Shown here one piece after another: positions 1 through 64,000 of a stretch of DNA of 64,000 nt. The position numbers and the translations under genes are program-made. The notes under the pieces are model-generated. The model was not told the DNA's origin. It worked only from the letters and a program-made list of their open reading frames with translations, and did not search any database. Within the stretch, counting starts at the first letter, position 1, and every line of letters begins with the position of its first letter. Source of the DNA: an uncultured Bacteroidota bacterium (GTDB taxonomy: Bacteria > Bacteroidota > Bacteroidia > Bacteroidales > P3); assembly GCA_902791695.1 (NCBI GenBank), contig CADAWR010000004.1, forward strand, positions 38,942 to 102,941. Reading direction: 5' to 3'.

Positions 1-1314
1 TAGGCTTGGGTGCACGTCGGGGAGAATGCGCCGCAGGCGGTTGTAGCGGTTGGTGTAGTAGTAGGCCGCAGCAGCATAGGTACTGTAGAACAGGTCATGA
101 GGATAGAGCTCGAGAGATTCCTCGGCGAAGTCTATGAGAAGGCTGTAGTTGCCGTGACTGAAAAGGAAAAGCGTATAGAAACGGCAGTGATGCTCGGAGC
201 ATCGCTCAGAAGAGATGATGCGCTCGAAGAAGTCGGATGCAGCATCCACATTGTCGCGACAGTCGTAGACCATCGCCATGCAGAGCAGCGCGTCGGCGCA
301 TTCCGGGTCGATGGATATTGCCTTGCGTGCCGATGCAAGAGCGGCAGCATCGTCTTCAAGCCTAAGCTGGCAAAGGCCTAGGTTGGCCAAGGTATCGGCA
401 TCCCTGGGGTTCTCGTCGAGCGACTTACGGAGATATGGCACAGCTGTCTCGAAGTTATCGTGACGCATGAAGAGCTGGCCAAGGGCACGGTAGAGCTCGC
501 CACGGTCGGGAGCACTGTCGAGAGCACGCGTAAGGGCAGTGGCAGCATCGCCAATCTTGTCCTGTTGTTCATAGGCCAGCGAGAGCTCAATATAGGCCGA
601 GGTGTAATTCTTATCGATAGCCAGAGCATACTCGAAAGCATCTACAGCGCGCTCGCAGAGAGAGAGGTCGCGGCAGACGCATCCGAGGCAATACCAGCCA
701 ATCTTGCTATAGGGATGCTCGCCAACATAGAGGTTCAGAAACTCGTAGGCCTCGTCGCAGACGCCGGCCTGTTCACAGGTGTCGAGGTAGGTGCAGAGCA
801 TCTGCTCGTCGTAGGAGTCGGTGCGGAATGCCTTGAGATAGTATTCGATGGCCTGATGCCACTGCTGGCCACGATAGTACTCCTCGGCAATATTGGCATA
901 GATGCGGCCGAGCTGCCATCCGTCTTCGGCGGCGCGGAGATAATATTTGATGGCTTTTTCACTCTCGCCCATCTCACTGTATACAACGCCGAGCGAGTAG
1001 GAAACATCGGTATCGGATGGATCTTGATTCTCGAGTGCTTGCAGAAGCGACAGGGCTTTGGCATTCTCCTTGTTTAGGACATACCAATGTGCACGCCTTA
1101 TCTTCATCTCTATGCTATCGGGATATAAACGCTCGCCAAGGTGAATGGCAGAAATTAGCGGTTCCTTGTCATCTACCTCGAGATAATAGTCGATTATCAT
1201 CTCGAGCTCATCGATGTCGTAGAACTGCATCTTGCCTTGCATGACAGTACTTTCGAAGTCAAGCACAAGTTGTTTCACCTCATCGTCATAGTTTGTAAAG
1301 CGGTCGTTATTCAA
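1..1314 (-). CDS. Tetratricopeptide-repeat protein, C-terminus cut by the window edge
   Basis: A continuous minus-strand frame runs from a TTG at 1314-1312 to the left edge, about 438 codons without a stop. It is made of degenerate 34-residue TPR units, with helix pairs such as SYSLGVVYSEMGESEKAIKYY, AYIELSLAYEQQ and LANLGLCQLRLEDDAAALAS. No signal peptide is visible, so it is probably a cytoplasmic scaffold. The TTG start is chosen because an in-frame TAA lies five codons upstream and the next ATG comes only after about 23 residues (VMQGKMQF). It sits 36 bp downstream of sprA on the same strand and could be co-transcribed with it. The family role is unknown to me; TPR arrays mediate protein contacts. 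The translated repeats are clear, but the exact start is uncertain. Confidence 0.82.
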   Translation of the reverse strand, partial: MNNDRFTNYDDEVKQLVLDFESTVMQGKMQFYDIDELEMIIDYYLEVDDKEPLISAIHLGERLYPDSIEMKIRRAHWYVLNKENAKALSLLQALENQDPSDTDVSYSLGVVYSEMGESEKAIKYYLRAAEDGWQLGRIYANIAEEYYRGQQWHQAIEYYLKAFRTDSYDEQMLCTYLDTCEQAGVCDEAYEFLNLYVGEHPYSKIGWYCLGCVCRDLSLCERAVDAFEYALAIDKNYTSAYIELSLAYEQQDKIGDAATALTRALDSAPDRGELYRALGQLFMRHDNFETAVPYLRKSLDENPRDADTLANLGLCQLRLEDDAAALASARKAISIDPECADALLCMAMVYDCRDNVDAASDFFERIISSERCSEHHCRFYTLFLFSHGNYSLLIDFAEESLELYPHDLFYSTYAAAAYYYTNRYNRLRRILPDVHPSL

Positions 1315-1343
1315 TGTGTTAATGTGTTAAAGCGTTAATGTGT
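1312..1343. repeat. Four tandem 8-bp repeats at the TPR gene start
   Basis: On the plus strand the units are CAATGTGT, TAATGTGT, TAAAGCGT and TAATGTGT. Read on the minus strand they lie directly before the TPR gene and the last unit contains its TTG start codon. A change of unit number would shift the distance from any upstream signal to the start. Confidence 0.7.
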
Positions 1344-1350
1344 GAGTGGT

Positions 1351-4300
1351 TTAGAATGAGAATCGTATGGTCAAGCCACCTTTGGTGGTGGAATTGGGAT
1401 AAGCATTGGAGATATATGGGGTATTGATGTTTGTCTGGAAGAAGGCCCGTACTGTGAGGTATGTGGTGAGGGCATACTCAGCACTGAGCTCAGCCATCCA
1501 CACAGAAGAGCCTGAAGATATCTGCGAGACATTCTGGTTAATCTTGCGGATATTGGTCATATTGCTGTTGTAGGTGAGGTTGAGCTGCAGCACAATATCG
1601 CTTTTTACATCAATGGGCATGCTGCCTATCTTGAGCTGGAAGCCTACGTCTTTGAAGCGGTAGCCCGCGCCAAAGGTGACACCGTCGCGGGTAGTCTCAG
1701 TGAGCTGATTGTTGCTGAACGAAAGCGCCAAAGTGCGGTTCTTCTGCAGCGAGAAGTTGAGCTGCACACTGTTGACCATGTTCACCGAAACCCTAATGAG
1801 CGGGTTGAACTGTTCACTTATCTGCACACCGTTCATAGATACCGGCGGCAAATAGTCGCCAGTGTTGTTAAGCACCGTTTCCATGCCATAATCGTAGTCG
1901 CTGAGGTTCGAGATGGCAGCATCAGTATAAAAATTGCCGACACTATAGGTAGAGGCATAACGATGCGAGATGCTGATGTTGGTGAACCATTTTTTGAGGA
2001 ACTGTACCTTATTAAGGCCAGTGTAGTTGACATTCCAGTTAGGCAGGGGGAACTTCATGAACGGTGAGAAACTAGATTTGGCGGGGTCGTTACCGAGATA
2101 TGTAGCAAGGAATGAGGTGAGCAGCACAGTCTGCGAGTTGGCACTGTAGCCTGCAGGATAATAGGTGCCGTTCATTGTGTCAAGCACCATCTGGCTACTG
2201 TATGCGTCCGGATTGGCATCGGCAAGGCGTTGCGCAACGACAATGCGGTTGTCGATGAAACGCTGATAGAGCTCGTCTGGCTTGGTGAATGCGGTGAGGA
2301 AACTCCAGGTCGTTGTAGTATATGAACCCATGCGCATATAGGAGAGCGGACCATCTACCTTATCGATGGCTCTGCTGTACTTGTAGTAGTACTCTTCGCG
2401 GGTGGTGTAGTTCTGCGTAGCTGTGATGTCTATCTTGAAGTCACGTATAGGTTCCACTGTGGCTTGCATGGTCAATGTGCGGTTGGATGTCATCTCATGC
2501 GGCGTGTTGAAGAGGCTATCACGACTCAAAAGGTCATATCGCAACAGGTCATTCACAATATCCTGATTGTAGCCGAGGATGTACCCTATGCCAGGAGTCC
2601 AAAAGGTGCGCGGATCAAGGCCTACAAACATAGGCTCACCCATATACCCCGGCAGACGGGAACCGTTGGTGACGTTGTACTGAACGTTGAGGTTCTTGAC
2701 GCCGGTAACAAAGCGAAGTGCGAAATAGCCGACCTCCTTAAGCGCTTCCATGAACTTGGCATGACGCAGACTGTCGGCAGCAGCAAGCGAGTCTTGGGCG
2801 CTCATCTGGTTGGCGGGCTTGGCAGGCCTACGGTTTTTATTGCGGTCGTTGGCCTTGCTGCTGGCAGGAGGCTCGTTGGCCTTGCGCAACAATGGCACCT
2901 TATTGTATAGCGTTGTTAGTGTAGCTGTAGCGGTAGCCTGCATGGTGGTGGAGTTCTGTAGTGTAGCACCCATGGAAGTGAGTGCGGCAGTGGTGCCGAG
3001 GTAGGTGTAGTTAGTACGATAGGTCAACGGAACTCGCAGGAAGTCCATGTAGGGAAGTTTATTGATCGGTAACTCATAGTTGGCTGATATCGACTGCTGG
3101 AACTGCTGCATTGTACCAGCGTTGAGGATAGAGCGCCAAACCGAGTCGGAGGCCGAGGGATTGTCTATCCGGCCTATCGGTTCGTCAATGCGGGCATTTG
3201 CGTTAGCTGTATACTGTATGCGGAAACTGCGCGACAGGTCGTAGTTGACCCCGTAGTTGCGCTGCCATGTGAACTGCTTGTACCATGTGGGCTTGATGAT
3301 GACCATAGCGGCACTCTTGTTGCGCAGCAAAGTCTCCTCGAAGTCTCGGTATATCTCGGTGGAGAAGCTTAGGTTCTTAGGCACATAGTAGAAGTTGATA
3401 TCTTTAATTATCTTCCAGTTCTTGTTCTTAAATAGACTAACCTTATCGAATGGCTTGACCTCCTTGGGCTGAGGTGAGTAAGTGTACGAGAAGCCGCCGC
3501 GATGCTGGTCTTTGCTATAACGCTCGATGTCTTCGTCGGAGAGTCGCTCACGGCTGTAGGCATAGGAGAGCGAGAAATTCTCTACATCATAGAAATGCGG
3601 TTTGAGGGCGTTTTTGCCGACACGATCCTTGTGGATATTTGAGAATGTGAGATTGGTAGCCGACTTACGGCGCTGTGTCATATGACGGATACTGTCGCGT
3701 TCGGCAGCAGTGCGATATGTAGCCAAATCGTCGTACAGACGCACATCAGGGTTAAGCGGGTTGTATTCTGGGCTGCCGATATCACGGCTGTAGTCGATGT
3801 ATAGAGGAATGTGCAGACCCCATGTTTCCGGCAAAAATTTGCCAAGTTCCATGTCTAGGGTGGCCTGGAAGTTGAAGTTGTTAATCAGCTCTTCCTTGAT
3901 GAGCGGGTCTTCAAGGTTGCCGAAGTTAGCGGTAGTATATGAGCCATATAGTGAAAGGTTTCCTACGTCAGCAAGCGACGTGCGAGCCAGCGCCATCGCT
4001 GCCCAGCCTCCTTTGTTTATATAGTCGGAGAGCCTTAATTCATTTATCCACACAATTGCCGATTTTGGCATCATGTCGTTGCCGTCATCCAGACTCTGCT
4101 TTCTCGGATTGCGGATGCCTATCATGATAACCTTAACCTTGCCAAGGTTAGGATTGCCAAGCACAGTATATTTCTTCCCGTCCTTCATTTCTGTGTAAAT
4201 CAACGAGGGAGAATATCCGCCATCGCCAGCACGTATCTTTATGTTACGGTTTGTCTTTATCTCGGTCAAATGCTGCAAGTCAATATCAACCTGGTTATCC

Positions 4301-7300
4301 TTTGGCCATATAGCGTAGGGGGCATCAGAAGGTGTAAACCAGGGGGTAAAATGTAACGGCAATTCATATTCATAATAATTAGTGGTATAGTCGCTTCCAA
4401 GACGCACAAACAGAGACAAGTCGCCATCATACAAATTGTCCACGGCGTACTTCTTCTCGGCATGCACAAACATTTTCATGTGGCCGTAGAAACGGAGGTC
4501 GTATCCCGAGGAGCGATAAATAGCTCTGGCGTCGCCGTTTGCAAGGTTGTCCACATCAAGCTCTACCGACTGCTCGTTGAGCTGCGTGTAGCTACTGGAG
4601 GTGGAATACCACTCCTCGCGCTCTATTCCCGGGGGCAGCACGTATGGCACCGGTTGGCGAGAGCCGTTCTCCTCAATATTGACTGTGGAGAGGGTAAATG
4701 AGGTCTCTGCGTCAGAGCCTGTGGCATAGTCGCCAGGCTGCAACAACTCCTCGGTGTATTTGCGCCACGTGGAATAGACAAGGTCGAGGGTCGCAAATCG
4801 TAATATTATCGGCTGCTCAAAATTGTTGAGGAACATACGCATAAAGCGTATCGACTGGTAACCGTTGATATTGCCCACCTTCTGGTCTGGCTCACGTATG
4901 GGAATACGGAACTGGTACCACTTGCATGTGGTGGTTTCTCCATTGGCAAGCTGAACGTTGCGCGCCTCCTGTATGTCCACGATATGGTTACGCCCTATCA
5001 CCATTTGGTCGGGCCGCAAGTCTATGACATACTGGTAGTAGTTCTCTGCCTCGCTGAGGGTGTTGTCGCGATTGATGTCCTCCACATTCGGATACGCTGT
5101 GGCACTGGTCATGTAGTCCTCCTGACTGTCGCCGTCCACTGGCGAGTTACCCTCTGCGTTGTTGAAGAACTTGTAGCGGTCGTTTATCTTAACGTTGTTG
5201 TCGTCATAATATGACGAGCGATAGTAGCGGAAATCGTCTCCCGATGGGTCGGCCAACGCCATCTGGTAAGCCTGCGATTCTGTCCCGAAGCGGTTGGCTA
5301 TATCATTCAGATAGCTGGCAAAGAAACTCTGCTCATCCTGCAGTCCGTGGGTAGAACCCAAACCGTCATAACCCACGTCCTGATACATACGCGAAGCCTC
5401 GTTGTTGTCAAAGGCATTGACTATGGGCTGTGTGTTAGGAACACGACCCCAAATTGTGGTATCCACATTAACTACCGTCAGGCTAGTGGGCAGTCCATTT
5501 TCAAAACCCTTGCGCCCGTCACGCAGTATGTCCTCACTCACATCACCAAGGTTAATATACAGGCGGCCACCCTTATGCGCGGGATTTTCTATAAAGGGAT
5601 CCATGAGCCAAAACTCAATAGTTTCGATGTTCTGCGTCTCAAAGTCGGTATAGTCCAACTTGCGCATTATACCGCCCCAACGGCTCAATGGATTGGCTAG
5701 AAGACCATCGGCAGTGATACCAGCGCTGTAGGATGTAGGTGCAACATCATAGTTGTATGGGCCACGCTCCTCTGGATAATAAGCCAAGTTCAACTCGTAT
5801 ATGTTTGTCGGCTGGCCCGAAGCGAGGTCTTTGTTGGGGAACACCTCCTGTTCATATATCCTTCGGGCATAAGGGCGCGAGAGGTCGTCTGCATTGATAT
5901 TCGACGGTCGGCTGCCGCTACTGTAGAAGTCGTTGCTGATACGGTACCACGCCAGCTTGGCTCTGTTGAAGCCGTAGGCAAGTCCTGTACCGGGGGCTGT
6001 CTCGGGGAACATGGATAACGACGAGCCATAGTCCTGTGGCGTACTGGCCAAAAACCATGAGTTTATGCTCTTGAGGTCTATGCTGCTCCTGGCGCCCTCG
6101 AAGTCATCAACATAGCTGACACTCCCTTCCTTCGAGCCTGTACTGCTCATCCCCGGAATGAAGTGGGCGAACTCAGCGGTGAGACTCATCGTCGACGGAG
6201 CCTTGGTGTCGATGCCAGGCAACATATCCACAAGCTTAGTGATGAACGGTACTTCATGACTGTAGTTCAGGTCTAAGCCCCAGATGGTGTTGCTCGTGGG
6301 CTCGTCGCCAAAGTTGTTTTTCTGCGTCATAGGCTTCTCACGCAGGTTCATCACCGTCGCACCAAGGTTGAAGTTAGGCTCAAACTCGTAGTTCAAGTGC
6401 AGTCCAAGCATACGCTTGGTGCTCATGCTGAAGCTATTGTTCTCGCTGCTCACGCTAATGGGGGTGTTCGACGAGAGAATGCTCTCGTTGGTAATGCGCA
6501 CCGTTCCCATTGTGTAGTCAACCGTGTAGTCGACATTCTCTATCAGCGGCATACCTCCAGCCGTGACTGTCACCGAGCCTGGCGTCACACTGTAGCCGAG
6601 CGATATCTCGCCGCTCACGCTGGTTGTGTAGTAGCCCTCCAGATAGAATCTGTTGCGGTCGGCATACTGGCGCGCCAGTGTCTGCGTCATCGTATAAAGC
6701 GAGTCAAAACAGTAGCGGTCGGCATAGCTATCGTCTGCCAGTATCTCGCGCAGGTCCCTTCCAAAGGGTTCTACGTATGGGAAAAACACACGGCCTGTCG
6801 TCGACTGTATTATACCGCCTTTGAAGGCCGCCGAGTCAAACCAGTCGAACACTCCGTCGGCATAATAGTAGCTCTGCGTGGCGTCCATACGGTCGAGCCC
6901 GAATACCTCTATCAAGGGCTTTCCCTGCTGTGGTCCATCAGTGAAGTAACCTATGCCCACACTACCGTTAGTGCTCTCATATAGCACATTGAGCCTGAAG
7001 TTGTCTTTGCTCAGCTGACTGCTCTTCAGGTAGTACACATTCTTCATCATCAGTCGCCATATCGGCGCATGGGTATTCACCGTGGTCCCTTTCAGCAGTT
7101 TCACTATAAGCGTATTGGGGTCGTTCACACCGTCAGTGGTGAGCTCACCGACCTGATACACCGTAGTGTCGCCGATTACCTGATATTGGAAGGCCACTGC
7201 CAGCACTTGGTCATTGCTCAACGGCTGGTTGAGGCTTATGAAGCCCAACTGCCGGTTGAAGGTGTATTCATTAGCAGAAAGCAGTCGCGCACTCTCTATC

Positions 7301-8472
7301 TTTTCGTAGTCTACGCCGCTGTTCATGCCGAGGCCTTGCATATAGCCAGTCACCGAGTTGATGCTTCGCACGGCGGAAGGGTTAATCAACTGTAGCAGAT
7401 CGTTGCTTTTGTTCGTCGGCATCACCGCACCTGTGGCACTGATACGGGCATTCGACGGGTTGTACTCGCCAAGGTCTGTAAGTGCAAGGATATTGCGGTT
7501 CTGCGTCACCGCTGCACCCACATTCGTGCGCCATACCTCTATCCTCAGTATCTTAACATTGCTGTTCACCACCGGCAGCGTCGACATAGCCCGGTTGTAG
7601 TTATCGTAGAAGTACTGCGCTATGAAGTAGTGCCTGTTCTCTTCATACTCGTCGGCCCTTATCTTGAATTCATGGCTGCTGGCGCCTCCCTTCACCTGCA
7701 TGTTCTCCGTGCTTGTCTCTTTCTCGCTGAACACTGCATCCACCGTCAACTTACCGAACTTCAGCTTTGTGTGGAAGCCGAACAGCTGCTGGCTGCCTTT
7801 TATCAAGGTTGTGTTCAGTGGGAACGATATGTCGGCTGCCTCGAAGAGCTGCAGAATGTCGTCCTCCTTGCCTTCGTACTTAAGCTTAATCTTATTCTCG
7901 AAGTCGAAGGTTGCCTTGGTGTTCTGGTTGATGTCGAAGTTTATCAGGTCGCCTATCTTGGCGTTAAGGTTTATCTGCAGATTCTCATCAAAGTCAAATG
8001 TCGTTACACTCCTTTGGCTCTGGTCGCGCTGCGGGTCGTTGCGGTAGTTGTTCACTATCTGGAATGTCAGCTCGGCACTGCCGCTGGGGCTTATCTTAAA
8101 CTCCGGCAGCTTGTTCAGTATGTCAAGCTTCTCGCTTATCTGGTTGAAGCCCGGAATCTTGCTCAGCAGGCCTCCGTCGGCGTTGTCGAGCACCGTGCCG
8201 TCTTTCTTCTCGTTCCAGTAGTTCTCCATCAGCTGGTCCATTTGCCAGTCCTGATACTCGTCAAAGCTCATGTAGTCGCGACCGACCACCATGTCGCCTA
8301 CCTTCGTAACCCTCACATAGCTGCCGCTCTGCGCGTCGTACTCCACCGATGTGGTGATACCCGCCGGTGTGTAGCCGCTACCCATCGGGGTAAACTGCAC
8401 ACTGTCGTCCTGTCCCCATGCCGACAAGCAGCACAGGAGCATCACCATCATCATTATGTACCGTAGCCTCAC
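1351..8472 (-). CDS. sprA: SprA/Sov, type IX secretion outer-membrane translocon
   Basis: This 2373-residue protein matches the usual 2300-2500 residue size of SprA (Flavobacterium) and Sov (Porphyromonas), the very large beta-barrel that forms the T9SS outer-membrane channel. It starts with a signal peptide (MMMVMLLCCLSAWG) and ends with an aromatic beta strand and terminal Phe (GGLTIRFSF), typical of barrels. Long beta-rich stretches with repeated ITDxxxx-type and TTNY motifs fit the family. The start is GTG at 8472-8470 and overlaps the ruvA stop by four bases (GTGA); an ATG seven codons in would also retain the signal peptide. The ruvA-sprA order is known from other Bacteroidota. It is expected to work with a PorV protein, and a PorV/PorQ-like gene lies at 39173-40246. 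Confidence rests on size, barrel end and synteny. Confidence 0.93.
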   Translation of the reverse strand: MRLRYIMMMVMLLCCLSAWGQDDSVQFTPMGSGYTPAGITTSVEYDAQSGSYVRVTKVGDMVVGRDYMSFDEYQDWQMDQLMENYWNEKKDGTVLDNADGGLLSKIPGFNQISEKLDILNKLPEFKISPSGSAELTFQIVNNYRNDPQRDQSQRSVTTFDFDENLQINLNAKIGDLINFDINQNTKATFDFENKIKLKYEGKEDDILQLFEAADISFPLNTTLIKGSQQLFGFHTKLKFGKLTVDAVFSEKETSTENMQVKGGASSHEFKIRADEYEENRHYFIAQYFYDNYNRAMSTLPVVNSNVKILRIEVWRTNVGAAVTQNRNILALTDLGEYNPSNARISATGAVMPTNKSNDLLQLINPSAVRSINSVTGYMQGLGMNSGVDYEKIESARLLSANEYTFNRQLGFISLNQPLSNDQVLAVAFQYQVIGDTTVYQVGELTTDGVNDPNTLIVKLLKGTTVNTHAPIWRLMMKNVYYLKSSQLSKDNFRLNVLYESTNGSVGIGYFTDGPQQGKPLIEVFGLDRMDATQSYYYADGVFDWFDSAAFKGGIIQSTTGRVFFPYVEPFGRDLREILADDSYADRYCFDSLYTMTQTLARQYADRNRFYLEGYYTTSVSGEISLGYSVTPGSVTVTAGGMPLIENVDYTVDYTMGTVRITNESILSSNTPISVSSENNSFSMSTKRMLGLHLNYEFEPNFNLGATVMNLREKPMTQKNNFGDEPTSNTIWGLDLNYSHEVPFITKLVDMLPGIDTKAPSTMSLTAEFAHFIPGMSSTGSKEGSVSYVDDFEGARSSIDLKSINSWFLASTPQDYGSSLSMFPETAPGTGLAYGFNRAKLAWYRISNDFYSSGSRPSNINADDLSRPYARRIYEQEVFPNKDLASGQPTNIYELNLAYYPEERGPYNYDVAPTSYSAGITADGLLANPLSRWGGIMRKLDYTDFETQNIETIEFWLMDPFIENPAHKGGRLYINLGDVSEDILRDGRKGFENGLPTSLTVVNVDTTIWGRVPNTQPIVNAFDNNEASRMYQDVGYDGLGSTHGLQDEQSFFASYLNDIANRFGTESQAYQMALADPSGDDFRYYRSSYYDDNNVKINDRYKFFNNAEGNSPVDGDSQEDYMTSATAYPNVEDINRDNTLSEAENYYQYVIDLRPDQMVIGRNHIVDIQEARNVQLANGETTTCKWYQFRIPIREPDQKVGNINGYQSIRFMRMFLNNFEQPIILRFATLDLVYSTWRKYTEELLQPGDYATGSDAETSFTLSTVNIEENGSRQPVPYVLPPGIEREEWYSTSSSYTQLNEQSVELDVDNLANGDARAIYRSSGYDLRFYGHMKMFVHAEKKYAVDNLYDGDLSLFVRLGSDYTTNYYEYELPLHFTPWFTPSDAPYAIWPKDNQVDIDLQHLTEIKTNRNIKIRAGDGGYSPSLIYTEMKDGKKYTVLGNPNLGKVKVIMIGIRNPRKQSLDDGNDMMPKSAIVWINELRLSDYINKGGWAAMALARTSLADVGNLSLYGSYTTANFGNLEDPLIKEELINNFNFQATLDMELGKFLPETWGLHIPLYIDYSRDIGSPEYNPLNPDVRLYDDLATYRTAAERDSIRHMTQRRKSATNLTFSNIHKDRVGKNALKPHFYDVENFSLSYAYSRERLSDEDIERYSKDQHRGGFSYTYSPQPKEVKPFDKVSLFKNKNWKIIKDINFYYVPKNLSFSTEIYRDFEETLLRNKSAAMVIIKPTWYKQFTWQRNYGVNYDLSRSFRIQYTANANARIDEPIGRIDNPSASDSVWRSILNAGTMQQFQQSISANYELPINKLPYMDFLRVPLTYRTNYTYLGTTAALTSMGATLQNSTTMQATATATLTTLYNKVPLLRKANEPPASSKANDRNKNRRPAKPANQMSAQDSLAAADSLRHAKFMEALKEVGYFALRFVTGVKNLNVQYNVTNGSRLPGYMGEPMFVGLDPRTFWTPGIGYILGYNQDIVNDLLRYDLLSRDSLFNTPHEMTSNRTLTMQATVEPIRDFKIDITATQNYTTREEYYYKYSRAIDKVDGPLSYMRMGSYTTTTWSFLTAFTKPDELYQRFIDNRIVVAQRLADANPDAYSSQMVLDTMNGTYYPAGYSANSQTVLLTSFLATYLGNDPAKSSFSPFMKFPLPNWNVNYTGLNKVQFLKKWFTNISISHRYASTYSVGNFYTDAAISNLSDYDYGMETVLNNTGDYLPPVSMNGVQISEQFNPLIRVSVNMVNSVQLNFSLQKNRTLALSFSNNQLTETTRDGVTFGAGYRFKDVGFQLKIGSMPIDVKSDIVLQLNLTYNSNMTNIRKINQNVSQISSGSSVWMAELSAEYALTTYLTVRAFFQTNINTPYISNAYPNSTTKGGLTIRFSF

Positions 8473-9068
8473 AGCCGTTTCAATCCTTCTTTAATGATAT
8501 CCTCGACAGTCATCGGTGTGCCGTCCGTTCGACGCCAGTCTTGCGACATGAGGAGCTTCTCAACGGCCGGCTTGGCGAAGCCGAGCATAGTAAGAGCCGT
8601 CAATGCCTCGTCGCGTGCCTGGTTCACATGAGCGCCACTCACCACTTCACTCTTACCGCTTACCACACCCATCTTGTCGGCCAGTTCCAGCACAATACGT
8701 TGCGCCGTCTTGGCGCCTATACCCTTGACGCGCTGCACCTTCTTGACATCCTGAGTCTGTATGGCGTTGCGCAGCTCGTCCACAGTAAGCGACGAGAGCA
8801 TCACCCTCGCGGTCTGGTTGCCTACGCCACTGATGCTCACCAGCAGGCGGAACATCTCGCGCTCGGCCATATCGTAGAAGCCGAAAAGCTGCTGCGCATC
8901 CTCGCGAACCACAAGGTGGGCGTATAGTTTCACCTCTGCGGCATCGGCTTTGCGCAACGCCTCGTATGTATTCAAACTAATCTCCAGCAAGTAACCCACA
9001 CCGCCGCAGTCTATCACTGCCTGCGTGGGCTCAAGATTGGCCAGTTGTCCTTTGATATATTCAAACAT
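8469..9068 (-). CDS. ruvA: Holliday junction branch migration protein RuvA
   Basis: A 199-residue protein of the standard RuvA length. It has an N-terminal OB fold (MFEYIKGQLANLEPTQAVID), central helix-hairpin-helix motifs (LVSISGVGNQTARVMLS and VKGIGAKTAQRIVLEL) and a C-terminal three-helix domain with the family ending (ALTMLGF...DIIKEGLKRL). RuvA tetramers bind Holliday junctions and load the RuvB motor. It lies 9 bp after the beta-helix lipoprotein gene and its stop overlaps the sprA start, so the repair gene and the secretion pore are translationally coupled. No ruvB or ruvC is in the window. Confidence 0.97.
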   Translation of the reverse strand: MFEYIKGQLANLEPTQAVIDCGGVGYLLEISLNTYEALRKADAAEVKLYAHLVVREDAQQLFGFYDMAEREMFRLLVSISGVGNQTARVMLSSLTVDELRNAIQTQDVKKVQRVKGIGAKTAQRIVLELADKMGVVSGKSEVVSGAHVNQARDEALTALTMLGFAKPAVEKLLMSQDWRRTDGTPMTVEDIIKEGLKRL

Positions 9069-9077
9069 AACCTAATA

Positions 9078-10364
9078 TCAATTTTCAAAGTAATATCCAA
9101 TACCTGCGGCGGGCGAACCCTCCTGCAGGCTATAGTCGTCATTGCTTACATCCATAAACATCGGGTCAACATCCCACGCGCCGCCGCGCACCACACTGTT
9201 TACGAAAGCCGTGTCCATCAAAAAGCCGTCCAGTCGACCCACCGACACCTCCCGCGCGCGGTTGCCGTAGATGATGCAGTCGGTGAAGTCGGCATGCACT
9301 ATATGGTTAGCATACAGCTCTGTGGCCGACAAGGGGTAGTAGTTGGAAATGATGACACCTGTAGTGTCACGCGTGTCATAGCTCCAGTAGTGTGCCAGCG
9401 TACTGCGGCTGAACCTATAGTCGCCGCCGCCTATCAACACCAGCGACGACGGGCAGTCGTACACCAACAGCGTGTCGCCCACTATTGTGGCATCCTGCCC
9501 AATGATGGCAGCGTCGGAGCAGTTGCGGATAATAGTGTTGCTCACCCTTAGCGTCGAGCCAGGGTAGCAGCGCAGGCCGCCTATGGCGTTCTCCACCACA
9601 CAGTGGCGCATCACGTTGCCGGCGCTGTAGTTGTAGAACCACACCGTCTGCCACTGACCGGGCAGCGAGCGATACCACGGATCGTGGCGCACCGAGGAGA
9701 AGAGTATCGGCTCCTCGGCAGTACCCACGGCATGCAGCTTCGCCAGCGAGTCGATTACCAGCATCGCTCCGTCGGCGAAATATAGCTCGTCGCCCGGCAG
9801 CAACGTCAGCGTATTGCCCTCCATCACAGCCGCAGGCGAGAGAAACACATGAGGCCGGTCGTGCCGGAACGCGGCACAGTCGATGCTGTCGTACCATGTC
9901 GTGGCACCGGGCTTCAGCCTGTGGTACACGGCATTGCGGCCGTAGGCCTCCAACGCCAGCACCTGTCCGTTGCTGAACATGATGGAGTCGGTGCGCAGGA
10001 AAGGCGCATTGCTCTCGTTGGGGTCAATGTTGGCCTGAACGAATATGTGCAGGCTGTCGCCGGCTTGCAGCTCAACCCTCTGCGCCACCATCGACGTGTC
10101 GCCGTCCACATTCAGGCGGAAGCGGCTGGCGCGACCATGTTTCAACGTAATCGTCGAGAGCTCTATGTCGTGCCTAGAGCGATTGTACACCCTCACCATG
10201 CGCGTCGTCGTCCCCATCGTTGTGAACACAGTGTCAAACGTCACCTTCTCCTCCGAGAACTCCAGCCGCACGCTCTGCTCGTCGGCATACACAGCATCGC
10301 GCCTGCAGCCCGTTGCCACAACAGCAAGCACCATCAGCACAACAGTATATAGAACCTTACGCAT
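9078..10364 (-). CDS. Beta-helix lipoprotein, conserved in Bacteroidales, function unknown
   Basis: A 428-residue protein with a lipoprotein signal (LAVVATGC, Cys at residue 20). Residues 30-120 look like an immunoglobulin-like beta domain that opens with the FDTVFTTMGTTTRMVRVYN strand pattern. Residues 190-380 carry irregular short beta repeats (VMRHCVVENAIGGLRC, STLRVSNTIIRNCSDAAI, ADFTDCIIYGNR) as in right-handed parallel beta-helices. It is probably anchored in the outer membrane or periplasm. It sits between the M64 peptidase (12 bp gap) and ruvA (9 bp gap), so all are likely one transcript. No catalytic motif was recognised; surface polysaccharide or peptidoglycan binding would be a guess. 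Confidence 0.85.
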   Translation of the reverse strand: MRKVLYTVVLMVLAVVATGCRRDAVYADEQSVRLEFSEEKVTFDTVFTTMGTTTRMVRVYNRSRHDIELSTITLKHGRASRFRLNVDGDTSMVAQRVELQAGDSLHIFVQANIDPNESNAPFLRTDSIMFSNGQVLALEAYGRNAVYHRLKPGATTWYDSIDCAAFRHDRPHVFLSPAAVMEGNTLTLLPGDELYFADGAMLVIDSLAKLHAVGTAEEPILFSSVRHDPWYRSLPGQWQTVWFYNYSAGNVMRHCVVENAIGGLRCYPGSTLRVSNTIIRNCSDAAIIGQDATIVGDTLLVYDCPSSLVLIGGGDYRFSRSTLAHYWSYDTRDTTGVIISNYYPLSATELYANHIVHADFTDCIIYGNRAREVSVGRLDGFLMDTAFVNSVVRGGAWDVDPMFMDVSNDDYSLQEGSPAAGIGYYFEN

Positions 10365-10376
10365 TTGCCCGAACCA

Positions 10377-11618
10377 CTATCTCGTATACAGCATGAATAT
10401 CTCCTCCAACCGCTTGGCGCATACCGGACAGAACGGCGCGTAGTCGCGCATCATGCAGTGCATCGTGGGGCGGTAGACACCCTTCGCGCTATAACCAGCA
10501 CCTTCGTATACACCCAGAGGACCACACTCACCCTTCGGCACATTGTTATTGTCGGGCGTAGGCACCGGCGTCGAGGGTTGCAGCATACTCTTCCACTTGC
10601 CGTCAAAATCCTTGAGGTTGGTAATGTTCGGCTCCAGCGGCTCGCCACCCTTGCGGTGCAGGTCGGCATAGCTGACATCCTCGTCGACATACTCGTCGGC
10701 CAAGCCACCGAAGGCGTGTCCGAACTCGTGCGGCAGTACATACTCCGCCATGCGGTGCAGCGACGACACGGCGTAGAAGTTATAGATGGCGCCACCGCCA
10801 TAGGTCTCGCTGTTCACCATGATGATGATATAGTCGCACGGCGTGGTGCCTATCAGGTCGTGCATGCGGTGAACGCTGAAGGTCATCAGATAGCGGTCGA
10901 TACCGAAGGTGTTGAAGTCCGCACCCACATCGCCCTTGACACCGTAGACGTTGAAGTCCATGCGGTGGCTCTTGAAAGGCTCCTTACCGAAGAGCACCTC
11001 TTTCATGCGGTAGTAGTCCACAGCCAGCTGCTGCGGCGTCTCATCGTCATAACCCTGGGCCACAATTACCACGTCGACCTTTTTCGACGGGTCGCCATGC
11101 ACCTCGAGGTCGCGCCGGTCGCCTTCGCGCCATATGGTATCAGGCCGCTGCACCTTCGGGTCGAAGGTCACTACCGTGGCGTCCACCAGCCGCATCTGCG
11201 CGTCGCGCTTCTGCAACGCAATCTGCACCGCCCGCTTGGGCATAGGCACCAGCAGAGTCTCCTCGAAGCGAGCCTTTATATGGCGCCCTTGCGGCGTATC
11301 CTTGTACTCGCGGAAAAGATTGCTGTAGCCGCGGCTGTATATCTCCTGGCCACTCTTGGCGTCACGCACCGAAATGCGGTAGTCGCCGTTGTCAAAGGGG
11401 TCTATCAACTGCGTACGCGAACCATGCCAGTCGGCGTAACGGTCCACCCAGCGGCTCACCCACACCGTGTCGCCCTCAGCATTCCCCTCGCGGACACAAT
11501 CGATGCGCAGTGTGCCACCAGTAAAATATTTCTTGAAGCTCACCTTCCCTGCCTCCACAGGCAGCGTGGCAAGCATCAGTGCCATTACTATCAGGATATT
11601 CCTCATCTCATTTTTCAT
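10377..11618 (-). CDS. Secreted M64-family zinc metallopeptidase
   Basis: A 413-residue protein with an N-terminal signal peptide (MRNILIVMALMLATLPVEAG), a roughly 120-residue beta-rich N-domain (KKYFTGGTLRIDC, then DRYADWHGSRTQLIDPFDNG) and a catalytic domain with the zinc signature HEFGHAFGGLADEY near residue 300. Other family marks are VDVVIVAQGYDDE and YIIIMVNSETYGGGAIYN. This is the M64 (IgA-peptidase-like) fold with the N-domain common in Bacteroidales; the real substrate is unknown. Starts at residue 1 or 5 both precede the signal peptide. It is the first gene of the minus-strand run that ends in sprA. No clear TAnnTTTG box was found upstream. Confidence 0.93.
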   Translation of the reverse strand: MKNEMRNILIVMALMLATLPVEAGKVSFKKYFTGGTLRIDCVREGNAEGDTVWVSRWVDRYADWHGSRTQLIDPFDNGDYRISVRDAKSGQEIYSRGYSNLFREYKDTPQGRHIKARFEETLLVPMPKRAVQIALQKRDAQMRLVDATVVTFDPKVQRPDTIWREGDRRDLEVHGDPSKKVDVVIVAQGYDDETPQQLAVDYYRMKEVLFGKEPFKSHRMDFNVYGVKGDVGADFNTFGIDRYLMTFSVHRMHDLIGTTPCDYIIIMVNSETYGGGAIYNFYAVSSLHRMAEYVLPHEFGHAFGGLADEYVDEDVSYADLHRKGGEPLEPNITNLKDFDGKWKSMLQPSTPVPTPDNNNVPKGECGPLGVYEGAGYSAKGVYRPTMHCMMRDYAPFCPVCAKRLEEIFMLYTR

Positions 11619-11746
11619 TTAGTAGATATTTATAACGCCTCAACGACTTTATTATTGTATATACTAATAAAAAATAAAAAATCACGCCACCACCCAAGCA
11701 CAACCGGCGCGCGCCGCCTCCTCCACCCTGCATCGCCGCACCCTCT

Positions 11747-11870
11747 CCGTACCCGCTCCGTCTGTTCACCGGTTGTTCACCGATTGTTTAACGGTTTAAA
11801 CGGTAGAACAGTCGGTAAACAACCGTAGAACAGTCGTAGAAGAGACGGAGGGGATACGGAGATGCTTCGG
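11747..11870. repeat. 11-bp-phased dyad element, copy 1
   Basis: Eleven to twelve consecutive 11-bp units run through this gap. CCG occurs at 11747, 11758, 11769 and 11780, and CGG at 11813, 11846, 11857 and 11868, with weaker matches between. Typical units are CCGTACCCGCT, CCGGTTGTTCA and CCGATTGTTTA; in the right half their reverse complements appear (CGGTAAACAAC, CGGAGGGGATA). The centre is ACGGTTTAAACGG. It lies in the 326-bp gap between the divergent M64 and YrdC genes, about 40 bp upstream of the YrdC -7 box. The rest of the gap (11619-11746 and 11871-11913) is AT-rich or low-complexity, with nothing else recognised. Confidence 0.88.
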
Positions 11871-11913
11871 CGACTATATATATATTTTATGTTACCATTC
11901 CAAAAAATAATCG

Positions 11914-11921
11914 TACTTTTG
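11914..11921 (+). promoter_or_regulatory. -7 promoter box for the YrdC-holin-panC run
   Basis: TACTTTTG fits the Bacteroidota TAnnTTTG box and is followed by GCACG; the start codon is 23 bp downstream. A good -33 TTTG is not visible at the expected distance (TTTTATG lies slightly too far upstream), so this call rests on the -7 box. Confidence 0.6.
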
Positions 11922-11944
11922 CACGCTGAAATGAAGTTGAAGTT

Positions 11945-12562
11945 ATGATAACAAAACTATACGACGACAATCCCAACCCACGGGAAGTGAGACGCATAGC
12001 CGACACGCTGCGCGACGGCGGAGTGGTGATTGTACCCACCGATACGCTCTATGCTTTCGCATGTTCGATGGAGCACAAGCGTGCCGTGGAGGAGATTGCG
12101 CTGCTGAAGGGATACAAACTGAAGCAGGCCAAATACGCGATGCTATGCTCGAGCCTCAGCCAGGCGTCGGAGTATGTGCGCGCCATGGACCGCGACACCT
12201 TCGCGCTCCTCAAGCGTTGCCTGCCGGGGCCCTTCACGTTCATCATGGAGGCCTCGGGCGCCGTGCCCCGCAACTACCAGAACAGCAACAAGACCATAGG
12301 CATCCGCGTGCCTGACAACGGCATACTGCGGGCCATCATCGATGAATTGGGGATGCCGCTGATAGCCACCTCGGTGCGCCCCCTAGGCGAGGAGGACGAG
12401 GTGGAGAACTATACTGACCCCGAGCTGATTCACGAGCGCTTCGGAGGCCGCGTGGATGTGGTCGTCGACGGCGGCATAGCCGATGCCAAGCCTTCGACGG
12501 TGATAGACTGCAGCGACGGAATAGAGCTGGTGAGACAAGGCAAAGGAGAAATTGATTTATAA
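11945..12562 (+). CDS. Sua5/YciO/YrdC-family protein (threonylcarbamoyl-AMP synthase-like)
   Basis: A 205-residue single-domain protein of the YrdC fold. Marks are GGVVIVPTDTLYAFACSM near residue 25, the KxxxQAKYAML substrate loop, LLKRCLPGPFTFIMEAS and IGIRVPDN, then PLIATSVRP. The fold binds ATP, threonine and bicarbonate for the first step of tRNA t6A formation. Because 'KRxxxKPL' is replaced here by KLKQAKYAM, this is closer to the YciO branch, so the exact enzymatic role is less sure than the fold. It is the first gene of a plus-strand run and ends 3 bp before the holin-like gene. Confidence 0.85.
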   Translation: MITKLYDDNPNPREVRRIADTLRDGGVVIVPTDTLYAFACSMEHKRAVEEIALLKGYKLKQAKYAMLCSSLSQASEYVRAMDRDTFALLKRCLPGPFTFIMEASGAVPRNYQNSNKTIGIRVPDNGILRAIIDELGMPLIATSVRPLGEEDEVENYTDPELIHERFGGRVDVVVDGGIADAKPSTVIDCSDGIELVRQGKGEIDL

Positions 12563-12565
12563 GCG

Positions 12566-13030
12566 ATGCAGATAAATATCAATAGCGGCGATGCTTTCTA
12601 CAGCGGACACGGTGGCTGCCTGACGCGGTTGGTGGTGCTATCCATAGCCGTGATGGTGGGCGCGTGGCTGCTGCCCGGCGTCGAGGTGACGTCGTTCTGG
12701 GCGGTGCTTATCACGGCAGTGGTGATATCGCTGCTGGACAATCTGGTGCGCCCGATACTGATAGTGGTTACGCTGCCGGTGACGGTGGTAACCCTCGGGC
12801 TGTTCCTTTTCGTCGTCAACGCGATAATCATCCTCATGGCCTCGGGCATAGTCAAGGGCTTCGACGTGAGCAGTTTCGGCTCGGCACTACTCTTCAGCCT
12901 CGTGCTCACAGCAGTGAACTACCTGTTGGAGTTGCCCAACAAATACCTTGGCCGCAAGGAACTGCACAAACGCAAGGATGACAACCTCGACGACGAAGGT
13001 TTTACCCCATATGAAGAAATAAAAGACTAA
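12566..13030 (+). CDS. Phage-holin-4/YvlD-family membrane protein
   Basis: A 154-residue protein with four hydrophobic segments (around residues 20-37, 44-60, 63-85 and 95-118) and a charged cytoplasmic tail rich in Lys and Asp. The pattern LVVLSIAVMVGAWLLPGV, LLDNLVRPILIVVTLPVTV, LFLFVVNAIIILM matches the small integral membrane family once named phage holin 4. Chromosomal members are not phage genes and their role is unclear. It follows the YrdC gene by 3 bp and precedes panC by 5 bp, so it is co-transcribed. No other phage gene is nearby. Confidence 0.85.
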   Translation: MQININSGDAFYSGHGGCLTRLVVLSIAVMVGAWLLPGVEVTSFWAVLITAVVISLLDNLVRPILIVVTLPVTVVTLGLFLFVVNAIIILMASGIVKGFDVSSFGSALLFSLVLTAVNYLLELPNKYLGRKELHKRKDDNLDDEGFTPYEEIKD

Positions 13031-13035
13031 ACAAT

Positions 13036-13938
13036 ATGAAACAGATAGTTAAGGCTGCCGAGCTTACGGCGGCGGTAGAAGAAGCAAAGAAACAAGGTAT
13101 TGAGATAGGCCTCGTGCCGACCATGGGTGCCCTGCACGAGGGACACCTGTCGCTCATCGAGCGCGCCTTGAAGGAAAACGATCTGGTGGTGGTGAGCCTG
13201 TTCGTCAACCCCATACAGTTCAACAACAAGGAAGACCTTGAGAAATACCCACGCACCATTGATGCCGACCTGAAGCTCATCGAGAGCCTCATAGCACGCA
13301 CCGACTGCCGTGCCAAGGAGCTGCTGGCTTTCACGCCCACGGTGGAGGAGATGTACCCGCAGGGCGAGCCCAAGGAGGTGTACCACTTCGGGCCAGTGGA
13401 GGAGGTGATGGAGGGGCCGCGCCGTCCGGGCCACTTCAGCGGTGTCGCCGTGGTGGTGCGCCGTCTGTTCGACCTGGCGCAGCCCAAGCGTGCCTACTTC
13501 GGCGAGAAGGACTACCAGCAGATTGCCGTCATCCGCAGCCTGCTGGCACAGATAAAGTACCCCATAGAGCTTGTCCCCTGCCCCATCGTGCGCGCCGACG
13601 ACGGCCTGGCGCTGAGCAGCCGCAACATGCGCCTCTCGCCTGCCGCCCGCCAGATGGCTCCCGCCATCAACGCCACCCTTGAGCAGGCCGCCGAGATGGC
13701 CGAATACGAGGAGGTCGACGACGTGAAGGAGTGGGTGCTCGACACCTTGGCCTCATGGCACGAGGTCAACGACTGCCCCGACGGACTCTGCTTCGAGCCC
13801 GAATACTTCGAGATTGTCGACGCCATCACCCTCCAGCCCATCGCCGACTGGGATGAGGCCGGAGAGCTAGGCGCCGTGGGCTGCATCGCTGTCTGGCTCG
13901 ACGGCGTCCGCCTGATAGATATCGTGAAGTTCCAATAA
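13036..13938 (+). CDS. panC: Pantothenate synthetase
   Basis: A 300-residue protein that joins pantoate and beta-alanine using ATP in pantothenate (vitamin B5, coenzyme A) synthesis. The class-I-synthetase-like nucleotide motif is PTMGALHEGHLSLI (residue 30 onward), followed by FVNPIQFNNKEDLEKYPRT, GPVEEVMEGPRRPGHFSGV, FGEKDYQQ and the flexible loop LSSRNMRLS. It is about 15-20 residues longer than typical PanC, mainly through an insert near TDCRAKELLAF and an acidic C-terminal segment. panB and panD are not in the window. Its transcript appears to end in a hairpin placed inside the opposing gene (13968-13998). Confidence 0.97.
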   Translation: MKQIVKAAELTAAVEEAKKQGIEIGLVPTMGALHEGHLSLIERALKENDLVVVSLFVNPIQFNNKEDLEKYPRTIDADLKLIESLIARTDCRAKELLAFTPTVEEMYPQGEPKEVYHFGPVEEVMEGPRRPGHFSGVAVVVRRLFDLAQPKRAYFGEKDYQQIAVIRSLLAQIKYPIELVPCPIVRADDGLALSSRNMRLSPAARQMAPAINATLEQAAEMAEYEEVDDVKEWVLDTLASWHEVNDCPDGLCFEPEYFEIVDAITLQPIADWDEAGELGAVGCIAVWLDGVRLIDIVKFQ

Positions 13939-13950
13939 AGAAGAGCCACA

Positions 13951-16368
13951 TCACTTTGCCAACCTATGAGAAGAAGACCTGCTCTTCTTCTCTTTTTGTT
14001 GCATGCCCTCCATCTCGGTGCGGCCAAGGCGCCAAGTGAGGCCGAAGCTGACATACTGACTGGTGAGGGTGCTCTCGCTGGTGGATGGGTTATAGGGATT
14101 AACGCTCTCGCCGCCGGTGCGGACGGTGCCGAAGAGGTCGTTGACATTAAGGAAGAGTGACAGGCGGCGATCGAAGAGGTCTGTGCTCACACCGCAGTCG
14201 AAGCTGAAGTAGGGGTCAACCTCGGCCAGCAGGGTTTGTGTGCGGCTGCGGTAGTTGGCGTTGGCAAAGACCTGAAGCTTATCCCACAGTTTGGCCCAGA
14301 AGTTGAGTCGCAGGGAGTAGCAGAGCATCTCGCTTTCTGCCCACTGTCCCGAGCGATACTGCACACGATAGTAGTCGTCGAAGAGGTTGGCGTAGAAGCG
14401 GATATTCATGAAGTCGGCAGGTCGCAAAGTGGTGTTGAGGCCAAGTCCTCCATTGCGCGAGGTGCCGATGTTGAAAGGCTGGCTGAAAGCCACGATGCGT
14501 CCATAGACATCGCTGTATGCCACGTCTGTGAGGGTGTTGGTCTGGTCGCGCATGGAGTTGTACCACACGCTGACACCGATGCTGCCGAGGTGGTCGAAAT
14601 AGCGTTCCCAGCCGAGCTCAAGGTTGTCGGTATAGCCTTTCTTGAGCGTGGGAGTGCCGGTGGAGTAACTGTCGTAGCCGTAGACGGTGAAACGCGTGAG
14701 CTGCGTGGCTGTGGGCGGCATGGCGTAGTGAGTGTAGCTGAAGGTGAAGTTGTGCATGGATTCGGTGCTGTACGAGGCGTGGAATGTTGGGCTGAAGGTG
14801 AGGTAGTGCTTGCTTACGTCACCGCTGTCGGCCGTAGGGTATCGGAGTCGGTACCAGGCATTGTCCATCGAGAGTGAGGCGCCAAGGGTGAAACGGCCAA
14901 AATGATGCTCGGCACCGGCATAGAGCGAAAGCTCGTAGGTGCCATTAGTGAAAGAATAGCTGCGCAGTGAGTCGACGAGACCGCCAAGGGTTTCATCTAC
15001 GTTTTTCCGCTCCGGTGCAAGACTTGCCATGACACCAAAGTCAACCTCGCCGCGACTGCTGTAGGGTAACGCAATGTCGGCAGTTATACCGTGCCACTGA
15101 GAGGGGTTGATGGTCGAGCGGCGACGGTCGAAGTCAAGGGCGGTGAGGCTGTCGTGGGCGCGCATGTCGATGGCGAAGGAGCGGTTGCGCGTCAACGTGC
15201 CTGTGTAATCGACGAAGAGCATCCCACCAAGTGTGTCGAGCTTTTTCTCCAGCATCACGCCATAGGCAGCGTCTGCCAGCATACTGCCGTTGCGTTGCGC
15301 TTCATTGTAGAAATAGCGTCCTGCTCCGGAGAGAAACTCAGTGCGCTCAGTGCGACAGTCGAGGCTACTGCTGTCGTGCGTGGCGGTCGTCCACAGCCAG
15401 AGGTTGACCAGCGTGTTGCTGTCGATGTTGTAGTCGAGGTCCAGCCCGAAATTGCCGCCGAGGGTGCGGTTCTTGCTGTGCCCCTTGGTGCTGATAATGG
15501 ACGAGAGGGTGCTGTCGGGAGCCAGCAGACGACTGTCGCTCTGTTGCTCGCCACTGTAGCTGTCGTAGTCGCCGCTGACGAAGACGTTGAAGCGAACCTT
15601 CTCGTTGCTCCACACATAATCCACCCACGGCCCCACCTGCGGCTTACTGTTGGCGTTGATGCCGAGGCAGAGTAGTTCGTTGTGTTTCACCTTGGCGGTG
15701 GTTACGATATTAACCACGCAATTCTGTGTGTGGTATTTGGCCGAGGGATGAGCGATGACCTCGATACGCTGCAAAGTACCAGCAGGCAACGATTTGAGGT
15801 ACTGCTTAAGGCTTTCGGCCTTGAGATGCGACGGCTTGTTGTTTATCCATATGGAGACCTCGGCACCGCCGCGATACTTAATATTACCCTCAGCATCGAC
15901 CTCAACGCCAGGTGCGTTTTGCAGTGCATCGGTGGCATTGCCGCTCTGCACACTAGGGTCGTCGCCGACATTGTAGAACACCTTCTCACCGTCGGCAGAA
16001 TAGAGCGGCCGGCTGGAGGTGACTTGAACCTCCTTCAACATGGTAGCATTGTCTACAATTACAATGGTACCAAGGTTAGTGTCTTGAATGATTGCGACAT
16101 CCTGCCAGTAGGTTTGATGCCCTACGGCGCTGATACGCAAAAGATAATTACCACTGGATACACCAGTCATGGAGAATATCCCGTCAAGGTCACTCGTTGT
16201 CCCATAGGCGAACGAACTATCTGCGGCTTTGAAAAGCACGCAATTAGTGAAAGGAAGCGTCTGATACTTACTGTCAACAAGGCTTCCTTGCAACGAAAAT
16301 GTGGTTTGTGCCATTGAGGCACCGGCAACACCAATCAACAGCATTGCCAAAATAAATCTTTTCAGCAT
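13951..16368 (-). CDS. Outer-membrane beta-barrel receptor with carboxypeptidase-like N-domain
   Basis: About 805 residues when started at the ATG at 16368, which gives a clean signal peptide (MLKRFILAMLLIGVAGASMAQ); a longer frame from 16410 would place extra residues ahead of it. Residues 22-110 form a carboxypeptidase-regulatory-like domain (SLQGSLVDSKYQTLPFTNC, SGNYLLRISAVGHQTYW). A plug-like region follows (YNVGDDPSVQSGNATDALQN, GVEVDAEGNIKYRG, VSIWINNKP), then a large barrel. This layout belongs to the TonB-dependent-receptor-like beta-barrel family (OMP_b-brl_3). The ligand is unknown. The Ser/Lys/Arg-rich C-terminal tail (KEKKSRSSSHRLAK) is unusual for a barrel end, and its DNA doubles as the panC terminator. 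Confidence 0.88.
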   Translation of the reverse strand: MLKRFILAMLLIGVAGASMAQTTFSLQGSLVDSKYQTLPFTNCVLFKAADSSFAYGTTSDLDGIFSMTGVSSGNYLLRISAVGHQTYWQDVAIIQDTNLGTIVIVDNATMLKEVQVTSSRPLYSADGEKVFYNVGDDPSVQSGNATDALQNAPGVEVDAEGNIKYRGGAEVSIWINNKPSHLKAESLKQYLKSLPAGTLQRIEVIAHPSAKYHTQNCVVNIVTTAKVKHNELLCLGINANSKPQVGPWVDYVWSNEKVRFNVFVSGDYDSYSGEQQSDSRLLAPDSTLSSIISTKGHSKNRTLGGNFGLDLDYNIDSNTLVNLWLWTTATHDSSSLDCRTERTEFLSGAGRYFYNEAQRNGSMLADAAYGVMLEKKLDTLGGMLFVDYTGTLTRNRSFAIDMRAHDSLTALDFDRRRSTINPSQWHGITADIALPYSSRGEVDFGVMASLAPERKNVDETLGGLVDSLRSYSFTNGTYELSLYAGAEHHFGRFTLGASLSMDNAWYRLRYPTADSGDVSKHYLTFSPTFHASYSTESMHNFTFSYTHYAMPPTATQLTRFTVYGYDSYSTGTPTLKKGYTDNLELGWERYFDHLGSIGVSVWYNSMRDQTNTLTDVAYSDVYGRIVAFSQPFNIGTSRNGGLGLNTTLRPADFMNIRFYANLFDDYYRVQYRSGQWAESEMLCYSLRLNFWAKLWDKLQVFANANYRSRTQTLLAEVDPYFSFDCGVSTDLFDRRLSLFLNVNDLFGTVRTGGESVNPYNPSTSESTLTSQYVSFGLTWRLGRTEMEGMQQKEKKSRSSSHRLAK
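13968..13998 (+). terminator. Intrinsic terminator of panC within the opposing coding region
   Basis: GAGAAGAAGA (13968-13977), loop CCTGC, perfect complement TCTTCTTCTC (13983-13992), then TTTTTG. It starts 30 bp after the panC stop and lies inside the last codons of the convergent receptor gene. Confidence 0.75.
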
Positions 16369-16506
16369 ATAAAACAAATGTTGAATATGAAACAATAAGG
16401 AGTACCCCACTCAAGGGTCTCCAACCAACGACCTAAAAGAGCCCTGCATCAGGGAGCTCTCAATACTTCGTGGAACGTTATTGCCTCGTTATTCAACATG
16501 TCTCTT
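16369..16506 (-). promoter_or_regulatory. Intergenic leader between aroQ and the receptor gene, with two hairpins
   Basis: A 138-bp gap. Read on the minus strand, 16460-16435 forms AGAG-CT-CCCTG / ATG / CAGGG-CTCT followed by TTT, a weak terminator for aroQ. A second hairpin (16422-16399, GGAGACCC...GGGGTACTCC) lies about 30 bp before the receptor start. No strong TAnnTTTG box was found, so the receptor promoter is unplaced. Confidence 0.4.
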
Positions 16507-16923
16507 TTATATTAAGGAGCGTAAAGCCATTTCGTAGCCCAGCAAGCCCAAGCCGCAGATCATGCCGCGGCAGGCGCTCGTGATGAGCGAGTGGTGGCGG
16601 TATTCTTCGCGGGCAAAGATATTGCTCAAGTGCACCTCTACCTTGGGGGCCGGCACCGCCAGTAAGGCGTCACGCAACGCCACGGAGCTGTGGCTGTAGC
16701 CGCCGAGATTAACTATCAGACCGTCATAGCGGAAACCTACCTGCTGGATACGGTTGATGAGCTCGCCTTCGACATTGCTCTGGTAGTAGGAAATCTCCAC
16801 GTCGGGGAACTGCTTGCGCAGGCTGGCGAGATACTCATCCATGGTGGTGGCGCCGTACACCTCCGGCTCACGGATTCCCGTGAGGTTGAGGTTGGGGCCG
16901 TTGATTATCTCTATGTGTTTCAT
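16507..16923 (-). CDS. aroQ: 3-Dehydroquinate dehydratase, type II
   Basis: A 138-residue protein of the typical type II length, which converts 3-dehydroquinate to 3-dehydroshikimate in the shikimate pathway. It opens with the family signature IEIINGPNLNLTGIREPEVYG, whose Tyr is catalytic. QSNVEGELINRIQ, GLIVNLGGYSHSSVALRDAL and VEVHLSNIFAREEYRHHSLI (catalytic His region) follow. Its start overlaps the stop of the zinc peptidase gene by four bases (ATGA), so the two are translationally coupled. Other aro genes are not nearby. Confidence 0.97.
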   Translation of the reverse strand: MKHIEIINGPNLNLTGIREPEVYGATTMDEYLASLRKQFPDVEISYYQSNVEGELINRIQQVGFRYDGLIVNLGGYSHSSVALRDALLAVPAPKVEVHLSNIFAREEYRHHSLITSACRGMICGLGLLGYEMALRSLI

Positions 16924-17642
16924 CTCCTGTCAAGGTAAATCATTATGTAATAGGCCAACGTGGCCAACGATGTAACAGCGGCCATAACATAGGTGTAGGC
17001 TGCCGCACGCAAGGCGCTCTCGGCGTACTGGTGGGTGGCAGCTGTGGTTATGTCGTGCTGGCGTATCCACTGCAACGCACGATTGGAGGCATTTATCTCG
17101 ACCGGCAGCGTAACGACGGAGAAGAGTGTTGTCAACGCAAACAGCACTATGCCGATGAGCAGCAGCGAGGGGAATACTTTGATGAGCAACAGGCCTGCAA
17201 GAATCACCCAAGAGACCCAACGGCCGGCGAAGCTTACTATGGGAACCAGCGCGGAACGTAGGCCGAGAGGTGCATAGCCGACGGCGTGTTGCACAGCATG
17301 TCCGCACTCGTGGGCAGCGACGGCGGCAGCAGCCACCGAGATGCCGTTGTAGACATCTGGGCTGAGGTTTAGCGTGCGGTTGGTGGGATTGTAGTGGTCA
17401 GTAAGTGTACCCTTGACCATCTGCACCTGCACATTATGGATGTCATGGTCGCGCAGCATGCGCTCCGCCACTTCGCGACCGGTGAGGCCGCCTTCGGTGC
17501 GGATATGAGAGTATTTCTTGAACTTGCGTTCCACGTTCTTGCTCACCACCATCGAGACGATGGTGAGGACAATAAATACGACCCACATTAGCGTGGAGCC
17601 CGCCGCAGGGGCTGTTGCTTCTAACAGTATCATACTAGGCAT
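16920..17642 (-). CDS. YugP-like membrane zinc metallopeptidase
   Basis: A 240-residue membrane protein of the zinc-dependent 'neutral peptidase 2' (YugP) family. An N-terminal helix (TLMWVVFIVLTIVSMVVS) is followed by a soluble segment with TDHYNPTNRTLNLSPDVYNG and the HExxH-type motif AAHECGHAVQHAVGYAPL near residue 110, then three more hydrophobic helices (VSWVILAGLLLI, FPSLLLIGIVLFAL, AVTSLATLAYYIMIYL). It probably works at the inner membrane on unknown substrates. Starts at the first Met or at the fourth residue (Met) are both possible. It lies downstream of gdhA but is separated from it by a strong terminator. Confidence 0.92.
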   Translation of the reverse strand: MPSMILLEATAPAAGSTLMWVVFIVLTIVSMVVSKNVERKFKKYSHIRTEGGLTGREVAERMLRDHDIHNVQVQMVKGTLTDHYNPTNRTLNLSPDVYNGISVAAAAVAAHECGHAVQHAVGYAPLGLRSALVPIVSFAGRWVSWVILAGLLLIKVFPSLLLIGIVLFALTTLFSVVTLPVEINASNRALQWIRQHDITTAATHQYAESALRAAAYTYVMAAVTSLATLAYYIMIYLDRR

Positions 17643-17693
17643 ATCAATTATTATCTATAATATTAACGCATAGCCGTGTTTTTTATTGTATAC

Positions 17694-17725
17694 AAAAAAG
17701 AAGGCCGCCTTTATCTGGCGACCTT
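17694..17725 (-). terminator. Intrinsic terminator of gdhA
   Basis: On the minus strand AAGGTCGCC, loop AGATAAA, GGCGGCCTT with one G-T wobble, then CTTTTTTG. It lies 31 bp after the gdhA stop. Confidence 0.88.
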
Positions 17726-17755
17726 CCGTATGTTGGATATAAGTCTAATCGACGA

Positions 17756-19099
17756 TTAGATGATACCCTGAGCAACCATAGCTTTGGCAACACGCATAAA
17801 GCCGGCGATGTTGGCACCCTTAACATAGTTGATGGTACCGTCTTTCTCCTTGCCGTGCTCAACGCACATGTCATAGATGTTGTTCATGATGGTGTGGAGG
17901 TTCTTGTCAACCTCTTCGGCAGTCCAGTTGCGGTGCTCAGCATTCTGGCAGATTTCGAGGCCAGAGGTAGCAACACCACCGGCGTTGACGGCCTTACCAG
18001 GACCGAAGGGCAGTTTGGCCTTCTGGAAGGCGGCAATGGCGGCAGGCTGGCAACCCATGTTGGAAACCTCGGCAACATACTTCACGCCGTTCTTGATAAG
18101 GGTCTTGGCATCCTTCTCATCGAGCTCGTTCTGGAAGGCGCAAGGCATGGCAATGTCGCACTTCACAACCCAACTCTTCTTACCGGCAGTGAATTTGCAG
18201 AGTTTCGGGAACTTCTTGGCCATATCCTCAACTTTGTTGCGGTTGCTGGCGCGCATGTCGAGCATATAGTCGATCATCTTCTTGTTGATACCGTCGGGAA
18301 TCTCGCAAACGCCGTCGGGACCGCTGATGGCGACAACCTTGGCACCGAGCTCAACAGCCTTGGTGGCAGCACCCCATGCAACATTACCGAAGCCCGAGAG
18401 AGCAATCTTCTTGCCCTTCATGGTGTCCTTCTGCTGCTTGACCATGCGCTCAACATAGTAGATGGCGCCGAAGCCGGTAGCCTCGGGACGGATGAGGGAA
18501 CCACCCCAACCGTAGCTCTTGCCGGTCAGAGCACCAGTGCTGTGCTCGCGAGCCAGTTTCTTGTAGGCACCATAGAGGTAGCCGATCTCACGACCGCCGA
18601 CACCCACGTCACCAGCGGGGCTGTCCTGATCGGGACCGATGTTGCGCCACAGTTCATACATGAAGGCCTGGCAGAAACGCATGATTTCGGCATCGCTCTT
18701 TCCAACGGGGTCGAAATCGGAGCCACCCTTACCACCGCCGAGAGGCAGCATGGTGAGGCTGTTCTTGAAGATCTGCTCGAAGCCGAGGAACTTCAGCATG
18801 GAGACGTTCACAGCCTTATGGAAACGGAGACCGCCTTTGTAAGCACCGAGGGCAGCGTTGAACTGCACGCGATAGCCGAGGTTGGTCTGCACTTTACCCT
18901 TATCATCGACCCAAGTCACACGGAAAGTGAAGATACGGTCGGGCTCAACGATGCGCTCAACAATCTTGTTGGCCTCGAACTCAGGATGTTTGTTGTACTC
19001 CTCTTCGATGGTTTCAAGAACCTCGCGGACAGCCTGCAAGTACTCGTTTTCGCCGGGATGTTTGGCCTCCAGGTTGGCCATAATTTCGTTTACTTTCAT
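17756..19099 (-). CDS. gdhA: Glutamate dehydrogenase, hexameric NADP-type
   Basis: A 447-residue protein, typical of the roughly 450-residue hexameric enzyme that makes glutamate from 2-oxoglutarate and ammonia. The substrate-site motif MLPLGGGKGGSDFDP is near residue 120, with RFCQAFMYELWR and DVGVGGREIGYLYG; the Rossmann motif ALSGFGNVAWGAATKAV is near residue 235. C-terminal marks include EVSNMGCQPAAIAAF and NAGGVATSGLEICQN. Biosynthetic NADP use is inferred from the family. It is monocistronic: a textbook promoter lies at 19175-19145 and a terminator follows. Confidence 0.97.
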   Translation of the reverse strand: MKVNEIMANLEAKHPGENEYLQAVREVLETIEEEYNKHPEFEANKIVERIVEPDRIFTFRVTWVDDKGKVQTNLGYRVQFNAALGAYKGGLRFHKAVNVSMLKFLGFEQIFKNSLTMLPLGGGKGGSDFDPVGKSDAEIMRFCQAFMYELWRNIGPDQDSPAGDVGVGGREIGYLYGAYKKLAREHSTGALTGKSYGWGGSLIRPEATGFGAIYYVERMVKQQKDTMKGKKIALSGFGNVAWGAATKAVELGAKVVAISGPDGVCEIPDGINKKMIDYMLDMRASNRNKVEDMAKKFPKLCKFTAGKKSWVVKCDIAMPCAFQNELDEKDAKTLIKNGVKYVAEVSNMGCQPAAIAAFQKAKLPFGPGKAVNAGGVATSGLEICQNAEHRNWTAEEVDKNLHTIMNNIYDMCVEHGKEKDGTINYVKGANIAGFMRVAKAMVAQGII

Positions 19100-19144
19100 G
19101 ATATTTAATAAATTAGGTTAAACTTTAATTGTTTTTCAGTTCAG

Positions 19145-19175
19145 CAAATGTACATCTTTTTTCCGATTGTACAAA
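19145..19175 (-). promoter_or_regulatory. gdhA promoter
   Basis: On the minus strand TTTG (19175-19172), 19 bp, then TACATTTG (19152-19145). Both boxes match the Bacteroidota consensus exactly. The transcript leader would be about 40 bases. Confidence 0.88.
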
Positions 19176-19198
19176 ATATTTTTATAATTTCTTAATTT

Positions 19199-20011
19199 TT
19201 AACAGACATAGCAGCTATCCACAAAGTTGGCAAGACGTGGTTTAAGGTACTCGCGGTCCTCCATAAAGGCCATGTGTGCCACATCCTCAAGCAGCAGTAT
19301 CTCGGGACGACGTGCCATCATGGCGCCGCCGATGGCAAGCTCTAACGGGATACGCGGGTCATTCTTGCCATAGATGAAGAGGGTCGGCATGTCGAGCGAT
19401 GCAAGGGTCTGCACTCGCGAAGGACGCTGCGACATACCGCGCTGGGCTGCAATGATGGAGGCTGCCGTCGTAGACAAGCACTGCTCCTGCAGGTCTTTGA
19501 TATCTTTCGAGAGAGCCGCACGGCGACTATCGTCGAACAGTGGCGGAACAAATCCCACGATATAAGAGGCGCGGTTTGCCTGCACTTGGCGGCAGACCTC
19601 CTCACGATAGCGGCGGTGCTCCTCGCTGTCAGCCATAGCATGTGAGTTCACTAATCCTAGCCCCTTCAGCACATAAGGATATTTCTCTGCAAAAGCCATA
19701 GCCACATAGCCTCCCATTGAATGCCCCACCATCACGCATTGGTCTACACCGGCCTCGTTCAGCACTGCTTTGACAGTCTTAGCCATGAAGTCCATGGTAT
19801 GCACGTCGCAGAAGTTCTCAGTAAGACCATGACCCGGCAGGTCTACAGTGATGACGCGGAAGTGGTTCATGTAGCTCAGCACATAGGAACTCCACACGTC
19901 GAGATTTTGCAGGAAACCATGCAGCAGTACGAGTGTGCGGGTATTCTCGCGACCTTCGTCGCGGTAATGTACTGTTCTTCCTTCAACGTTTATTATGCGG
20001 TGCTGTTCCAT
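19199..20011 (-). CDS. Alpha/beta-fold hydrolase
   Basis: A 270-residue alpha/beta hydrolase. It has the oxyanion-loop region LVLLHGFLQNLDVWSSYV near residue 27, the nucleophile elbow VGHSMGGYVAMAFAEKYP (Ser near residue 98), the acid region LFIYGKNDPRIP and a catalytic His in LEDVAHMAFME. The cap domain around residues 130-195 is typical of small esterases and haloperoxidase-like enzymes. No signal peptide is present, so it is cytoplasmic. The substrate is unknown. It is the last gene of the run from the YitT gene, 26 bp after the OmpA-type gene, and its stop lies just upstream of the gdhA promoter. Confidence 0.92.
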   Translation of the reverse strand: MEQHRIINVEGRTVHYRDEGRENTRTLVLLHGFLQNLDVWSSYVLSYMNHFRVITVDLPGHGLTENFCDVHTMDFMAKTVKAVLNEAGVDQCVMVGHSMGGYVAMAFAEKYPYVLKGLGLVNSHAMADSEEHRRYREEVCRQVQANRASYIVGFVPPLFDDSRRAALSKDIKDLQEQCLSTTAASIIAAQRGMSQRPSRVQTLASLDMPTLFIYGKNDPRIPLELAIGGAMMARRPEILLLEDVAHMAFMEDREYLKPRLANFVDSCYVC

Positions 20012-20037
20012 ATATGGATTGTGATTATTGTTAACTG

Positions 20038-22797
20038 TTAGTTTTCGTCGTGGAAACGGATGCCAACGCCCGGCACGTCGCCCTTCTTGGCGTTCACATT
20101 GCCGTATGCCGATACGGTGATGCGGTCCTCTTCGACACCGGAGAGTACAAGATAATCACGTATGGCACGGCCGCGTTCAAGCGAGAGGTTGTAACAAAAA
20201 GCATCGTCGCGTCCAGGCACATTGACCACAATCTCCACAACACCGTCAGGGTTCTGCACCATGAAGCGTGCCAACTGCTCGAGCTGCATTATTGCCACAG
20301 GCAGCAGATTGGCCGACGACTTCTCAAAGTCAACGGCATAGAGCGGCACGGGCTTATCCATGGCCACCATCACCGGTAAAGTATAACCCTTCAGGCGCTG
20401 GCGAGCCTTGGCCTTGGGATCCAGTATTACGGCTGGCACGAAATACATACCCGCATCGCCAAGAACAGCATAGCGTTTGTCTTTGTGCACATTAAGCTCC
20501 ACACTATGGCCTTCGCCGGAGTATTCCACCACCTGGGTGACATCCTGCTGTATCAGGTCGGCTACACGGACGCGGAAAAGGAACGACTCCATTCCCAGCA
20601 CATCGAGCGTATAGGGAATATACGAGTTTGAGATGTCGTGCGAGGTCGGGAAAGAGTAGGCGGAATAGCGTCCGAGATTGTAATTGCTGGTCACTATCAA
20701 GGTCTTTTCATCGGGTCCGAAGGCCACAGACGCTTCTTTGAAGCCAGTGTTGAGTTCCTTACCCATATTGCGCGGTTTACTCCATGACGTCCAATCCTCG
20801 ACACTGTTGCGCGTGCACATATAGACATCGCCATAGCCCAAGCCGTGTCCATCGGTGACAAAGTACAGAGTCTTAAGGTTCCGGCTGAGTATGGGACTGC
20901 GTTCACTGTACGGTGTATTCACCACCGAACCGAGGTTCACAGCAGTGCCCCATCCGTTCTGCGTGTAGGGGATGAAGTACAAGTCCGAGGCCAAAGCGGT
21001 GTCGCCATGGAAGAGTTCTCCGGAAGGCTGCAGATTCTGTCCATTGGGACGATCGGAAGCCAGCAGCATACCGCTGCCGTCAGGCAACATGTAGGCGTCG
21101 GTCTCCACATAGTCGGTATTCACCGGATATGGCGGTATGTCACTGACGCGCCACTGGTCGCCTTCTTTCACAGCTATCCAAATGTCGCCCGAACTGCCCA
21201 ACAGCATATGACTTCCGTCGGCATAAAAGCCGTAGATGGTGAGGCCGTCATTGTCGGTATTCGCAAAACGCGCGTCACCGGCAGGCTGCCACACGCCACC
21301 TTTCTTCTCTGCATAGCATATCCTGCGCGTAGTACCTATACGGGTATAGTACATGCGGTCCTCAGCCTTATTATAACTTGGGTTCTGCACATTATAGGTG
21401 GCGGTAAGCACCGGCGATAGCTTGCGACCCGTGGCTGGTGCGGATAGTATCTGCTGCAGCTCCACATATTCATTGCGTGCCACATTCTCGAAACATATCT
21501 CGAACTGACGCACACGTGCGAGGGCTCCTGCGTAGTTGTGCATGGTGAGTTGCGACTGTATCATGCGCTGCAAGGGGACTATGGAGATGCGCTTGCCCAT
21601 CATCTGGCGCACATATCCGGAATATTTATTGAAATCCACCTCTATAAAATCCTCCATGAGGTTCACCCTGTCTATACGCTTGGCGCGCTCCTTGTCGGCC
21701 TCCACGGCACGCTGGAGCGGATAGTCGGGGTTCTCTTTCTCAAACTTCTCTATTGGCGACATATTGCCCTCTTCTGCGTGCCACGAATAGTACTTGTTAT
21801 ACACCTCGTTGTAGTAAGGGTCAAGCTTAAAACGCGAGAGATAGAGGCGGGCTGCCTCTATGTCACGCTTATTGTATATCAGTTGGCGCAGCTGCAACAG
21901 GGCACTGTCGGCCAAAGCGTTGTCGGCGTTCGAATCCACAAAGTCTGCATACTCCACAGCAGTGTGCAGAGCCGAATATTTCACCTCCAGCAGGGTGGCC
22001 AGCTTCTCGCGCGCCTGCAGGTGCTCGTCGCTCGACGGATATTTGGCCAAAAAGTCATTGTAGGCAGCAATGGTGTTGCGCTTGCTGGCGTTAGCATATG
22101 CTATACGGCTCTTCTGCTTCTCGGCGGCACGCTGCACCGACGGGCTGAGCTCATAGGCCATCGCTATGGTGTCGGCCTGATATTCGGCGGTAACTCCCTC
22201 AAAGAGGCCAGGAGCGAGACGCGCAAGGCGTTCCTCCATCTGCTCTGCCTCACGGGTGCCGGGATAGTTGTATATGAAATGGTAATAAGCCTCTGCCGTA
22301 CCCTTGCGCATATCCTCGTCATACACCTGGTTGATGCGACGCTGGCGCAGCAGACGCACAAGCTCGATGTCAATGCCAAAGGCATCAAGGTAGGTGTCAA
22401 GTTCCACCCGACTCATGTCGGTGCGCATCTCCAAAGTATTGTATGCGGCATCACTTATTGCCTGCTTGGTCTGACGCAAAGTGGTGAGGGTAATGTTCTT
22501 GCGGGCCAGACGCGTCAGCTCGCCAAGCTTGTCGTTCTCAAGCAGCTCTATGTGCTTGGCTTCGGCACGCTGTATGTACTTCATGGCCATGGGCAGGTTG
22601 CGCATGGGGTGCGAGTTGTCAAAGTAGAACATCGCCATGTTGTACAGGTTCTCCACATTGTCCGGCTCTTTGGCATAGGCCTTGTTTAGCCTCGTGAAAA
22701 GTTCCTCATAATCGCCGAGAGCGTCGGCCGGCGTCACCTGAGCCATGGCGACAGCGGCCATCGCACAGGTCATCAGTATCATTAGCTTCTTCTTCAT
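20038..22797 (-). CDS. TPR - beta-propeller (PD40) - OmpA-domain envelope protein, PorE-like layout
   Basis: A 919-residue protein with a signal peptide (MKKKLMILMTCAMAAVAMA). Residues 25-380 are helical, TPR-like repeats. Residues 450-720 show PD40/WD40-like propeller blades (NKAEDRMYYTR, ERSPILSRNLKTLYFVTDG, ASVAFGPDEKTLIVTSNY). The C-terminal 120 residues are an OmpA-like peptidoglycan-binding domain (VDFEKSSANLLP..., NLSLERGRAIRDYLVLSGV). TPR, propeller and OmpA domain in this order recall PorE of Porphyromonas, a T9SS protein, although no carboxypeptidase-like domain between propeller and OmpA was identified. The role as a peptidoglycan-tethered envelope scaffold is inferred. It lies 6 bp after the 174-residue protein gene. 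Confidence 0.85.
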   Translation of the reverse strand: MKKKLMILMTCAMAAVAMAQVTPADALGDYEELFTRLNKAYAKEPDNVENLYNMAMFYFDNSHPMRNLPMAMKYIQRAEAKHIELLENDKLGELTRLARKNITLTTLRQTKQAISDAAYNTLEMRTDMSRVELDTYLDAFGIDIELVRLLRQRRINQVYDEDMRKGTAEAYYHFIYNYPGTREAEQMEERLARLAPGLFEGVTAEYQADTIAMAYELSPSVQRAAEKQKSRIAYANASKRNTIAAYNDFLAKYPSSDEHLQAREKLATLLEVKYSALHTAVEYADFVDSNADNALADSALLQLRQLIYNKRDIEAARLYLSRFKLDPYYNEVYNKYYSWHAEEGNMSPIEKFEKENPDYPLQRAVEADKERAKRIDRVNLMEDFIEVDFNKYSGYVRQMMGKRISIVPLQRMIQSQLTMHNYAGALARVRQFEICFENVARNEYVELQQILSAPATGRKLSPVLTATYNVQNPSYNKAEDRMYYTRIGTTRRICYAEKKGGVWQPAGDARFANTDNDGLTIYGFYADGSHMLLGSSGDIWIAVKEGDQWRVSDIPPYPVNTDYVETDAYMLPDGSGMLLASDRPNGQNLQPSGELFHGDTALASDLYFIPYTQNGWGTAVNLGSVVNTPYSERSPILSRNLKTLYFVTDGHGLGYGDVYMCTRNSVEDWTSWSKPRNMGKELNTGFKEASVAFGPDEKTLIVTSNYNLGRYSAYSFPTSHDISNSYIPYTLDVLGMESFLFRVRVADLIQQDVTQVVEYSGEGHSVELNVHKDKRYAVLGDAGMYFVPAVILDPKAKARQRLKGYTLPVMVAMDKPVPLYAVDFEKSSANLLPVAIMQLEQLARFMVQNPDGVVEIVVNVPGRDDAFCYNLSLERGRAIRDYLVLSGVEEDRITVSAYGNVNAKKGDVPGVGIRFHDEN

Positions 22798-22803
22798 GGA
22801 TTG

Positions 22804-23328
22804 TTATTTTAACGTTCCCAGAATGTCTTTAAACTCAAACTCCATCTCTTCGAAGGTATCCTTGGTGGTCTCCAACCTGAATTCCACGGCAGTGCCGTGG
22901 CTCTTGAAGTAGGTCATGTAGAACTGGTAGTCCTTCTGGCTCGAAGGGTTGGTATAAGCGCCCATGTAGCCGATGCCGCCGCTCTTGGGCAGCCCCGGGC
23001 CGTGGGTATATTCATCCACCGACTGGAAAGGCTGCATCATGTAGCGGTCGTAGGCCAGCTCATACACGTCGCCTTCATAGCCCTCGTTGACATAGATGCG
23101 GAGGCATGGCAGCACAGTGTCGCCCTCCATATCCACCAGCACCTGTCCCACATAGTAGTAAAGATAGATGTCGGCCCCGTCGTCGAGCTTGAATGTACGC
23201 AGGTAGCGCCAGTCGTCGCTGTTGAGGCGGAAGGTGACACTGGTGCCGGGTATGGTAATCTGCGCCGCCGCCGATGTCCCGAAGGCCATCAGCACAGCAA
23301 GCATTACAGTTTTCAATAATCTATTCAT
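22804..23328 (-). CDS. Secreted protein of unknown function
   Basis: A 174-residue protein with a signal peptide ending AFGTSAAAQ. The mature part is beta-rich and strongly aromatic (DIYLYYYVGQVLVDM, VYELAYDRYMMQPFQ, KDYQFYMTYFKSHGTAVEF). It is likely periplasmic or outer-membrane associated. I do not recognise the family. Its start overlaps the stop of the glycosyltransferase gene by four bases (ATGA) and it lies 6 bp before the OmpA-domain gene, so it is co-produced with both and may be a partner of the OmpA-domain protein. Confidence 0.8.
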   Translation of the reverse strand: MNRLLKTVMLAVLMAFGTSAAAQITIPGTSVTFRLNSDDWRYLRTFKLDDGADIYLYYYVGQVLVDMEGDTVLPCLRIYVNEGYEGDVYELAYDRYMMQPFQSVDEYTHGPGLPKSGGIGYMGAYTNPSSQKDYQFYMTYFKSHGTAVEFRLETTKDTFEEMEFEFKDILGTLK

Positions 23329-24521
23329 CGCTCCATTATTTCTTCGTAGAACCGCAGCAGGCGGCCTGTAAGTTTCTTAACGTCATACTGCTCTGCCACC
23401 AGTCTTGCGGCGGCCTCGCCCACTCTGGCACAGTAGTCCTGATCTTCCACCAGGCGCTTTATCTGGCTGGCGAACTGCTCCGGTGTGTCGGCAATGAGCA
23501 GGTTCTCACCGTCGGTGTACTCAATACCCTGTGCACCCACGGTGGTTGTCACCACAGCCTTGCCGGCGGCCATGGCCTCTATAATCTTCACCCTTATGCC
23601 ACTGCCGCTGCGCAGGGGCACCACGTTGATCTGCTTGCCGGCGATGAAGTAGCCGGCATCAGGCACCTCACCCACCACACTGACACCATCTATGGCGGCA
23701 TGCATCCAGCACTCCGGCATCTTGCGTCCGGCCAAGTACAGGCGCGCCTGTGGCACTTCGCGGTGCACCACAGGCCACACTTCATCGAGCAGCCACTCTA
23801 TGCTCTCACGGTTAGGCATCCAGTCCATGGCGCCTATGTGGAACAGCGAGGCAGGCTCCACCGCCACACCGGCGCAATCCTCTGGCTCCACGCCAAAGGG
23901 AATGGCCGTCACCGGACGGCGGCAACCGTTCTGCTTGAAGTATTCAGCGTCGTTGCGCGTAATGCACACCACACCGTCGTAGTCGTTAATGTGTTCCAGC
24001 TCATAGGCACGCAAAGTCAACGACAGATGCTTCAGGTACCACCGTTTCAGGCCGTGGGGCGTGCTCTCGGCCACACGTTTCCAGATGATGTTCTCCACAT
24101 TATGGGCACGCAGCACCACCTTGGCTTCCGAGAGGCTGCGTATCAGCGGCAGGTAGGGGGTCAGGAATGGGCTCTCCATGTGTATCACGTCGAACTCCTC
24201 CTGCTCCAATATGCGGCGCAGCCGCTGGGCGAAAGCCTCGCTGCGGTAGCGGCGCACATGGTACGACTCGCCGCAGAGCATGGCCACAGCAGCCTCGAGG
24301 GGCTTGACGCCAAGGTCGACATACTCTGCCTCGAAACGCGTGCGCTCACGGTAGTCAGCCGGCATCTTGTCCACGTCGGCCGGATGCTTGTCGGTCTCCA
24401 CAGCCAGCACCTTGACATCACAGCCTTCACGCAGCAATCCCTGCGTGATGCTGTTCATGGCCATGGTGCCTCCGTCCACTGGCGGATAGGGCGGCTTGTT
24501 ACATATCTGGAGTACCTTCAT
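23325..24521 (-). CDS. Family-4-type glycosyltransferase (GT-B fold)
   Basis: A 398-residue protein with the GT-B fold. The N-terminal acceptor domain begins MKVLQICNKPPYPPVDGGT, and the C-terminal donor domain carries HIGAMDWMPNRESIEWLLDE, LYLAGRKMP and the nucleotide-sugar loop GSGIRVKIIEAMAAGKAVVTT. It probably adds a sugar to an envelope glycan or to a protein; donor and acceptor are unknown. There is no signal peptide, so it is cytoplasmic or peripheral. It follows the YitT gene by 4 bp and overlaps the next gene, within a five-gene run. Confidence 0.92.
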   Translation of the reverse strand: MKVLQICNKPPYPPVDGGTMAMNSITQGLLREGCDVKVLAVETDKHPADVDKMPADYRERTRFEAEYVDLGVKPLEAAVAMLCGESYHVRRYRSEAFAQRLRRILEQEEFDVIHMESPFLTPYLPLIRSLSEAKVVLRAHNVENIIWKRVAESTPHGLKRWYLKHLSLTLRAYELEHINDYDGVVCITRNDAEYFKQNGCRRPVTAIPFGVEPEDCAGVAVEPASLFHIGAMDWMPNRESIEWLLDEVWPVVHREVPQARLYLAGRKMPECWMHAAIDGVSVVGEVPDAGYFIAGKQINVVPLRSGSGIRVKIIEAMAAGKAVVTTTVGAQGIEYTDGENLLIADTPEQFASQIKRLVEDQDYCARVGEAAARLVAEQYDVKKLTGRLLRFYEEIMER

Positions 24522-24525
24522 TTAC

Positions 24526-25482
24526 TTATTCCTTCGGCAGGGCTTTGAAGCCGGTGCCCAATATCTCCGAACTATCCATGATGTTGACGAAGGCCGCGGG
24601 GTCGATGCGGTGCAGGTTGCTCTTGAGCTTCACCATGTCGGCACGGTCGAGGGTCACGTATATCATCTTGCGCTCGTTACCCTGATAGAGGCCTGTGCCC
24701 ACCAGCAGGGTGCCGCCGCGCTTGAGGTCGTTGAGGATATAGTCGCGCACAGTCTCCAGCTCGTCGGTGACGATGAACATGGTCTTGTAGCTCTTCATGC
24801 CTTCGACAACGAGGTCGATAACCTTGCCCTCAATAAAGATGATGATGATAGAGTAGATGGGCAGGCGTATGTCGCCGAAAGCCACGAGGGTGCTCAGCGT
24901 GATGATGCCGTCGACAATCATCACCAGAGTGCCGAGGCTGATCTTGGTGTACTTGTGCAGTATCATGCTGATGATGTCGCTGCCGCCGCTGGTGGCGCCG
25001 CTGCGGAATATCATGCCGATGGCCACTCCGTAAATAAGGCCGGCCACAACGGTGTTGAGGAAGTAGTCGGGCACGAACCAGCCCCCGTCGTGGGGTATCT
25101 GAACCATGGAGATGCCCTCGATAGGAGCGTCGACAATCTTGCCGTCGAAGATAACCGGATTGTAGCCCCACAGGGTCTCAAGGACATAGGTAGCCGCGAA
25201 GATGAGGGCTGTGGAGAGGATGGTCTTGAAACCAAACTTGGGACCGAGAATCCAGGTGCCTATGATGAGCAGGGGCACATCCATGCAGATAGCGTACAAG
25301 GATATCTTCCAAGGCCACACGGTATTCAACACGTTGGAGATACCATATGTGCCGCCGGGAGCCATGAGGTAGGGGTTGACGAACATCACGTCGCCGACAG
25401 CGAACAGAATGCTGCCGCCAATGAGCAGCAGGTAGGCCCACAATTCTTTTTTCCAGTCTTTTTTCACAGTTATATTTGTCAT
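24526..25482 (-). CDS. YitT-family membrane protein with C-terminal DUF2179 domain
   Basis: A 318-residue protein. Residues 10-215 hold five or more membrane helices with the family motifs GGTYGISNVLN and FRSGATSGGSDIISMILHKYT. The C-terminal roughly 80 residues form the soluble DUF2179 domain (IVTDELETVRDYILNDLKRGGTLL...YVTLDRADMVKLKSNLHRID). The family is common in bacteria; a transport role is proposed but unproven. It is the first gene of the run that ends with the alpha/beta hydrolase, and has a perfect promoter at 25566-25536. Confidence 0.93.
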   Translation of the reverse strand: MTNITVKKDWKKELWAYLLLIGGSILFAVGDVMFVNPYLMAPGGTYGISNVLNTVWPWKISLYAICMDVPLLIIGTWILGPKFGFKTILSTALIFAATYVLETLWGYNPVIFDGKIVDAPIEGISMVQIPHDGGWFVPDYFLNTVVAGLIYGVAIGMIFRSGATSGGSDIISMILHKYTKISLGTLVMIVDGIITLSTLVAFGDIRLPIYSIIIIFIEGKVIDLVVEGMKSYKTMFIVTDELETVRDYILNDLKRGGTLLVGTGLYQGNERKMIYVTLDRADMVKLKSNLHRIDPAAFVNIMDSSEILGTGFKALPKE

Positions 25483-25535
25483 AATCGTTTGTTTTTTAGT
25501 TCAAAGCCAACACATCCCACATGGGGACAAGTATG

Positions 25536-25566
25536 CAAATATACGAATATTTTACAATATGACAAA
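25536..25566 (-). promoter_or_regulatory. Promoter of the YitT-GT-OmpA run
   Basis: On the minus strand TTTG (25566-25563), 19 bp, TATATTTG (25543-25536), about 55 bp before the start codon. Confidence 0.85.
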
Positions 25567-25599
25567 ATAAAATACACCACACGAAGCTATTGTGACAAA

Positions 25600-25627
25600 C
25601 AAAAACCGGGCGGCAAAAACCGCCCGG
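25600..25627 (-). terminator. Intrinsic terminator after tRNA-Gly
   Basis: On the minus strand CCGGGCGG, loop TTTTTG, CCGCCCGG, then TTTTTG. It begins 10 bases after the tRNA 3' end. Confidence 0.88.
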
Positions 25628-25636
25628 CGCACCGTG

Positions 25637-25709
25637 AGCGATAGACGGGGGTCGAACCCGCGACCTGCGGCTTGGGAAGCCGCCGCTCTGCCAACTGAGC
25701 TACTATCGC
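25637..25709 (-). tRNA. tRNA-Gly (anticodon CCC)
   Basis: A full cloverleaf can be drawn on the minus strand: acceptor GCGATAG/CTATCGC, D-arm GCTC...GAGC, anticodon stem GCGGC/GCCGC around loop TTCCCAA (anticodon CCC, reads GGG), and T-arm GCGGG-TTCGACC-CCCGT. The discriminator is U, as usual for tRNA-Gly. The CCA end is not encoded (the bases after it are CAC). It lies between purM and the YitT gene and has its own terminator. Confidence 0.96.
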
Positions 25710-25767
25710 AAAAAACACCCTAACAAACGAGGGGTTTCTCTATTTATTGTGCCTCGCCGAAAAATTT

Positions 25768-26934
25768 TTAGGCAAAATAATCAAACACTCCGTTCTCGCT
25801 CATCACCGTCACCTGCGGCTTGGCGCTCTCCTCCACGCGGCCCACCACCTGGGCATCGACGTTGAAACTGCGCGCTATGTCGATGATTCCGCGGGCCGTG
25901 GCCTCGTCGGTGTAGAGCTCCATGCGGTGGCCCATGTTGAACACCTTGTACATCTCCTGCCAGTCGGTATGGCTCTCTTCGTGAATCATCTTGAAGAGCG
26001 GCGGCACGGGGAATAGGTTATCCTTGACAACGTGATACTTGTCGATGAAATGCAGCACCTTGGTCTGGGCGCCGCCCGAGCAGTGTATCATGCCATCGAT
26101 CTTTGGACGGTACTCGTCGAGCACCTTGCGAATGATGGGCGCATAGGTGCGCGTCGGCGAGAGCACCAGATGTCCGGCATCTACTCCCGGCACCTCAGTG
26201 GGGTCGGTGAGGTGCTTCGTGCCGCAGAAGACCACGCCGTCGGGCAGGTTGGTGTCGTAGCACATGGGGTATTTCTTGGCATATTCGTGGGCAAAGACGT
26301 CATGGCGGGCCGACGTGAGGCCGTTGCTGCCCATGCCGCCGTTGTAGGCGGTCTCATAGGTGGCCTGGCCGTAGCTGGCGAGTCCCACAATGACATTGCC
26401 GGCCTTGATGTTGGCATTGTCGACGATGTCGGCGCGGCGCATGCGTGCCGTCACCGTGCTGTCAACGATGATGGTGCGCACAAGGTCGCCCACGTCGGCG
26501 GTCTCGCCGCCGGTGAGCACCATGTCGATGCCCATGTCGCGCATCTGCTGGCAGAACTCCTCGGTGCCGTTGATGACAGCCGCGATAACCTCGCCGGGCA
26601 CCAGGCCCTTGTTGCGCCCGATGGTCGACGAGAGCAGGATATGGTCGAGGGCGCCGACGCACAGCAGGTCGTCGGTGTTCATTACTATGGCGTCCACGGC
26701 AATACCTTTCCACACACTCAGGTCGCCCGTCTCCTTCCAGTACATGTAGGCGAGGCTCGACTTGGTGCCCGCGCCGTCGGCGTGCATAATGTTGCAGTAG
26801 TCCTTGTCGCCGCCCAGCAGGTCGGGTATCACTTTGCAGAAAGCCTTGGGGTAAAGACCTTTGTCAATATTCTTGATGGCGTTGTGCACATCCTCTTTTG
26901 TGGCGGAAACTCCGCGCTGATTATACTTGTCCAT
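25768..26934 (-). CDS. purM: Phosphoribosylformylglycinamidine cyclo-ligase (AIR synthase)
   Basis: About 388 residues from the ATG at 26934, matching the longer Bacteroidota form; a 23-residue upstream extension in the same frame covers the promoter and is rejected. It makes aminoimidazole ribonucleotide in purine synthesis. Motifs are MHADGAGTKSSLAYMYW (substrate/ATP site), AIVMNTDDLLCVGA, MVLTGGETADVGDLV, NVIVGLASYGQATYE, and the C-terminal HCSGGAQTKVLHF and MGHRMELYTDEATARGI. A perfect promoter lies at 26983-26953. It is probably monocistronic, as the next minus-strand gene is the tRNA. Confidence 0.95.
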   Translation of the reverse strand: MDKYNQRGVSATKEDVHNAIKNIDKGLYPKAFCKVIPDLLGGDKDYCNIMHADGAGTKSSLAYMYWKETGDLSVWKGIAVDAIVMNTDDLLCVGALDHILLSSTIGRNKGLVPGEVIAAVINGTEEFCQQMRDMGIDMVLTGGETADVGDLVRTIIVDSTVTARMRRADIVDNANIKAGNVIVGLASYGQATYETAYNGGMGSNGLTSARHDVFAHEYAKKYPMCYDTNLPDGVVFCGTKHLTDPTEVPGVDAGHLVLSPTRTYAPIIRKVLDEYRPKIDGMIHCSGGAQTKVLHFIDKYHVVKDNLFPVPPLFKMIHEESHTDWQEMYKVFNMGHRMELYTDEATARGIIDIARSFNVDAQVVGRVEESAKPQVTVMSENGVFDYFA

Positions 26935-26952
26935 AGCGTCGATTTTGAGGTG

Positions 26953-26983
26953 CAAAATTACGAACTTTTTACATACTGGCAAA
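26953..26983 (-). promoter_or_regulatory. purM promoter
   Basis: On the minus strand TTTG (26983-26980), 19 bp, TAATTTTG (26960-26953). The -33 box is about 30 bp from the near edge of the phased repeat element at 27013. Confidence 0.88.
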
Positions 26984-27012
26984 ATTTTCTTTTCCACCGC
27001 CACGTACCCCCT

Positions 27013-27125
27013 CCGTACGTTCTCCGACTGTTCACCGGTTGTTCTACGACTGTTCGACGGTTTAAACCGTTAAACAACAGGTGAACAACCGGTGAACAGA
27101 TGGAGCGGGTACAGAGAGGATGCGG
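27013..27125. repeat. 11-bp-phased dyad element, copy 2
   Basis: Exact 11-bp register from 27013 to 27125: CCG at 27013, 27024 and 27035, ACG at 27046 and 27057, CGT at 27068, AGG at 27079, CGG at 27090, TGG at 27101, CAG at 27112 and CGG at 27123. Units such as CCGACTGTTCA and CCGGTTGTTCT in the left half are mirrored by CGTTAAACAAC and CGGTGAACAGA in the right half. The centre ACGGTTTAAACCGT is a perfect palindrome. It fills the space between the purM promoter and the opposing promoter at 27142. Confidence 0.9.
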
Positions 27126-27141
27126 AGGAAATGAAAATAAA

Positions 27142-27173
27142 TTTCGCCGTTTCAAATAATTTTTGTAATTTTG
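27142..27173 (+). promoter_or_regulatory. Promoter of the GT5-DUF4270-MORN-maf run
   Basis: TTTC (27142-27145), 20 bp, TAATTTTG (27166-27173), 28 bp before the start codon. The -33 box has one mismatch to TTTG. Confidence 0.75.
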
Positions 27174-27201
27174 CACACGGAATAATAATATACCATTTAT
27201 T

Positions 27202-28023
27202 ATGGCAAAAGGCAGAATATTGTATGTAAGTCAGGAGATTATGCCGTTTTCGGAGGAGAGTGCCACTGCTGCACTGGGGCGTTACCTGCCCGCAAAAGTG
27301 CAGGAAATGGGGCGCGACATCAGGGTCTTCATGCCGAAATTCAGCAGTATCAACGAGCGTAAGCACCAGCTGCACGAGGTGATACGCCTCAGCGGAATGA
27401 ACCTGATAGTGAACAACTGCGACCACCAGTTGCTGATTAAGGTCGGCTCCATCCCCACGGCTCGCATGCAGGTGTACTTCATCGACAACGAGGAGTACTT
27501 TGTCGGGCACCCGAGCCCCACCGAGGCCGACGGGACGTTGGACGACAAGAGCGACGAGCGCCTGCTCTTCTTCGGCCGCGGCACCCTGGAGGCGGTGCGC
27601 AAGCTGGCGTGGCAGCCCCACCTGGTGAACTTCATGGGCTGGTTCTCCTCCATGATACCGTTCTACCTGCGCCGCATCAACAAGGAGAATTCGTTCTTCA
27701 GCGGAACCAAACTCGTCATCACGCTCATGGACGACGGTTTCAAGGGCCATATAGGCGGCGAGCTGGAGCGCAAGATGAAAACCGACGGCGCCACGGCCAA
27801 GGACCTGCGCCTCTACGGCGACACCACCTACCTGGGCCTCATGAAGTCGGCCATCACCTACTCGCAGGGCGTCATCATCGGCTCGCCGAACGCCAACCCC
27901 GAGCTGGTGGCCTTCGCCAAGGAGAACAAGCGCAATGTACTGGACTACATCGAGGACCGCGACGAGTTCTTTACACGCATCAACAAGTTCTACGACACAA
28001 TAACAGGCAGAATCGACAACTAA
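27202..28023 (+). CDS. Glycogen/starch synthase N-domain-only protein (GT5-like)
   Basis: A 273-residue protein that matches only the N-terminal half of the GT5 glycogen synthases (ILYVSQEIMPFSEES..., YLPAKVQEMGRDIRVFMPKF, VYFIDNEEYF). Full enzymes have about 480-530 residues and the C-terminal donor domain is absent. The ADP-glucose-binding KxGGL motif expected after 'EIxPF' reads SEESATAALG here, so starch synthase activity is doubtful. This short form is known in many Bacteroidota beside DUF4270 genes, as here (22 bp gap), so it is a conserved variant and not a fresh truncation. Its function is unknown. Confidence 0.88.
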   Translation: MAKGRILYVSQEIMPFSEESATAALGRYLPAKVQEMGRDIRVFMPKFSSINERKHQLHEVIRLSGMNLIVNNCDHQLLIKVGSIPTARMQVYFIDNEEYFVGHPSPTEADGTLDDKSDERLLFFGRGTLEAVRKLAWQPHLVNFMGWFSSMIPFYLRRINKENSFFSGTKLVITLMDDGFKGHIGGELERKMKTDGATAKDLRLYGDTTYLGLMKSAITYSQGVIIGSPNANPELVAFAKENKRNVLDYIEDRDEFFTRINKFYDTITGRIDN

Positions 28024-28045
28024 ACCAACAACAGACAAACACTCG

Positions 28046-29254
28046 ATGAGACACGCACTTCACACTGCCGCCCTGCTACTGGCTCTCTGCACTCTGGCGG
28101 CCTGCACCGACGAGGAGTCGGACCTTGGCGCCACACTCATGGGCGGCGACGCCATCTACAACGGCAAAAGCTACACCATGTATGCCGACACAGCCTACAG
28201 CCTGCGCGACGACTCGCTGCAAACCGCAGGCCTCACAAAGATTGTCATCGGCAACTACACCGACGCTACCTTTGGCAAGGTCAGCGCACAGTTTTTCACC
28301 CAGATAACACTGCCAAGCACTAACCAGAACATCGACTTCGGCGCGGTGGAGATTGACTCGGTGGTGCTTTCGCTGGCCATCGATTCGATATTCCCTGACA
28401 CGTCGCTTACCTACAACCTGCATTTCGAGGTGGCGCACCTTGCCGAGGCGCTCTCGGCAGACAGCACCTACTACTCGTTCAGCAGCATACCTGTGGATGC
28501 CGCCGGCACACTCTTCAACGAGGCCAAGCAGGTAAAGGGGAGCGACAAGGTGGTCAACCTCGTGCTCGGAGGAGAAATAAACAGCATACTGAGCCTGATA
28601 GCCGACCGCGACGAGTTCGCCACATTGACGAAGGGTCTGCGCATAAGCATTGTGGCGGCATCGAGCGACGAGGGCATGGTGACCGTGGACCTTTCGCAGA
28701 CGGCCACGCGCATACGCGCCCACTATCGCTACGGGAACGATACAGCCTACTATGACTTTTCTGTCAGCAACGGCGTGCACTTCTCGCACTTCGAGCACGA
28801 CTACAGTGGCACGGTGGTGAACGGCCAGGCGCGTATGGACGGCGGCAGCCGCCTGTATCTGGAGCCGCTGGCGGGCTATAACGCCATGGTGAGCTTCGAC
28901 CGTGCACTGCGTGCCTTCCACGAGGAGCACCCGCTTGCCGTGGTACACAGGGCCGAGCTGGTGCTGCCTGTGGCCACAGAGGCTCCGGCCAAGGCGCCGC
29001 ACCGCCTGCTGGCCGTCACCGGCAAGCGCTATATAACCGACTACCTCTCGGCGGGAGTGGATGGCTACTACGACAACGGCAACAAACGCTACCGCCTGCG
29101 CATACCCTTGCACTTGCAGGAGATGCTGCGCAACGGATTCGACAACGGCACGAAAATGCTTATCGACAGCCGCAGCAGCGTGGTCACAAGGACCATCCTG
29201 AACGGCTACAACGAGACCGACAGACCAAGAATTGAACTGGAATATACCGAATAG
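28046..29254 (+). CDS. DUF4270-family lipoprotein
   Basis: A 402-residue protein with a lipoprotein signal (LLALCTLAAC, Cys near residue 20). The mature sequence is beta-rich and matches the DUF4270 pattern: ESDLGATLMGGDA near the N-terminus, TKIVIGNYTDATFGKVSAQFFTQ, then a C-terminal LFIPxxxx-like segment ending with NGYNETDRPRIELEYTE. Members are Bacteroidota envelope lipoproteins of unknown function. It sits directly after the GT5-like gene, an arrangement seen in related genomes, and 10 bp before the MORN-repeat gene. Confidence 0.9.
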   Translation: MRHALHTAALLLALCTLAACTDEESDLGATLMGGDAIYNGKSYTMYADTAYSLRDDSLQTAGLTKIVIGNYTDATFGKVSAQFFTQITLPSTNQNIDFGAVEIDSVVLSLAIDSIFPDTSLTYNLHFEVAHLAEALSADSTYYSFSSIPVDAAGTLFNEAKQVKGSDKVVNLVLGGEINSILSLIADRDEFATLTKGLRISIVAASSDEGMVTVDLSQTATRIRAHYRYGNDTAYYDFSVSNGVHFSHFEHDYSGTVVNGQARMDGGSRLYLEPLAGYNAMVSFDRALRAFHEEHPLAVVHRAELVLPVATEAPAKAPHRLLAVTGKRYITDYLSAGVDGYYDNGNKRYRLRIPLHLQEMLRNGFDNGTKMLIDSRSSVVTRTILNGYNETDRPRIELEYTE

Positions 29255-29264
29255 TCTTTCAACT

Positions 29265-30410
29265 ATGACAAAGAAAACCATCATCGCACTCATAGCCTGC
29301 CTCACAGCCACGACGGCCATGCAGGCCCAGACCATGTACCGCAAGAACTTCAGCGGTACCAACCAGCTCTCGGTGGAGGGCCCGATAGCCGACAACGGCA
29401 AACGCACGGGCAACTGGACGTGGTGGTACCCCTCGGGCAAAGTGTCGCAGCAGGGCAGCTACAACAACGGCAAGAAAAGCGGCGTGTGGACCGTCTACTA
29501 CGACGACGGCAGCCGCATGAGCGAGGAGTGCTTCGCCACAGGCGTGAACCGCAGCTGGCACCGCAATGGCGACCTGAAGAGCGAGGTGGCCGTGGAGAAC
29601 GGCAAGAAGAACGGCGTCTACCGCTCGTGGTATGCCAACGGGCAGCAGGAAGAGGAGATAACCTACGTGAAGGGAAGCCGCGAGGGTCAGACCACACAGT
29701 GGCACGAGAACGGCAAGATTAAATTCAAGGGGCAGTACAAAGACAACGAGCTGCAGGGCATGGCCACATGGTGGCTCGACAACGGCAAGAAAGACATGGA
29801 AGGCCCCATGGTGAACGGCGAGCAGGACGGCGAGTGGAACTTCTACTGGCGTACGAACGGCAAGCTCGGCATACACGGCTACTATGCGGCAGGCAAGGAA
29901 GTGGGCTACTGGACCTACTTCTACGAGACCGGCGAGAAATGGCGCGCCGGCAACTACCGCAACGGCGAGCGCGAAGGCACCTGGACCACATGGTACGAGA
30001 GCGGCAAGAAGCTCCATGAGGGCGAATACTCGCACGACATGGAGGAGGGGCGCTGGACTGCCTGGTACGAGGACGGCCGCGTGGACTACTACGGCAACTT
30101 CACCGAAGGCCAGAAGGACGGCGAATGGCGCGGCCTGTACGACGACGGCACGGTGCGCTATGTGATACACTACCGCGAGGACGCCAAGGACGGCGAGGAG
30201 GTGCGCTACTACCCCAACGGCAAGGTGGAGCTGCGCCAGAACTTCCGCTATGGTATGCTCGACGGCAAATACGAGCGCTACAACGAAGCCGGCGCTCCCG
30301 TGGAGAAAGGCCAGTTTATCCGCGGCGAAAAAGACGGCAAATGGGTGTGGTACGACAACGGCCGCGAGACCTACAAGGCCCGCTTCAAGGGCGGCAAAGA
30401 GGTGAAATGA
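29265..30410 (+). CDS. Secreted MORN-repeat (YwqK-type) protein
   Basis: A 381-residue protein from the ATG at 29265, which gives a signal peptide (MTKKTIIALIACLTATTAMQAQ); the 11-residue in-frame extension upstream overlaps the DUF4270 stop and is rejected. The mature part is about 14 tandem MORN_2-type repeats of 22-24 residues with the core G-x-W-x-x-WY-x-(N/S/D)-G (for example TGNWTWWYPSGK, SGVWTVYYDDGS, DGKWVWYDNGRE). Databases often label such proteins 'YwqK-family antitoxin', but no toxin is adjacent and a signal peptide argues against an antitoxin role. It is probably a beta-strand-rich periplasmic or surface protein. The stop overlaps the maf start (ATGA). Confidence 0.9.
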   Translation: MTKKTIIALIACLTATTAMQAQTMYRKNFSGTNQLSVEGPIADNGKRTGNWTWWYPSGKVSQQGSYNNGKKSGVWTVYYDDGSRMSEECFATGVNRSWHRNGDLKSEVAVENGKKNGVYRSWYANGQQEEEITYVKGSREGQTTQWHENGKIKFKGQYKDNELQGMATWWLDNGKKDMEGPMVNGEQDGEWNFYWRTNGKLGIHGYYAAGKEVGYWTYFYETGEKWRAGNYRNGEREGTWTTWYESGKKLHEGEYSHDMEEGRWTAWYEDGRVDYYGNFTEGQKDGEWRGLYDDGTVRYVIHYREDAKDGEEVRYYPNGKVELRQNFRYGMLDGKYERYNEAGAPVEKGQFIRGEKDGKWVWYDNGRETYKARFKGGKEVK

Positions 30411-30979
30411 GACTGCTGCTGGCCTCCAAATCGCCACGACGCCGCCAATTGCTGGCAGAAATCGGTCTGCCGGTAGAGTGCGTGACACTCGACGTGGACG
30501 AACACTTGGACTCTCCCCTACCCCCGCACGAAGTGGCGGAATATCTGGCACGGCGCAAGGCAGCGGCGTTCCCGAAAGAAAAGATTGACGACGACAGTGT
30601 GCTGGTGACAGCTGACACTGTGGTGGTACTCGACGGGCGAGTGCTCGGCAAACCCACCAACCGAAACGAGGCGGTGGCCATGCTACACAGCCTCGCGGGG
30701 CACAGCCACACAGTGTACACGGGCGTTTGCTTGCGTTCACACAGCGACGAGGTGTCGTTCACCGAGAGCACTACGGTGCATTTCCGCAAACTCACGGACA
30801 AGGACATCGACTACTACGTGGACAACTACCGCCCTTATGACAAGGCCGGCGCCTACGGCATACAGGAATGGATAGGAATGGTGGGGGTGGAGCGAATCGA
30901 GGGCTGCTACTACAACGTCATGGGACTGCCTGTGGCGCGCCTCTACGAGACACTGAGCAGCAGGTTCTTGTCAAGATAG
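30407..30979 (+). CDS. maf: Maf-type nucleoside triphosphate pyrophosphatase
   Basis: A 190-residue Maf/YhdE-family protein that hydrolyses non-canonical or excess nucleotides (often dTTP/UTP) to monophosphates. Marks are LLLASKSPRRRQLLAEIGLP at the N-terminus, VLVTADTVVVLDGRVLGKP, YTGVCLR, and IDYYVDNYRPYDKAGAYGIQ near residue 145. The start is the ATG at 30407 that overlaps the stop of the MORN gene by four bases; the longer upstream frame runs antisense-like through the MORN gene and is not used. The last 37 bp overlap the 3' end of recQ on the other strand. Confidence 0.95.
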   Translation: MRLLLASKSPRRRQLLAEIGLPVECVTLDVDEHLDSPLPPHEVAEYLARRKAAAFPKEKIDDDSVLVTADTVVVLDGRVLGKPTNRNEAVAMLHSLAGHSHTVYTGVCLRSHSDEVSFTESTTVHFRKLTDKDIDYYVDNYRPYDKAGAYGIQEWIGMVGVERIEGCYYNVMGLPVARLYETLSSRFLSR

Positions 30980-32832
30980 ACGGTGCCACGGTCAAGCATA
31001 TCGCGCAGCACAGCATTTACATCAACGTAGCCTTTGGCTTCCAAAAGCGCACATACTTCATGCGGCGGCAGACGCTTGGACGCCAGCAGCTGTTTGACGG
31101 CCTCGTGACATTCGTCCGAGGAATGGGCGTTGCGTCGCAAACAAACGTCGCAGCAGCCGCAGGGCTCGACGACAGACTGTCCGAAATAGGAGGCAAGCTG
31201 GATGCTACGGCACTCGCCGCTATTGTCAATGTACGCCAACATAGACTCTAAACGCTGGCGGGCGGCAGCCTTCAGCTGGTCATACAGCTGTAGCTGCACG
31301 GCTATCTCGCTCTCGTCGACACGCGCCGAAGGGAAAACAATCTGAGGTTTCTTGGGACACGGGCGGTATTCGGCCACCTTCATGGCATGAATCTCGCCGA
31401 GCATACCTATGACATCGACAGCCGAAGTATTTAATCGCGACGCTATGCGCCTCTCGTCAATGGGCACCGGCTCCGAGAGGAGGCCCGGATACATGCGCAT
31501 AAGCGTCTGCAGGAAGCCGCCGAGACGCATGTGCGTCACCTGGAAACGGTAGATTTCATCACGGCCGGCAGGGACATACAGCATGGATGAGGTCTCGTTG
31601 AGTTCCGGAAGGGCTATGAGGCCATCGCGCTCAAGAAAGCGACAGGCACCGTAGAATTCACGGACGGAGAAGTTGTAGGTGTCGCATAGCTTCACCGGGT
31701 CAAAGTCATAGCGCGAGTCGGCACCGCTGCCCATGGGCAGACCGTAGTAGTTGCACAAGGCACGATAGACATTGCGGACATACTTGGGCTCCGGGTAATC
31801 GGCAGCAAATCCGTCATACAAGCGCGAACGATCGGCCACACCGAAGAGGAGCACGGCGCGGGCGGGCTTGCCGTCACGTCCGGCGCGCCCAGCTTCCTGA
31901 TAGTAAGATTCTATGGATAACGGCACGTCGATGTGTACCACAAGTCGCACGTCAGGCTTGTCGACACCCATGCCAAAGGCGCTGGTTGCCACCATAACCT
32001 GCCTTTCGCCCGTCATCCAGAGCCCCTGTCGGCGGTCACGCTCGGCGGCGGTGAGACCGGCATGGTAGAATTCGGCACTGACACCGTTGGCATTGAGGAG
32101 CGCGGCGGTCTGCTCGGCATTACGGCGGCTGCGTGTGTAGACAATGGCGCTGCCGTCGAGACCATCAAGCGCCGTCAGTAGCCGCGAGCCTTTGTTGTCA
32201 TCACAAATCACAGAGTATCCGAGGTTGGGTCGCACAAAATTGCCGCAGAACGTCCTATGGTTCTTCATACTCAGCCGCGCACAAATATCGTCGAGTACTG
32301 GCGGCGTAGCACTGGCGGTGAGAGCCATGAGCGGTACCGTGGGGTGATAGGTACGTATGTCGGCTATTTGCAGATAGGGTGGGCGGAAATCGTAGCCCCA
32401 CTGCGACACACAGTGAGCCTCGTCGACGGCTATCAAGCACACTTTCATCTTACGGAAGTGCTCTATGAATTGGCGCTGGCGCAGACGTTCGGGCGAGACA
32501 TAGAGGAATTTGAGCTCACCGCAGATGGCATTGTTGAGCACCGCCGAAATATCGTCAGAGGCCATGCCAGAGGTGATACAGGCGGCCTTGATGTGCTTTG
32601 CGTGCAGCTGCACCACCTGATCTTTCATCAGCGCTATCAAGGGTGACACCACAAGACAAAGCCCCTCCATCATCAGCGTGGGGAGCTGGTAACAGAGGGA
32701 CTTGCCTCCGCCTGTGGGGAGCAGCACCATGGTGTCGCTGCCCGCGAGGGCTGAGTCTATAATCTCCTCCTGCAGGGGCCTGAATGCATCATAGCCCCAG
32801 TAGCGCTTCAGGAGGCTGTGTTTGTCGGGCAT
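30943..32832 (-). CDS. recQ: RecQ-family ATP-dependent DNA helicase
   Basis: A 629-residue superfamily 2 helicase. Q-motif and Walker A: YWGYDAFRPLQEEII and VLLPTGGGKSLCYQLP; DEAH box IAVDEAHCVSQWGYDFRP; motif VI region YYQEAGRAGRDGKPA. The zinc-binding segment (RSIQLASYFGQ...CGCCDVCLRR) is present, with a winged-helix domain before it. The C-terminal part is short and no clear HRDC domain is visible. RecQ unwinds forks and recombination intermediates. It starts 3 bp after the stop of the large T9SS cargo gene, so it may be co-transcribed. Convergent overlap with maf is 37 bp. Confidence 0.95.
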   Translation of the reverse strand: MPDKHSLLKRYWGYDAFRPLQEEIIDSALAGSDTMVLLPTGGGKSLCYQLPTLMMEGLCLVVSPLIALMKDQVVQLHAKHIKAACITSGMASDDISAVLNNAICGELKFLYVSPERLRQRQFIEHFRKMKVCLIAVDEAHCVSQWGYDFRPPYLQIADIRTYHPTVPLMALTASATPPVLDDICARLSMKNHRTFCGNFVRPNLGYSVICDDNKGSRLLTALDGLDGSAIVYTRSRRNAEQTAALLNANGVSAEFYHAGLTAAERDRRQGLWMTGERQVMVATSAFGMGVDKPDVRLVVHIDVPLSIESYYQEAGRAGRDGKPARAVLLFGVADRSRLYDGFAADYPEPKYVRNVYRALCNYYGLPMGSGADSRYDFDPVKLCDTYNFSVREFYGACRFLERDGLIALPELNETSSMLYVPAGRDEIYRFQVTHMRLGGFLQTLMRMYPGLLSEPVPIDERRIASRLNTSAVDVIGMLGEIHAMKVAEYRPCPKKPQIVFPSARVDESEIAVQLQLYDQLKAAARQRLESMLAYIDNSGECRSIQLASYFGQSVVEPCGCCDVCLRRNAHSSDECHEAVKQLLASKRLPPHEVCALLEAKGYVDVNAVLRDMLDRGTVYLDKNLLLSVS

Positions 32833-32835
32833 GGC

Positions 32836-35800
32836 CTAACGGAGCAGTGTGATGGTGCCGTTGCGGCTGCTGAGGGTGCCAGCTTCGGGCTTGCGGTAGT
32901 TGCAGGTGTAGACATAGGCTCCTTGCGGGCAAGGCTTGCCCTTATAGGTGCCGTCCCACACAAACTCCGGGTCTTCCGACTCGAAGATAAGCATACCCTC
33001 GCGGTTGTAGATATAGATATGGAAGTACTCGTATTTGTTGACTGTGAAGAGCCTGAACTTGGAGTTGATGTCCTCACTGCCGGGCGTGAATACCGTGGGC
33101 AGCCAAGCGGTATAGAGGTGCACGGGAATGGTGAAGGGATATTCCACAAAGCATCCCAGCTCGTTGGCGGTGGTCAGCTCCACATTGACCACGGAATCCT
33201 GACCGGCGTAAGCCTCATCGAAAGTGTGCTTCACTGACTTATCCGTTGAGACTTCGCCGTTGTCGAAGCGCCACTGGGTGGTGACACCGTAGGGGGACAC
33301 ATTGGTGAGGACCACTGTGGGGTCGTCGGAGTCGACATAGTTGGGCGACATCTCCACTTTAGGCACAGGATATGGCACCACATTGACAGTGGCCTTAAGC
33401 GGCTTGGCGTCGCAGTCGTTGGAGCCGTGGCCTATCATGGTGTATTCGGTTGTGTTGCCGGGGAATACAATCAGCGTGTCGCCGTCGCCAATATAGGAGG
33501 AGCCTGCCTTCCATGAGTAGTGGTCGGCCATAGCGCCAATCAGCCATACGGTGTCGCCGGGGCATATCTTGCCATAGGGCGGGAATACATACATCTGCGG
33601 ACGCACATAGTAGGCGTAGGCGCTATCCCATGCCACACAGCCCTGCGGACTGGTGACCTTGATATAATACTTGGAGGTATCGGCGTAGGGTATCACCTGC
33701 AGGCGGTTGCCGGAAGGCAGATCGCCGGAAACATAGCCATAGGTCATGGACCACTGGTAGCTGCAGTTCTCTACGCCCACGGTACTCACCAGCGCGTCGG
33801 TGAGGCTGCCTTCGCAGACTATGGTGTCGCCCGATATTTCAAGCTCGGGGTGTACAAAGACTGCCACTGTGTCGCGTGCTGTGGTATAGCACTTGACAAC
33901 TTGGTCGTTATTGTAGGGGTCACGGTATGATAGGCCGTTCCATACGGTCAACTCTATGGGTTCTATGGAATGGGTGAAGCTGCGGTTCTGAGTTGCTTGG
34001 TCGCCAAGCAGACCCTCCACAACGACAAGCGAGCCATCTGGCATGTTGTCGAAGTCGAGGTTCTGCAGCGGTCCGTCATAAGTCGGGCTGAGGAAACGCC
34101 AGCGGCGGCTCTCGACGTCGGAGGTGGTATCGGTAATGGTGGTGGCAGCGGCGTCGCAGAGCACACGGTTGGATATGGTCATGCCGGTGCGGGGCGACGA
34201 TATAGCCTTCACGGGATAGATAGCCTCTGAATAGCAGGTCGGGTCCTTGGTGTTGGTGCGCACCAGCACATAGCGCAGGTTGGTTGTCCCGGGCTCGTAG
34301 TTGGCGCTGTCGCCCGTGATGACTGTATCGGCATCGCCGTAGGCTTGTTCGTTGTTGTAGAACGCCCACGTGGTAGTCGTGTCGACCACAAGGCTGGGGT
34401 CACCAGGCACAAAGCTCTTGTTCCATAGGCGGACAGTGCCGTCGCAGAGCGAAAGGCTGTCAACCCGCATCAAGGGCTTCTTGTTGGTCACGTTGATATA
34501 AAGGTCGGTCTCGAACGGCTTGCTGGGGTCAAGGGCCGAAGTCATGCGGCAGCGGAAAGCCTGCACATTACCCATCGAGTCGGCGCTGGCGGGGATATGC
34601 GGCGTTTTGTTGGGGTTTGGGCGGTAGAGGACACGGAAGTCGTCGGCATTGACGTGGTAGTCGTAGTAGTGGACGGTGTCGCGACGGCTGCCGACAACAA
34701 ATATAGAATCACCAGGGCCAACAGCGGGCTGTCCAGCGACATGTGGTGTGCCGGCAGGCATAGTAAGGGTGCGGAAGGTAAAGTAGTCATCCTCGCCGCC
34801 GACGTTAAGTCGGGTAACTGGGGTGCTCTTGCCATATTCCGATGCGCTCCATTGATAGCGCAACATGCCTCGAGGTGCAGATATTACCGTCACGTCGCTG
34901 CTCATACCGGCGGGACAGCCGGAGGGCTTCAGGTCCATCTCACGGCACTCGCCGCAAATATACGCCCAAGCTGGATGGTAAGACGCACAGCAGTCACTAA
35001 TTGAGATATGGACGCGAAGGTTCTCGTAAAGGTGGTTGCTAAGGTTGAGCACAACTTTGGTCCAATCCTTGAACTTCACACCATCATATGATGAGGTGCT
35101 ATTGTTATTGTGCCAGCCATTTATGTTGTAGCTTGATTCCACTGGCATATTACTGGCGATAGTAATAGCATACACAAGCGTATCAGAAAGGGCGACCCAA
35201 TTGCCCGACGAATTCTGATGTTCGACGGCTATAAGGAATGCAGGATTACAATCAACATCATGAGTAGGAGCCGTAACAACAACTGCGTAATAAATCATAA
35301 GCAGGGCATTCTGCGAATTGGGTCTGATATGGTAATATAGAGCAGTAGCTCCAGTATTTCCACCTTCAGCACAGTCATCACCAACACGTATGGAAGTGGA
35401 AAGTGTGGTGTTGACTATAAGTCCAGTTGTGTCATAGGTATTAAATTCCCTATTTGGCACAAATGGCAGGTGATAAATACCATCGGTACCTTTTGTGTTA
35501 GGGTCACGGTTACGCGGACATCCTGATACAGTAGACTGTGTATTCGTATCCATAATACAAAAGATGTTATCATGGTTCGGCAGTGGAGACAAGCTACTGA
35601 AAGTTTGACATCCAGGCGTTGTTGTAGTCATCATCTGACCGGCTGTGTAAGTGGTGTTCCAGGTGATGCCCGACCAGTTTGCATTAGTTGTGCAATTATT
35701 AACATTAGGTGCATTTTTAGGACTATCAGGACCTCCGGCACCCGTATACCTAAAATCCGGATTACCCGTAGAGAAACTAGTAGGGTTATTCCAACCCGGA

Positions 35801-35904
35801 CAGGCTGCCTGTTGGCTCCACTGGGACTGGGCCGAAGCCCCATTGCTCATAAGCAGCATGAGCAGAAGGGCAGCAACGATGGAAAATACACTTTTGCGCT
35901 TCAT
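32836..35904 (-). CDS. Large secreted protein with T9SS type-B (gliding-motility-associated) C-terminal domain
   Basis: A 1022-residue protein with a signal peptide (VAALLLMLLMSNGASAQ). The C-terminal roughly 90 residues form the type-B sorting domain: LPTVFTPGSEDINSKFRLF, KYEYFHIYIYNREGMLIFES, WDGTYKGKPCPQGAYVYTCNYR, ending LLR. Before it are several Ig/PKD-like beta domains (SYQWSMTYGYVSGDL, NVSPYGVTTQWRFDNGEVS). The N-terminal part is rich in Asn, Thr and paired Cys (CEYGECR-like GECREMDLK). It should be exported by Sec, then through the SprA channel, and displayed or released at the surface. The ligand or role is unknown. Its promoter is at 36000-35969. Confidence 0.93.
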   Translation of the reverse strand: MKRKSVFSIVAALLLMLLMSNGASAQSQWSQQAACPGWNNPTSFSTGNPDFRYTGAGGPDSPKNAPNVNNCTTNANWSGITWNTTYTAGQMMTTTTPGCQTFSSLSPLPNHDNIFCIMDTNTQSTVSGCPRNRDPNTKGTDGIYHLPFVPNREFNTYDTTGLIVNTTLSTSIRVGDDCAEGGNTGATALYYHIRPNSQNALLMIYYAVVVTAPTHDVDCNPAFLIAVEHQNSSGNWVALSDTLVYAITIASNMPVESSYNINGWHNNNSTSSYDGVKFKDWTKVVLNLSNHLYENLRVHISISDCCASYHPAWAYICGECREMDLKPSGCPAGMSSDVTVISAPRGMLRYQWSASEYGKSTPVTRLNVGGEDDYFTFRTLTMPAGTPHVAGQPAVGPGDSIFVVGSRRDTVHYYDYHVNADDFRVLYRPNPNKTPHIPASADSMGNVQAFRCRMTSALDPSKPFETDLYINVTNKKPLMRVDSLSLCDGTVRLWNKSFVPGDPSLVVDTTTTWAFYNNEQAYGDADTVITGDSANYEPGTTNLRYVLVRTNTKDPTCYSEAIYPVKAISSPRTGMTISNRVLCDAAATTITDTTSDVESRRWRFLSPTYDGPLQNLDFDNMPDGSLVVVEGLLGDQATQNRSFTHSIEPIELTVWNGLSYRDPYNNDQVVKCYTTARDTVAVFVHPELEISGDTIVCEGSLTDALVSTVGVENCSYQWSMTYGYVSGDLPSGNRLQVIPYADTSKYYIKVTSPQGCVAWDSAYAYYVRPQMYVFPPYGKICPGDTVWLIGAMADHYSWKAGSSYIGDGDTLIVFPGNTTEYTMIGHGSNDCDAKPLKATVNVVPYPVPKVEMSPNYVDSDDPTVVLTNVSPYGVTTQWRFDNGEVSTDKSVKHTFDEAYAGQDSVVNVELTTANELGCFVEYPFTIPVHLYTAWLPTVFTPGSEDINSKFRLFTVNKYEYFHIYIYNREGMLIFESEDPEFVWDGTYKGKPCPQGAYVYTCNYRKPEAGTLSSRNGTITLLR

Positions 35905-35968
35905 AGCACTATGGTTATTTCGTTATTATTCTGTTTATTATACTCCATTCACATTCAAATACACTCTA

Positions 35969-36000
35969 CAAAGATACACATTTTTCGTATACTATGCAAA
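35969..36000 (-). promoter_or_regulatory. Promoter of the T9SS type-B cargo gene
   Basis: On the minus strand TTTG (36000-35997), 20 bp, TATCTTTG (35976-35969), with a leader of about 60 bases. No other feature was seen in 35905-35968. Confidence 0.85.
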
Positions 36001-36051
36001 ATGTTTTTCACTGCGTAGACGCACAACATGCCATTTTGTTACTCTGTTAAC

Positions 36052-36089
36052 AAAAAAAAAGTGGCGCCACAGGATATGTGGCACCACTT
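36052..36089 (-). terminator. Intrinsic terminator of rpsA
   Basis: On the minus strand AAGTGGTGCCACA, loop TATCC, TGTGGCGCCACTT, then a run of seven more T. The 13-bp stem has a single G-T wobble. It lies 27 bp after the rpsA stop. Confidence 0.93.
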
Positions 36090-36115
36090 TCTGTGTTGAC
36101 CTGTAGGTCGACTTA

Positions 36116-37885
36116 TTATTTGTCTTCCTTCAGTTTCTGGAAGATGTCGAGGTCGCCAAGGGTGGTCTTCTCCAGATTGTCGTTGATCTGCTTCACAGTC
36201 TTCTTGGTGTTACGCTCGCGGCTGTCGCCTTCGGCGCGGCTGCTGTCGCTGCCATCCTGGAAGGTGCGGGTGTGGCTGACGATAATCTTCTTGCTGTCCT
36301 TGTTGAACTCGATGACCTTGAAGTCGAGGGTCTCGCCGTTCTTGGCCTTGCTCTTGTCCTCCTTGTCGAGGTGACGCATCGGGGCGAAAGCCTCGACCTC
36401 GTAGGGCAGGATAACGGTGGCGCCCTTGTCGTTCATGTTGACGATCTTGCCCTGGTGCACGCTACCCACGGTGAAGAGGGTCTCGTAGACGTCCCAAGGA
36501 TTCTCCTCGAGCTGCTTGTGACCGAGGCTGAGGCGACGGTTCTCGGCATCGACTTCGAGGACGACAACGTCGATCTTCTCGCCAATCTTGGTGAACTCGG
36601 CGGGGTGTTTGATCTTCTTGCTCCAGCTGAGGTCGCTGATGTGGATGAGGCCGTCGACGCCTTCCTCAAGCTCGACAAAGATGCCGAAGTTGGTGAAGTT
36701 GCGCACGGTGGCGGTATGCTTGCTGCCGACAGGATATTTCTCGGCGATGGCGAGCCAGGGATCCGGCATGAGCTGGCGGATGCCGAGGCTCATCTTGCGG
36801 TTCTCACGGTCGAGGTTAAGGACAACGGCCTCCACCTCGTCGCCGACCTTCAGGAAGTCCTGAGCGCTGCGCAGGTGCTGGCTCCAGCTCATCTCGCTGA
36901 CGTGGATGAGGCCCTCGACACCGGGCATAACCTCGACGAAGGCACCGTAGTCGGCGATGACAACGACTTTACCCTTGATGTGGTCACCCTCCTTGAGGTT
37001 GGGATCGAGAGCATCCCAGGGGTGAGGAGTGAGCTGCTTGAGACCGAGGGCGATGCGGCGCTTGGCCTCGTCGAAGTCGAGAATGACGACGTTGATCTTC
37101 TGGTCGAGCTGGACAATCTCTTCGGGGTGGTTGATGCGGCCCCAGCTGAGGTCGGTGATGTGGATGAGACCATCCACGCCGCCGAGGTCGACGAAGACGC
37201 CATAGCTGGTGATGTTCTTGACGACACCTTCCAGCACCTGACCCTTCTCGAGGTGGCTGATGATTTCGGCCTTCTGAGCCTCGATCTCGTCCTCGATGAG
37301 AGCCTTGTGGCTGACAACGACATTCTTGTATTCGTGGTTAATCTTGACAACCTTGAACTCCATCTGCTTGTCGACGTACACATCGTAGTCGCGGATGGGC
37401 TTGACATCGATCTGGCTGCCGGGCAGGAAGGCCTCGATGTTCTCGAAGACGGTGACGATGAGACCGCCTTTGGTGCGGCTCTTGACGTAACCGGTGATGA
37501 TTTCCTGGCTTTCGTAGGCCTGGTTGACACGCTCCCAGCTCTTCAGGATGCGGGCTTTCTTGTGGCTGAGCATCAGCTGGCCATTGGCATCCTCCTGGCT
37601 CTCGACGTAGACCTCGATCTTGTCGCCGGGCTTCAGGTCGGGATTGTAGCGCACCTCAGCGGTGGGGATGACACCGTCGCTCTTGGCGCCGACGTTCACA
37701 ACGACTTCGCGGTCGTTGATGGAGACGATGGTACCCTCGATGACTTCCTGCTCGGTGAACGAGTTGAAGCTCTGCTCGTAAGCGTCGTTGTTGGCACCAG
37801 CCTCTTGCTGTTTGATTTTACCGGCTTTCTCGTCGACGGCGTTCCAATCGAAATCGGCCAGCGGTTGCACATTCTTGTAGTCCAT
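36116..37885 (-). CDS. rpsA: 30S ribosomal protein S1
   Basis: A 589-residue protein with six S1 (OB-fold) RNA-binding repeats, starting near residues 50, 135, 220, 305, 395 and 480. Clear copies include VKNITSYGVFVDLGGVDGLIHITDLSW, VVIADYGAFVEVMPGVEGLIHVSEMSW and VRNFTNFGIFVELEEGVDGLIHISDLSW. The acidic N-terminal leader of about 45 residues and a charged C-terminal tail fit Bacteroidota S1. It binds mRNA during initiation, important in a group with few Shine-Dalgarno sites. It is monocistronic with its own promoter (38034-38003), a leader of about 110 bases and a strong terminator. The leader carries an AGGAGG stretch 33 bases before the ATG, too far to act as a normal ribosome site. Confidence 0.97.
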   Translation of the reverse strand: MDYKNVQPLADFDWNAVDEKAGKIKQQEAGANNDAYEQSFNSFTEQEVIEGTIVSINDREVVVNVGAKSDGVIPTAEVRYNPDLKPGDKIEVYVESQEDANGQLMLSHKKARILKSWERVNQAYESQEIITGYVKSRTKGGLIVTVFENIEAFLPGSQIDVKPIRDYDVYVDKQMEFKVVKINHEYKNVVVSHKALIEDEIEAQKAEIISHLEKGQVLEGVVKNITSYGVFVDLGGVDGLIHITDLSWGRINHPEEIVQLDQKINVVILDFDEAKRRIALGLKQLTPHPWDALDPNLKEGDHIKGKVVVIADYGAFVEVMPGVEGLIHVSEMSWSQHLRSAQDFLKVGDEVEAVVLNLDRENRKMSLGIRQLMPDPWLAIAEKYPVGSKHTATVRNFTNFGIFVELEEGVDGLIHISDLSWSKKIKHPAEFTKIGEKIDVVVLEVDAENRRLSLGHKQLEENPWDVYETLFTVGSVHQGKIVNMNDKGATVILPYEVEAFAPMRHLDKEDKSKAKNGETLDFKVIEFNKDSKKIIVSHTRTFQDGSDSSRAEGDSRERNTKKTVKQINDNLEKTTLGDLDIFQKLKEDK

Positions 37886-38002
37886 GTGTGTGGATTCTTT
37901 TTGTTTTGTGTGCCTCCTGCCATGGGCACGGGTTTGACTTTTATTCTATAACTCTATGTATTGCACAGCGTTGGCAGGCCACGCGGCGAAACATAGAAGT
38001 TG

Positions 38003-38034
38003 CAAAGATACAACTTTTTTACAATATAGCGAAA
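38003..38034 (-). promoter_or_regulatory. rpsA promoter
   Basis: On the minus strand TTTC (38034-38031), 20 bp, TATCTTTG (38010-38003). It lies 37 bp from the phased repeat element at 38071. In the 37886-38214 gap this promoter, the rpsA leader and the repeat element are the only features recognised. Confidence 0.78.
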
Positions 38035-38070
38035 CTTTTTTCGCCAACGTCTTTTTCCGGCATTGTCTCT

Positions 38071-38173
38071 CCCTACCCGCTCCGTACCCGCTCCGACTCC
38101 CCTCCGACAAAAAACCGTTAAACAACCGGAGAACAGTCGGAGCGGGTACGGAGCGGGTACGGAGAGGATACGG
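38071..38173. repeat. 11-bp-phased dyad element, copy 3
   Basis: CCG begins at 38082, 38093, 38104, 38115 and 38126 and CGG at 38138, 38149, 38160 and 38171: 11-bp spacing in each half. A perfect 25-bp inverted repeat joins 38074-38098 with 38135-38159 (arms begin TACCCGCTCCG), with a 36-bp centre that contains AAAAAACCGTTAAACAACC. Reverse-complemented, it closely matches copy 4. It lies after the HIT gene and upstream of the rpsA promoter. Confidence 0.92.
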
Positions 38174-38185
38174 ACCGGCTGCGTC

Positions 38186-38213
38186 GAAAAAACAAAAAAA
38201 AATCTCTGTTTTT
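38186..38213 (-). terminator. Possible terminator of the greA-HIT transcript
   Basis: On the minus strand an A-run (about eight A), a short CAGAGA-like loop and a run of nine T follow directly on the HIT stop codon. A weak A/T hairpin with a T-tract could end transcription; no GC stem is present. Confidence 0.35.
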
Positions 38214-38214
38214 T

Positions 38215-38607
38215 TTACTCGACGGCGGCAGCAATCTCGGCGGCGAGAGCCTTGAGCTCATCGGGGCTCATCTCCACGTGGTGCGAGAAGCTGAGGTCGC
38301 CGGGCTTGTTGAGGGGCACGAGGTGGATATGCGTGTGGGGCACATCGATGCCCACCACGGCTTCGCCGACCTTGATGCAGGGGCAAACCTTCTTGAGGCC
38401 CTTGGCGACGCGCTTGGCGAAGAGGTGCAGTTCGCAGAAGAGCTCGTCGTCGAGGTCGAAGATATAGTCGACCTCCTTCTTGGGGATGCAAAGCACGTGG
38501 CCGCGCACAATGGGGTTGACGTCGAGGAAGGCCAGACAGTTGTCGGTCTCGGCGACACGATAGCACGGGATTTCGCCCGCGACGATTTTACTGAAGATGC
38601 TTGCCAT
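38215..38607 (-). CDS. HIT-family (histidine triad) nucleotide-binding protein
   Basis: A 130-residue protein of the HINT branch size. It has SIFSKIVAGEIPCYRVAET at the N-terminus, FLDVNPIVRGHVLCIPKKE, and the histidine triad VPHTHIHLVPLN (H-x-H-x-H) near residue 97. It likely hydrolyses purine nucleoside phosphoramidates or adenylates. It starts 2 bp after the greA stop, so the two are one transcript. No signal peptide is present. Confidence 0.95.
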   Translation of the reverse strand: MASIFSKIVAGEIPCYRVAETDNCLAFLDVNPIVRGHVLCIPKKEVDYIFDLDDELFCELHLFAKRVAKGLKKVCPCIKVGEAVVGIDVPHTHIHLVPLNKPGDLSFSHHVEMSPDELKALAAEIAAAVE

Positions 38608-38609
38608 GG

Positions 38610-39083
38610 TTAACGCTCTATTTTGGTGAGTTCAAAAGTCATCTTGCCTGCGGGGACGTTGACCTCGACGATGTCGCCCACTTTGTGGCCGAGGAAGGCG
38701 GAGGCGAAGGGCGAGGTAATGCTGATCTTGCCCTCCTTGAGGTTGGCTTCGCTCTCGGGCACTATGGTGTAGCGCTGGGTGGCTTTGTTCTTGGTGTTGC
38801 GGATGGTGATGATGGAGAGCAGGAGCACCTTGGAGGTGTCGATCTTGCTTTCATCGAGCAGTCGCGCATTGGCCACCAGTTCCTGAAGCTTCGAGATGCG
38901 TGCTTCAAGGTGGCCCTGGGCCTCCTTGGCGGCATCGTACTCGGCGTTCTCGGAAAGGTCGCCCTTGTCGCGAGCCTCGGCGATGGCGGCTGAGGCGGCG
39001 GGGCGATCGACGACGATAAGATGATGCAGCTCATCTTTCAGCTTCTGAAGGCCCTCTTCACTGTAATACTTTATCTCTGACAT
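38610..39083 (-). CDS. greA: Transcription elongation factor GreA
   Basis: A 157-residue protein of the standard length. The N-terminal coiled coil carries the GreA tip motif (ARDKGDLSENAEYDAAKE, with the acidic DLSENAEY residues that reach the polymerase active site), and a C-terminal FKBP-like domain follows (YTIVPESEANLKEGKISITSP, FLGHKVGDIVEVNVPAG). It rescues backtracked RNA polymerase. It forms a two-gene unit with the HIT gene. A terminator of the upstream PorV-like operon separates it from that operon. Confidence 0.97.
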   Translation of the reverse strand: MSEIKYYSEEGLQKLKDELHHLIVVDRPAASAAIAEARDKGDLSENAEYDAAKEAQGHLEARISKLQELVANARLLDESKIDTSKVLLLSIITIRNTKNKATQRYTIVPESEANLKEGKISITSPFASAFLGHKVGDIVEVNVPAGKMTFELTKIER

Positions 39084-39110
39084 GTTGTTGTGTGTTTTTT
39101 CAAGACGTTT

Positions 39111-39145
39111 AAAAAGTGGGAAAGGCTTATAGGAAAGCCTTTCCC
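39111..39145 (-). terminator. Intrinsic terminator of the secDF-to-PorV-like run
   Basis: On the minus strand GGGAAAGGCTT, loop TCCTAT, AAGCCTTTCCC (11-bp perfect stem), then ACTTTTT. It begins 28 bp after the PorV-like gene stop. Confidence 0.85.
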
Positions 39146-39172
39146 AACGTTATGCTATGTTTCTTTGTCTCT

Positions 39173-40246
39173 TTAGAAGCGGAAGCTGGCGCCAATGGCA
39201 TGGGTGCCCTTGAGGGGAGCTGCCGTACGGTAGGAGTAATCGAGGGTTAGACCGAGGTTGGAGTCCTCCTTCTTGCTCAGCGGGACGTCGACGGAGGCGC
39301 CGGCGCAGATGCCGGTGTTGGCTGTGGCGGCATTGCCGGTCCACAGGCCACTCTGCATGACGTAGGCGGCACGGAGCTGCACGATGTTGAGCAGGCCGTA
39401 CTCGAGGCCGAGGGTGAAGTTGTCGCGCAGGAAGGCGTTGGAGGTGAAGCTACCGGCCAAGGTGATGCGCTGGTCCCACTTCTCGATGAGGAAGTCGTAG
39501 GAGACGCCGATATTGAGGCAGGTGGGGAGCTCCATTTCCATGGCGCGGGTCTCAACGGTGAATTCGTTTCCGGCGTTGTTGATCATGGTCAGCGAGTGGC
39601 CGGTGCCGCCGAATTTCATCGAGGGGCCCCAGTTCTTGAGGCTGATACCGAACTTCAGCTCGTCGTTCTCACCGGTGACGTACTGGATACCGGCGTCGAT
39701 GGCGAAGCCGGAGCCAGAGATGTCGGCGGTGCTCTCGGTGGCCAGCTTGAAGACGACACCACCATGGATGGTGTTGGTGAAGCTGTGGGCGTAGGAGACG
39801 TTGATGTTCATGTAGCTCGGGGAGAAGGTGCCGTTGGTTCCGGGTTCGGGGCTGTCATAGGTGGTGACGGGGATGTCGCCGAATCCTATGGTCATAACAT
39901 AGACACCGAGGACGCCGGACTCGAAGACACGCACGCCGAGACCGAAGCTATTGACGGAAGCACCGCTGTTGAAGCCCGACTTGCCACCATAGAGGATGGT
40001 GTTGGTGTAGGCCACTTCGATGTTCTTGACGAAGGCCAGACCGGCGGCATTGTTGAACATGGCGTCGATACCGCGCACGCTGGAGATGTTCACTCCACCC
40101 CAACCGGTGCTGCGTGCCCACGGGTTGATGAGAAGCTCGGAGGCACCTGCAGTTCCGCGACGCTCGTCGTTGCCAGCCTTGACCGACTGGACCGACATGG
40201 CCGTCAGTATCACAACTACTGCAAATATCTTTAATACTCTATTCAT
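39173..40246 (-). CDS. PorV/PorQ-family outer-membrane protein
   Basis: A 357-residue protein with a signal peptide (IFAVVVILTAMSVQSVKA). The mature N-terminus GTAGASELLINPWARSTGWGG with FNNAAGLAF is the hallmark of the PorV/PorQ (FadL-like 14-strand barrel) family, and the C-terminus ends in an aromatic strand (HAIGASFRF). PorV proteins shuttle T9SS substrates from the SprA channel to the attachment complex; PorQ acts in that complex. Which subgroup this is cannot be decided here. It is the last gene of the run secDF - 123-residue protein - TonB receptor - 1680-residue protein, 31 bp after the latter, followed by a terminator. Confidence 0.88.
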   Translation of the reverse strand: MNRVLKIFAVVVILTAMSVQSVKAGNDERRGTAGASELLINPWARSTGWGGVNISSVRGIDAMFNNAAGLAFVKNIEVAYTNTILYGGKSGFNSGASVNSFGLGVRVFESGVLGVYVMTIGFGDIPVTTYDSPEPGTNGTFSPSYMNINVSYAHSFTNTIHGGVVFKLATESTADISGSGFAIDAGIQYVTGENDELKFGISLKNWGPSMKFGGTGHSLTMINNAGNEFTVETRAMEMELPTCLNIGVSYDFLIEKWDQRITLAGSFTSNAFLRDNFTLGLEYGLLNIVQLRAAYVMQSGLWTGNAATANTGICAGASVDVPLSKKEDSNLGLTLDYSYRTAAPLKGTHAIGASFRF

Positions 40247-40277
40247 GTCTGTGATGTTTTTGAGGTTTCTTACACGG

Positions 40278-43200
40278 TTAGAAATTGTACGAGTTCAAGT
40301 CAACAGGACGCATGGTGCCGAACCACTTGATGACCTTCTCGCCGATGCCCGGGACGGACACGTGGATGAGATACATGCCGCCGGCAATCGGAATACCATT
40401 GTGGTTGTGGAGATCCCAGTCGACGCTTGTGCTCTCGGCGGTGTGACCGTCGCTTGACAGTTCGCGCGAGATAGCGGTAGGTCCGATGGTGCGAACGAGT
40501 GTACCGTCAACAGTGTAAATCTTAATGGTACAACCTTTCTTGACACCATTCTCCTCGCCCGTGGGCAGGTTGGTGATGCGGACCTTGGTCTCCAACTGGC
40601 TGGAGGTCTCGTAATTGGAGTAGCTGTAGTAGGGGTTGGGGACAACAGTGATGAGGCTGAGCAGAGAGTCTGCATAAGCTTTCTTGTTGTCGCCATTGAT
40701 GGCCAGGTTCTCAAGAACGGCATCGGAGCTCGACAGGGTGAACTGGTAAGCCGGCATGTTGCCGTTGTTGTTGGTCAGGCCGCAATGGGTGACGGAGGTA
40801 CCGTTGGGGCCCATGTAGCGGTTATAGGGTCTGCGGATGTCAATGTCGATGGTGACATCGGTGGGGATACCATCGGAGGCATAGCCGGCATTCTTGACGT
40901 AGTTGTGTCCGGGATACTTGAAGGCGTAACGCGACGAGACCAGAGGCATATTGACCCAAGCCACCGAAGCATAGAGCATGGCGATAGAGTCGCGCACGGG
41001 GTTCAGGTTGGTCTGCTCGTCGGAGATAACACCATTCCAGAGGTAAGGCATACCGTTGGTGACATCGACCGAGTCCATAAGGTGCTTGACGGAGCCGAGC
41101 ATCTTCATGGCCCAGCGACCGGCATCGTAGGACGGTGTGCGGTAGCGCTGCACCTGGGCCCAACGGATGTTGCCCTTGCCCATGTTATGGAACGGCAGGC
41201 TGCAGGCATTGAGCACATAGATGTAATGGCGGCCGCCGAAGACATAGTCCTGAGTACCGTCGATGGTGGTGCTGCCGGGGTTCCAGATCATGTCGCGGCC
41301 ATTGTGCTGGACATAACGGGAATCTTCACCGAACATGATGTTCAAGCGCTCGCCGGTAATAGTGTTGATGGCATAGCCCGGGAACCAGCCCATACCATAC
41401 TCGGAGATGTAGGCCGGACTGCTGGGGTTGGCGAGGTCGGCTGCAGTGGCGGCTCCGACAAGAGTGTCACCAAGTTTGTTGACAGACTTGTGGGCACGTG
41501 CACTGAACTTACGGGCTTCACCCTCGGCCTGCGTGTAGTCGTCGCACATCTCGACAACCGGGCAACGGGTCCACTTCGAGGTATCGGCCGTGAAGACGAA
41601 GCGAATGCTGGGAAGCTGCGACAGATCGTTGTAGAACAGCGACTGGTTGGCGCTATAGTTCATCAACCTACGCTTGTACGAGATGATCTTTTCGGGTCTG
41701 AACTCCGAATAGCCACGGCGACCGGGAACCAAAGCCTGCATGCTGTCGATAAGTTTCTGCGAAGGCATGTAGTAGGAAAAGTTGAAGCCAGGGTGATAAG
41801 GCATGGTGGAGACCAAGCCATAGGGCGACCACAAACCACTGACAACACCTTCATACTGCTCTTCCTTATCAATGGAGAGCTTGGATGTTGTGCCATGGAT
41901 TACGTCTTCATATATTCTATAGTAGTCGTCATCGAGGAAAGGCTCGGAGAGCGAAATCTCATCCGTGCTGCCAGTGAATATACCGGCATCGTTGGAGTGC
42001 TGAGCACCAGAACGTATCCAGTTGGTGAGAGCAGAGTTGTCATTGTCTGACAAGCCGCTTAACCACTGGTAGTTCTCGTTGGCAAATGACATGTTGGAGT
42101 TCAACAAGGCACCGTGCTTGACGAAGCCATTGTACAATGGGTTGGTGCCAAGGTCTGTGGCAGACGCATCCGGATTGACCAGAGAGACTGCGATACCGAG
42201 CTCAAGGAAGAGCTGCTCATTGTAGCGCGAGATGGAGAAGTCGGACCATACGATGTTTGTGTCGACAAGCTGACCATTGTGATGGACAGGGATGGTACCG
42301 CCGTCGGAGCGGACCATGCACCAACGTGTGCCAGCATAAACGCCCTTAGCAGTGTCATTGGGCATGGCAGGCACCACATTGCCTTCGGCATCATACACGT
42401 AGTTCCAGAAATAGATATTGTACTGGCCTTCCTTAACCTTGAGAGGATCGATGACACGAACATTGATGGGGCCATAGTTCTCTTGGTACTGGGGATTGGC
42501 AATAATACAAGGAGTCTGCATGTAGGATTTGTCGACCGTACCGCTATCGTTGATATCGTTGACGAAGACGCCAGGAGCCATTGCCGGAGCACCCGGAGCA
42601 CCCATCAGGCGCGCGATGGAAGCGTCGGTGAGACGTAAGCTATAGCCACCGTTGCCGTAACCCTCAAGACGGGTGACATTGGGGCTCATGCCAAACTCTG
42701 ACTGCGGTATCTTACCACCATCTTCTGAGATGGGGTTGTGCGGGATGACAGTGATAGGAATAATACTACCGCCACGCTCGTTCATACGACCGGCGAGATA
42801 AGGAGTCATCTGACCGTCGAGGTTGTTAGCGTCAGTCTGGGAATACTCCTTGAAGCGGTTGTGTGCATAAGCAACAGCGATATAATAGTACTCGCGGTTA
42901 TTGACCAAGTTGGTGTTGGTACCGGTGGCGAACATATCGCGTGTGATACGGAAAGCATGTTTGATACCGGCATTGGCACCGTCGACCATGACATTGCCAA
43001 CGATTATACCGTCTTCGTTCTTGAAGTTGACGAGTTTGGCAATAGCCTGGTTGTTGCTGCCGCTTGCGCTGTCATAATAGTTCTCGAGGTCACACTGGGC
43101 AACCTGACGGGCCTTGCTGTAGTCGCGGATATCGGCGATAGAAGCGTTGGCGTCGACAAGCTGGAATATCTGGTAACCCTCGAACTTGTAGCTACGCTCC

Positions 43201-45320
43201 TCCTTGGTGTAATCAATCGTAATGGTGGTATCGCGCGGATAAAGCACACCGTTGCGGCGAGTACCGGCAGCAACGAAGAGAGGATAACTCTTCATGATGG
43301 CGGGATCCTCCTCATCATATTTCTCACCGAAGTTGTTAGACTCGGGATTTTCGTAAGAGATATAGAGAATAACCTCGTTGTTGAGCTCCTGAGCAGTGAG
43401 CGTGGGAGCATCGGGGCCATCAAGAACCTTGAAGCAGTTCTCGAAGAGAGCCTGGCAAACGTCATCGACCTGACGGAGCAGCAGAACAGAGGACCACTGG
43501 TCGCCAGAAGCAGCCTTTGCCCAAGGAATACCAACAGTGATATAGTTCAGAGCACCGGGCTTCAGGGTGAAGGGACCTGCCGACTGCATGAAACGACGGT
43601 CGTCAGGAGGATTGTTTTCCATCTCATATTCCGTCCAGTGGTTCTCGAACTCACCGGGGTCTACACCGTCTGTACCCCAACGCCACGGGTCGGTATCACC
43701 GGGGAACATGAAGTCACAGACGACACTTCCGTCAAGACCCATGTTTCCATAGGTCATACGGGTATTGTCTTTCCAGTAGCCACGAAGGTAGTTGTAGTAG
43801 TCGACAGCTTTCGAAGGCTCGGAGTTACGACCACTGACACTGTTCAGATAGTAAACGAAGCGGCGCATACCGAAACGCTCGTCATCAACGATATTATTAC
43901 CAAAGTTCACACCGTTGATAGCGCAGTTGCCAATCATATCACCCGGCACAAAATACCAACTCTTGTAGCCATCGTCGGCAGCATTGAAGAAGCCGTCGGC
44001 ATCATCGGTAATGGCGATTGTATCATACGTTCCGTCGGGCAAAAGATAACGGCTCAGACGCTGCTTAAGAGGAGCACTGCCATTGGACAGAATCCAAGGA
44101 ATGTTAATCTTGGGGTTATCCCTGCCATCGGGATCCATATAGGGACCCTGGAAGAAGTCAATACCTACCGCAGGGGGAATGCCATTATAGCTACCGGCAC
44201 CGGCCAAGTCGGTCTTCGTACCATTGTAGCAATAACCAAGACCACGACGCACATCGCAACCGACATAGTCGTCTCTTGCATTACCCAAATCCGGGTCAAC
44301 CCACTGGCTGAAGTAGGTCTCGCGGAGTTCATAGGTCGAACGGTTGATAATCTCATACGAGTAGAAAGTCATGTTGTTGATCTCGTCATTGGTAGCGAAG
44401 GCAAAAGCCTGGGCACGTATTTCGAGACCAATGGGCAGACCGCCGGACTCGGTATGAGTGTTACCCATATCATTGAAGACCCACCATATGGTCTGGTCAC
44501 CCTTCAGCACCTGGTCAGAAAGCAGACCACCGGAAACTATGCCGGCGTCATCCTCCATGGTGGGAAGTACGTGATTGGTATAGTCCGAGCCCCATTTTGC
44601 CTTCAGCGTACGGGGGCAGAGTGCATTGTCGAAATCATAGTAGGGATAATCTCCGTTAGCGGGGTTGTACTCCAAGTCGCCATCGGCATCATAGAAAGGT
44701 GCGAGGAAACTTGTGAGGTCATCACCCTCACCCTTGGCGGGCCAGTTGGCGATAACGTCAGTAATGTCCTCCTGAAGATGGTCAGGGTTGACAAGCGTCA
44801 CACGATTTCCGGTGTCATAGGAGAAGTGCGACTTAAGAGCAAGAACCTCTGCCTTGGTGATAATCCAATGCTTGTCGTATGCATTGCAGACAGGCAGGTC
44901 GGTGGATGCGGTACCATTGATTTTGATGGGGCCGGGCCAATAATCGTCACCTTCCGAACCGAAACGCAGAGCGGCAAGACGCAACTGATCGTTGACATCG
45001 GTACCACCAATCCAAAGTGCGGCACAGTAAAGCGGGCTGGCATTGCCGCTCTTGGGCACAAAGTACTTGGTAATACTACCGTCGAACCACATATTGCCAT
45101 AGCCGTTGATCTGGGCGCGTACGTTGTTGATGTTCAACTCTGCCGTACTTTGCGCACGCTTACAAACCGCAGCCTTGGTCTGTACGCTGGCTTTCTTCGC
45201 ATTGGTATTCTTGCACTCTGTACATTCACGAGCCATCACTGTACCCGAGAAAGATACCAGCAGCAAGGATACCAATAGTAGTTTGTTATATATACTTTTC
45301 ATCTTAATATTTTTTTTCAC
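40278..45320 (-). CDS. Giant secreted protein with T9SS/FlgD-like C-terminal domain
   Basis: A 1680-residue protein with a signal peptide (LLLVSLLLVSFSGTVMA). The N-terminal third carries a conserved Bacteroidota pattern (NNVRAQINGYGNMWFDG, LYCAALWIGGTDVNDQLRLAA). The C-terminus looks like a T9SS type-A-like or FlgD-like sorting domain: VVPNPYYSYSNYE, TIKIYTVDGTLVRTI, WDLHNHNGIPIAGGMYLIHV and GEKVIKWFG. The final residues (RPVDLNSYNF) do not match the classic KxxVxK ending, so cargo status is probable and not certain. A start at residue 7 (MKSIYNKLL) is equally good. It lies between the TonB receptor (6 bp) and the PorV-like gene, which suggests that receptor, surface protein and chaperone-like barrel work together. 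Confidence 0.88.
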   Translation of the reverse strand: MKKNIKMKSIYNKLLLVSLLLVSFSGTVMARECTECKNTNAKKASVQTKAAVCKRAQSTAELNINNVRAQINGYGNMWFDGSITKYFVPKSGNASPLYCAALWIGGTDVNDQLRLAALRFGSEGDDYWPGPIKINGTASTDLPVCNAYDKHWIITKAEVLALKSHFSYDTGNRVTLVNPDHLQEDITDVIANWPAKGEGDDLTSFLAPFYDADGDLEYNPANGDYPYYDFDNALCPRTLKAKWGSDYTNHVLPTMEDDAGIVSGGLLSDQVLKGDQTIWWVFNDMGNTHTESGGLPIGLEIRAQAFAFATNDEINNMTFYSYEIINRSTYELRETYFSQWVDPDLGNARDDYVGCDVRRGLGYCYNGTKTDLAGAGSYNGIPPAVGIDFFQGPYMDPDGRDNPKINIPWILSNGSAPLKQRLSRYLLPDGTYDTIAITDDADGFFNAADDGYKSWYFVPGDMIGNCAINGVNFGNNIVDDERFGMRRFVYYLNSVSGRNSEPSKAVDYYNYLRGYWKDNTRMTYGNMGLDGSVVCDFMFPGDTDPWRWGTDGVDPGEFENHWTEYEMENNPPDDRRFMQSAGPFTLKPGALNYITVGIPWAKAASGDQWSSVLLLRQVDDVCQALFENCFKVLDGPDAPTLTAQELNNEVILYISYENPESNNFGEKYDEEDPAIMKSYPLFVAAGTRRNGVLYPRDTTITIDYTKEERSYKFEGYQIFQLVDANASIADIRDYSKARQVAQCDLENYYDSASGSNNQAIAKLVNFKNEDGIIVGNVMVDGANAGIKHAFRITRDMFATGTNTNLVNNREYYYIAVAYAHNRFKEYSQTDANNLDGQMTPYLAGRMNERGGSIIPITVIPHNPISEDGGKIPQSEFGMSPNVTRLEGYGNGGYSLRLTDASIARLMGAPGAPAMAPGVFVNDINDSGTVDKSYMQTPCIIANPQYQENYGPINVRVIDPLKVKEGQYNIYFWNYVYDAEGNVVPAMPNDTAKGVYAGTRWCMVRSDGGTIPVHHNGQLVDTNIVWSDFSISRYNEQLFLELGIAVSLVNPDASATDLGTNPLYNGFVKHGALLNSNMSFANENYQWLSGLSDNDNSALTNWIRSGAQHSNDAGIFTGSTDEISLSEPFLDDDYYRIYEDVIHGTTSKLSIDKEEQYEGVVSGLWSPYGLVSTMPYHPGFNFSYYMPSQKLIDSMQALVPGRRGYSEFRPEKIISYKRRLMNYSANQSLFYNDLSQLPSIRFVFTADTSKWTRCPVVEMCDDYTQAEGEARKFSARAHKSVNKLGDTLVGAATAADLANPSSPAYISEYGMGWFPGYAINTITGERLNIMFGEDSRYVQHNGRDMIWNPGSTTIDGTQDYVFGGRHYIYVLNACSLPFHNMGKGNIRWAQVQRYRTPSYDAGRWAMKMLGSVKHLMDSVDVTNGMPYLWNGVISDEQTNLNPVRDSIAMLYASVAWVNMPLVSSRYAFKYPGHNYVKNAGYASDGIPTDVTIDIDIRRPYNRYMGPNGTSVTHCGLTNNNGNMPAYQFTLSSSDAVLENLAINGDNKKAYADSLLSLITVVPNPYYSYSNYETSSQLETKVRITNLPTGEENGVKKGCTIKIYTVDGTLVRTIGPTAISRELSSDGHTAESTSVDWDLHNHNGIPIAGGMYLIHVSVPGIGEKVIKWFGTMRPVDLNSYNF

Positions 45321-45326
45321 GTTACA

Positions 45327-48300
45327 TTAGAAATTGTAAGACAGAGACAATCTTATAGTACGCGGCGAGGAGTAGTTCCACGTGGCGTTACGCAGATAGA
45401 TGGCATATAGTTCGCGGTAGGCAGTTGGGTTAAGCTCGTTGTTGATGGAAACCTGAGTCTCCGGGTCTGTCAGATAACCGTTATCCTCGGGGTTGCCAGT
45501 AACACTGAACACTCCGACAACATTGCGGATATTGAAAAGGTTGTTGATAGTAACAGCGACATTGAGGAAGGTTTCTCTCTTACCGACCTTGATTGGCCAA
45601 GTCTTGTCAGCAACAATATTGAAGTAGAATCCCCAAGGCAGACGTGCACCACGATAGCCGCCAACGATGGTACTACGTGTGTTAGAGTATGCACGAGTAT
45701 AGGGGCGACCAGACTGGGCAACAGCCATGAAGTTGATACCAAAGTTCTCTAGGAGTTTGACCTCTTTCTTACGCTTTTCGCCAGTTTCCTTGTCGGTGAC
45801 AACGCGTGTGATGGTGGGGCCATTGTACTTGGCACCACTTGCATAACGGAAGTCAACATTGGCCTTGAACTCATGACGGCGGTCATCACTGATGGGGTTG
45901 AGCATCTTCAAGGTAGTGTAACCTTCCTTAATGAGCTCGGTCATCGTCGTAGTGGACAGACCGGTACCCTCAGCATACTGGAGAGTATAGTTGGCATTGA
46001 TACGAATGTTCTTCGTCTGACGAAGGTCATAGGCCAAAGTGATACCTTTAATCGTACGGAAGTCCTTATTATCGTAGCTGTAGTAGTTGGTGTTCGGGTC
46101 AGCACCAGCGTACTGTACCAACTGAATCAGGTTACGAGTCTCCTTGTAGTAAGCCGATGCGCTGACAGCGGAAGACTGGTTGAGAGCCTGCTGGAAGCCC
46201 AACTCATAGTTAGTAATACGCTCGGGCTTCAGGTTGGGGTTAGTGATCGAGGAAATCTGACTCATATAGAGGTAGCTCAGGTAGTTTGCAGACCAACCCG
46301 AAGAGGGGCGACGGGCGATAATGTCATAGCTAGCCTTGAACTGCGACTTGTCACCGATGGGGAAGGAGAATGCGATACGAGGCATAGCGACAATCTGCGG
46401 TTTGTAGCGTTCGAAAACGCCATCCACATGCACCTTACCCTCGACAACAGACTTCTGACCAGCGGGAGTACGGTAAGGCGTCGGCCTACCGGAGATACCG
46501 CTCACACTGTTTGGCGAAGCAACCTGCGTACCGGAAGCGTCATACCAGTTACCAGCGGGGTCACGGTAACCCTTGATGGTAGGAAGAGACTGGTTTGTCT
46601 CATCCGGAACAAAGTCCACATAAGGTACCCAGTTGTCACCGGCACCGGCATAGATATCATTGGTAGACATATTGCTACCGCCAGCGATACGCTCGCGCAA
46701 CTGACCTACAGTGTATGATTCATACAACAGATAGGGGTCTTTCATAACGTACTGGTTGCCGTCGAAATAGTCAACACGCACACCGACGTTGAAGATAAGG
46801 TCTTGGAAGTAGAACTTATCCTGGATATAACCAGCCATATAGATTGGGGAGAATGACGGCAAGTTCATATACTTGCTGTCACCGGGGTTGAAATATTCCT
46901 CAAGCGACCAGTTCTTGCCATTATACTTCTTGCCGGTATGGTCATAACCTACATAAGACACATAGGGGTTACCGCTGTTGATGAGCTCGTTTGCCGAGAA
47001 CATTCCGATACCACCGGCTTCCACGAAATCCTCAGGAGAATAGCGGTCTATATCAATCCATGCACGCGAAGGATCGTCGCCAAGAAGACCTTTTTGGGCA
47101 AGGTAATTACGGAACGCCTCATCAAACGGAGTCTGCTGCGCGGCATCGAGACGACGGTTGTAGTCCACATAGAGTTGCGAACCAACACTTCTGTAGATGG
47201 GGTTGTCAAGGTCGAGCTGCAGGATATGACGGTTAGCGTTCTGGCGCATGAGTGTCCACAGGCTATATGCACCAAGGCTATAGGAAGACTCCCAGAGCTG
47301 ATCGTACTGGAAGCCAATCTCAATTTCATGACCGAGAATGTCAGCAGATGCCTTGGCCTGCAGATAAAGAGCGTCGGTCTGCGACAAAGCGTAGCTGCCA
47401 CCCTGAACGCCGACATTTGAAAGCAGACCATAAATGCTTCCGGGAGAGTCGCCGTTATACAAACCATAGAACTGCTGGATGTACTCCTTCATGGTGAGGT
47501 ACGGACGAATATCGCTGAACTCTTCACTCTTGAACAGCTGCTCATTATAGTTGGCAAGTATCGGGTTGTACTGTGAACCCTCAACATAATTAACAACGTC
47601 GTTCCAGTTGGTCTGAACCAAGGCAGTACGAGTCACACCATTGTAGTCAATAACTCTCTCTTCGTATGTACGTTCCTTCTCCGTAACAAACTTACCTATA
47701 TAACCATATTTGAAAATATCATCAATCGTCTTGCCGTAGTTCTCGTTGTAAGATTTGGCAGTGCTGCGCTGCACCATACCAGTGATGTTATACATAACAT
47801 TCTTGATAGGCGATGAAGCCTTGGCCTCTTCCTCATTGGAAACCTCAGGGTCACGGAAACGCTGCGTGAAGTCCACCGTCAGGCCCATGTTCATACCTTC
47901 ACTCACCGTTGAGCCCGAGAGGGGCATACCAAGCGGCGAAAGAGAGGCGCTAGGCGAATGGCTTGCGCTGAACTCACCGGTAAGAGTGAGGGTGGCGTAA
48001 TCCGAGAAGCGGAAGTCCAAAGCACCTTCCATGGCAACACCGTAGTACTGCAAATCGGGAACACGCGATGCATCGCCATCGAAGTCTTTCTTCTTGAGAC
48101 GGGTAATCTCATGGAAGTCACTGCCGCGAAGAGAGGTCTCGCCGGTGTAGCGGACAGCTCCTGTAACAGGGTCATACGTAAGAGGCTTGTCCTCAATCAT
48201 ACGAACCTTCTCGTCATTGACAATCTGGTAGCGGTAACCCTTCACGCGGTAGAACGGAGACTTCTCATACTGAGCCTGACCGGTGAAACGGAAGCCCACC

Positions 48301-49115
48301 AGCGTACGCTCCAACGAAGAGCCGTCACTGTTCTTAAAGTTTTTCTTGATAACCGGACCGGTGAGATAGACCATGAATGTATTGAGCAAGCGATAGTCCA
48401 GATAACCTTCCCAGCGTACCATACCTTTGAACTGGCTGGTTGGCGGCTTGAGGGTGATAATCTGTGTACCACCGATTGCCTCACCGATGCTCGCGGGTGT
48501 ACCACCGAGAATAACCTGGATTTCAGCGATAGCATCCTTGGGCACATTGACCGAAGTACGCTTACGAACGTTACCCTGCATGGTGACCATGCCGCCCTCA
48601 CCACGGGCGGAACCGGTGCCACCGTCAGAGTATCCCACACCACCAACGGCAGCAACGATACTCTCCACAGAGTTACCAGGCATACGTGCGATATCATCGC
48701 TAGACAGGCGCTGGCCACTTTCGGCTGTACCTATCTCAATGACGGGCACCTTCTCCTCTACGATCTCGACAGCGTCAAGCACTGTAGCCGAGGGGTTCAA
48801 TTCCACATCGACGATAGTGAAACCCGATGCCGTAACGTTGATACCGGTACGCACATAGGTCGCATAGCCGACGTACTTTACTTCGAGGTCATACTTGCCA
48901 ACAGGCAGCGGCTTGATGGTATAGATACCATCGAAGTCGGTAACACCGACAAGCACCTGTTTGCCATCTTGCTTGGCGACAACATTGACGAAAGGCATCG
49001 GCTCTTTTGTCTTGGCGTCAACGACCGTACCCTTCATCGTGCCCTGTGCCAAGGCGGACACTTCCGCCAGAAGCAAGAGTCCGAATGTCAATAGTACTTT
49101 TCTAAACATTCTCAT
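45327..49115 (-). CDS. TonB-dependent receptor with carboxypeptidase-like N-domain
   Basis: A 1262-residue protein with a signal peptide (VLLTFGLLLLAEVSALAQ). Residues 24-110 are a carboxypeptidase-regulatory-like domain (GTMKGTVVDAKTKEPMPFVN, GKYDLEVKYVGYATY). A plug domain follows (QRLSSDDIARMPGNSVESIV, VNVPKDAIAEIQVILGG), then a long barrel ending in an aromatic strand with terminal Phe (TIRLSLSYNF). At 1262 residues it is long, with large surface loops. It lacks an adjacent SusD homologue, so it is not a classical glycan-uptake pair; instead it is paired with the 1680-residue surface protein downstream. The transported ligand is unknown. Confidence 0.93.
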   Translation of the reverse strand: MRMFRKVLLTFGLLLLAEVSALAQGTMKGTVVDAKTKEPMPFVNVVAKQDGKQVLVGVTDFDGIYTIKPLPVGKYDLEVKYVGYATYVRTGINVTASGFTIVDVELNPSATVLDAVEIVEEKVPVIEIGTAESGQRLSSDDIARMPGNSVESIVAAVGGVGYSDGGTGSARGEGGMVTMQGNVRKRTSVNVPKDAIAEIQVILGGTPASIGEAIGGTQIITLKPPTSQFKGMVRWEGYLDYRLLNTFMVYLTGPVIKKNFKNSDGSSLERTLVGFRFTGQAQYEKSPFYRVKGYRYQIVNDEKVRMIEDKPLTYDPVTGAVRYTGETSLRGSDFHEITRLKKKDFDGDASRVPDLQYYGVAMEGALDFRFSDYATLTLTGEFSASHSPSASLSPLGMPLSGSTVSEGMNMGLTVDFTQRFRDPEVSNEEEAKASSPIKNVMYNITGMVQRSTAKSYNENYGKTIDDIFKYGYIGKFVTEKERTYEERVIDYNGVTRTALVQTNWNDVVNYVEGSQYNPILANYNEQLFKSEEFSDIRPYLTMKEYIQQFYGLYNGDSPGSIYGLLSNVGVQGGSYALSQTDALYLQAKASADILGHEIEIGFQYDQLWESSYSLGAYSLWTLMRQNANRHILQLDLDNPIYRSVGSQLYVDYNRRLDAAQQTPFDEAFRNYLAQKGLLGDDPSRAWIDIDRYSPEDFVEAGGIGMFSANELINSGNPYVSYVGYDHTGKKYNGKNWSLEEYFNPGDSKYMNLPSFSPIYMAGYIQDKFYFQDLIFNVGVRVDYFDGNQYVMKDPYLLYESYTVGQLRERIAGGSNMSTNDIYAGAGDNWVPYVDFVPDETNQSLPTIKGYRDPAGNWYDASGTQVASPNSVSGISGRPTPYRTPAGQKSVVEGKVHVDGVFERYKPQIVAMPRIAFSFPIGDKSQFKASYDIIARRPSSGWSANYLSYLYMSQISSITNPNLKPERITNYELGFQQALNQSSAVSASAYYKETRNLIQLVQYAGADPNTNYYSYDNKDFRTIKGITLAYDLRQTKNIRINANYTLQYAEGTGLSTTTMTELIKEGYTTLKMLNPISDDRRHEFKANVDFRYASGAKYNGPTITRVVTDKETGEKRKKEVKLLENFGINFMAVAQSGRPYTRAYSNTRSTIVGGYRGARLPWGFYFNIVADKTWPIKVGKRETFLNVAVTINNLFNIRNVVGVFSVTGNPEDNGYLTDPETQVSINNELNPTAYRELYAIYLRNATWNYSSPRTIRLSLSYNF

Positions 49116-49142
49116 ACGTTTACATGTATAGATATTATTATT

Positions 49143-49514
49143 TTATTGATTTTCCGCATTGATATATTTGTTGTTCAACAAGGTCTGATAGATTACAGCT
49201 TGACGCAGGTCGAATGCCGGTTCATATACCGTAGTCTCCTGCTTCATATACGTGGGTTGTGCCGGGGCTGGCTTGTGCACCGTCTTTGGTGCCACGTCGG
49301 CCTCGGGAGCCTCGTATGTAAAATATGGTTGCGGCTCGGCGACAGCCTCTTCGTTCTCGACATTGTCGAAATCGAAGAAGCCGTCATCCTTATCCTCGTC
49401 GTCCTCCATGTGTGCAGTGTCAGAGTCGGTGGTTTCTGCCATCGTACGCTTAAAGCGAGCGAACAGTGGCAACACGAAACCTGCCATGACAAGTATGATC
49501 CACAATCCTTTCAT
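49143..49514 (-). CDS. Small membrane-anchored acidic protein, function unknown
   Basis: A 123-residue protein with one N-terminal membrane helix (WIILVMAGFVLPLFA, residues 4-18) followed by a Lys/Arg pair, a strongly acidic linker (HMEDDEDKDDGFFDFDNVENEE) interrupted by Phe, a Pro/Ala-rich stretch and a short helical tail (FDLRQAVIYQTLLNNKYIN). The length and charges suggest a single-pass inner-membrane protein with an extended tail. I do not recognise a family. It is placed between secDF (40 bp) and the TonB receptor (27 bp), so it may assist export or assembly of the envelope proteins of this run. Confidence 0.75.
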   Translation of the reverse strand: MKGLWIILVMAGFVLPLFARFKRTMAETTDSDTAHMEDDEDKDDGFFDFDNVENEEAVAEPQPYFTYEAPEADVAPKTVHKPAPAQPTYMKQETTVYEPAFDLRQAVIYQTLLNNKYINAENQ

Positions 49515-49554
49515 TTATCTCTTTCAAACTTCTGTTTGAACAATCGTTTTATCT

Positions 49555-52500
49555 TTATGCCAGTTCCTTGGTCTCAGGTGTTTTCTGCTTTCCCGAAATC
49601 TCATAAACCACCGAGCAAGCAATGCAGAGCGACGAGAAGACGCCGACCAGAACACCAACCAACAGGGCGAAGATGAAGCCACGGATAACCTCGCCGCCGA
49701 AGATGAACATCATCAACAGTGTCACGAAGGTCGTACCGGAAGTGTTCACCGTACGTGCCAAGGTTGAGTTGATGGCATCGTTCATATGGGTACGGAGGTC
49801 GCGCTTCGGATAGAGCTTGCGGTACTCACGCACACGGTCGAAGATAACCACAGTGGCGTTGATGGAGTAACCGATAACCGTCAACACTGCCGAAATGAAG
49901 TACTGGTCAACCTCCAGGTTGAACGGCAACAGGCCGTACAGCAGCGAGAAGATACCGATAACAAGGATGGTATCATGGGCCAGGGCGGTAACCGAACCGA
50001 CACCGAAGCGCCAGCTACGGAAGCGGAGGCCTATGTACACAAACATCACAAGAAGACCGCCGATGACAGCCCAGATAGAATGCATCAGGTTGTCGTGGGC
50101 TATGGTACCACCCACCTGGTCGGCTTGGATAATACCGTACTGGCTGGTTTCGGTGGACTTGAAGTCATTGACCGTGATGGGAGCCTTGAAATACTTGCCG
50201 GTACCTGCGAACAGTTTCTCGACAATCTCATTCTTCACAGCGTCACCATCCTCGGCGATTTTGTATTTGGTCGTAATCTTCAACTGGTTGCTGGGGCCAT
50301 AGGTCTTCACCTCGGGAGCCTCATCGAACTGCTTGGCAAGGTCGGAGCGCACATCAACGGCGTTGACAGGCTGGTCGAAACGAACCACATAGGTACGGCC
50401 ACCGGTGAAGTCAATACCGAAGCTCAGGCCACGAGTGGCAAAGCTGGCGATGCAGATAGCGATAGCCACGCCGGCAATGATATAGAATGTTTTGCGCTTG
50501 CCAAGGAAGTTAACATGGGCATCACGAAGGAAGTTCTCGGAGAAGGGGAACGAGAAACTGAGCGACTTCTTGCTCTCAAGACGACGATCGATAATCAGTC
50601 GGGTGATGAATATTGAAGTGAACAGGGAAGTGACGATACCGATGCAGAGGGTCACAGCAAAGCCCTGGACGGCGCCACTGCCGAACATGATAAGCACCAA
50701 GCCCAGCAGGAAGGTCGTCACCTGACCGTCGATAATGGCCGAATAGGCGTTCTTGAAACCGGCCTCTACGGCATTGGACATGCTGGCACCGGCACGGAGC
50801 TCTTCCTTGATACGCTCGTAGATAATAACGTTACCGTCGACAGCCATTGCCATGGTCAGCACTATACCGGCCATACCGGGCAGCGTGAGCACTGTACCGA
50901 TGGATGCCAATACACCAATAAGAAGGAATACATTAGTAATAAGTGCTGCCACAGAGACCCAACCGGCACGGTTGTAGAAGATAACCATGTATGCGAGCAC
51001 CACAATGAAGGCAAGAATCATGGAAAGCAGACCATTGCGGATGGACTCCTGACCCAGCGAGGGGCCTACCACGGCTTCCTGCACGATGACGGCGGGAGCG
51101 GGAAGCTTACCACTCTTCAGAATATTGGCAAGGTCCTTGGCCTCTTCCAGCGTGAAGTCGCCGGTGATAGAGGAACGACCGCCAGCAATCTCACCATTGA
51201 CACGGGGTGCCGAATAGACCTGGTCGTCAAGGACGATGGCCACGCAGTTGCCGATGTTCTCACCGGTGATGCGCTTCCACTCGCGTGCACCCTCGTTGTT
51301 CATTGTCATAGATATCTCGTTACCGCCCACGTTCGAGAAGTCCTGACGTGCATCGCTGATGCAACCGCCGTCGAGCAGAGCCGAACCGTCACGGGTGGTA
51401 ATCTTGATGGCATAGAGGGTGTAGACATCTCCGCCGAAGTGCTCATCGGCCTTGGCCGACCAGAGGAACTTCACGGTGCGAGTGTCAAAGACCTTCTTGG
51501 CAGCGGCCTGAGCCAACATCTCGTTGATGGCCTCGCGGTCCTTGCCAGCGGCAAGACCCACGATGGGACCCTGCAGCGGCATGCCATTGTTGTCAACATA
51601 GAGCTGCAGCTTGGCAATCAGCGGATGCTCCTTGGCAAAGCTCTCGCGGTCGGCATTGTTCACATTGGAGCTGGTGTTGTCGGCGGTGAGCTGGTCGAGC
51701 AGAGCCTCGGTGCTGTCTTTCTCTTCGGCGACAGCCTCTTCAGCCTCGGCCACAGTATCATTCTCAGCGACCTCGCCCTTGTTGATGGAGCCGAGATACT
51801 CGTCGGCAGCAATCAGGTAGCGGGCAGCCTCGGTGTTGTCATAGGTGAGCCAGAACTCAAGCTGTGCGGTACCCTGTAAGAGTTTACGCACGCGCTCGGG
51901 CTCCTTCACGCCGGGGAGCTCCACAAGGATACGCTCCGAGGCGCTGAGTTTCTGTATGGTGGGCTGTGCCACGCCGAACTTGTCGATACGCTGGCTCAGC
52001 ACCTGATAGGTACGGTCATAAGCACCGGCAGCCTCTTCGCGGACAACCTTGATGACAGCGTCGTTGTCGTCACCGAGTTTAATCTTGTCGCGGAGCTGGC
52101 CACTGAAGTAGGAAGCCAACTGTACGTTGGGGTCGAGGCCGCGGATGGCATCGTAGAACAGGGAGACGAAGTCGCGGTTGGTGGTGCGCTTCTGGTTGGC
52201 CAAAGCGATGTCGATAGCGTGGTTGAAGAGGGTGTCCTCGGTGTGGTCGGCAAGAGCACGTACCACGTCAACGGTCGAAACCTCGAGCATCACGTTCATA
52301 CCGCCCTTGAGGTCAAGGCCGAGGTTGATTTCGCGACCCTGGCACTGGCGATAGGTATAGCCGAGATAGACCTTCTCGGTAGCCATCGAGTCAAGGTAGT
52401 GAGCCTCATTGGCGTTGCGGAGCGAGTCCAGGAGAACCTGGGCGTCACCGTCGTTGCTTGTACGCTCGGCGACAAATTTCTGCACCTGTTCGCTCTTAAT

Positions 52501-52626
52501 GTAGTTTTCAGCGTTCTTTTTGGCCTTGCTCTGGACACTGCTCGTCACCACGGTAAACGACAATTGGAACAAACATACCAATGCGAATGCCCATGCCAAA
52601 AATCTGATAAGTCCTTTATTCTGCAT
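49555..52626 (-). CDS. secDF: Fused protein-export membrane protein SecDF
   Basis: A 1023-residue fusion of SecD (residues 1-640) and SecF (650-1015), the usual form in Bacteroidota. SecD marks are YRQCQGREINLGLDLKGGMNVMLE, the periplasmic P1 domain, and VDGNVIIYERIKEELRAG near residue 600. SecF marks are FGIDFTGGRTYVVRF near residue 740 and YSINATVVIFDRVREYRK near residue 915. Twelve membrane helices are expected. It uses the proton gradient to pull proteins out of the SecYEG channel, the first step of export for the T9SS cargos nearby. It is the first gene of a five-gene run with a promoter at 52704-52674. Confidence 0.96.
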   Translation of the reverse strand: MQNKGLIRFLAWAFALVCLFQLSFTVVTSSVQSKAKKNAENYIKSEQVQKFVAERTSNDGDAQVLLDSLRNANEAHYLDSMATEKVYLGYTYRQCQGREINLGLDLKGGMNVMLEVSTVDVVRALADHTEDTLFNHAIDIALANQKRTTNRDFVSLFYDAIRGLDPNVQLASYFSGQLRDKIKLGDDNDAVIKVVREEAAGAYDRTYQVLSQRIDKFGVAQPTIQKLSASERILVELPGVKEPERVRKLLQGTAQLEFWLTYDNTEAARYLIAADEYLGSINKGEVAENDTVAEAEEAVAEEKDSTEALLDQLTADNTSSNVNNADRESFAKEHPLIAKLQLYVDNNGMPLQGPIVGLAAGKDREAINEMLAQAAAKKVFDTRTVKFLWSAKADEHFGGDVYTLYAIKITTRDGSALLDGGCISDARQDFSNVGGNEISMTMNNEGAREWKRITGENIGNCVAIVLDDQVYSAPRVNGEIAGGRSSITGDFTLEEAKDLANILKSGKLPAPAVIVQEAVVGPSLGQESIRNGLLSMILAFIVVLAYMVIFYNRAGWVSVAALITNVFLLIGVLASIGTVLTLPGMAGIVLTMAMAVDGNVIIYERIKEELRAGASMSNAVEAGFKNAYSAIIDGQVTTFLLGLVLIMFGSGAVQGFAVTLCIGIVTSLFTSIFITRLIIDRRLESKKSLSFSFPFSENFLRDAHVNFLGKRKTFYIIAGVAIAICIASFATRGLSFGIDFTGGRTYVVRFDQPVNAVDVRSDLAKQFDEAPEVKTYGPSNQLKITTKYKIAEDGDAVKNEIVEKLFAGTGKYFKAPITVNDFKSTETSQYGIIQADQVGGTIAHDNLMHSIWAVIGGLLVMFVYIGLRFRSWRFGVGSVTALAHDTILVIGIFSLLYGLLPFNLEVDQYFISAVLTVIGYSINATVVIFDRVREYRKLYPKRDLRTHMNDAINSTLARTVNTSGTTFVTLLMMFIFGGEVIRGFIFALLVGVLVGVFSSLCIACSVVYEISGKQKTPETKELA

Positions 52627-52673
52627 AGTTTATGTATAAATTTATGTTTTTTGTTTACACTACTTTGAATGTG

Positions 52674-52704
52674 CAAAAATAATAAATTATATTGACATGG
52701 CAAT
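52674..52704 (-). promoter_or_regulatory. secDF promoter
   Basis: On the minus strand ATTG (52704-52701), 19 bp, TATTTTTG (52681-52674), leader about 45 bases. The -33 box has one mismatch. Confidence 0.65.
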
Positions 52705-52724
52705 AAAAATATAAAAAAAAAGTG

Positions 52725-52732
52725 TATTTTTG
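52725..52732 (+). promoter_or_regulatory. -7 box of radC
   Basis: TATTTTTG followed by CACC, 28 bp before the start codon. The region where its -33 box should lie (about 52701) overlaps the secDF -33 box, so the two divergent promoters are tightly packed. Confidence 0.6.
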
Positions 52733-52760
52733 CACCAAAATTATAGATTGACAGCTAGAT

Positions 52761-53474
52761 ATGATTGAGAAAAAAACTTTGACCGTCAAAGACTGGGCCA
52801 ACGAGGACAAACCACGCGAAAGACTCCTCTCCCAAGGCAAGAAGCAACTCACTGATGCCGAACTGCTTGCCATCCTCATGCGTACCGGTGTGCCAGGGAA
52901 GAGTGTCGTAGAGCTGGCCAAGGAGATACTGGCATCGGCAGGCAACAGCCTCGTCAACCTTTCACGCATGGATTACAGCCAGTTGCGGGTTTTCAAAGGA
53001 ATGGCCGGAGCGAAGGCCGCCACGCTCATGGCTGCCCTGGAACTGGGGTGGCGCATGCACAGCGAAGCTGGCAACAACACCGAGAACATCATCACCGACA
53101 GCAAATCGTTGTACAACTACATGCTGCCGACGCTTGCCGACCTCGACCACGAGGAGTTCTGGGCCGTGTTCATGAACAACCGCAACAAAGTACTTGGCCG
53201 TCAGCGCATTTCCGTGGGTGGGCAGACCGACACGGGCGTTGATGCACGCATACTATTCCGCGCCGCACTCGATGCCAAAGCCACCACCATAGCCGTGGCC
53301 CATAACCACCCTTCCGGCACCCTCAAGCCGAGCGTCAGCGACCGTAACCTTACTCGACGGCTCAACGAGGCAGGCAACCTACTGGGAATCAAACTTGCAG
53401 AGCACATCATCGTAGCCATCGGGCCCAAAGGGGTGCCCGACTACTACAGCTTCCACGACGAGGGAATGCTTTAG
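52761..53474 (+). CDS. radC: RadC/UPF0758 family protein
   Basis: A 237-residue protein. The N-terminal helix-hairpin-helix region includes PRERLLSQGKKQLTDAELL and DYSQLRVFKGMAGAKAATL. The C-terminal MPN/JAB domain has the metal-binding pattern AVAHNHPSGTLKPSVSD (H-x-H...S..D) near residue 178. It was historically linked to DNA repair, but its biochemical function is unsettled. Here it is a single-gene unit between divergent secDF and convergent folB, with a phased repeat element between it and folB. Confidence 0.94.
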   Translation: MIEKKTLTVKDWANEDKPRERLLSQGKKQLTDAELLAILMRTGVPGKSVVELAKEILASAGNSLVNLSRMDYSQLRVFKGMAGAKAATLMAALELGWRMHSEAGNNTENIITDSKSLYNYMLPTLADLDHEEFWAVFMNNRNKVLGRQRISVGGQTDTGVDARILFRAALDAKATTIAVAHNHPSGTLKPSVSDRNLTRRLNEAGNLLGIKLAEHIIVAIGPKGVPDYYSFHDEGML

Positions 53475-53493
53475 CTCACCGTCATCTACCCAT

Positions 53494-53590
53494 CCGCTCC
53501 GTACCCGCTCCGTACCCGCTCCGACTGTTCACCGGTTGTTTAACGGTTTTTTGTCGGAGAGGGGTCGGAGGGGATACGGAGCGGATACAG
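53494..53590. repeat. 11-bp-phased dyad element, copy 4
   Basis: CCG at 53499, 53510, 53521 and 53532, then CGG at 53544, 53555, 53566 and 53577 and CAG at 53588. Units include CCGTACCCGCT, CCGACTGTTCA and CCGGTTGTTTA, with a TTTTTTG centre. In reverse complement it closely matches copy 3. It fills the gap between convergent radC and folB and is the only copy not next to a promoter. No standard terminator is visible in this gap. Confidence 0.9.
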
Positions 53591-53605
53591 TGCGACTACA
53601 GTTCT

Positions 53606-53962
53606 TCAGGCGTTGAGCGTGAGTTCGACGCTGACCGATTCCATCTGACCACCCAAAGGCGGATTCATCTTGCTTACTTTCACTGTGATAGAGGTTACGG
53701 CAGGAAATTGCCGCAACACCGCATCCCCTACCCTGCGGGCCACATGCTCCAGCAGATTGGAAGGCTGTTGCATCTCGGCTTTTATCACCTGATAGACATC
53801 GAGATAGCTTACCGTATCGGCAATATTGTCACTCACTTCGGCACGCGATGTGTCGGTGGTGAAATTCAGGTCGACAGTAAAATGCGTCCCGATGGCTCTT
53901 TCCTGAACAAAACAACCGTGATGCGCATAGAAGCGCATGCCGTTTATCGCTATGGTTGCCAC
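53606..53962 (-). CDS. folB: Dihydroneopterin aldolase
   Basis: A 118-residue protein of the usual length for the tunnelling-fold enzyme that cleaves 7,8-dihydroneopterin in folate synthesis. Marks are INGMRFYAHHGCFVQERAIG at the N-terminus, VDLNFTTDTSRAEVSDNIADTVSY, and the C-terminal ITVKVSKMNPPLGGQMESVSV with the catalytic Lys region. It starts 9 bp after the pheS stop and is the last gene of a cyclophilin-pheS-folB run. Confidence 0.95.
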   Translation of the reverse strand: MATIAINGMRFYAHHGCFVQERAIGTHFTVDLNFTTDTSRAEVSDNIADTVSYLDVYQVIKAEMQQPSNLLEHVARRVGDAVLRQFPAVTSITVKVSKMNPPLGGQMESVSVELTLNA

Positions 53963-53971
53963 GATGTTGCG

Positions 53972-55012
53972 TTAAATGATATTGTCAAACTGATGCAGGA
54001 AGCGGAGGTCGTTCTCGAAGTAGAGACGCAGATCGCGTATCTGATACTTGAGCATGGCCATACGCTCCACCCCCATGCCGAGGGCGAAACCACTGTACTC
54101 TTTGCTGTCTATACCACACGCTTCCAGTACATTGGGATCAACCATTCCGCATCCGAGAATCTCCAGCCAGCCTGTACCTTTGCAGATGTTGCAGCCCTTG
54201 CCGCCACAGATATTGCACGAGATATCCATCTCAGCGCTGGGTTCGGTGAATGGGAAGTAGCTGGGACGCAGACGGATTTGGGTGTCGGGGCCGAACATTT
54301 CCTTGGCGAAATAGAGCAGGGTCTGCTTGAGGTCGGCAAAGGTAACTTTCTTGTCAACATACAGTGCCTCAACCTGGTGGAAAATGCAGTGGGCTCGGGC
54401 ACTGATGGCCTCGTTGCGGAACACGCGGCCGGGCGCAATAATACGGATGGGGGGCTTGTGGGTTTCCATGACACGCACCTGGACGGACGAAGTATGCGTG
54501 CGCAGGGCTATGTCCTGCTTGCCTTCCTCCTTCTGGACGAAGAAGGTGTCCTGCATATCGCGTGCCGGATGATCGGGCGGGAAGTTGAGGGCCGAGAACA
54601 AATGCCAATCATCCTCAATCTCAACCGATTCCTCGACAGTGAAGCCTATGCGTGCGAAGATTTCCGCAATCTCGTTCATGGTGACCGAGAGCACGTGGCG
54701 ACTGCCGCGCTGGCTGAAGTCGGCAGGCATGGTAAGGTCATGGGTGTCATTGAGTTCTGCCGACTGCTCGACGAAGGACTTGAACTCCTCGACCTTGGCC
54801 AGGGCGGCATTCTTGAGTTGGTTGAGGGCAATACCCATCTCCTTCTTCTGTTCGTTGGGAAGGGTCTTGAACTGTTCGAACAGCTCGTTCATAACACCTT
54901 TGCGGCCGAGGAAGCGCACACGGAATGCTTCAACGCCGGCGGCCCTGTCCTTGAAGTCTTCGATGCGCGCGTTGCGTATCTCTTCAATGTACTGGGAAAT
55001 AAGATTGTTCAT
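53972..55012 (-). CDS. pheS: Phenylalanyl-tRNA synthetase alpha subunit
   Basis: A 346-residue protein of the standard PheS length. An N-terminal coiled-coil tRNA-binding arm (LISQYIEEIRNARIEDFKD, FKTLPNEQKKEMG) precedes the class II core: motif 2 in GRVFRNEAISARAHCIFHQ, Cys-rich SCNICGGKGCNICKGTGW, and motif 3 GFALGMGVERMAMLKYQI. It charges tRNA-Phe as a heterotetramer with PheT, which is not encoded nearby. It lies 15 bp after the cyclophilin gene. Confidence 0.97.
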   Translation of the reverse strand: MNNLISQYIEEIRNARIEDFKDRAAGVEAFRVRFLGRKGVMNELFEQFKTLPNEQKKEMGIALNQLKNAALAKVEEFKSFVEQSAELNDTHDLTMPADFSQRGSRHVLSVTMNEIAEIFARIGFTVEESVEIEDDWHLFSALNFPPDHPARDMQDTFFVQKEEGKQDIALRTHTSSVQVRVMETHKPPIRIIAPGRVFRNEAISARAHCIFHQVEALYVDKKVTFADLKQTLLYFAKEMFGPDTQIRLRPSYFPFTEPSAEMDISCNICGGKGCNICKGTGWLEILGCGMVDPNVLEACGIDSKEYSGFALGMGVERMAMLKYQIRDLRLYFENDLRFLHQFDNII

Positions 55013-55027
55013 AGAAATATCGAAGGG

Positions 55028-55711
55028 TTATTTTATCACTTTTACACTGATGATACGGACGTCCTCGACAGGGCGAGCCATACGGTCGCATTTCACATCG
55101 GCTATCTTGTTGACAACCTCCATACCGTCAACGACTTCGCCAAACACCGTGTAGTCACCGTCGAGGTGCGGTGTGCCACCCACTGTGGTGTATACTTTGC
55201 GCTGCACGTCGGTAAAACTCTTGCCGAGGCGCTTCTCCATCATATCTAGGGTTTTATCGTCCCATACCTGTCCCTGGACAATGTAGAACTGGGAGGCGGA
55301 GGACTCCTTCTTGGGGTTAATCTGGTCGCCTTGGCGTGCTGCGCACAGGGCGCCACTTTTGTGTATCAGTTCGGGTCGGAACTCGGCGGGAATAGTGTAG
55401 CCAAGCGTACCGTCACCAAGGGGCTGGCCAGGTTTGGCGTTGCGCGACTTGGGGTCGCCAGCCTGCACCATGAAGTCTTTGATGACGCGGTGGAAAAGCA
55501 GGCCGTCATAAGTACCATTCTTGACCAATTTCAGGAAATTGTCACGATGGAGAGGGGTCTCGTCGTACAGACGGAGGGTGATTTTGCCCATTGTGGTGGT
55601 CATCTCGACCATAGTGCCTTTACTCATGTTTACTTTTTGATTAGTAGTGGTTTGCGCCGACAGCATAAGAGCAGCTGTCAAAAAAAATACAAGAAAAGAT
55701 ATTTTTTTCAT
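55028..55711 (-). CDS. Cyclophilin-type peptidyl-prolyl isomerase, exported
   Basis: A 227-residue protein from the ATG at 55711, which gives a good signal peptide (MKKISFLVFFLTAALMLSAQ); a 27-residue in-frame extension upstream runs through the promoter and is rejected. The cyclophilin core follows: MGKITLRLYDETPLHRDNFL, LLFHRVIKDFMVQAGDP, SASQFYIVQGQ and YTVFGEVVDGMEVVNKIA. It catalyses proline isomerisation during folding of exported proteins in the periplasm. It is the first gene of the run that continues to pheS and folB. Confidence 0.94.
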   Translation of the reverse strand: MKKISFLVFFLTAALMLSAQTTTNQKVNMSKGTMVEMTTTMGKITLRLYDETPLHRDNFLKLVKNGTYDGLLFHRVIKDFMVQAGDPKSRNAKPGQPLGDGTLGYTIPAEFRPELIHKSGALCAARQGDQINPKKESSASQFYIVQGQVWDDKTLDMMEKRLGKSFTDVQRKVYTTVGGTPHLDGDYTVFGEVVDGMEVVNKIADVKCDRMARPVEDVRIISVKVIK

Positions 55712-55754
55712 TTCAAATACAATAAAAATTACTATTTTTGCAACTGCAAAAGTA
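55711..55754. promoter_or_regulatory. Interleaved divergent promoters of cyclophilin and lipoprotein genes
   Basis: Plus strand: TTTC (55711-55714), 18 bp, TATTTTTG (55733-55740) toward the lipoprotein. Minus strand: TACTTTTG (55754-55747) toward cyclophilin. The two -7 boxes are 6 bp apart, so polymerases could not occupy both at once. Confidence 0.65.
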
Positions 55755-55795
55755 AGAAGAAAAAAGAAAATAAAGCGACAAAAAATCAACATTAT

Positions 55796-56221
55796 ATGAA
55801 GAAAAAAAATCTCAACTGGGGCGTCGTACTGTTTTTCAGCCTGTTACCGATAGCTCTTTTATGGGCCTGCGACAAGGACACCAACTGCTATTTGGAGGTG
55901 CAAGTATACAATGGCGCAATGGAAATTCCGTTTTCCAACACCAAAGTAGAGATCTATCAGTCGGTATGTGATGCATCCGACCACAACTACCGCATGGGAA
56001 TGAGCGACGCCAACGGCATCTACAAGACATCCTTCTCGGCACCCGCAATCCTCAAGGTTAAAGTGACTTACATGCTCGACACCATCCGTCCCGACCTCTA
56101 TCAGGGCTACCGCACCAGCGAGGTAACGACCCGCATAGTGGAAGGCGAGACAAAGACGGCAAAAGTACACGTGACAAGCGACACCTCATGGCTTCAAATA
56201 GCGGAGCCCACAGGCCTCTAA
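55796..56221 (+). CDS. Small putative lipoprotein, function unknown
   Basis: A 141-residue protein from the ATG at 55796. The N-terminus has a hydrophobic segment (WGVVLFFSLLPIALLWAC) whose Cys may be lipidated, although Trp at -2 is atypical. The mature part looks like a single beta-sandwich of the carboxypeptidase-regulatory type (NCYLEVQVYNGAMEIPFSNTKVEIYQ, SDANGIYKTSFSAPAILKVKVTY). No family is recognised with certainty. It lies 12 bp before the DUF4301 gene and heads a four-gene plus-strand run. Confidence 0.75.
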   Translation: MKKKNLNWGVVLFFSLLPIALLWACDKDTNCYLEVQVYNGAMEIPFSNTKVEIYQSVCDASDHNYRMGMSDANGIYKTSFSAPAILKVKVTYMLDTIRPDLYQGYRTSEVTTRIVEGETKTAKVHVTSDTSWLQIAEPTGL

Positions 56222-56233
56222 ACACCATAGACC

Positions 56234-57760
56234 ATGATTTTTAAGCCAACGGCAGAAGACCTTGTCCAGATGGAAGGACAAGGCATTAGCGCTGCCCAGG
56301 TGCAAGCGCAGATAGACAACTTCAAGAGCGGCTTTCCCAAGAGCCGTCTCGACGCTCCGGCCACGCCTGCCAATGGCGGCATACGTGTACTGGACAACAA
56401 TGAGATATCCAGATACGAGAAGCAGTACAAAGCCCTTGCCAAAGGAAAGAAAGTGCTGAAGTTCGTGCCGGCCTCTGGTGCGGCGACACGCATGTTCAAA
56501 GACCTTTACTCATTCACGGCCACATATTTCGGTGTGGCAGACAACTTCGAAAAGGAGTTCCCTGCAGTGAAGGAATTTTTGGACAACTTGAACACATTTG
56601 CATTCTACAACGATTTGAAAGCATGTATGCTGCGCTCAGACCTCGACATTGACGAGTATATGCAACGCGGCGACTACAGCACGGTGATAAACTTCCTGCT
56701 CAAGGAGCAGTACATGGGTTACGGCTCTCTGCCGAAAGCCCTGCTGAAGTTCCACCGTTACGGCGAGGTGCAGCGCACCCCGCTGGAGGAACACATCGTC
56801 GAGGGTGCCCTATACGCCCGCAACAGCGACGGCACGGTGGACCTGCATTTCACCATCTCGCCCGAACACCGCGCGGCCTTCCGCCGCAAGTTGGCCGAAG
56901 TCAAAGCCTACTATGAGAGCACTTTGGGCATAAAACTCAAGGTAAGCATGTCGGAGCAGAAACACTACACCGACATCATAGCCGTCGACGAGCAGAACCA
57001 ACCCATCCGTGACGAAAAAGGACGTCTGGTATTCCGCCCAGGCGGACACGGCGCCCTCATTGAGAACCTCAACGAGCAGCGCGCCGACATTATCTTCATA
57101 AAGAACATTGACAACGTGGTGCCCGACTGGATGAAGCCCGTCACGACAACTTACAAAGAGGTTATTGCCGGCATGCTGCTGGAACTCAAGAGTAAGGTCG
57201 ACGATGCCCTGCACACTCTCGACGGCAACCCTGACGCAAAGACTGTCAAAAAGATAGCTGATTTCGCTGCCAAGGAGCTCAACATCACGGTACCGGAAGG
57301 ATGCGACGTCAAAACACTGCACGCCCTGCTCAACCGCCCGATGCGCGTATGCGGCATGGTGAAGAACCTCGGCGAACCCGGCGGCGGTCCCTTCTTCACC
57401 ATCGACACACGCGGACGCCGGAGCCTGCAGGTGGTAGAATCGGCTCAGGTGAACCACAACGATCCGCAGCAGGAAGCTCTTTTCCAAGGCTCCACACACT
57501 TCAACCCCGTAGACTTGGTGTGCTGCACGAAGAACTATCGCGGCCGCTATTTCGACCTACGCCAGTATGTCGATCCACAGACAGGCTTCATCAGCAAAAA
57601 GACCAAGGGCGCAGTCACTCTGAAATCGCAAGAGCTCCCGGGCCTTTGGAACGGCGCCATGGCCGACTGGATAACACTCTTCGTCGAGGTACCGGTGGAG
57701 ACCTTCAACCCCGTGAAGACCGTCAACGACCTGCTCCGCAAAGAACACAGAGAAAATTAA
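56234..57760 (+). CDS. DUF4301-family protein
   Basis: A 508-residue cytoplasmic protein that matches the DUF4301 family found in Bacteroidota. Marks are KVLKFVPASGAATRMFKDLY near residue 75, RPGGHGALIENLNEQRADIIFIKNIDNV near residue 275, and GGPFFTIDTRGRRSLQVVE near residue 385. The glycine-rich and KNIDN-type segments recall nucleotidyltransferase or UDP-sugar pyrophosphorylase-like folds (inference only). It is the second gene of the run and is followed by lemA after 13 bp. Confidence 0.9.
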   Translation: MIFKPTAEDLVQMEGQGISAAQVQAQIDNFKSGFPKSRLDAPATPANGGIRVLDNNEISRYEKQYKALAKGKKVLKFVPASGAATRMFKDLYSFTATYFGVADNFEKEFPAVKEFLDNLNTFAFYNDLKACMLRSDLDIDEYMQRGDYSTVINFLLKEQYMGYGSLPKALLKFHRYGEVQRTPLEEHIVEGALYARNSDGTVDLHFTISPEHRAAFRRKLAEVKAYYESTLGIKLKVSMSEQKHYTDIIAVDEQNQPIRDEKGRLVFRPGGHGALIENLNEQRADIIFIKNIDNVVPDWMKPVTTTYKEVIAGMLLELKSKVDDALHTLDGNPDAKTVKKIADFAAKELNITVPEGCDVKTLHALLNRPMRVCGMVKNLGEPGGGPFFTIDTRGRRSLQVVESAQVNHNDPQQEALFQGSTHFNPVDLVCCTKNYRGRYFDLRQYVDPQTGFISKKTKGAVTLKSQELPGLWNGAMADWITLFVEVPVETFNPVKTVNDLLRKEHREN

Positions 57761-57773
57761 ATAGATAAATATC

Positions 57774-58373
57774 ATGAAAAAGGGAACAATCATCATTATC
57801 GCCATTGTGGCCCTCGTGGCCATATTAGTCATGTGGGGCATCCGCGTGAACAACAAACTCGTCACCGCTGACGAGAACGTGCAGAAAGCATGGGCTCAGG
57901 TGGAAAACGTCTACAAGCGCCGCGCCGACCTGATACCGCAGCTGGTAGCCACCGTTCAGGGTGCCGCAAACTTCGAGAAAGGTACACTCACCGAAGTCAT
58001 ACAGGCCCGTGCCGGTATCGACAACGCCAAAGTTGACCCCACACAGCTCACCGAAGAGCAGGTGGCTGCCTACCAAAAAGCTCAGGACAACCTCGGCAAA
58101 GCTCTGGCCAACACCATCAAGGTGACCGTGGAGCGTTACCCCGAACTCACCGCCACACAGGGCTTCCGCGACCTGCAGGTGCAGCTTGAAGGCACAGAAA
58201 ACCGCATCACCGTGGAACGCGGCAAGTTCAACGAGGCCGTGCAGGGTTACAACACCATGCTGCGCCGCTTCCCGAACAGCATCATCGCCGGCATCTGCGG
58301 CTTCGACAAGAAGGGCTACTTCACCGCCCCCGAGGGCAGCGACGAGCCTGTGCAGGTGGAATTCAACTTCTAA
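57774..58373 (+). CDS. lemA: LemA family protein
   Basis: A 199-residue protein with an N-terminal membrane helix (IIIIAIVALVAILVMWG) and the LemA coiled-coil domain: VNNKLVTADENVQKAWAQVENVYKRRADLIPQLV, then GTENRITVERGKFNEAVQGYN. LemA proteins have a cytoplasmic or periplasmic helical bundle and unknown function, and often lie beside TPM-domain genes, as here (9 bp gap). The C-terminal part ends with a short disordered segment after FDKKGYFTA. Same run as DUF4301. Confidence 0.95.
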   Translation: MKKGTIIIIAIVALVAILVMWGIRVNNKLVTADENVQKAWAQVENVYKRRADLIPQLVATVQGAANFEKGTLTEVIQARAGIDNAKVDPTQLTEEQVAAYQKAQDNLGKALANTIKVTVERYPELTATQGFRDLQVQLEGTENRITVERGKFNEAVQGYNTMLRRFPNSIIAGICGFDKKGYFTAPEGSDEPVQVEFNF

Positions 58374-58382
58374 AGACCTATC

Positions 58383-59156
58383 ATGAAAAAAGGGCTGATC
58401 GCCATATTACTGCTGTTGTGTAGCCTGTGCGTTCATGCCGAATGGCTGCCCGAAAAAAGCAACCGGCTTGTTAACGACTATTCAGGTATACTGACCGCAG
58501 CGCAAGTATCGACGCTGGAGCAAAGGCTCGTTGCCTTCAACGACAGCACATCGAACCAGGTGCTGATAGTCATAACCCCGACTATAGAGGGCGATGACGA
58601 GGACGCTGCCGCACAGCGCATCGGACAGGCCTGGGGCGTGGGGCAGGAGGAGTTCAACAACGGTGTAGTGATACTCATCAAGAGCAAGACCCCTGAGGAG
58701 AACTGGGGCGCTGTGGCCATAGCCACCGGTTATGGCGTTGAGGGCGCCCTCCCCGACCTCTTCTGCAAGCGCATCATTGACAACCAGATGCTCGGAGCTC
58801 TGGGCGACGGAGAATACTACAGAGCCCTGACGGAAGCCCTCGACGTGATACTTCCAGTGCTTGCCGGGGAATACAGCTATGCGCAGTACAAGAAAGACCG
58901 CAAAGTCCGTGGAGCGATAGCCGCACTTATTGCAGTGGCTTTCCTCACTCTGATTATTGTCCTCGTAGCACGCTACGCCAAGAAACACCCCGACCAGTGG
59001 AACAACAACGGCACCGGCAGTGGTGGCGGAATGTTTTTCGGTGGCCCTATAGGAGGTACCTGGCGCGGCGGCTTCTCGTCAGGCGGCAGCTTTGGAGGAT
59101 TTGGAGGCTTCGGTGGCGGCAGTTTTGGAGGAGGAGGCGCATCGGGTAGATTCTGA
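58383..59156 (+). CDS. TPM-domain protein (YgcG-like)
   Basis: A 257-residue protein: signal peptide (LIAILLLLCSLCVHA), then the TPM domain (residues 24-150; LVNDYSGILTAAQVSTLEQRL, NQVLIVITPTIEGDD, NNGVVILIKSKTPEENWGAVAIATGYG), one membrane helix near residue 185 (AIAALIAVAFLTLIIVLVA) and a Gly/Phe-rich tail (GGFGGFGGGSFGGGGASGRF). The TPM domain belongs to a thylakoid- and membrane-associated family, with phosphatase activity reported for some members. Tail and membrane anchor match the YgcG type. It closes the run started by the small lipoprotein. Confidence 0.93.
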   Translation: MKKGLIAILLLLCSLCVHAEWLPEKSNRLVNDYSGILTAAQVSTLEQRLVAFNDSTSNQVLIVITPTIEGDDEDAAAQRIGQAWGVGQEEFNNGVVILIKSKTPEENWGAVAIATGYGVEGALPDLFCKRIIDNQMLGALGDGEYYRALTEALDVILPVLAGEYSYAQYKKDRKVRGAIAALIAVAFLTLIIVLVARYAKKHPDQWNNNGTGSGGGMFFGGPIGGTWRGGFSSGGSFGGFGGFGGGSFGGGGASGRF

Positions 59157-59171
59157 CAAATGAAAAATTAT

Positions 59172-59202
59172 TTTGCCAGTTTAAAAAATGTTAGTATCTT
59201 TG
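59172..59202 (+). promoter_or_regulatory. Promoter of the 45-residue peptide gene
   Basis: TTTG (59172-59175), 19 bp, TATCTTTG (59195-59202): both boxes match exactly. The leader is about 65-70 bases. Confidence 0.88.
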
Positions 59203-59276
59203 CCGAGCATTTCAGTTGCAGAGTATTGCAATTAGAGACTGACATTCAAGAATATAAACAATAAAAAGTATACACC

Positions 59277-59414
59277 ATGGGTATCAATGCTAACAAAAAG
59301 GTGAAGAGAAGACAAGTCCGCATCAACGGCAACAAGAACTCCACGAACAACTGGGGTATCACCGCCGCCGGCTGGAATGCTGTGCACAAGGCTATCATCA
59401 ACGCCGAAGACTAA
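59277..59414 (+). CDS. 45-residue basic peptide, function unknown
   Basis: An ATG at 59277 opens a 45-codon frame that ends at TAA (59412-59414). The peptide begins MGINANKKVKRRQVRING, continues with an Asn-rich NKNSTNNWG and ends with an amphipathic helix (AAGWNAVHKAIINAED). The N-terminal half has a strong positive charge, so nucleic-acid or ribosome binding is possible but unproven. It has its own perfect promoter and a textbook terminator, so it is expressed as a small unit of about 270 bases. I do not recognise the family. The following gene (NUDIX) starts 3 bp after the terminator T-tract, so this unit could also act as a leader for it. Confidence 0.75.
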   Translation: MGINANKKVKRRQVRINGNKNSTNNWGITAAGWNAVHKAIINAED

Positions 59415-59436
59415 TCACTTCACACAGAACAGTTGA

Positions 59437-59463
59437 GGCCGCATTTTTGCGGCCTTTTTTTTA
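59437..59463 (+). terminator. Intrinsic terminator between the peptide gene and NUDIX gene
   Basis: GGCCGCA (59437-59443), loop TTTT, TGCGGCC (59448-59454), then eight or more T. It ends 3 bp before the NUDIX start codon. Confidence 0.93.
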
Positions 59464-59465
59464 CC

Positions 59466-59963
59466 ATGAAACAGACAACACTGTGCTATATTGACGACGG
59501 CGACAGTTACTTGATGCTTCACCGCGTGAAGAAAGAGAACGATGCCAGCCACGGCAAATGGATAGGTGTAGGCGGCAAGTGCGAGGCCGACGAAAGCCCC
59601 GACGAGTGCATGCTACGCGAGGTAAAGGAGGAGACTGGGTTGGAAATCACCGAGTGGCGCTACAGGGGCATCGTCACCTTCATCTCCGACACATGGCCCA
59701 ACGAGTACATGCACCTCTTTACCGCCACCAAGTGGAACGGGGAGCCCGACATGAGCATCGACGACGAGGGGGAGCTGGCGTGGATAAAGAAGTACGACCT
59801 GCCGGTCACAGATGGGGTTGGCGACCAAAGCATAAACCTCTGGGAGGGCGACAAGATATTCCTGCGTTTGATGCTCGACGAGGGCACGCCGTTCTTCTCC
59901 CTCAAGCTCGTATATCATCAGGACGTGATGACCAAAGCAATACTTAATGGAGCGACAATTTGA
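59466..59963 (+). CDS. NUDIX hydrolase (MutT/8-oxo-dGTP diphosphatase type)
   Basis: A 165-residue protein from the ATG at 59466; the longer in-frame start at 59433 lies inside the terminator and is rejected. The NUDIX box is complete (G-x5-E-x7-REVKEETGL; starting GKCEADES near residue 38). MLHRVKKENDASHGKWIGVGG precedes it. The family removes pyrophosphate from nucleotides such as 8-oxo-dGTP. The last 17 bp overlap the start of the helicase gene, so translation is coupled. No separate promoter is visible between the terminator and the start; expression may depend on read-through. Confidence 0.93.
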   Translation: MKQTTLCYIDDGDSYLMLHRVKKENDASHGKWIGVGGKCEADESPDECMLREVKEETGLEITEWRYRGIVTFISDTWPNEYMHLFTATKWNGEPDMSIDDEGELAWIKKYDLPVTDGVGDQSINLWEGDKIFLRLMLDEGTPFFSLKLVYHQDVMTKAILNGATI

Positions 59964-62544
59964 CCCGTGGCAACAGGAAGCCATTGAGATCAGGGGCGGG
60001 CAGCATCTGGTGCTGGCGCCGCCGGGGTGCGGGAAGACGGACATACTGACGGAGCGCGTGGTGCATGCCCACGAGCAAGGAGTGGAGTACAAGGATATGC
60101 TGTGCCTGACCTTCACCAACCGCGCCGCCAAGGGGATGGCGCAGCGCATCGCCGACCGCACCGGCAATCCCGTGCCAGACGACCTCTACGTAGGCAACAT
60201 ACACCGCTACTGCTCGCAGATGCTCTTCAACCTCGGCTTGGTAAACCACAACAGTGCCATCATAGACGAAGGCGACGTGGACAGCATCATACAGGAGGAA
60301 CTTTGCAAACGCCTCGACATCAAGAGCCGCAGCACCGAGCTTATGCGCAATCAGCACGCCCTTTGGCAGCTTACACTTGGAATGCGCGGAGAAGTAATAC
60401 TCCACAACGAACTGCTGCACACCGGCGCCATGGCGAAACTCTGCGACGTGCTGGGACGCCCATTCGACGAAGACTCGCTGGCCGACATCTACAACGACAT
60501 TGACCAACTGACGGCACGCTACAGCATACTCTACGAACTGCCTGCCGCCAATACCATGCTGCTGGCAAAAGCCTACCAGCAATACAAGGCCGACAACGAC
60601 CTGCTCGACTATGACGACCTGCTGGTGCTGGCCTATCAGCATCTATCCACAGCTGCGGAATGCCAGCACTATAGCTGGATAGAAGTAGACGAAGTGCAGG
60701 ATCTCAACGCGCTGCAATTCTCCCTTATAGACCTGCTGGCTGCCGACGACGCCACCATTGTCTACCTCGGCGACGAACAACAGGCAATCTTCTCGTTCAT
60801 CGGAGCCAAGCTGGAGACCCTCGAAGCCTTGAAGCAGCGCTGTGCCGGCAATATACACTACCTGCACACCAACTACCGCTCGCCGAAGTATCTGCTCGAC
60901 CTGCAGAACGACTTTGCCGTGCATAATCTCGGCATACGGCGCGAACTGTTGCCGACAACTGACAACAACACAGAGAGACAGCCAGCAGACGTCTGTCTGC
61001 TCAACGTAGGCGACGCACAACTGGAAAGCTACTACGCGGCACGCTTTGCCAAGCGCTACGGCGACCTGAACCCGGACGGCCGTGTGGCAATATTGGTGAG
61101 CACCAACCGCGAGGCCGACGAGGTTAGCGACGCCATGGCGGCGCAAAGCATAGAGCACTTCAAGATAAGCGGCACCGACCTCTTCTCACAACCCACCATA
61201 AGGCTTCTTTTGGCGCACCTCAGCGTGCTGGCCGACGAGAGCGTCTTCATAGCATGGGCGCGCCTCTTCTGGGGCCTCAAAGTGACACCCACCTACACTG
61301 CAGCGCGTGCCTTGATGCGCGACCTGCGACGTGCTGCAATGCTTCCGACAGACTTCCTACTTTACCCCAACAGCTCGTACCTGCAGGCATTCGTCCACGC
61401 CTACGACACTGAGGAGCTCGTCATCTTCGACACCGAGACAACAGGCCTCGACACCCGCAACGACGACATCATACAGATTGCCGCCATACGCGTGCGGCAA
61501 GGCAAGGTTGTAGGCAAGCCCTTCAACATAATTCTCGAGACAGCCAAAGAGCTGCCCGCCACCGTCGGCGGCCATCCCAACCCCATGCTTGAAGTCTACC
61601 GCAGTAGCAAGCGCTATCCCCGCGCCGAAGGTCTGCAGATGTTCATGGACTACTGCAAAGGCAAAGTCCTCGTGGGCCACAACGTGGAATACGACTACCA
61701 GATACTGCGCAACAACCTGCTGCGTGAGACAGGACAGGTAAAGCTCGAAGAGCTCTGCCCCAGATACTTCGACACACTGAAGTACATACGCCTCGTGCGG
61801 CCGCGCCTGCGCCACTACAAGCTGGGCCACCTGCTTGAGGTGCTGCACCTCGAAGGGCAGAACAGTCACCAGGCCGACGACGACATCATGGCAACGTTGT
61901 CGCTGCTCAATTTCTGCCACCTCAACGCCACGCAGATTGTCGCCAAACAGACACTCTTCATGGAGAGCCACCGCAAGCAAATAGAAAAGTTCCGCGAGCG
62001 CTACGCCGACGTCTATCGACATGCCCTTGGCCGTATGCACGACGAAGGTGGCGGCATCATCGAGGAGATGTCCTATTTCTACGACAGGCTCGGCGAGAGG
62101 GTGGACAAATGGGAGCACCTGCTGCACTACATAGACGCCGATGTTGTACGTCCAGAGCTCTACCCCACCCTGCGCCTGCAACTCGACCGCTACACCACCG
62201 ACCTATGCACCAGCAAGGAGGCCGACATGTGCGGCAGCTCGCTGCAGGAGCGCTACATCATATCCACCGTGCATAAAGCCAAGGGCCTGGAATTCGACAC
62301 CGTGATAGTATACCACGCCATCGACGGCTGCTATCCGGGTGCCCACAGTTGGACCGAGAAGCAGATACAGGAGGACGCGCGGCGGCTGTTCGTGGCCCTC
62401 TCGCGCTCGCGCAAGCACCTCTGCGTCGTCTACGACGACCACTTCGGCCGCTCCAGTCACGCCCTGTCGCCCTTCCTTGAGAAGGTGAAAGGCCACTTCA
62501 CGCTCTACCGCCGCAGCGGGGACGGCAAGATACGGGAAGAATAA
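59947..62544 (+). CDS. UvrD/PcrA-type helicase with inserted DEDDh 3'-5' exonuclease domain
   Basis: An 865-residue superfamily 1 helicase. Motif I is LAPPGCGKTDILTERVV near residue 20; QxxF/DExx region DYDDLLVLAYQHL and VDEVQDLNALQ; motif III YLGDEQQAIFSFIGA; motif V STVHKAKGLEFDTVIVYHAI near 780; motif VI RRLFVALSRSRKHL near 815. Between residues 490 and 655 lies a DnaQ-like exonuclease: ExoI FDTETTGLD, ExoII VGHNVEYDY, ExoIII HQADDDIMATL (His-x-x-x-Asp, so DEDDh). The exonuclease occupies the place of the usual 2B subdomain. It likely unwinds and trims DNA in repair or recombination. Paired with a NUDIX enzyme, a role in repair of damaged nucleotides or DNA is plausible. Confidence 0.94.
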   Translation: MERQFDPWQQEAIEIRGGQHLVLAPPGCGKTDILTERVVHAHEQGVEYKDMLCLTFTNRAAKGMAQRIADRTGNPVPDDLYVGNIHRYCSQMLFNLGLVNHNSAIIDEGDVDSIIQEELCKRLDIKSRSTELMRNQHALWQLTLGMRGEVILHNELLHTGAMAKLCDVLGRPFDEDSLADIYNDIDQLTARYSILYELPAANTMLLAKAYQQYKADNDLLDYDDLLVLAYQHLSTAAECQHYSWIEVDEVQDLNALQFSLIDLLAADDATIVYLGDEQQAIFSFIGAKLETLEALKQRCAGNIHYLHTNYRSPKYLLDLQNDFAVHNLGIRRELLPTTDNNTERQPADVCLLNVGDAQLESYYAARFAKRYGDLNPDGRVAILVSTNREADEVSDAMAAQSIEHFKISGTDLFSQPTIRLLLAHLSVLADESVFIAWARLFWGLKVTPTYTAARALMRDLRRAAMLPTDFLLYPNSSYLQAFVHAYDTEELVIFDTETTGLDTRNDDIIQIAAIRVRQGKVVGKPFNIILETAKELPATVGGHPNPMLEVYRSSKRYPRAEGLQMFMDYCKGKVLVGHNVEYDYQILRNNLLRETGQVKLEELCPRYFDTLKYIRLVRPRLRHYKLGHLLEVLHLEGQNSHQADDDIMATLSLLNFCHLNATQIVAKQTLFMESHRKQIEKFRERYADVYRHALGRMHDEGGGIIEEMSYFYDRLGERVDKWEHLLHYIDADVVRPELYPTLRLQLDRYTTDLCTSKEADMCGSSLQERYIISTVHKAKGLEFDTVIVYHAIDGCYPGAHSWTEKQIQEDARRLFVALSRSRKHLCVVYDDHFGRSSHALSPFLEKVKGHFTLYRRSGDGKIREE

Positions 62545-62593
62545 TTTATCTCCATCATTTTACCTAAGCCATGTCCAGGCGTATAATAGGCAA

Positions 62594-62972
62594 ATGAACA
62601 GCTCAACGGACATAGAACTGATGCAGCAGCTGCGTGGCGGCAGCGAGTCAGCCCTGCGCCAACTCATCGAGCGTCACAGCGAACGCCTCTACCGTCTGGC
62701 CTACCACCTGTTGAATGACCGTGACGCTGCCAGCGATGCTGTGCAGGAAACCTTCATACGCCTGTGGAAACACTCTAGGCGTTACGACCCGAGCAAAAGC
62801 CTGTCCACATGGCTCTGCACCATCTGCGCCCGGCGCTGCTACGACGAGAGAAGGTCTCAGCGCCGACGAGGTAGCCGTAGCCACCCGCATGAGCGCCGAC
62901 CATGTGAAAGCCAACCTATACGTGGCACGCACCGCCGTCCGCGAAAAACTGAAACGATATGGAATACAATGA
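62594..62972 (+). pseudogene. ECF-type sigma factor, broken by internal deletion and frameshift
   Basis: The frame from ATG 62594 encodes sigma-70 region 2: LIERHSERLYRLAYHLLNDRDAASDAVQETFIRLW, STWLCTICARRCYDER (to about 62846). It then continues as unrelated Arg-rich sequence. The end of region 4 (EGLSADEVAVATRM, SADHVKANLYVARTAVREKLK) is found in another frame from about 62850 to the TGA at 62970-62972. About 45 residues (linker and the first half of region 4) are missing between CYDER and EGLSADEV and the frame shifts, so no intact sigma factor is made. The next gene overlaps the old 3' end by 14 bp, as in an intact sigma/anti-sigma operon. An assembly error cannot be excluded. Confidence 0.8.
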
Positions 62973-63261
62973 ACTCATAGAAAAGATACAGCACCAGCCT
63001 GTCGACACCCCTGACACCGATGCCATCCTCGCCGGCATGCGCCGCAAAATGCACCGCAGCAGACAACGCCAGGCATTAGTGGCTGCAGCATGCCTGTTGC
63101 TGGCCATAGTACCGCTGTCGTTACCCGTAGCCGACACGCCAAAGCCCACCCTCGCCGAGACCGTCAGCGCGACGCTCCCGTCCTCGCCCAACGACCTACC
63201 GGCACCCCTTGCAGGCTACAGAAACTCGCTTCGCAACCATCAAATACATACAGCAATATGA
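62959..63261 (+). CDS. Small single-pass membrane protein, probable former sigma partner
   Basis: A 100-residue protein: about 40 residues of cytoplasmic N-terminus (MEYNELIEKIQHQPVDTP, ILAGMRRKMHRSR), one membrane helix (ALVAAACLLLAIVPLSL) and a short periplasmic tail rich in Pro and Ser. This is the size and topology of small anti-sigma or sigma-linked proteins in Bacteroidota, although no anti-sigma motif is seen. It overlaps the remnant of the sigma gene (14 bp) and the next lipoprotein gene (ATGA), so the three form one operon. With the sigma factor broken, its role may be lost or altered. Confidence 0.72.
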   Translation: MEYNELIEKIQHQPVDTPDTDAILAGMRRKMHRSRQRQALVAAACLLLAIVPLSLPVADTPKPTLAETVSATLPSSPNDLPAPLAGYRNSLRNHQIHTAI

Positions 63262-64000
63262 AACGTCATTCCATCATCATCGCAGCGGTATCGCTGCTGC
63301 TGGCCTCGTGCGCCGCACACTATGTGGCCACCGACAGCGTGACACGCCAACTGGACGGCTCACGCAGCATCTTAACCTCACACAGCGACACCGCCCTCTT
63401 CAGAGGGTGGCGGGAAGACAGCCTCGCCACACCGCTGCCATTCGACTTCCGCAGTGAGAAAGACACCATGCGCTACTCCTACACCATCGATATTGCCAAA
63501 GGCGGATGGAGCACGCAATACGACAGCATGCCGCGCCTGTTGCAGCCCGAGGTAACCGTCGACAAAAGCTTCCGCTGGTTCACCACCCGCTACGACTACA
63601 AGGCCCGTTTCCCACAGCTTGACAGCCTGCCGGTACCCATCGGTGACTACCTCACCGAAGACGAGCAGCAGCTGCTCTTCTCCCACAGCGAGCTGCCCGC
63701 CGACTGGAACGGCAACGACCTCTACGGCATGCTCGACAATCTGAACACCAAATATGTAAAGTGGTGGAGCCACTGTCTGTTCGAGAGAGAGATGGCAGCT
63801 TATGCCGCCGTCTGCGACAGCACGCAACGAGCTCTGCTGGACAAATACCATGACACCCTCTTAGTCCTCACCCTCGCCGAGCTGCCCAACGAATTCAAAT
63901 CGGCAAGCAATGTATCCACTGCCTTCCCCGAGCTGGAATTCATCAACAGGATCAACAGTGTAGGCTTCGAGGCACTACAGAAGTCCCAAGACCTTTGGGA
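63258..64000 (+). CDS. Lipoprotein of unknown function, C-terminus cut by the window edge
   Basis: The frame is open from ATG 63258 to the window end, at least 247 codons. It starts with a lipoprotein signal (AAVSLLLASC, Cys at 18). The mature part contains AHYVATDSVTRQLDGSRSIL, a beta-rich segment (DTMRYSYTIDIAKGG) and DKSFRWFTTRYDYKARFP, then helical segments. It overlaps the upstream membrane protein gene by four bases. I do not recognise the family. It was probably co-regulated with the sigma factor remnant and may be its former envelope target. Confidence 0.78.
   Translation, partial: MKRHSIIIAAVSLLLASCAAHYVATDSVTRQLDGSRSILTSHSDTALFRGWREDSLATPLPFDFRSEKDTMRYSYTIDIAKGGWSTQYDSMPRLLQPEVTVDKSFRWFTTRYDYKARFPQLDSLPVPIGDYLTEDEQQLLFSHSELPADWNGNDLYGMLDNLNTKYVKWWSHCLFEREMAAYAAVCDSTQRALLDKYHDTLLVLTLAELPNEFKSASNVSTAFPELEFINRINSVGFEALQKSQDLW

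Follow-up and report, generated by a model that had tools for sequence, protein, structure and literature searches.

The gap at positions 27013–27125 of the 64,000-nucleotide stretch analyzed here (the window, C4:38942-102941 of genome G000, a 2.17-Mb, 95% complete assembly in 37 contigs from an uncultured gut Bacteroidales species) is filled by a regular array of 11-bp units, and the question it raises is what kind of element this is. A previous sequence-only reading had described units in strict phase, starting with CCG in the left half and with CGG in the right half, in four gaps of the window, and this arrangement is present in all four. They are also exactly the top self-matches of the window at a lag of 11 bp (0.71, 0.70, 0.67, and 0.59 over 66 bp), with the next lag-11 peak elsewhere at 0.47 and all other lags from 5 to 23 at 0.59 or less. 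The same reading placed the gaps in a single family, yet there are two related types rather than one. Type A, found in the gaps at 11747 and 27013, is near-symmetric with a palindromic centre. Copy 1 (11736–11878, ends approximate, centre at 11797/11798) lies between divergent genes and copy 2 (27002–27133, ends approximate) between a purM-like gene (25768–26934, minus strand, below the NCBIfam cut-off) and a gene resembling the N-terminal part of GlgA (27202–28023, plus strand, below the NCBIfam cut-offs). The arms of type A carry three TGTT units each, nearly symmetric about ACGGTTTAAACCGT, the palindrome already claimed for copy 2 and located at 27057–27070. Type B has an asymmetric centre and a common core, CTCCGACTGTTCACCGGTTGTTTAACGGTTTTTTGTCGGAG, one base off in the gap at 38071. 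It comprises copy 3 (38065–38180, ends approximate, minus strand), upstream of rpsA (30S ribosomal protein S1, 36116–37885, minus strand), and copy 4 (gap at 53494; 53483–53600, ends approximate, plus strand), between convergent radC-family and folB genes.

Across the whole genome, the search suggested by the sequence-only reading gave at least 113 distinct copies (75 of type A and 38 of type B), a lower bound, one of the DNA searches having scored the best 40 of 144 candidates. The pattern CCGNNTGTTNACCGNNTGTT has 118 exact matches in G000 and none when reversed, and the centre pattern has 82 forward matches. Copies were called by matching without gaps in regions surrounding copies already found, the base-by-base reading covering about 0.85 Mb of G000 plus the window; 71 of the 75 type A copies agree with their consensus at 70 or more of 84 positions and the 38 type B copies at 53 or more of 63, while reversed-sequence controls peak at 42 and 34, respectively. 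The left part of type B is strongly conserved (CTCCGTACCCG twice, CTCCGACTGTT, CACCGGTTGTT, TAACGGTTTTT, and TGTCGGAG) and the right part is made up of NNNCGGAGNGG units that vary, where CGG is in place in 36, 36, 33, and 24 of the 38 copies for units one to four. In these right-arm units CGGAG is kept and the neighbouring letters vary, the base after CGGAG carrying 0.1–0.4 bits. Conservation of the element declines outward, unit by unit, and there is no terminus common to the copies. Two type B copies (C5:15369 and C16:17031) extend into long purine-rich 11-bp arrays of GGACGGAGGTG-like units, and the left flank of the first is common to C5:49109.

The position of the copies relative to genes, a check that the sequence-only reading had proposed, favours divergent gaps. 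Once three copies are set aside (two assigned to the inside of an ORF, one to an edge), 69 of 110 sit in divergent gaps, 33 in tandem, and 8 in convergent ones, against 31.5, 65, and 13.5 expected by intergenic length, in a model that scales copy-free gaps from sampled stretches which are themselves centred on copies. By a simple gene caller based on codon scores, type A was divided into 51 divergent, 18 tandem, and 5 convergent copies plus one inside an ORF call, and type B into 18, 15, and 3, plus one inside an ORF call and one at an edge. The motif TAnnTTTG, which we take to be the Bacteroidetes -7 box, appears within 300 bp of 117 of 172 genes with an upstream element and of 61 of 157 genes without one, part of this contrast being a matter of room because gaps without elements are shorter. 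No single theme joins the genes adjoining upstream elements: in a random 30 of the 143 eligible, 26 had Pfam matches, among them thymidylate synthase, phosphofructokinase, DnaB, PriA, an Mfd-like protein, the gyrase/topoisomerase A subunit, RecX, and a pterin-binding enzyme. A protein with Response_reg and PglZ domains (L119:2333-3883), presumably PorX-like, adjoins the type B copy C9:64877, and one LytTR protein is encoded near another type B copy.

The elements of type A are in register with these promoter boxes. In the window, the centre of copy 1 is 116 bp away from a box at 11914–11921 (plus strand). Copy 2 has its centre 103 bp from the box of the purM-like gene (26953–26960, minus strand) and 102 bp from that of the GlgA-like gene (27166–27173, plus strand), and the reference point of copy 3 is 111 bp away from the rpsA box (38003–38010, minus strand). 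Genome-wide, the boxes beside type A copies tend to lie about 102, 114, 125, 136, or 147 bp away from the centre, giving a vector strength R of 0.44 at 11 bp (n = 96, reached in 0 of 20,000 jitters) with a best period of 11.2, and a second measure taken from CGGAG arrays in G000 was likewise equalled in 0 of 20,000 jitters (n = 65). Of the 20 copies flanked by a box on each side, 16 have two distances whose difference is a multiple of 11 to within 2 bp. Start codons show no 11-bp register (n = 97, p = 0.96). With 30–50 bp between array end and box the phase is sharpest (R = 0.85, n = 17); it is lower at 50–75 bp (R = 0.47, p = 0.0014, n = 28) and weak at 75–130 bp (R = 0.32, p = 0.07, n = 26). 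Among the CGG triplets of the decayed stretch that separates array from promoter, 35 are in phase and 3–10 fall in each of the other phases. Promoter contexts do not duplicate one another from copy to copy, only 19 of 4,560 pairs exceeding 60% identity with a maximum of 67%. Several A/T-rich words in the flanks have a weaker phase (TTTT, R = 0.23; AAAA, 0.19; TTTG outside the box, 0.23), perhaps stemming from their closeness to the -7 box. For type B the box phase gave p = 0.018 on the left side (n = 15) and p = 0.77 on the right (n = 19), and small samples from relatives gave p = 0.04 in G096 (n = 10), p = 0.68 in G087 (n = 16), and p = 0.28 in other species (n = 8), with none of the further ones below p = 0.14. 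Phasing is thus established with power for type A in one genome, the samples from relatives being underpowered. Such a register implies either that phase has been selected, or that the arrays once reached a fixed promoter distance and changed by whole units, which would leave them in register without selection on phase; both origins tie the array to the promoter.

A different proposal is that the inverted halves form a hairpin, in RNA or as cruciform DNA, that separates transcription units as a boundary or terminator working in both directions. The inverted folds are strong (z from -7.4 to -10.1) but carry little weight because any inverted repeat gives them. The convergent radC/folB gap, where we found no site resembling an intrinsic terminator, would suit such a role, and there is covariation between the arms for the middle two pairs of units (36 vs 23.1 expected, 1 of 2,000 permutations; 15 vs 7.2, 4 of 2,000). 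However, covariation is missing or reversed at the centre (7 vs 29.3 expected), beside it (14 vs 19.9), and in the outer units (32 vs 32.0 and 25 vs 42.1), the copies prefer divergent gaps over gene ends, and a hairpin does not predict the promoter register. A search of the window with Rfam at gathering score returned tRNA only and no match for the elements. RNA or cruciform function is therefore weakly supported, and we regard the boundary hairpin as unlikely. Static curvature was rejected as the basis of the elements: a wedge model gave no clear excess bend over shuffles or other intergenic DNA, save that type A reached 43 vs 30 degrees for shuffles when the twist was forced to 11 bp (controls 42) and, by a slight margin, 32 vs 29 degrees at 10.5 bp.

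Relatives carry arrays at the same places but with other letters. Of the 190 genomes of the family, 49 contain the pattern CTCCGN6CTCCGN6CNCCG, by our count 46 of these from the 120 of the genus, with six-base fillers typical of each species (the reversed control was found in 14 of the 190, with 1–6 matches each), and the TGTT pattern is present in 8 of the 120 genus genomes, mainly G000 (118), G096 (60), and G087 (42). We examined 20 loci in each of the two near relatives. In G096, gene 5' sides with an element correspond to an element in G000 in 22 of 26 cases, against 1 of 55 sides without; in G087 the figures are 16 of 17 and 1 of 50. On the 3' sides they are 6/6 vs 1/75 (G096) and 9/9 vs 0/58 (G087). 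The type may differ at a matched position: in 10 of 14 matched loci (e.g., L314) G087 has type B where G000 has type A. A more distant set of 20 loci from eight species, picked for their CTCCG arrays, left seven usable species in which the fillers after CTCCG differ from those of G000, and the match was 11/15 vs 0/19 on the 5' side and 1/7 vs 2/27 on the 3' side (with vs without element). It was uneven among species (G034 1/5 upstream; G042 0/3 and G029 0/1 downstream), and the G000 gene set compared came from stretches around copies; part of the 11/15 may be chance reuse of roomy gaps, as by our estimate about half of the divergent gaps of G000 hold an element. The purM loci nearest to that of the window come from roe-deer rumen MAGs of Bacteroidales (91%), followed by two RUG assemblies (90%), where we take RUG to stand for rumen, and red deer (88%); the CTCCG-type pattern, sought in 80 purM loci, was present in none.

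Using rpsA as an anchor, we compared 30 genomes of the same genus and 30 of other genera, counting as strong an array with a lag match of at least 0.68 over 44 bp. Strong 11-bp arrays lie upstream of rpsA in eight of the 30 same-genus genomes (G087, G048, G034, G056, G019, G020, G091, and G029), with units that are unlike between genomes (CTCCGTAGGGG, TTGACCTAGTA, ACCAACTCCTT, GTTGTTCAGTC), and downstream in two (G026 and G069); the remaining 20 loci, at least two of which (G006 and G096) lack the upstream region, have no array at this threshold. Species of the genus without the CTCCG pattern gave eight lag-11 matches in six species (12 stretches, 223,852 bp, nine of them from contigs bearing rpsA), followed by lags of 7 bp (four matches) and 12, 22, and 24 bp (three each). 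Five shuffles scanned at seven lags gave no match. In the other genera of the family, two sets of 143 and 138 kb had no match at lag 11 (one weak match at a lower threshold), 5 and 8 at lag 21, and 5 and 3 at lag 22; four of the lag-21 matches (L402-L405) were judged to be coding repeats. Apparent intergenic 21- or 22-bp arrays, some of them palindromic, were seen in these genera (L370, L372, L373, L376, L391, L392, L401, L404, L405, and L406). Across the wider Bacteroidota (76 loci, 929 kb) lag 11 had five matches and lags 7, 8, 16, 21, and 14 were commoner, so the 11-bp preference is not a trait of the phylum. Arrays of a like kind do exist there (L242:8811 of Chitinophaga pinensis, L204:4499, and L215:12096), those of L204 and L242 folding as long hairpins. 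Within the genus, L358:3225 (G026) is a long tandem array of the GGGAAGTTAAA type with mixed spacing. The rpsA leader itself (37886–38003 in the window, minus strand; L327-L356) has a conserved, structured-looking segment, CCTGCCAAC ... GTTTAACCCG ... GGCAGG, present in most genus loci that show the leader. It is a possible candidate for an autoregulatory leader RNA, and in the window it had no Rfam match at gathering score.

These comparisons bear on the idea of a neutral minisatellite, in which slippage builds 11-bp arrays, template switching makes them palindromic, and intergenic DNA tolerates both. The number of units does vary and two loci run on into long purine-rich arrays, as noted above. 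Nevertheless, a period of 11 dominates across unrelated units of the genus, and positions shared among species and promoter register stand against neutrality, making this explanation very improbable.

More serious is the alternative of a MITE- or REP-like palindromic repeat that moves and spreads in the genome, persisting best in front of promoters because it disrupts nothing there, with species-specific subfamilies that replace each other. It would fit the 113 interspersed copies, the exact 26-mer common to 21 of the 38 type B copies, the species-specific units, and the Y1 (RAYT) transposases (PF01797, found in 73 of 119 genus genomes) of some array-rich relatives (G096, G034, and G020). Yet PF01797 has no match in G000 or in G087, the two genomes with most pattern matches, conservation fades by unit instead of stopping at common ends, and most of the sites tested are shared with near relatives. 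Six discordant pairs among the 40 relative loci contained no clean empty site, and random insertion is not expected to produce a promoter register. The judgement that the elements fit no REP, BIME, MITE, or CRISPR class was borne out in tests of Y1, placement, ends, and repeat layout, and we consider the mobile repeat improbable. From what is accessible of the source, REPs measure 20–40 bp, carry GTAG or CGTC tags, are frequently Y1-linked, and lie mostly in convergent or same-direction gaps (PMC3733652). The elements described here are, like REP/BIME and CGTC repeats, high-copy, intergenic, and palindromic, but they span about 120 bp, are mostly divergent (69/110), and occur in a genome without a Y1 match. 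Fixed ends and terminal inverted repeats, which define MITEs, are absent from them. The BrickBuilt MITE, reported in the accessible part of its description from Porphyromonas gingivalis only, with 19 copies in ATCC 33277, consists of a 23-nt unit AGAYCATARTATCCTCTCRTRTG with leader, tail, and terminal inverted repeats, and has promoter elements inside it (PMC4596501). It shares with our elements tandem units, an intergenic position, a Bacteroidales host, and predicted long stem-loops, and differs in unit length (11 bp here) and, compared by eye, in sequence. Unlike CRISPR, by layout, the units are contiguous, with no spacers. The TAACTGA heptamers, also present in some Bacteroidetes, similarly form many intergenic sets of direct repeats, but according to the accessible text they have a fixed 7-bp unit, in one genome mostly directly upstream of start codons, and no dyad is described, in contrast to 11-bp dyad arrays (PMC4679880). 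Intergenic tandem repeats with units of 6–11 bp in a few archaea and a curvature-related periodicity of 10–11 bp in prokaryotes are mentioned in the part available of another study (PMC4060949). Within the open-licence literature we found no description of arrays like these. A viral origin was rejected, one match to a 15-base pattern in each of 21 viral contigs being taken as chance; copy 4 sought in phages and copy 1 in plasmids had no match.

A close parallel is found among operators. ArcA sites are, in the accessible portion of the paper, direct repeats 11 bp apart centre to centre, mostly three to five and sometimes 22 bp apart, at many operons (PMC3798270), and the units here are likewise direct repeats 11 bp apart, as in ArcA and OmpR-PhoB arrays, although forming dyad arrays of about ten units. 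A single OmpR-type protein (PF00486) was found in G000, with a type B copy in the 5' gap of its gene. We rejected it as the reader of the arrays: the units vary between species while this protein keeps its recognition helix, AARSMDVYI(T/A)KLRKYL(K/R), in all 20 parsed orthologues out of 27, and G056, rich in CTCCG arrays, had no close orthologue among the matches listed. Judging from these protein sequences, this regulator is unlikely to have co-evolved with the units as their reader, and given the divergence of the units between species one conserved reader is hard to imagine.

The sequence-only reading had hesitated between a phased binding array and a long stem. The phased array is favoured by the register of type A with the -7 boxes, the sites upstream of promoters, and the positions shared despite differing units, and the stem is less probable, its arms covarying only in the two middle unit pairs. 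We therefore propose, with a probability of roughly one in two, that the element is a regulatory array of double-stranded DNA that is bound along a single helical face and coupled to promoters, from which we infer a binding protein and an effect on transcription. The eight convergent copies among 110 and the fact that no binding protein was found weaken this reading. As 11 bp is about one helical turn, a protein touching the CCG- or CGG-like bases of each unit would line one face of the DNA, and the dyad would let a single array act in both directions, on a pair of divergent promoters. These being in the same helical register, the bound array might touch RNA polymerase or set the local path of the DNA. 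Sequence exchange among copies would keep the units alike inside a genome. More tentatively, and with less confidence, the array may be a promoter element of the whole genus that works by helical period and dyad and not by sequence, keeping gene positions and register while its units are replaced genome-wide by concerted change, with a reader that is either tolerant of sequence or equally fast-evolving; sister genera may use two-turn (21/22-bp) versions.

Recognition of regulatory DNA normally rests on conserved sequence. In these arrays the sequence of the units is replaced genome-wide from species to species, whereas what looks conserved is position, period, symmetry, and promoter register; if true, this would represent concerted evolution of more than 100 promoter elements in a bacterium. 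A helical lattice upstream of divergent promoters, controlling transcription or insulating neighbours, becomes testable, and its effect would be broad since arrays lie upstream of housekeeping genes such as rpsA, the gyrase/topoisomerase A subunit, and dnaB-, priA-, and mfd-like genes.
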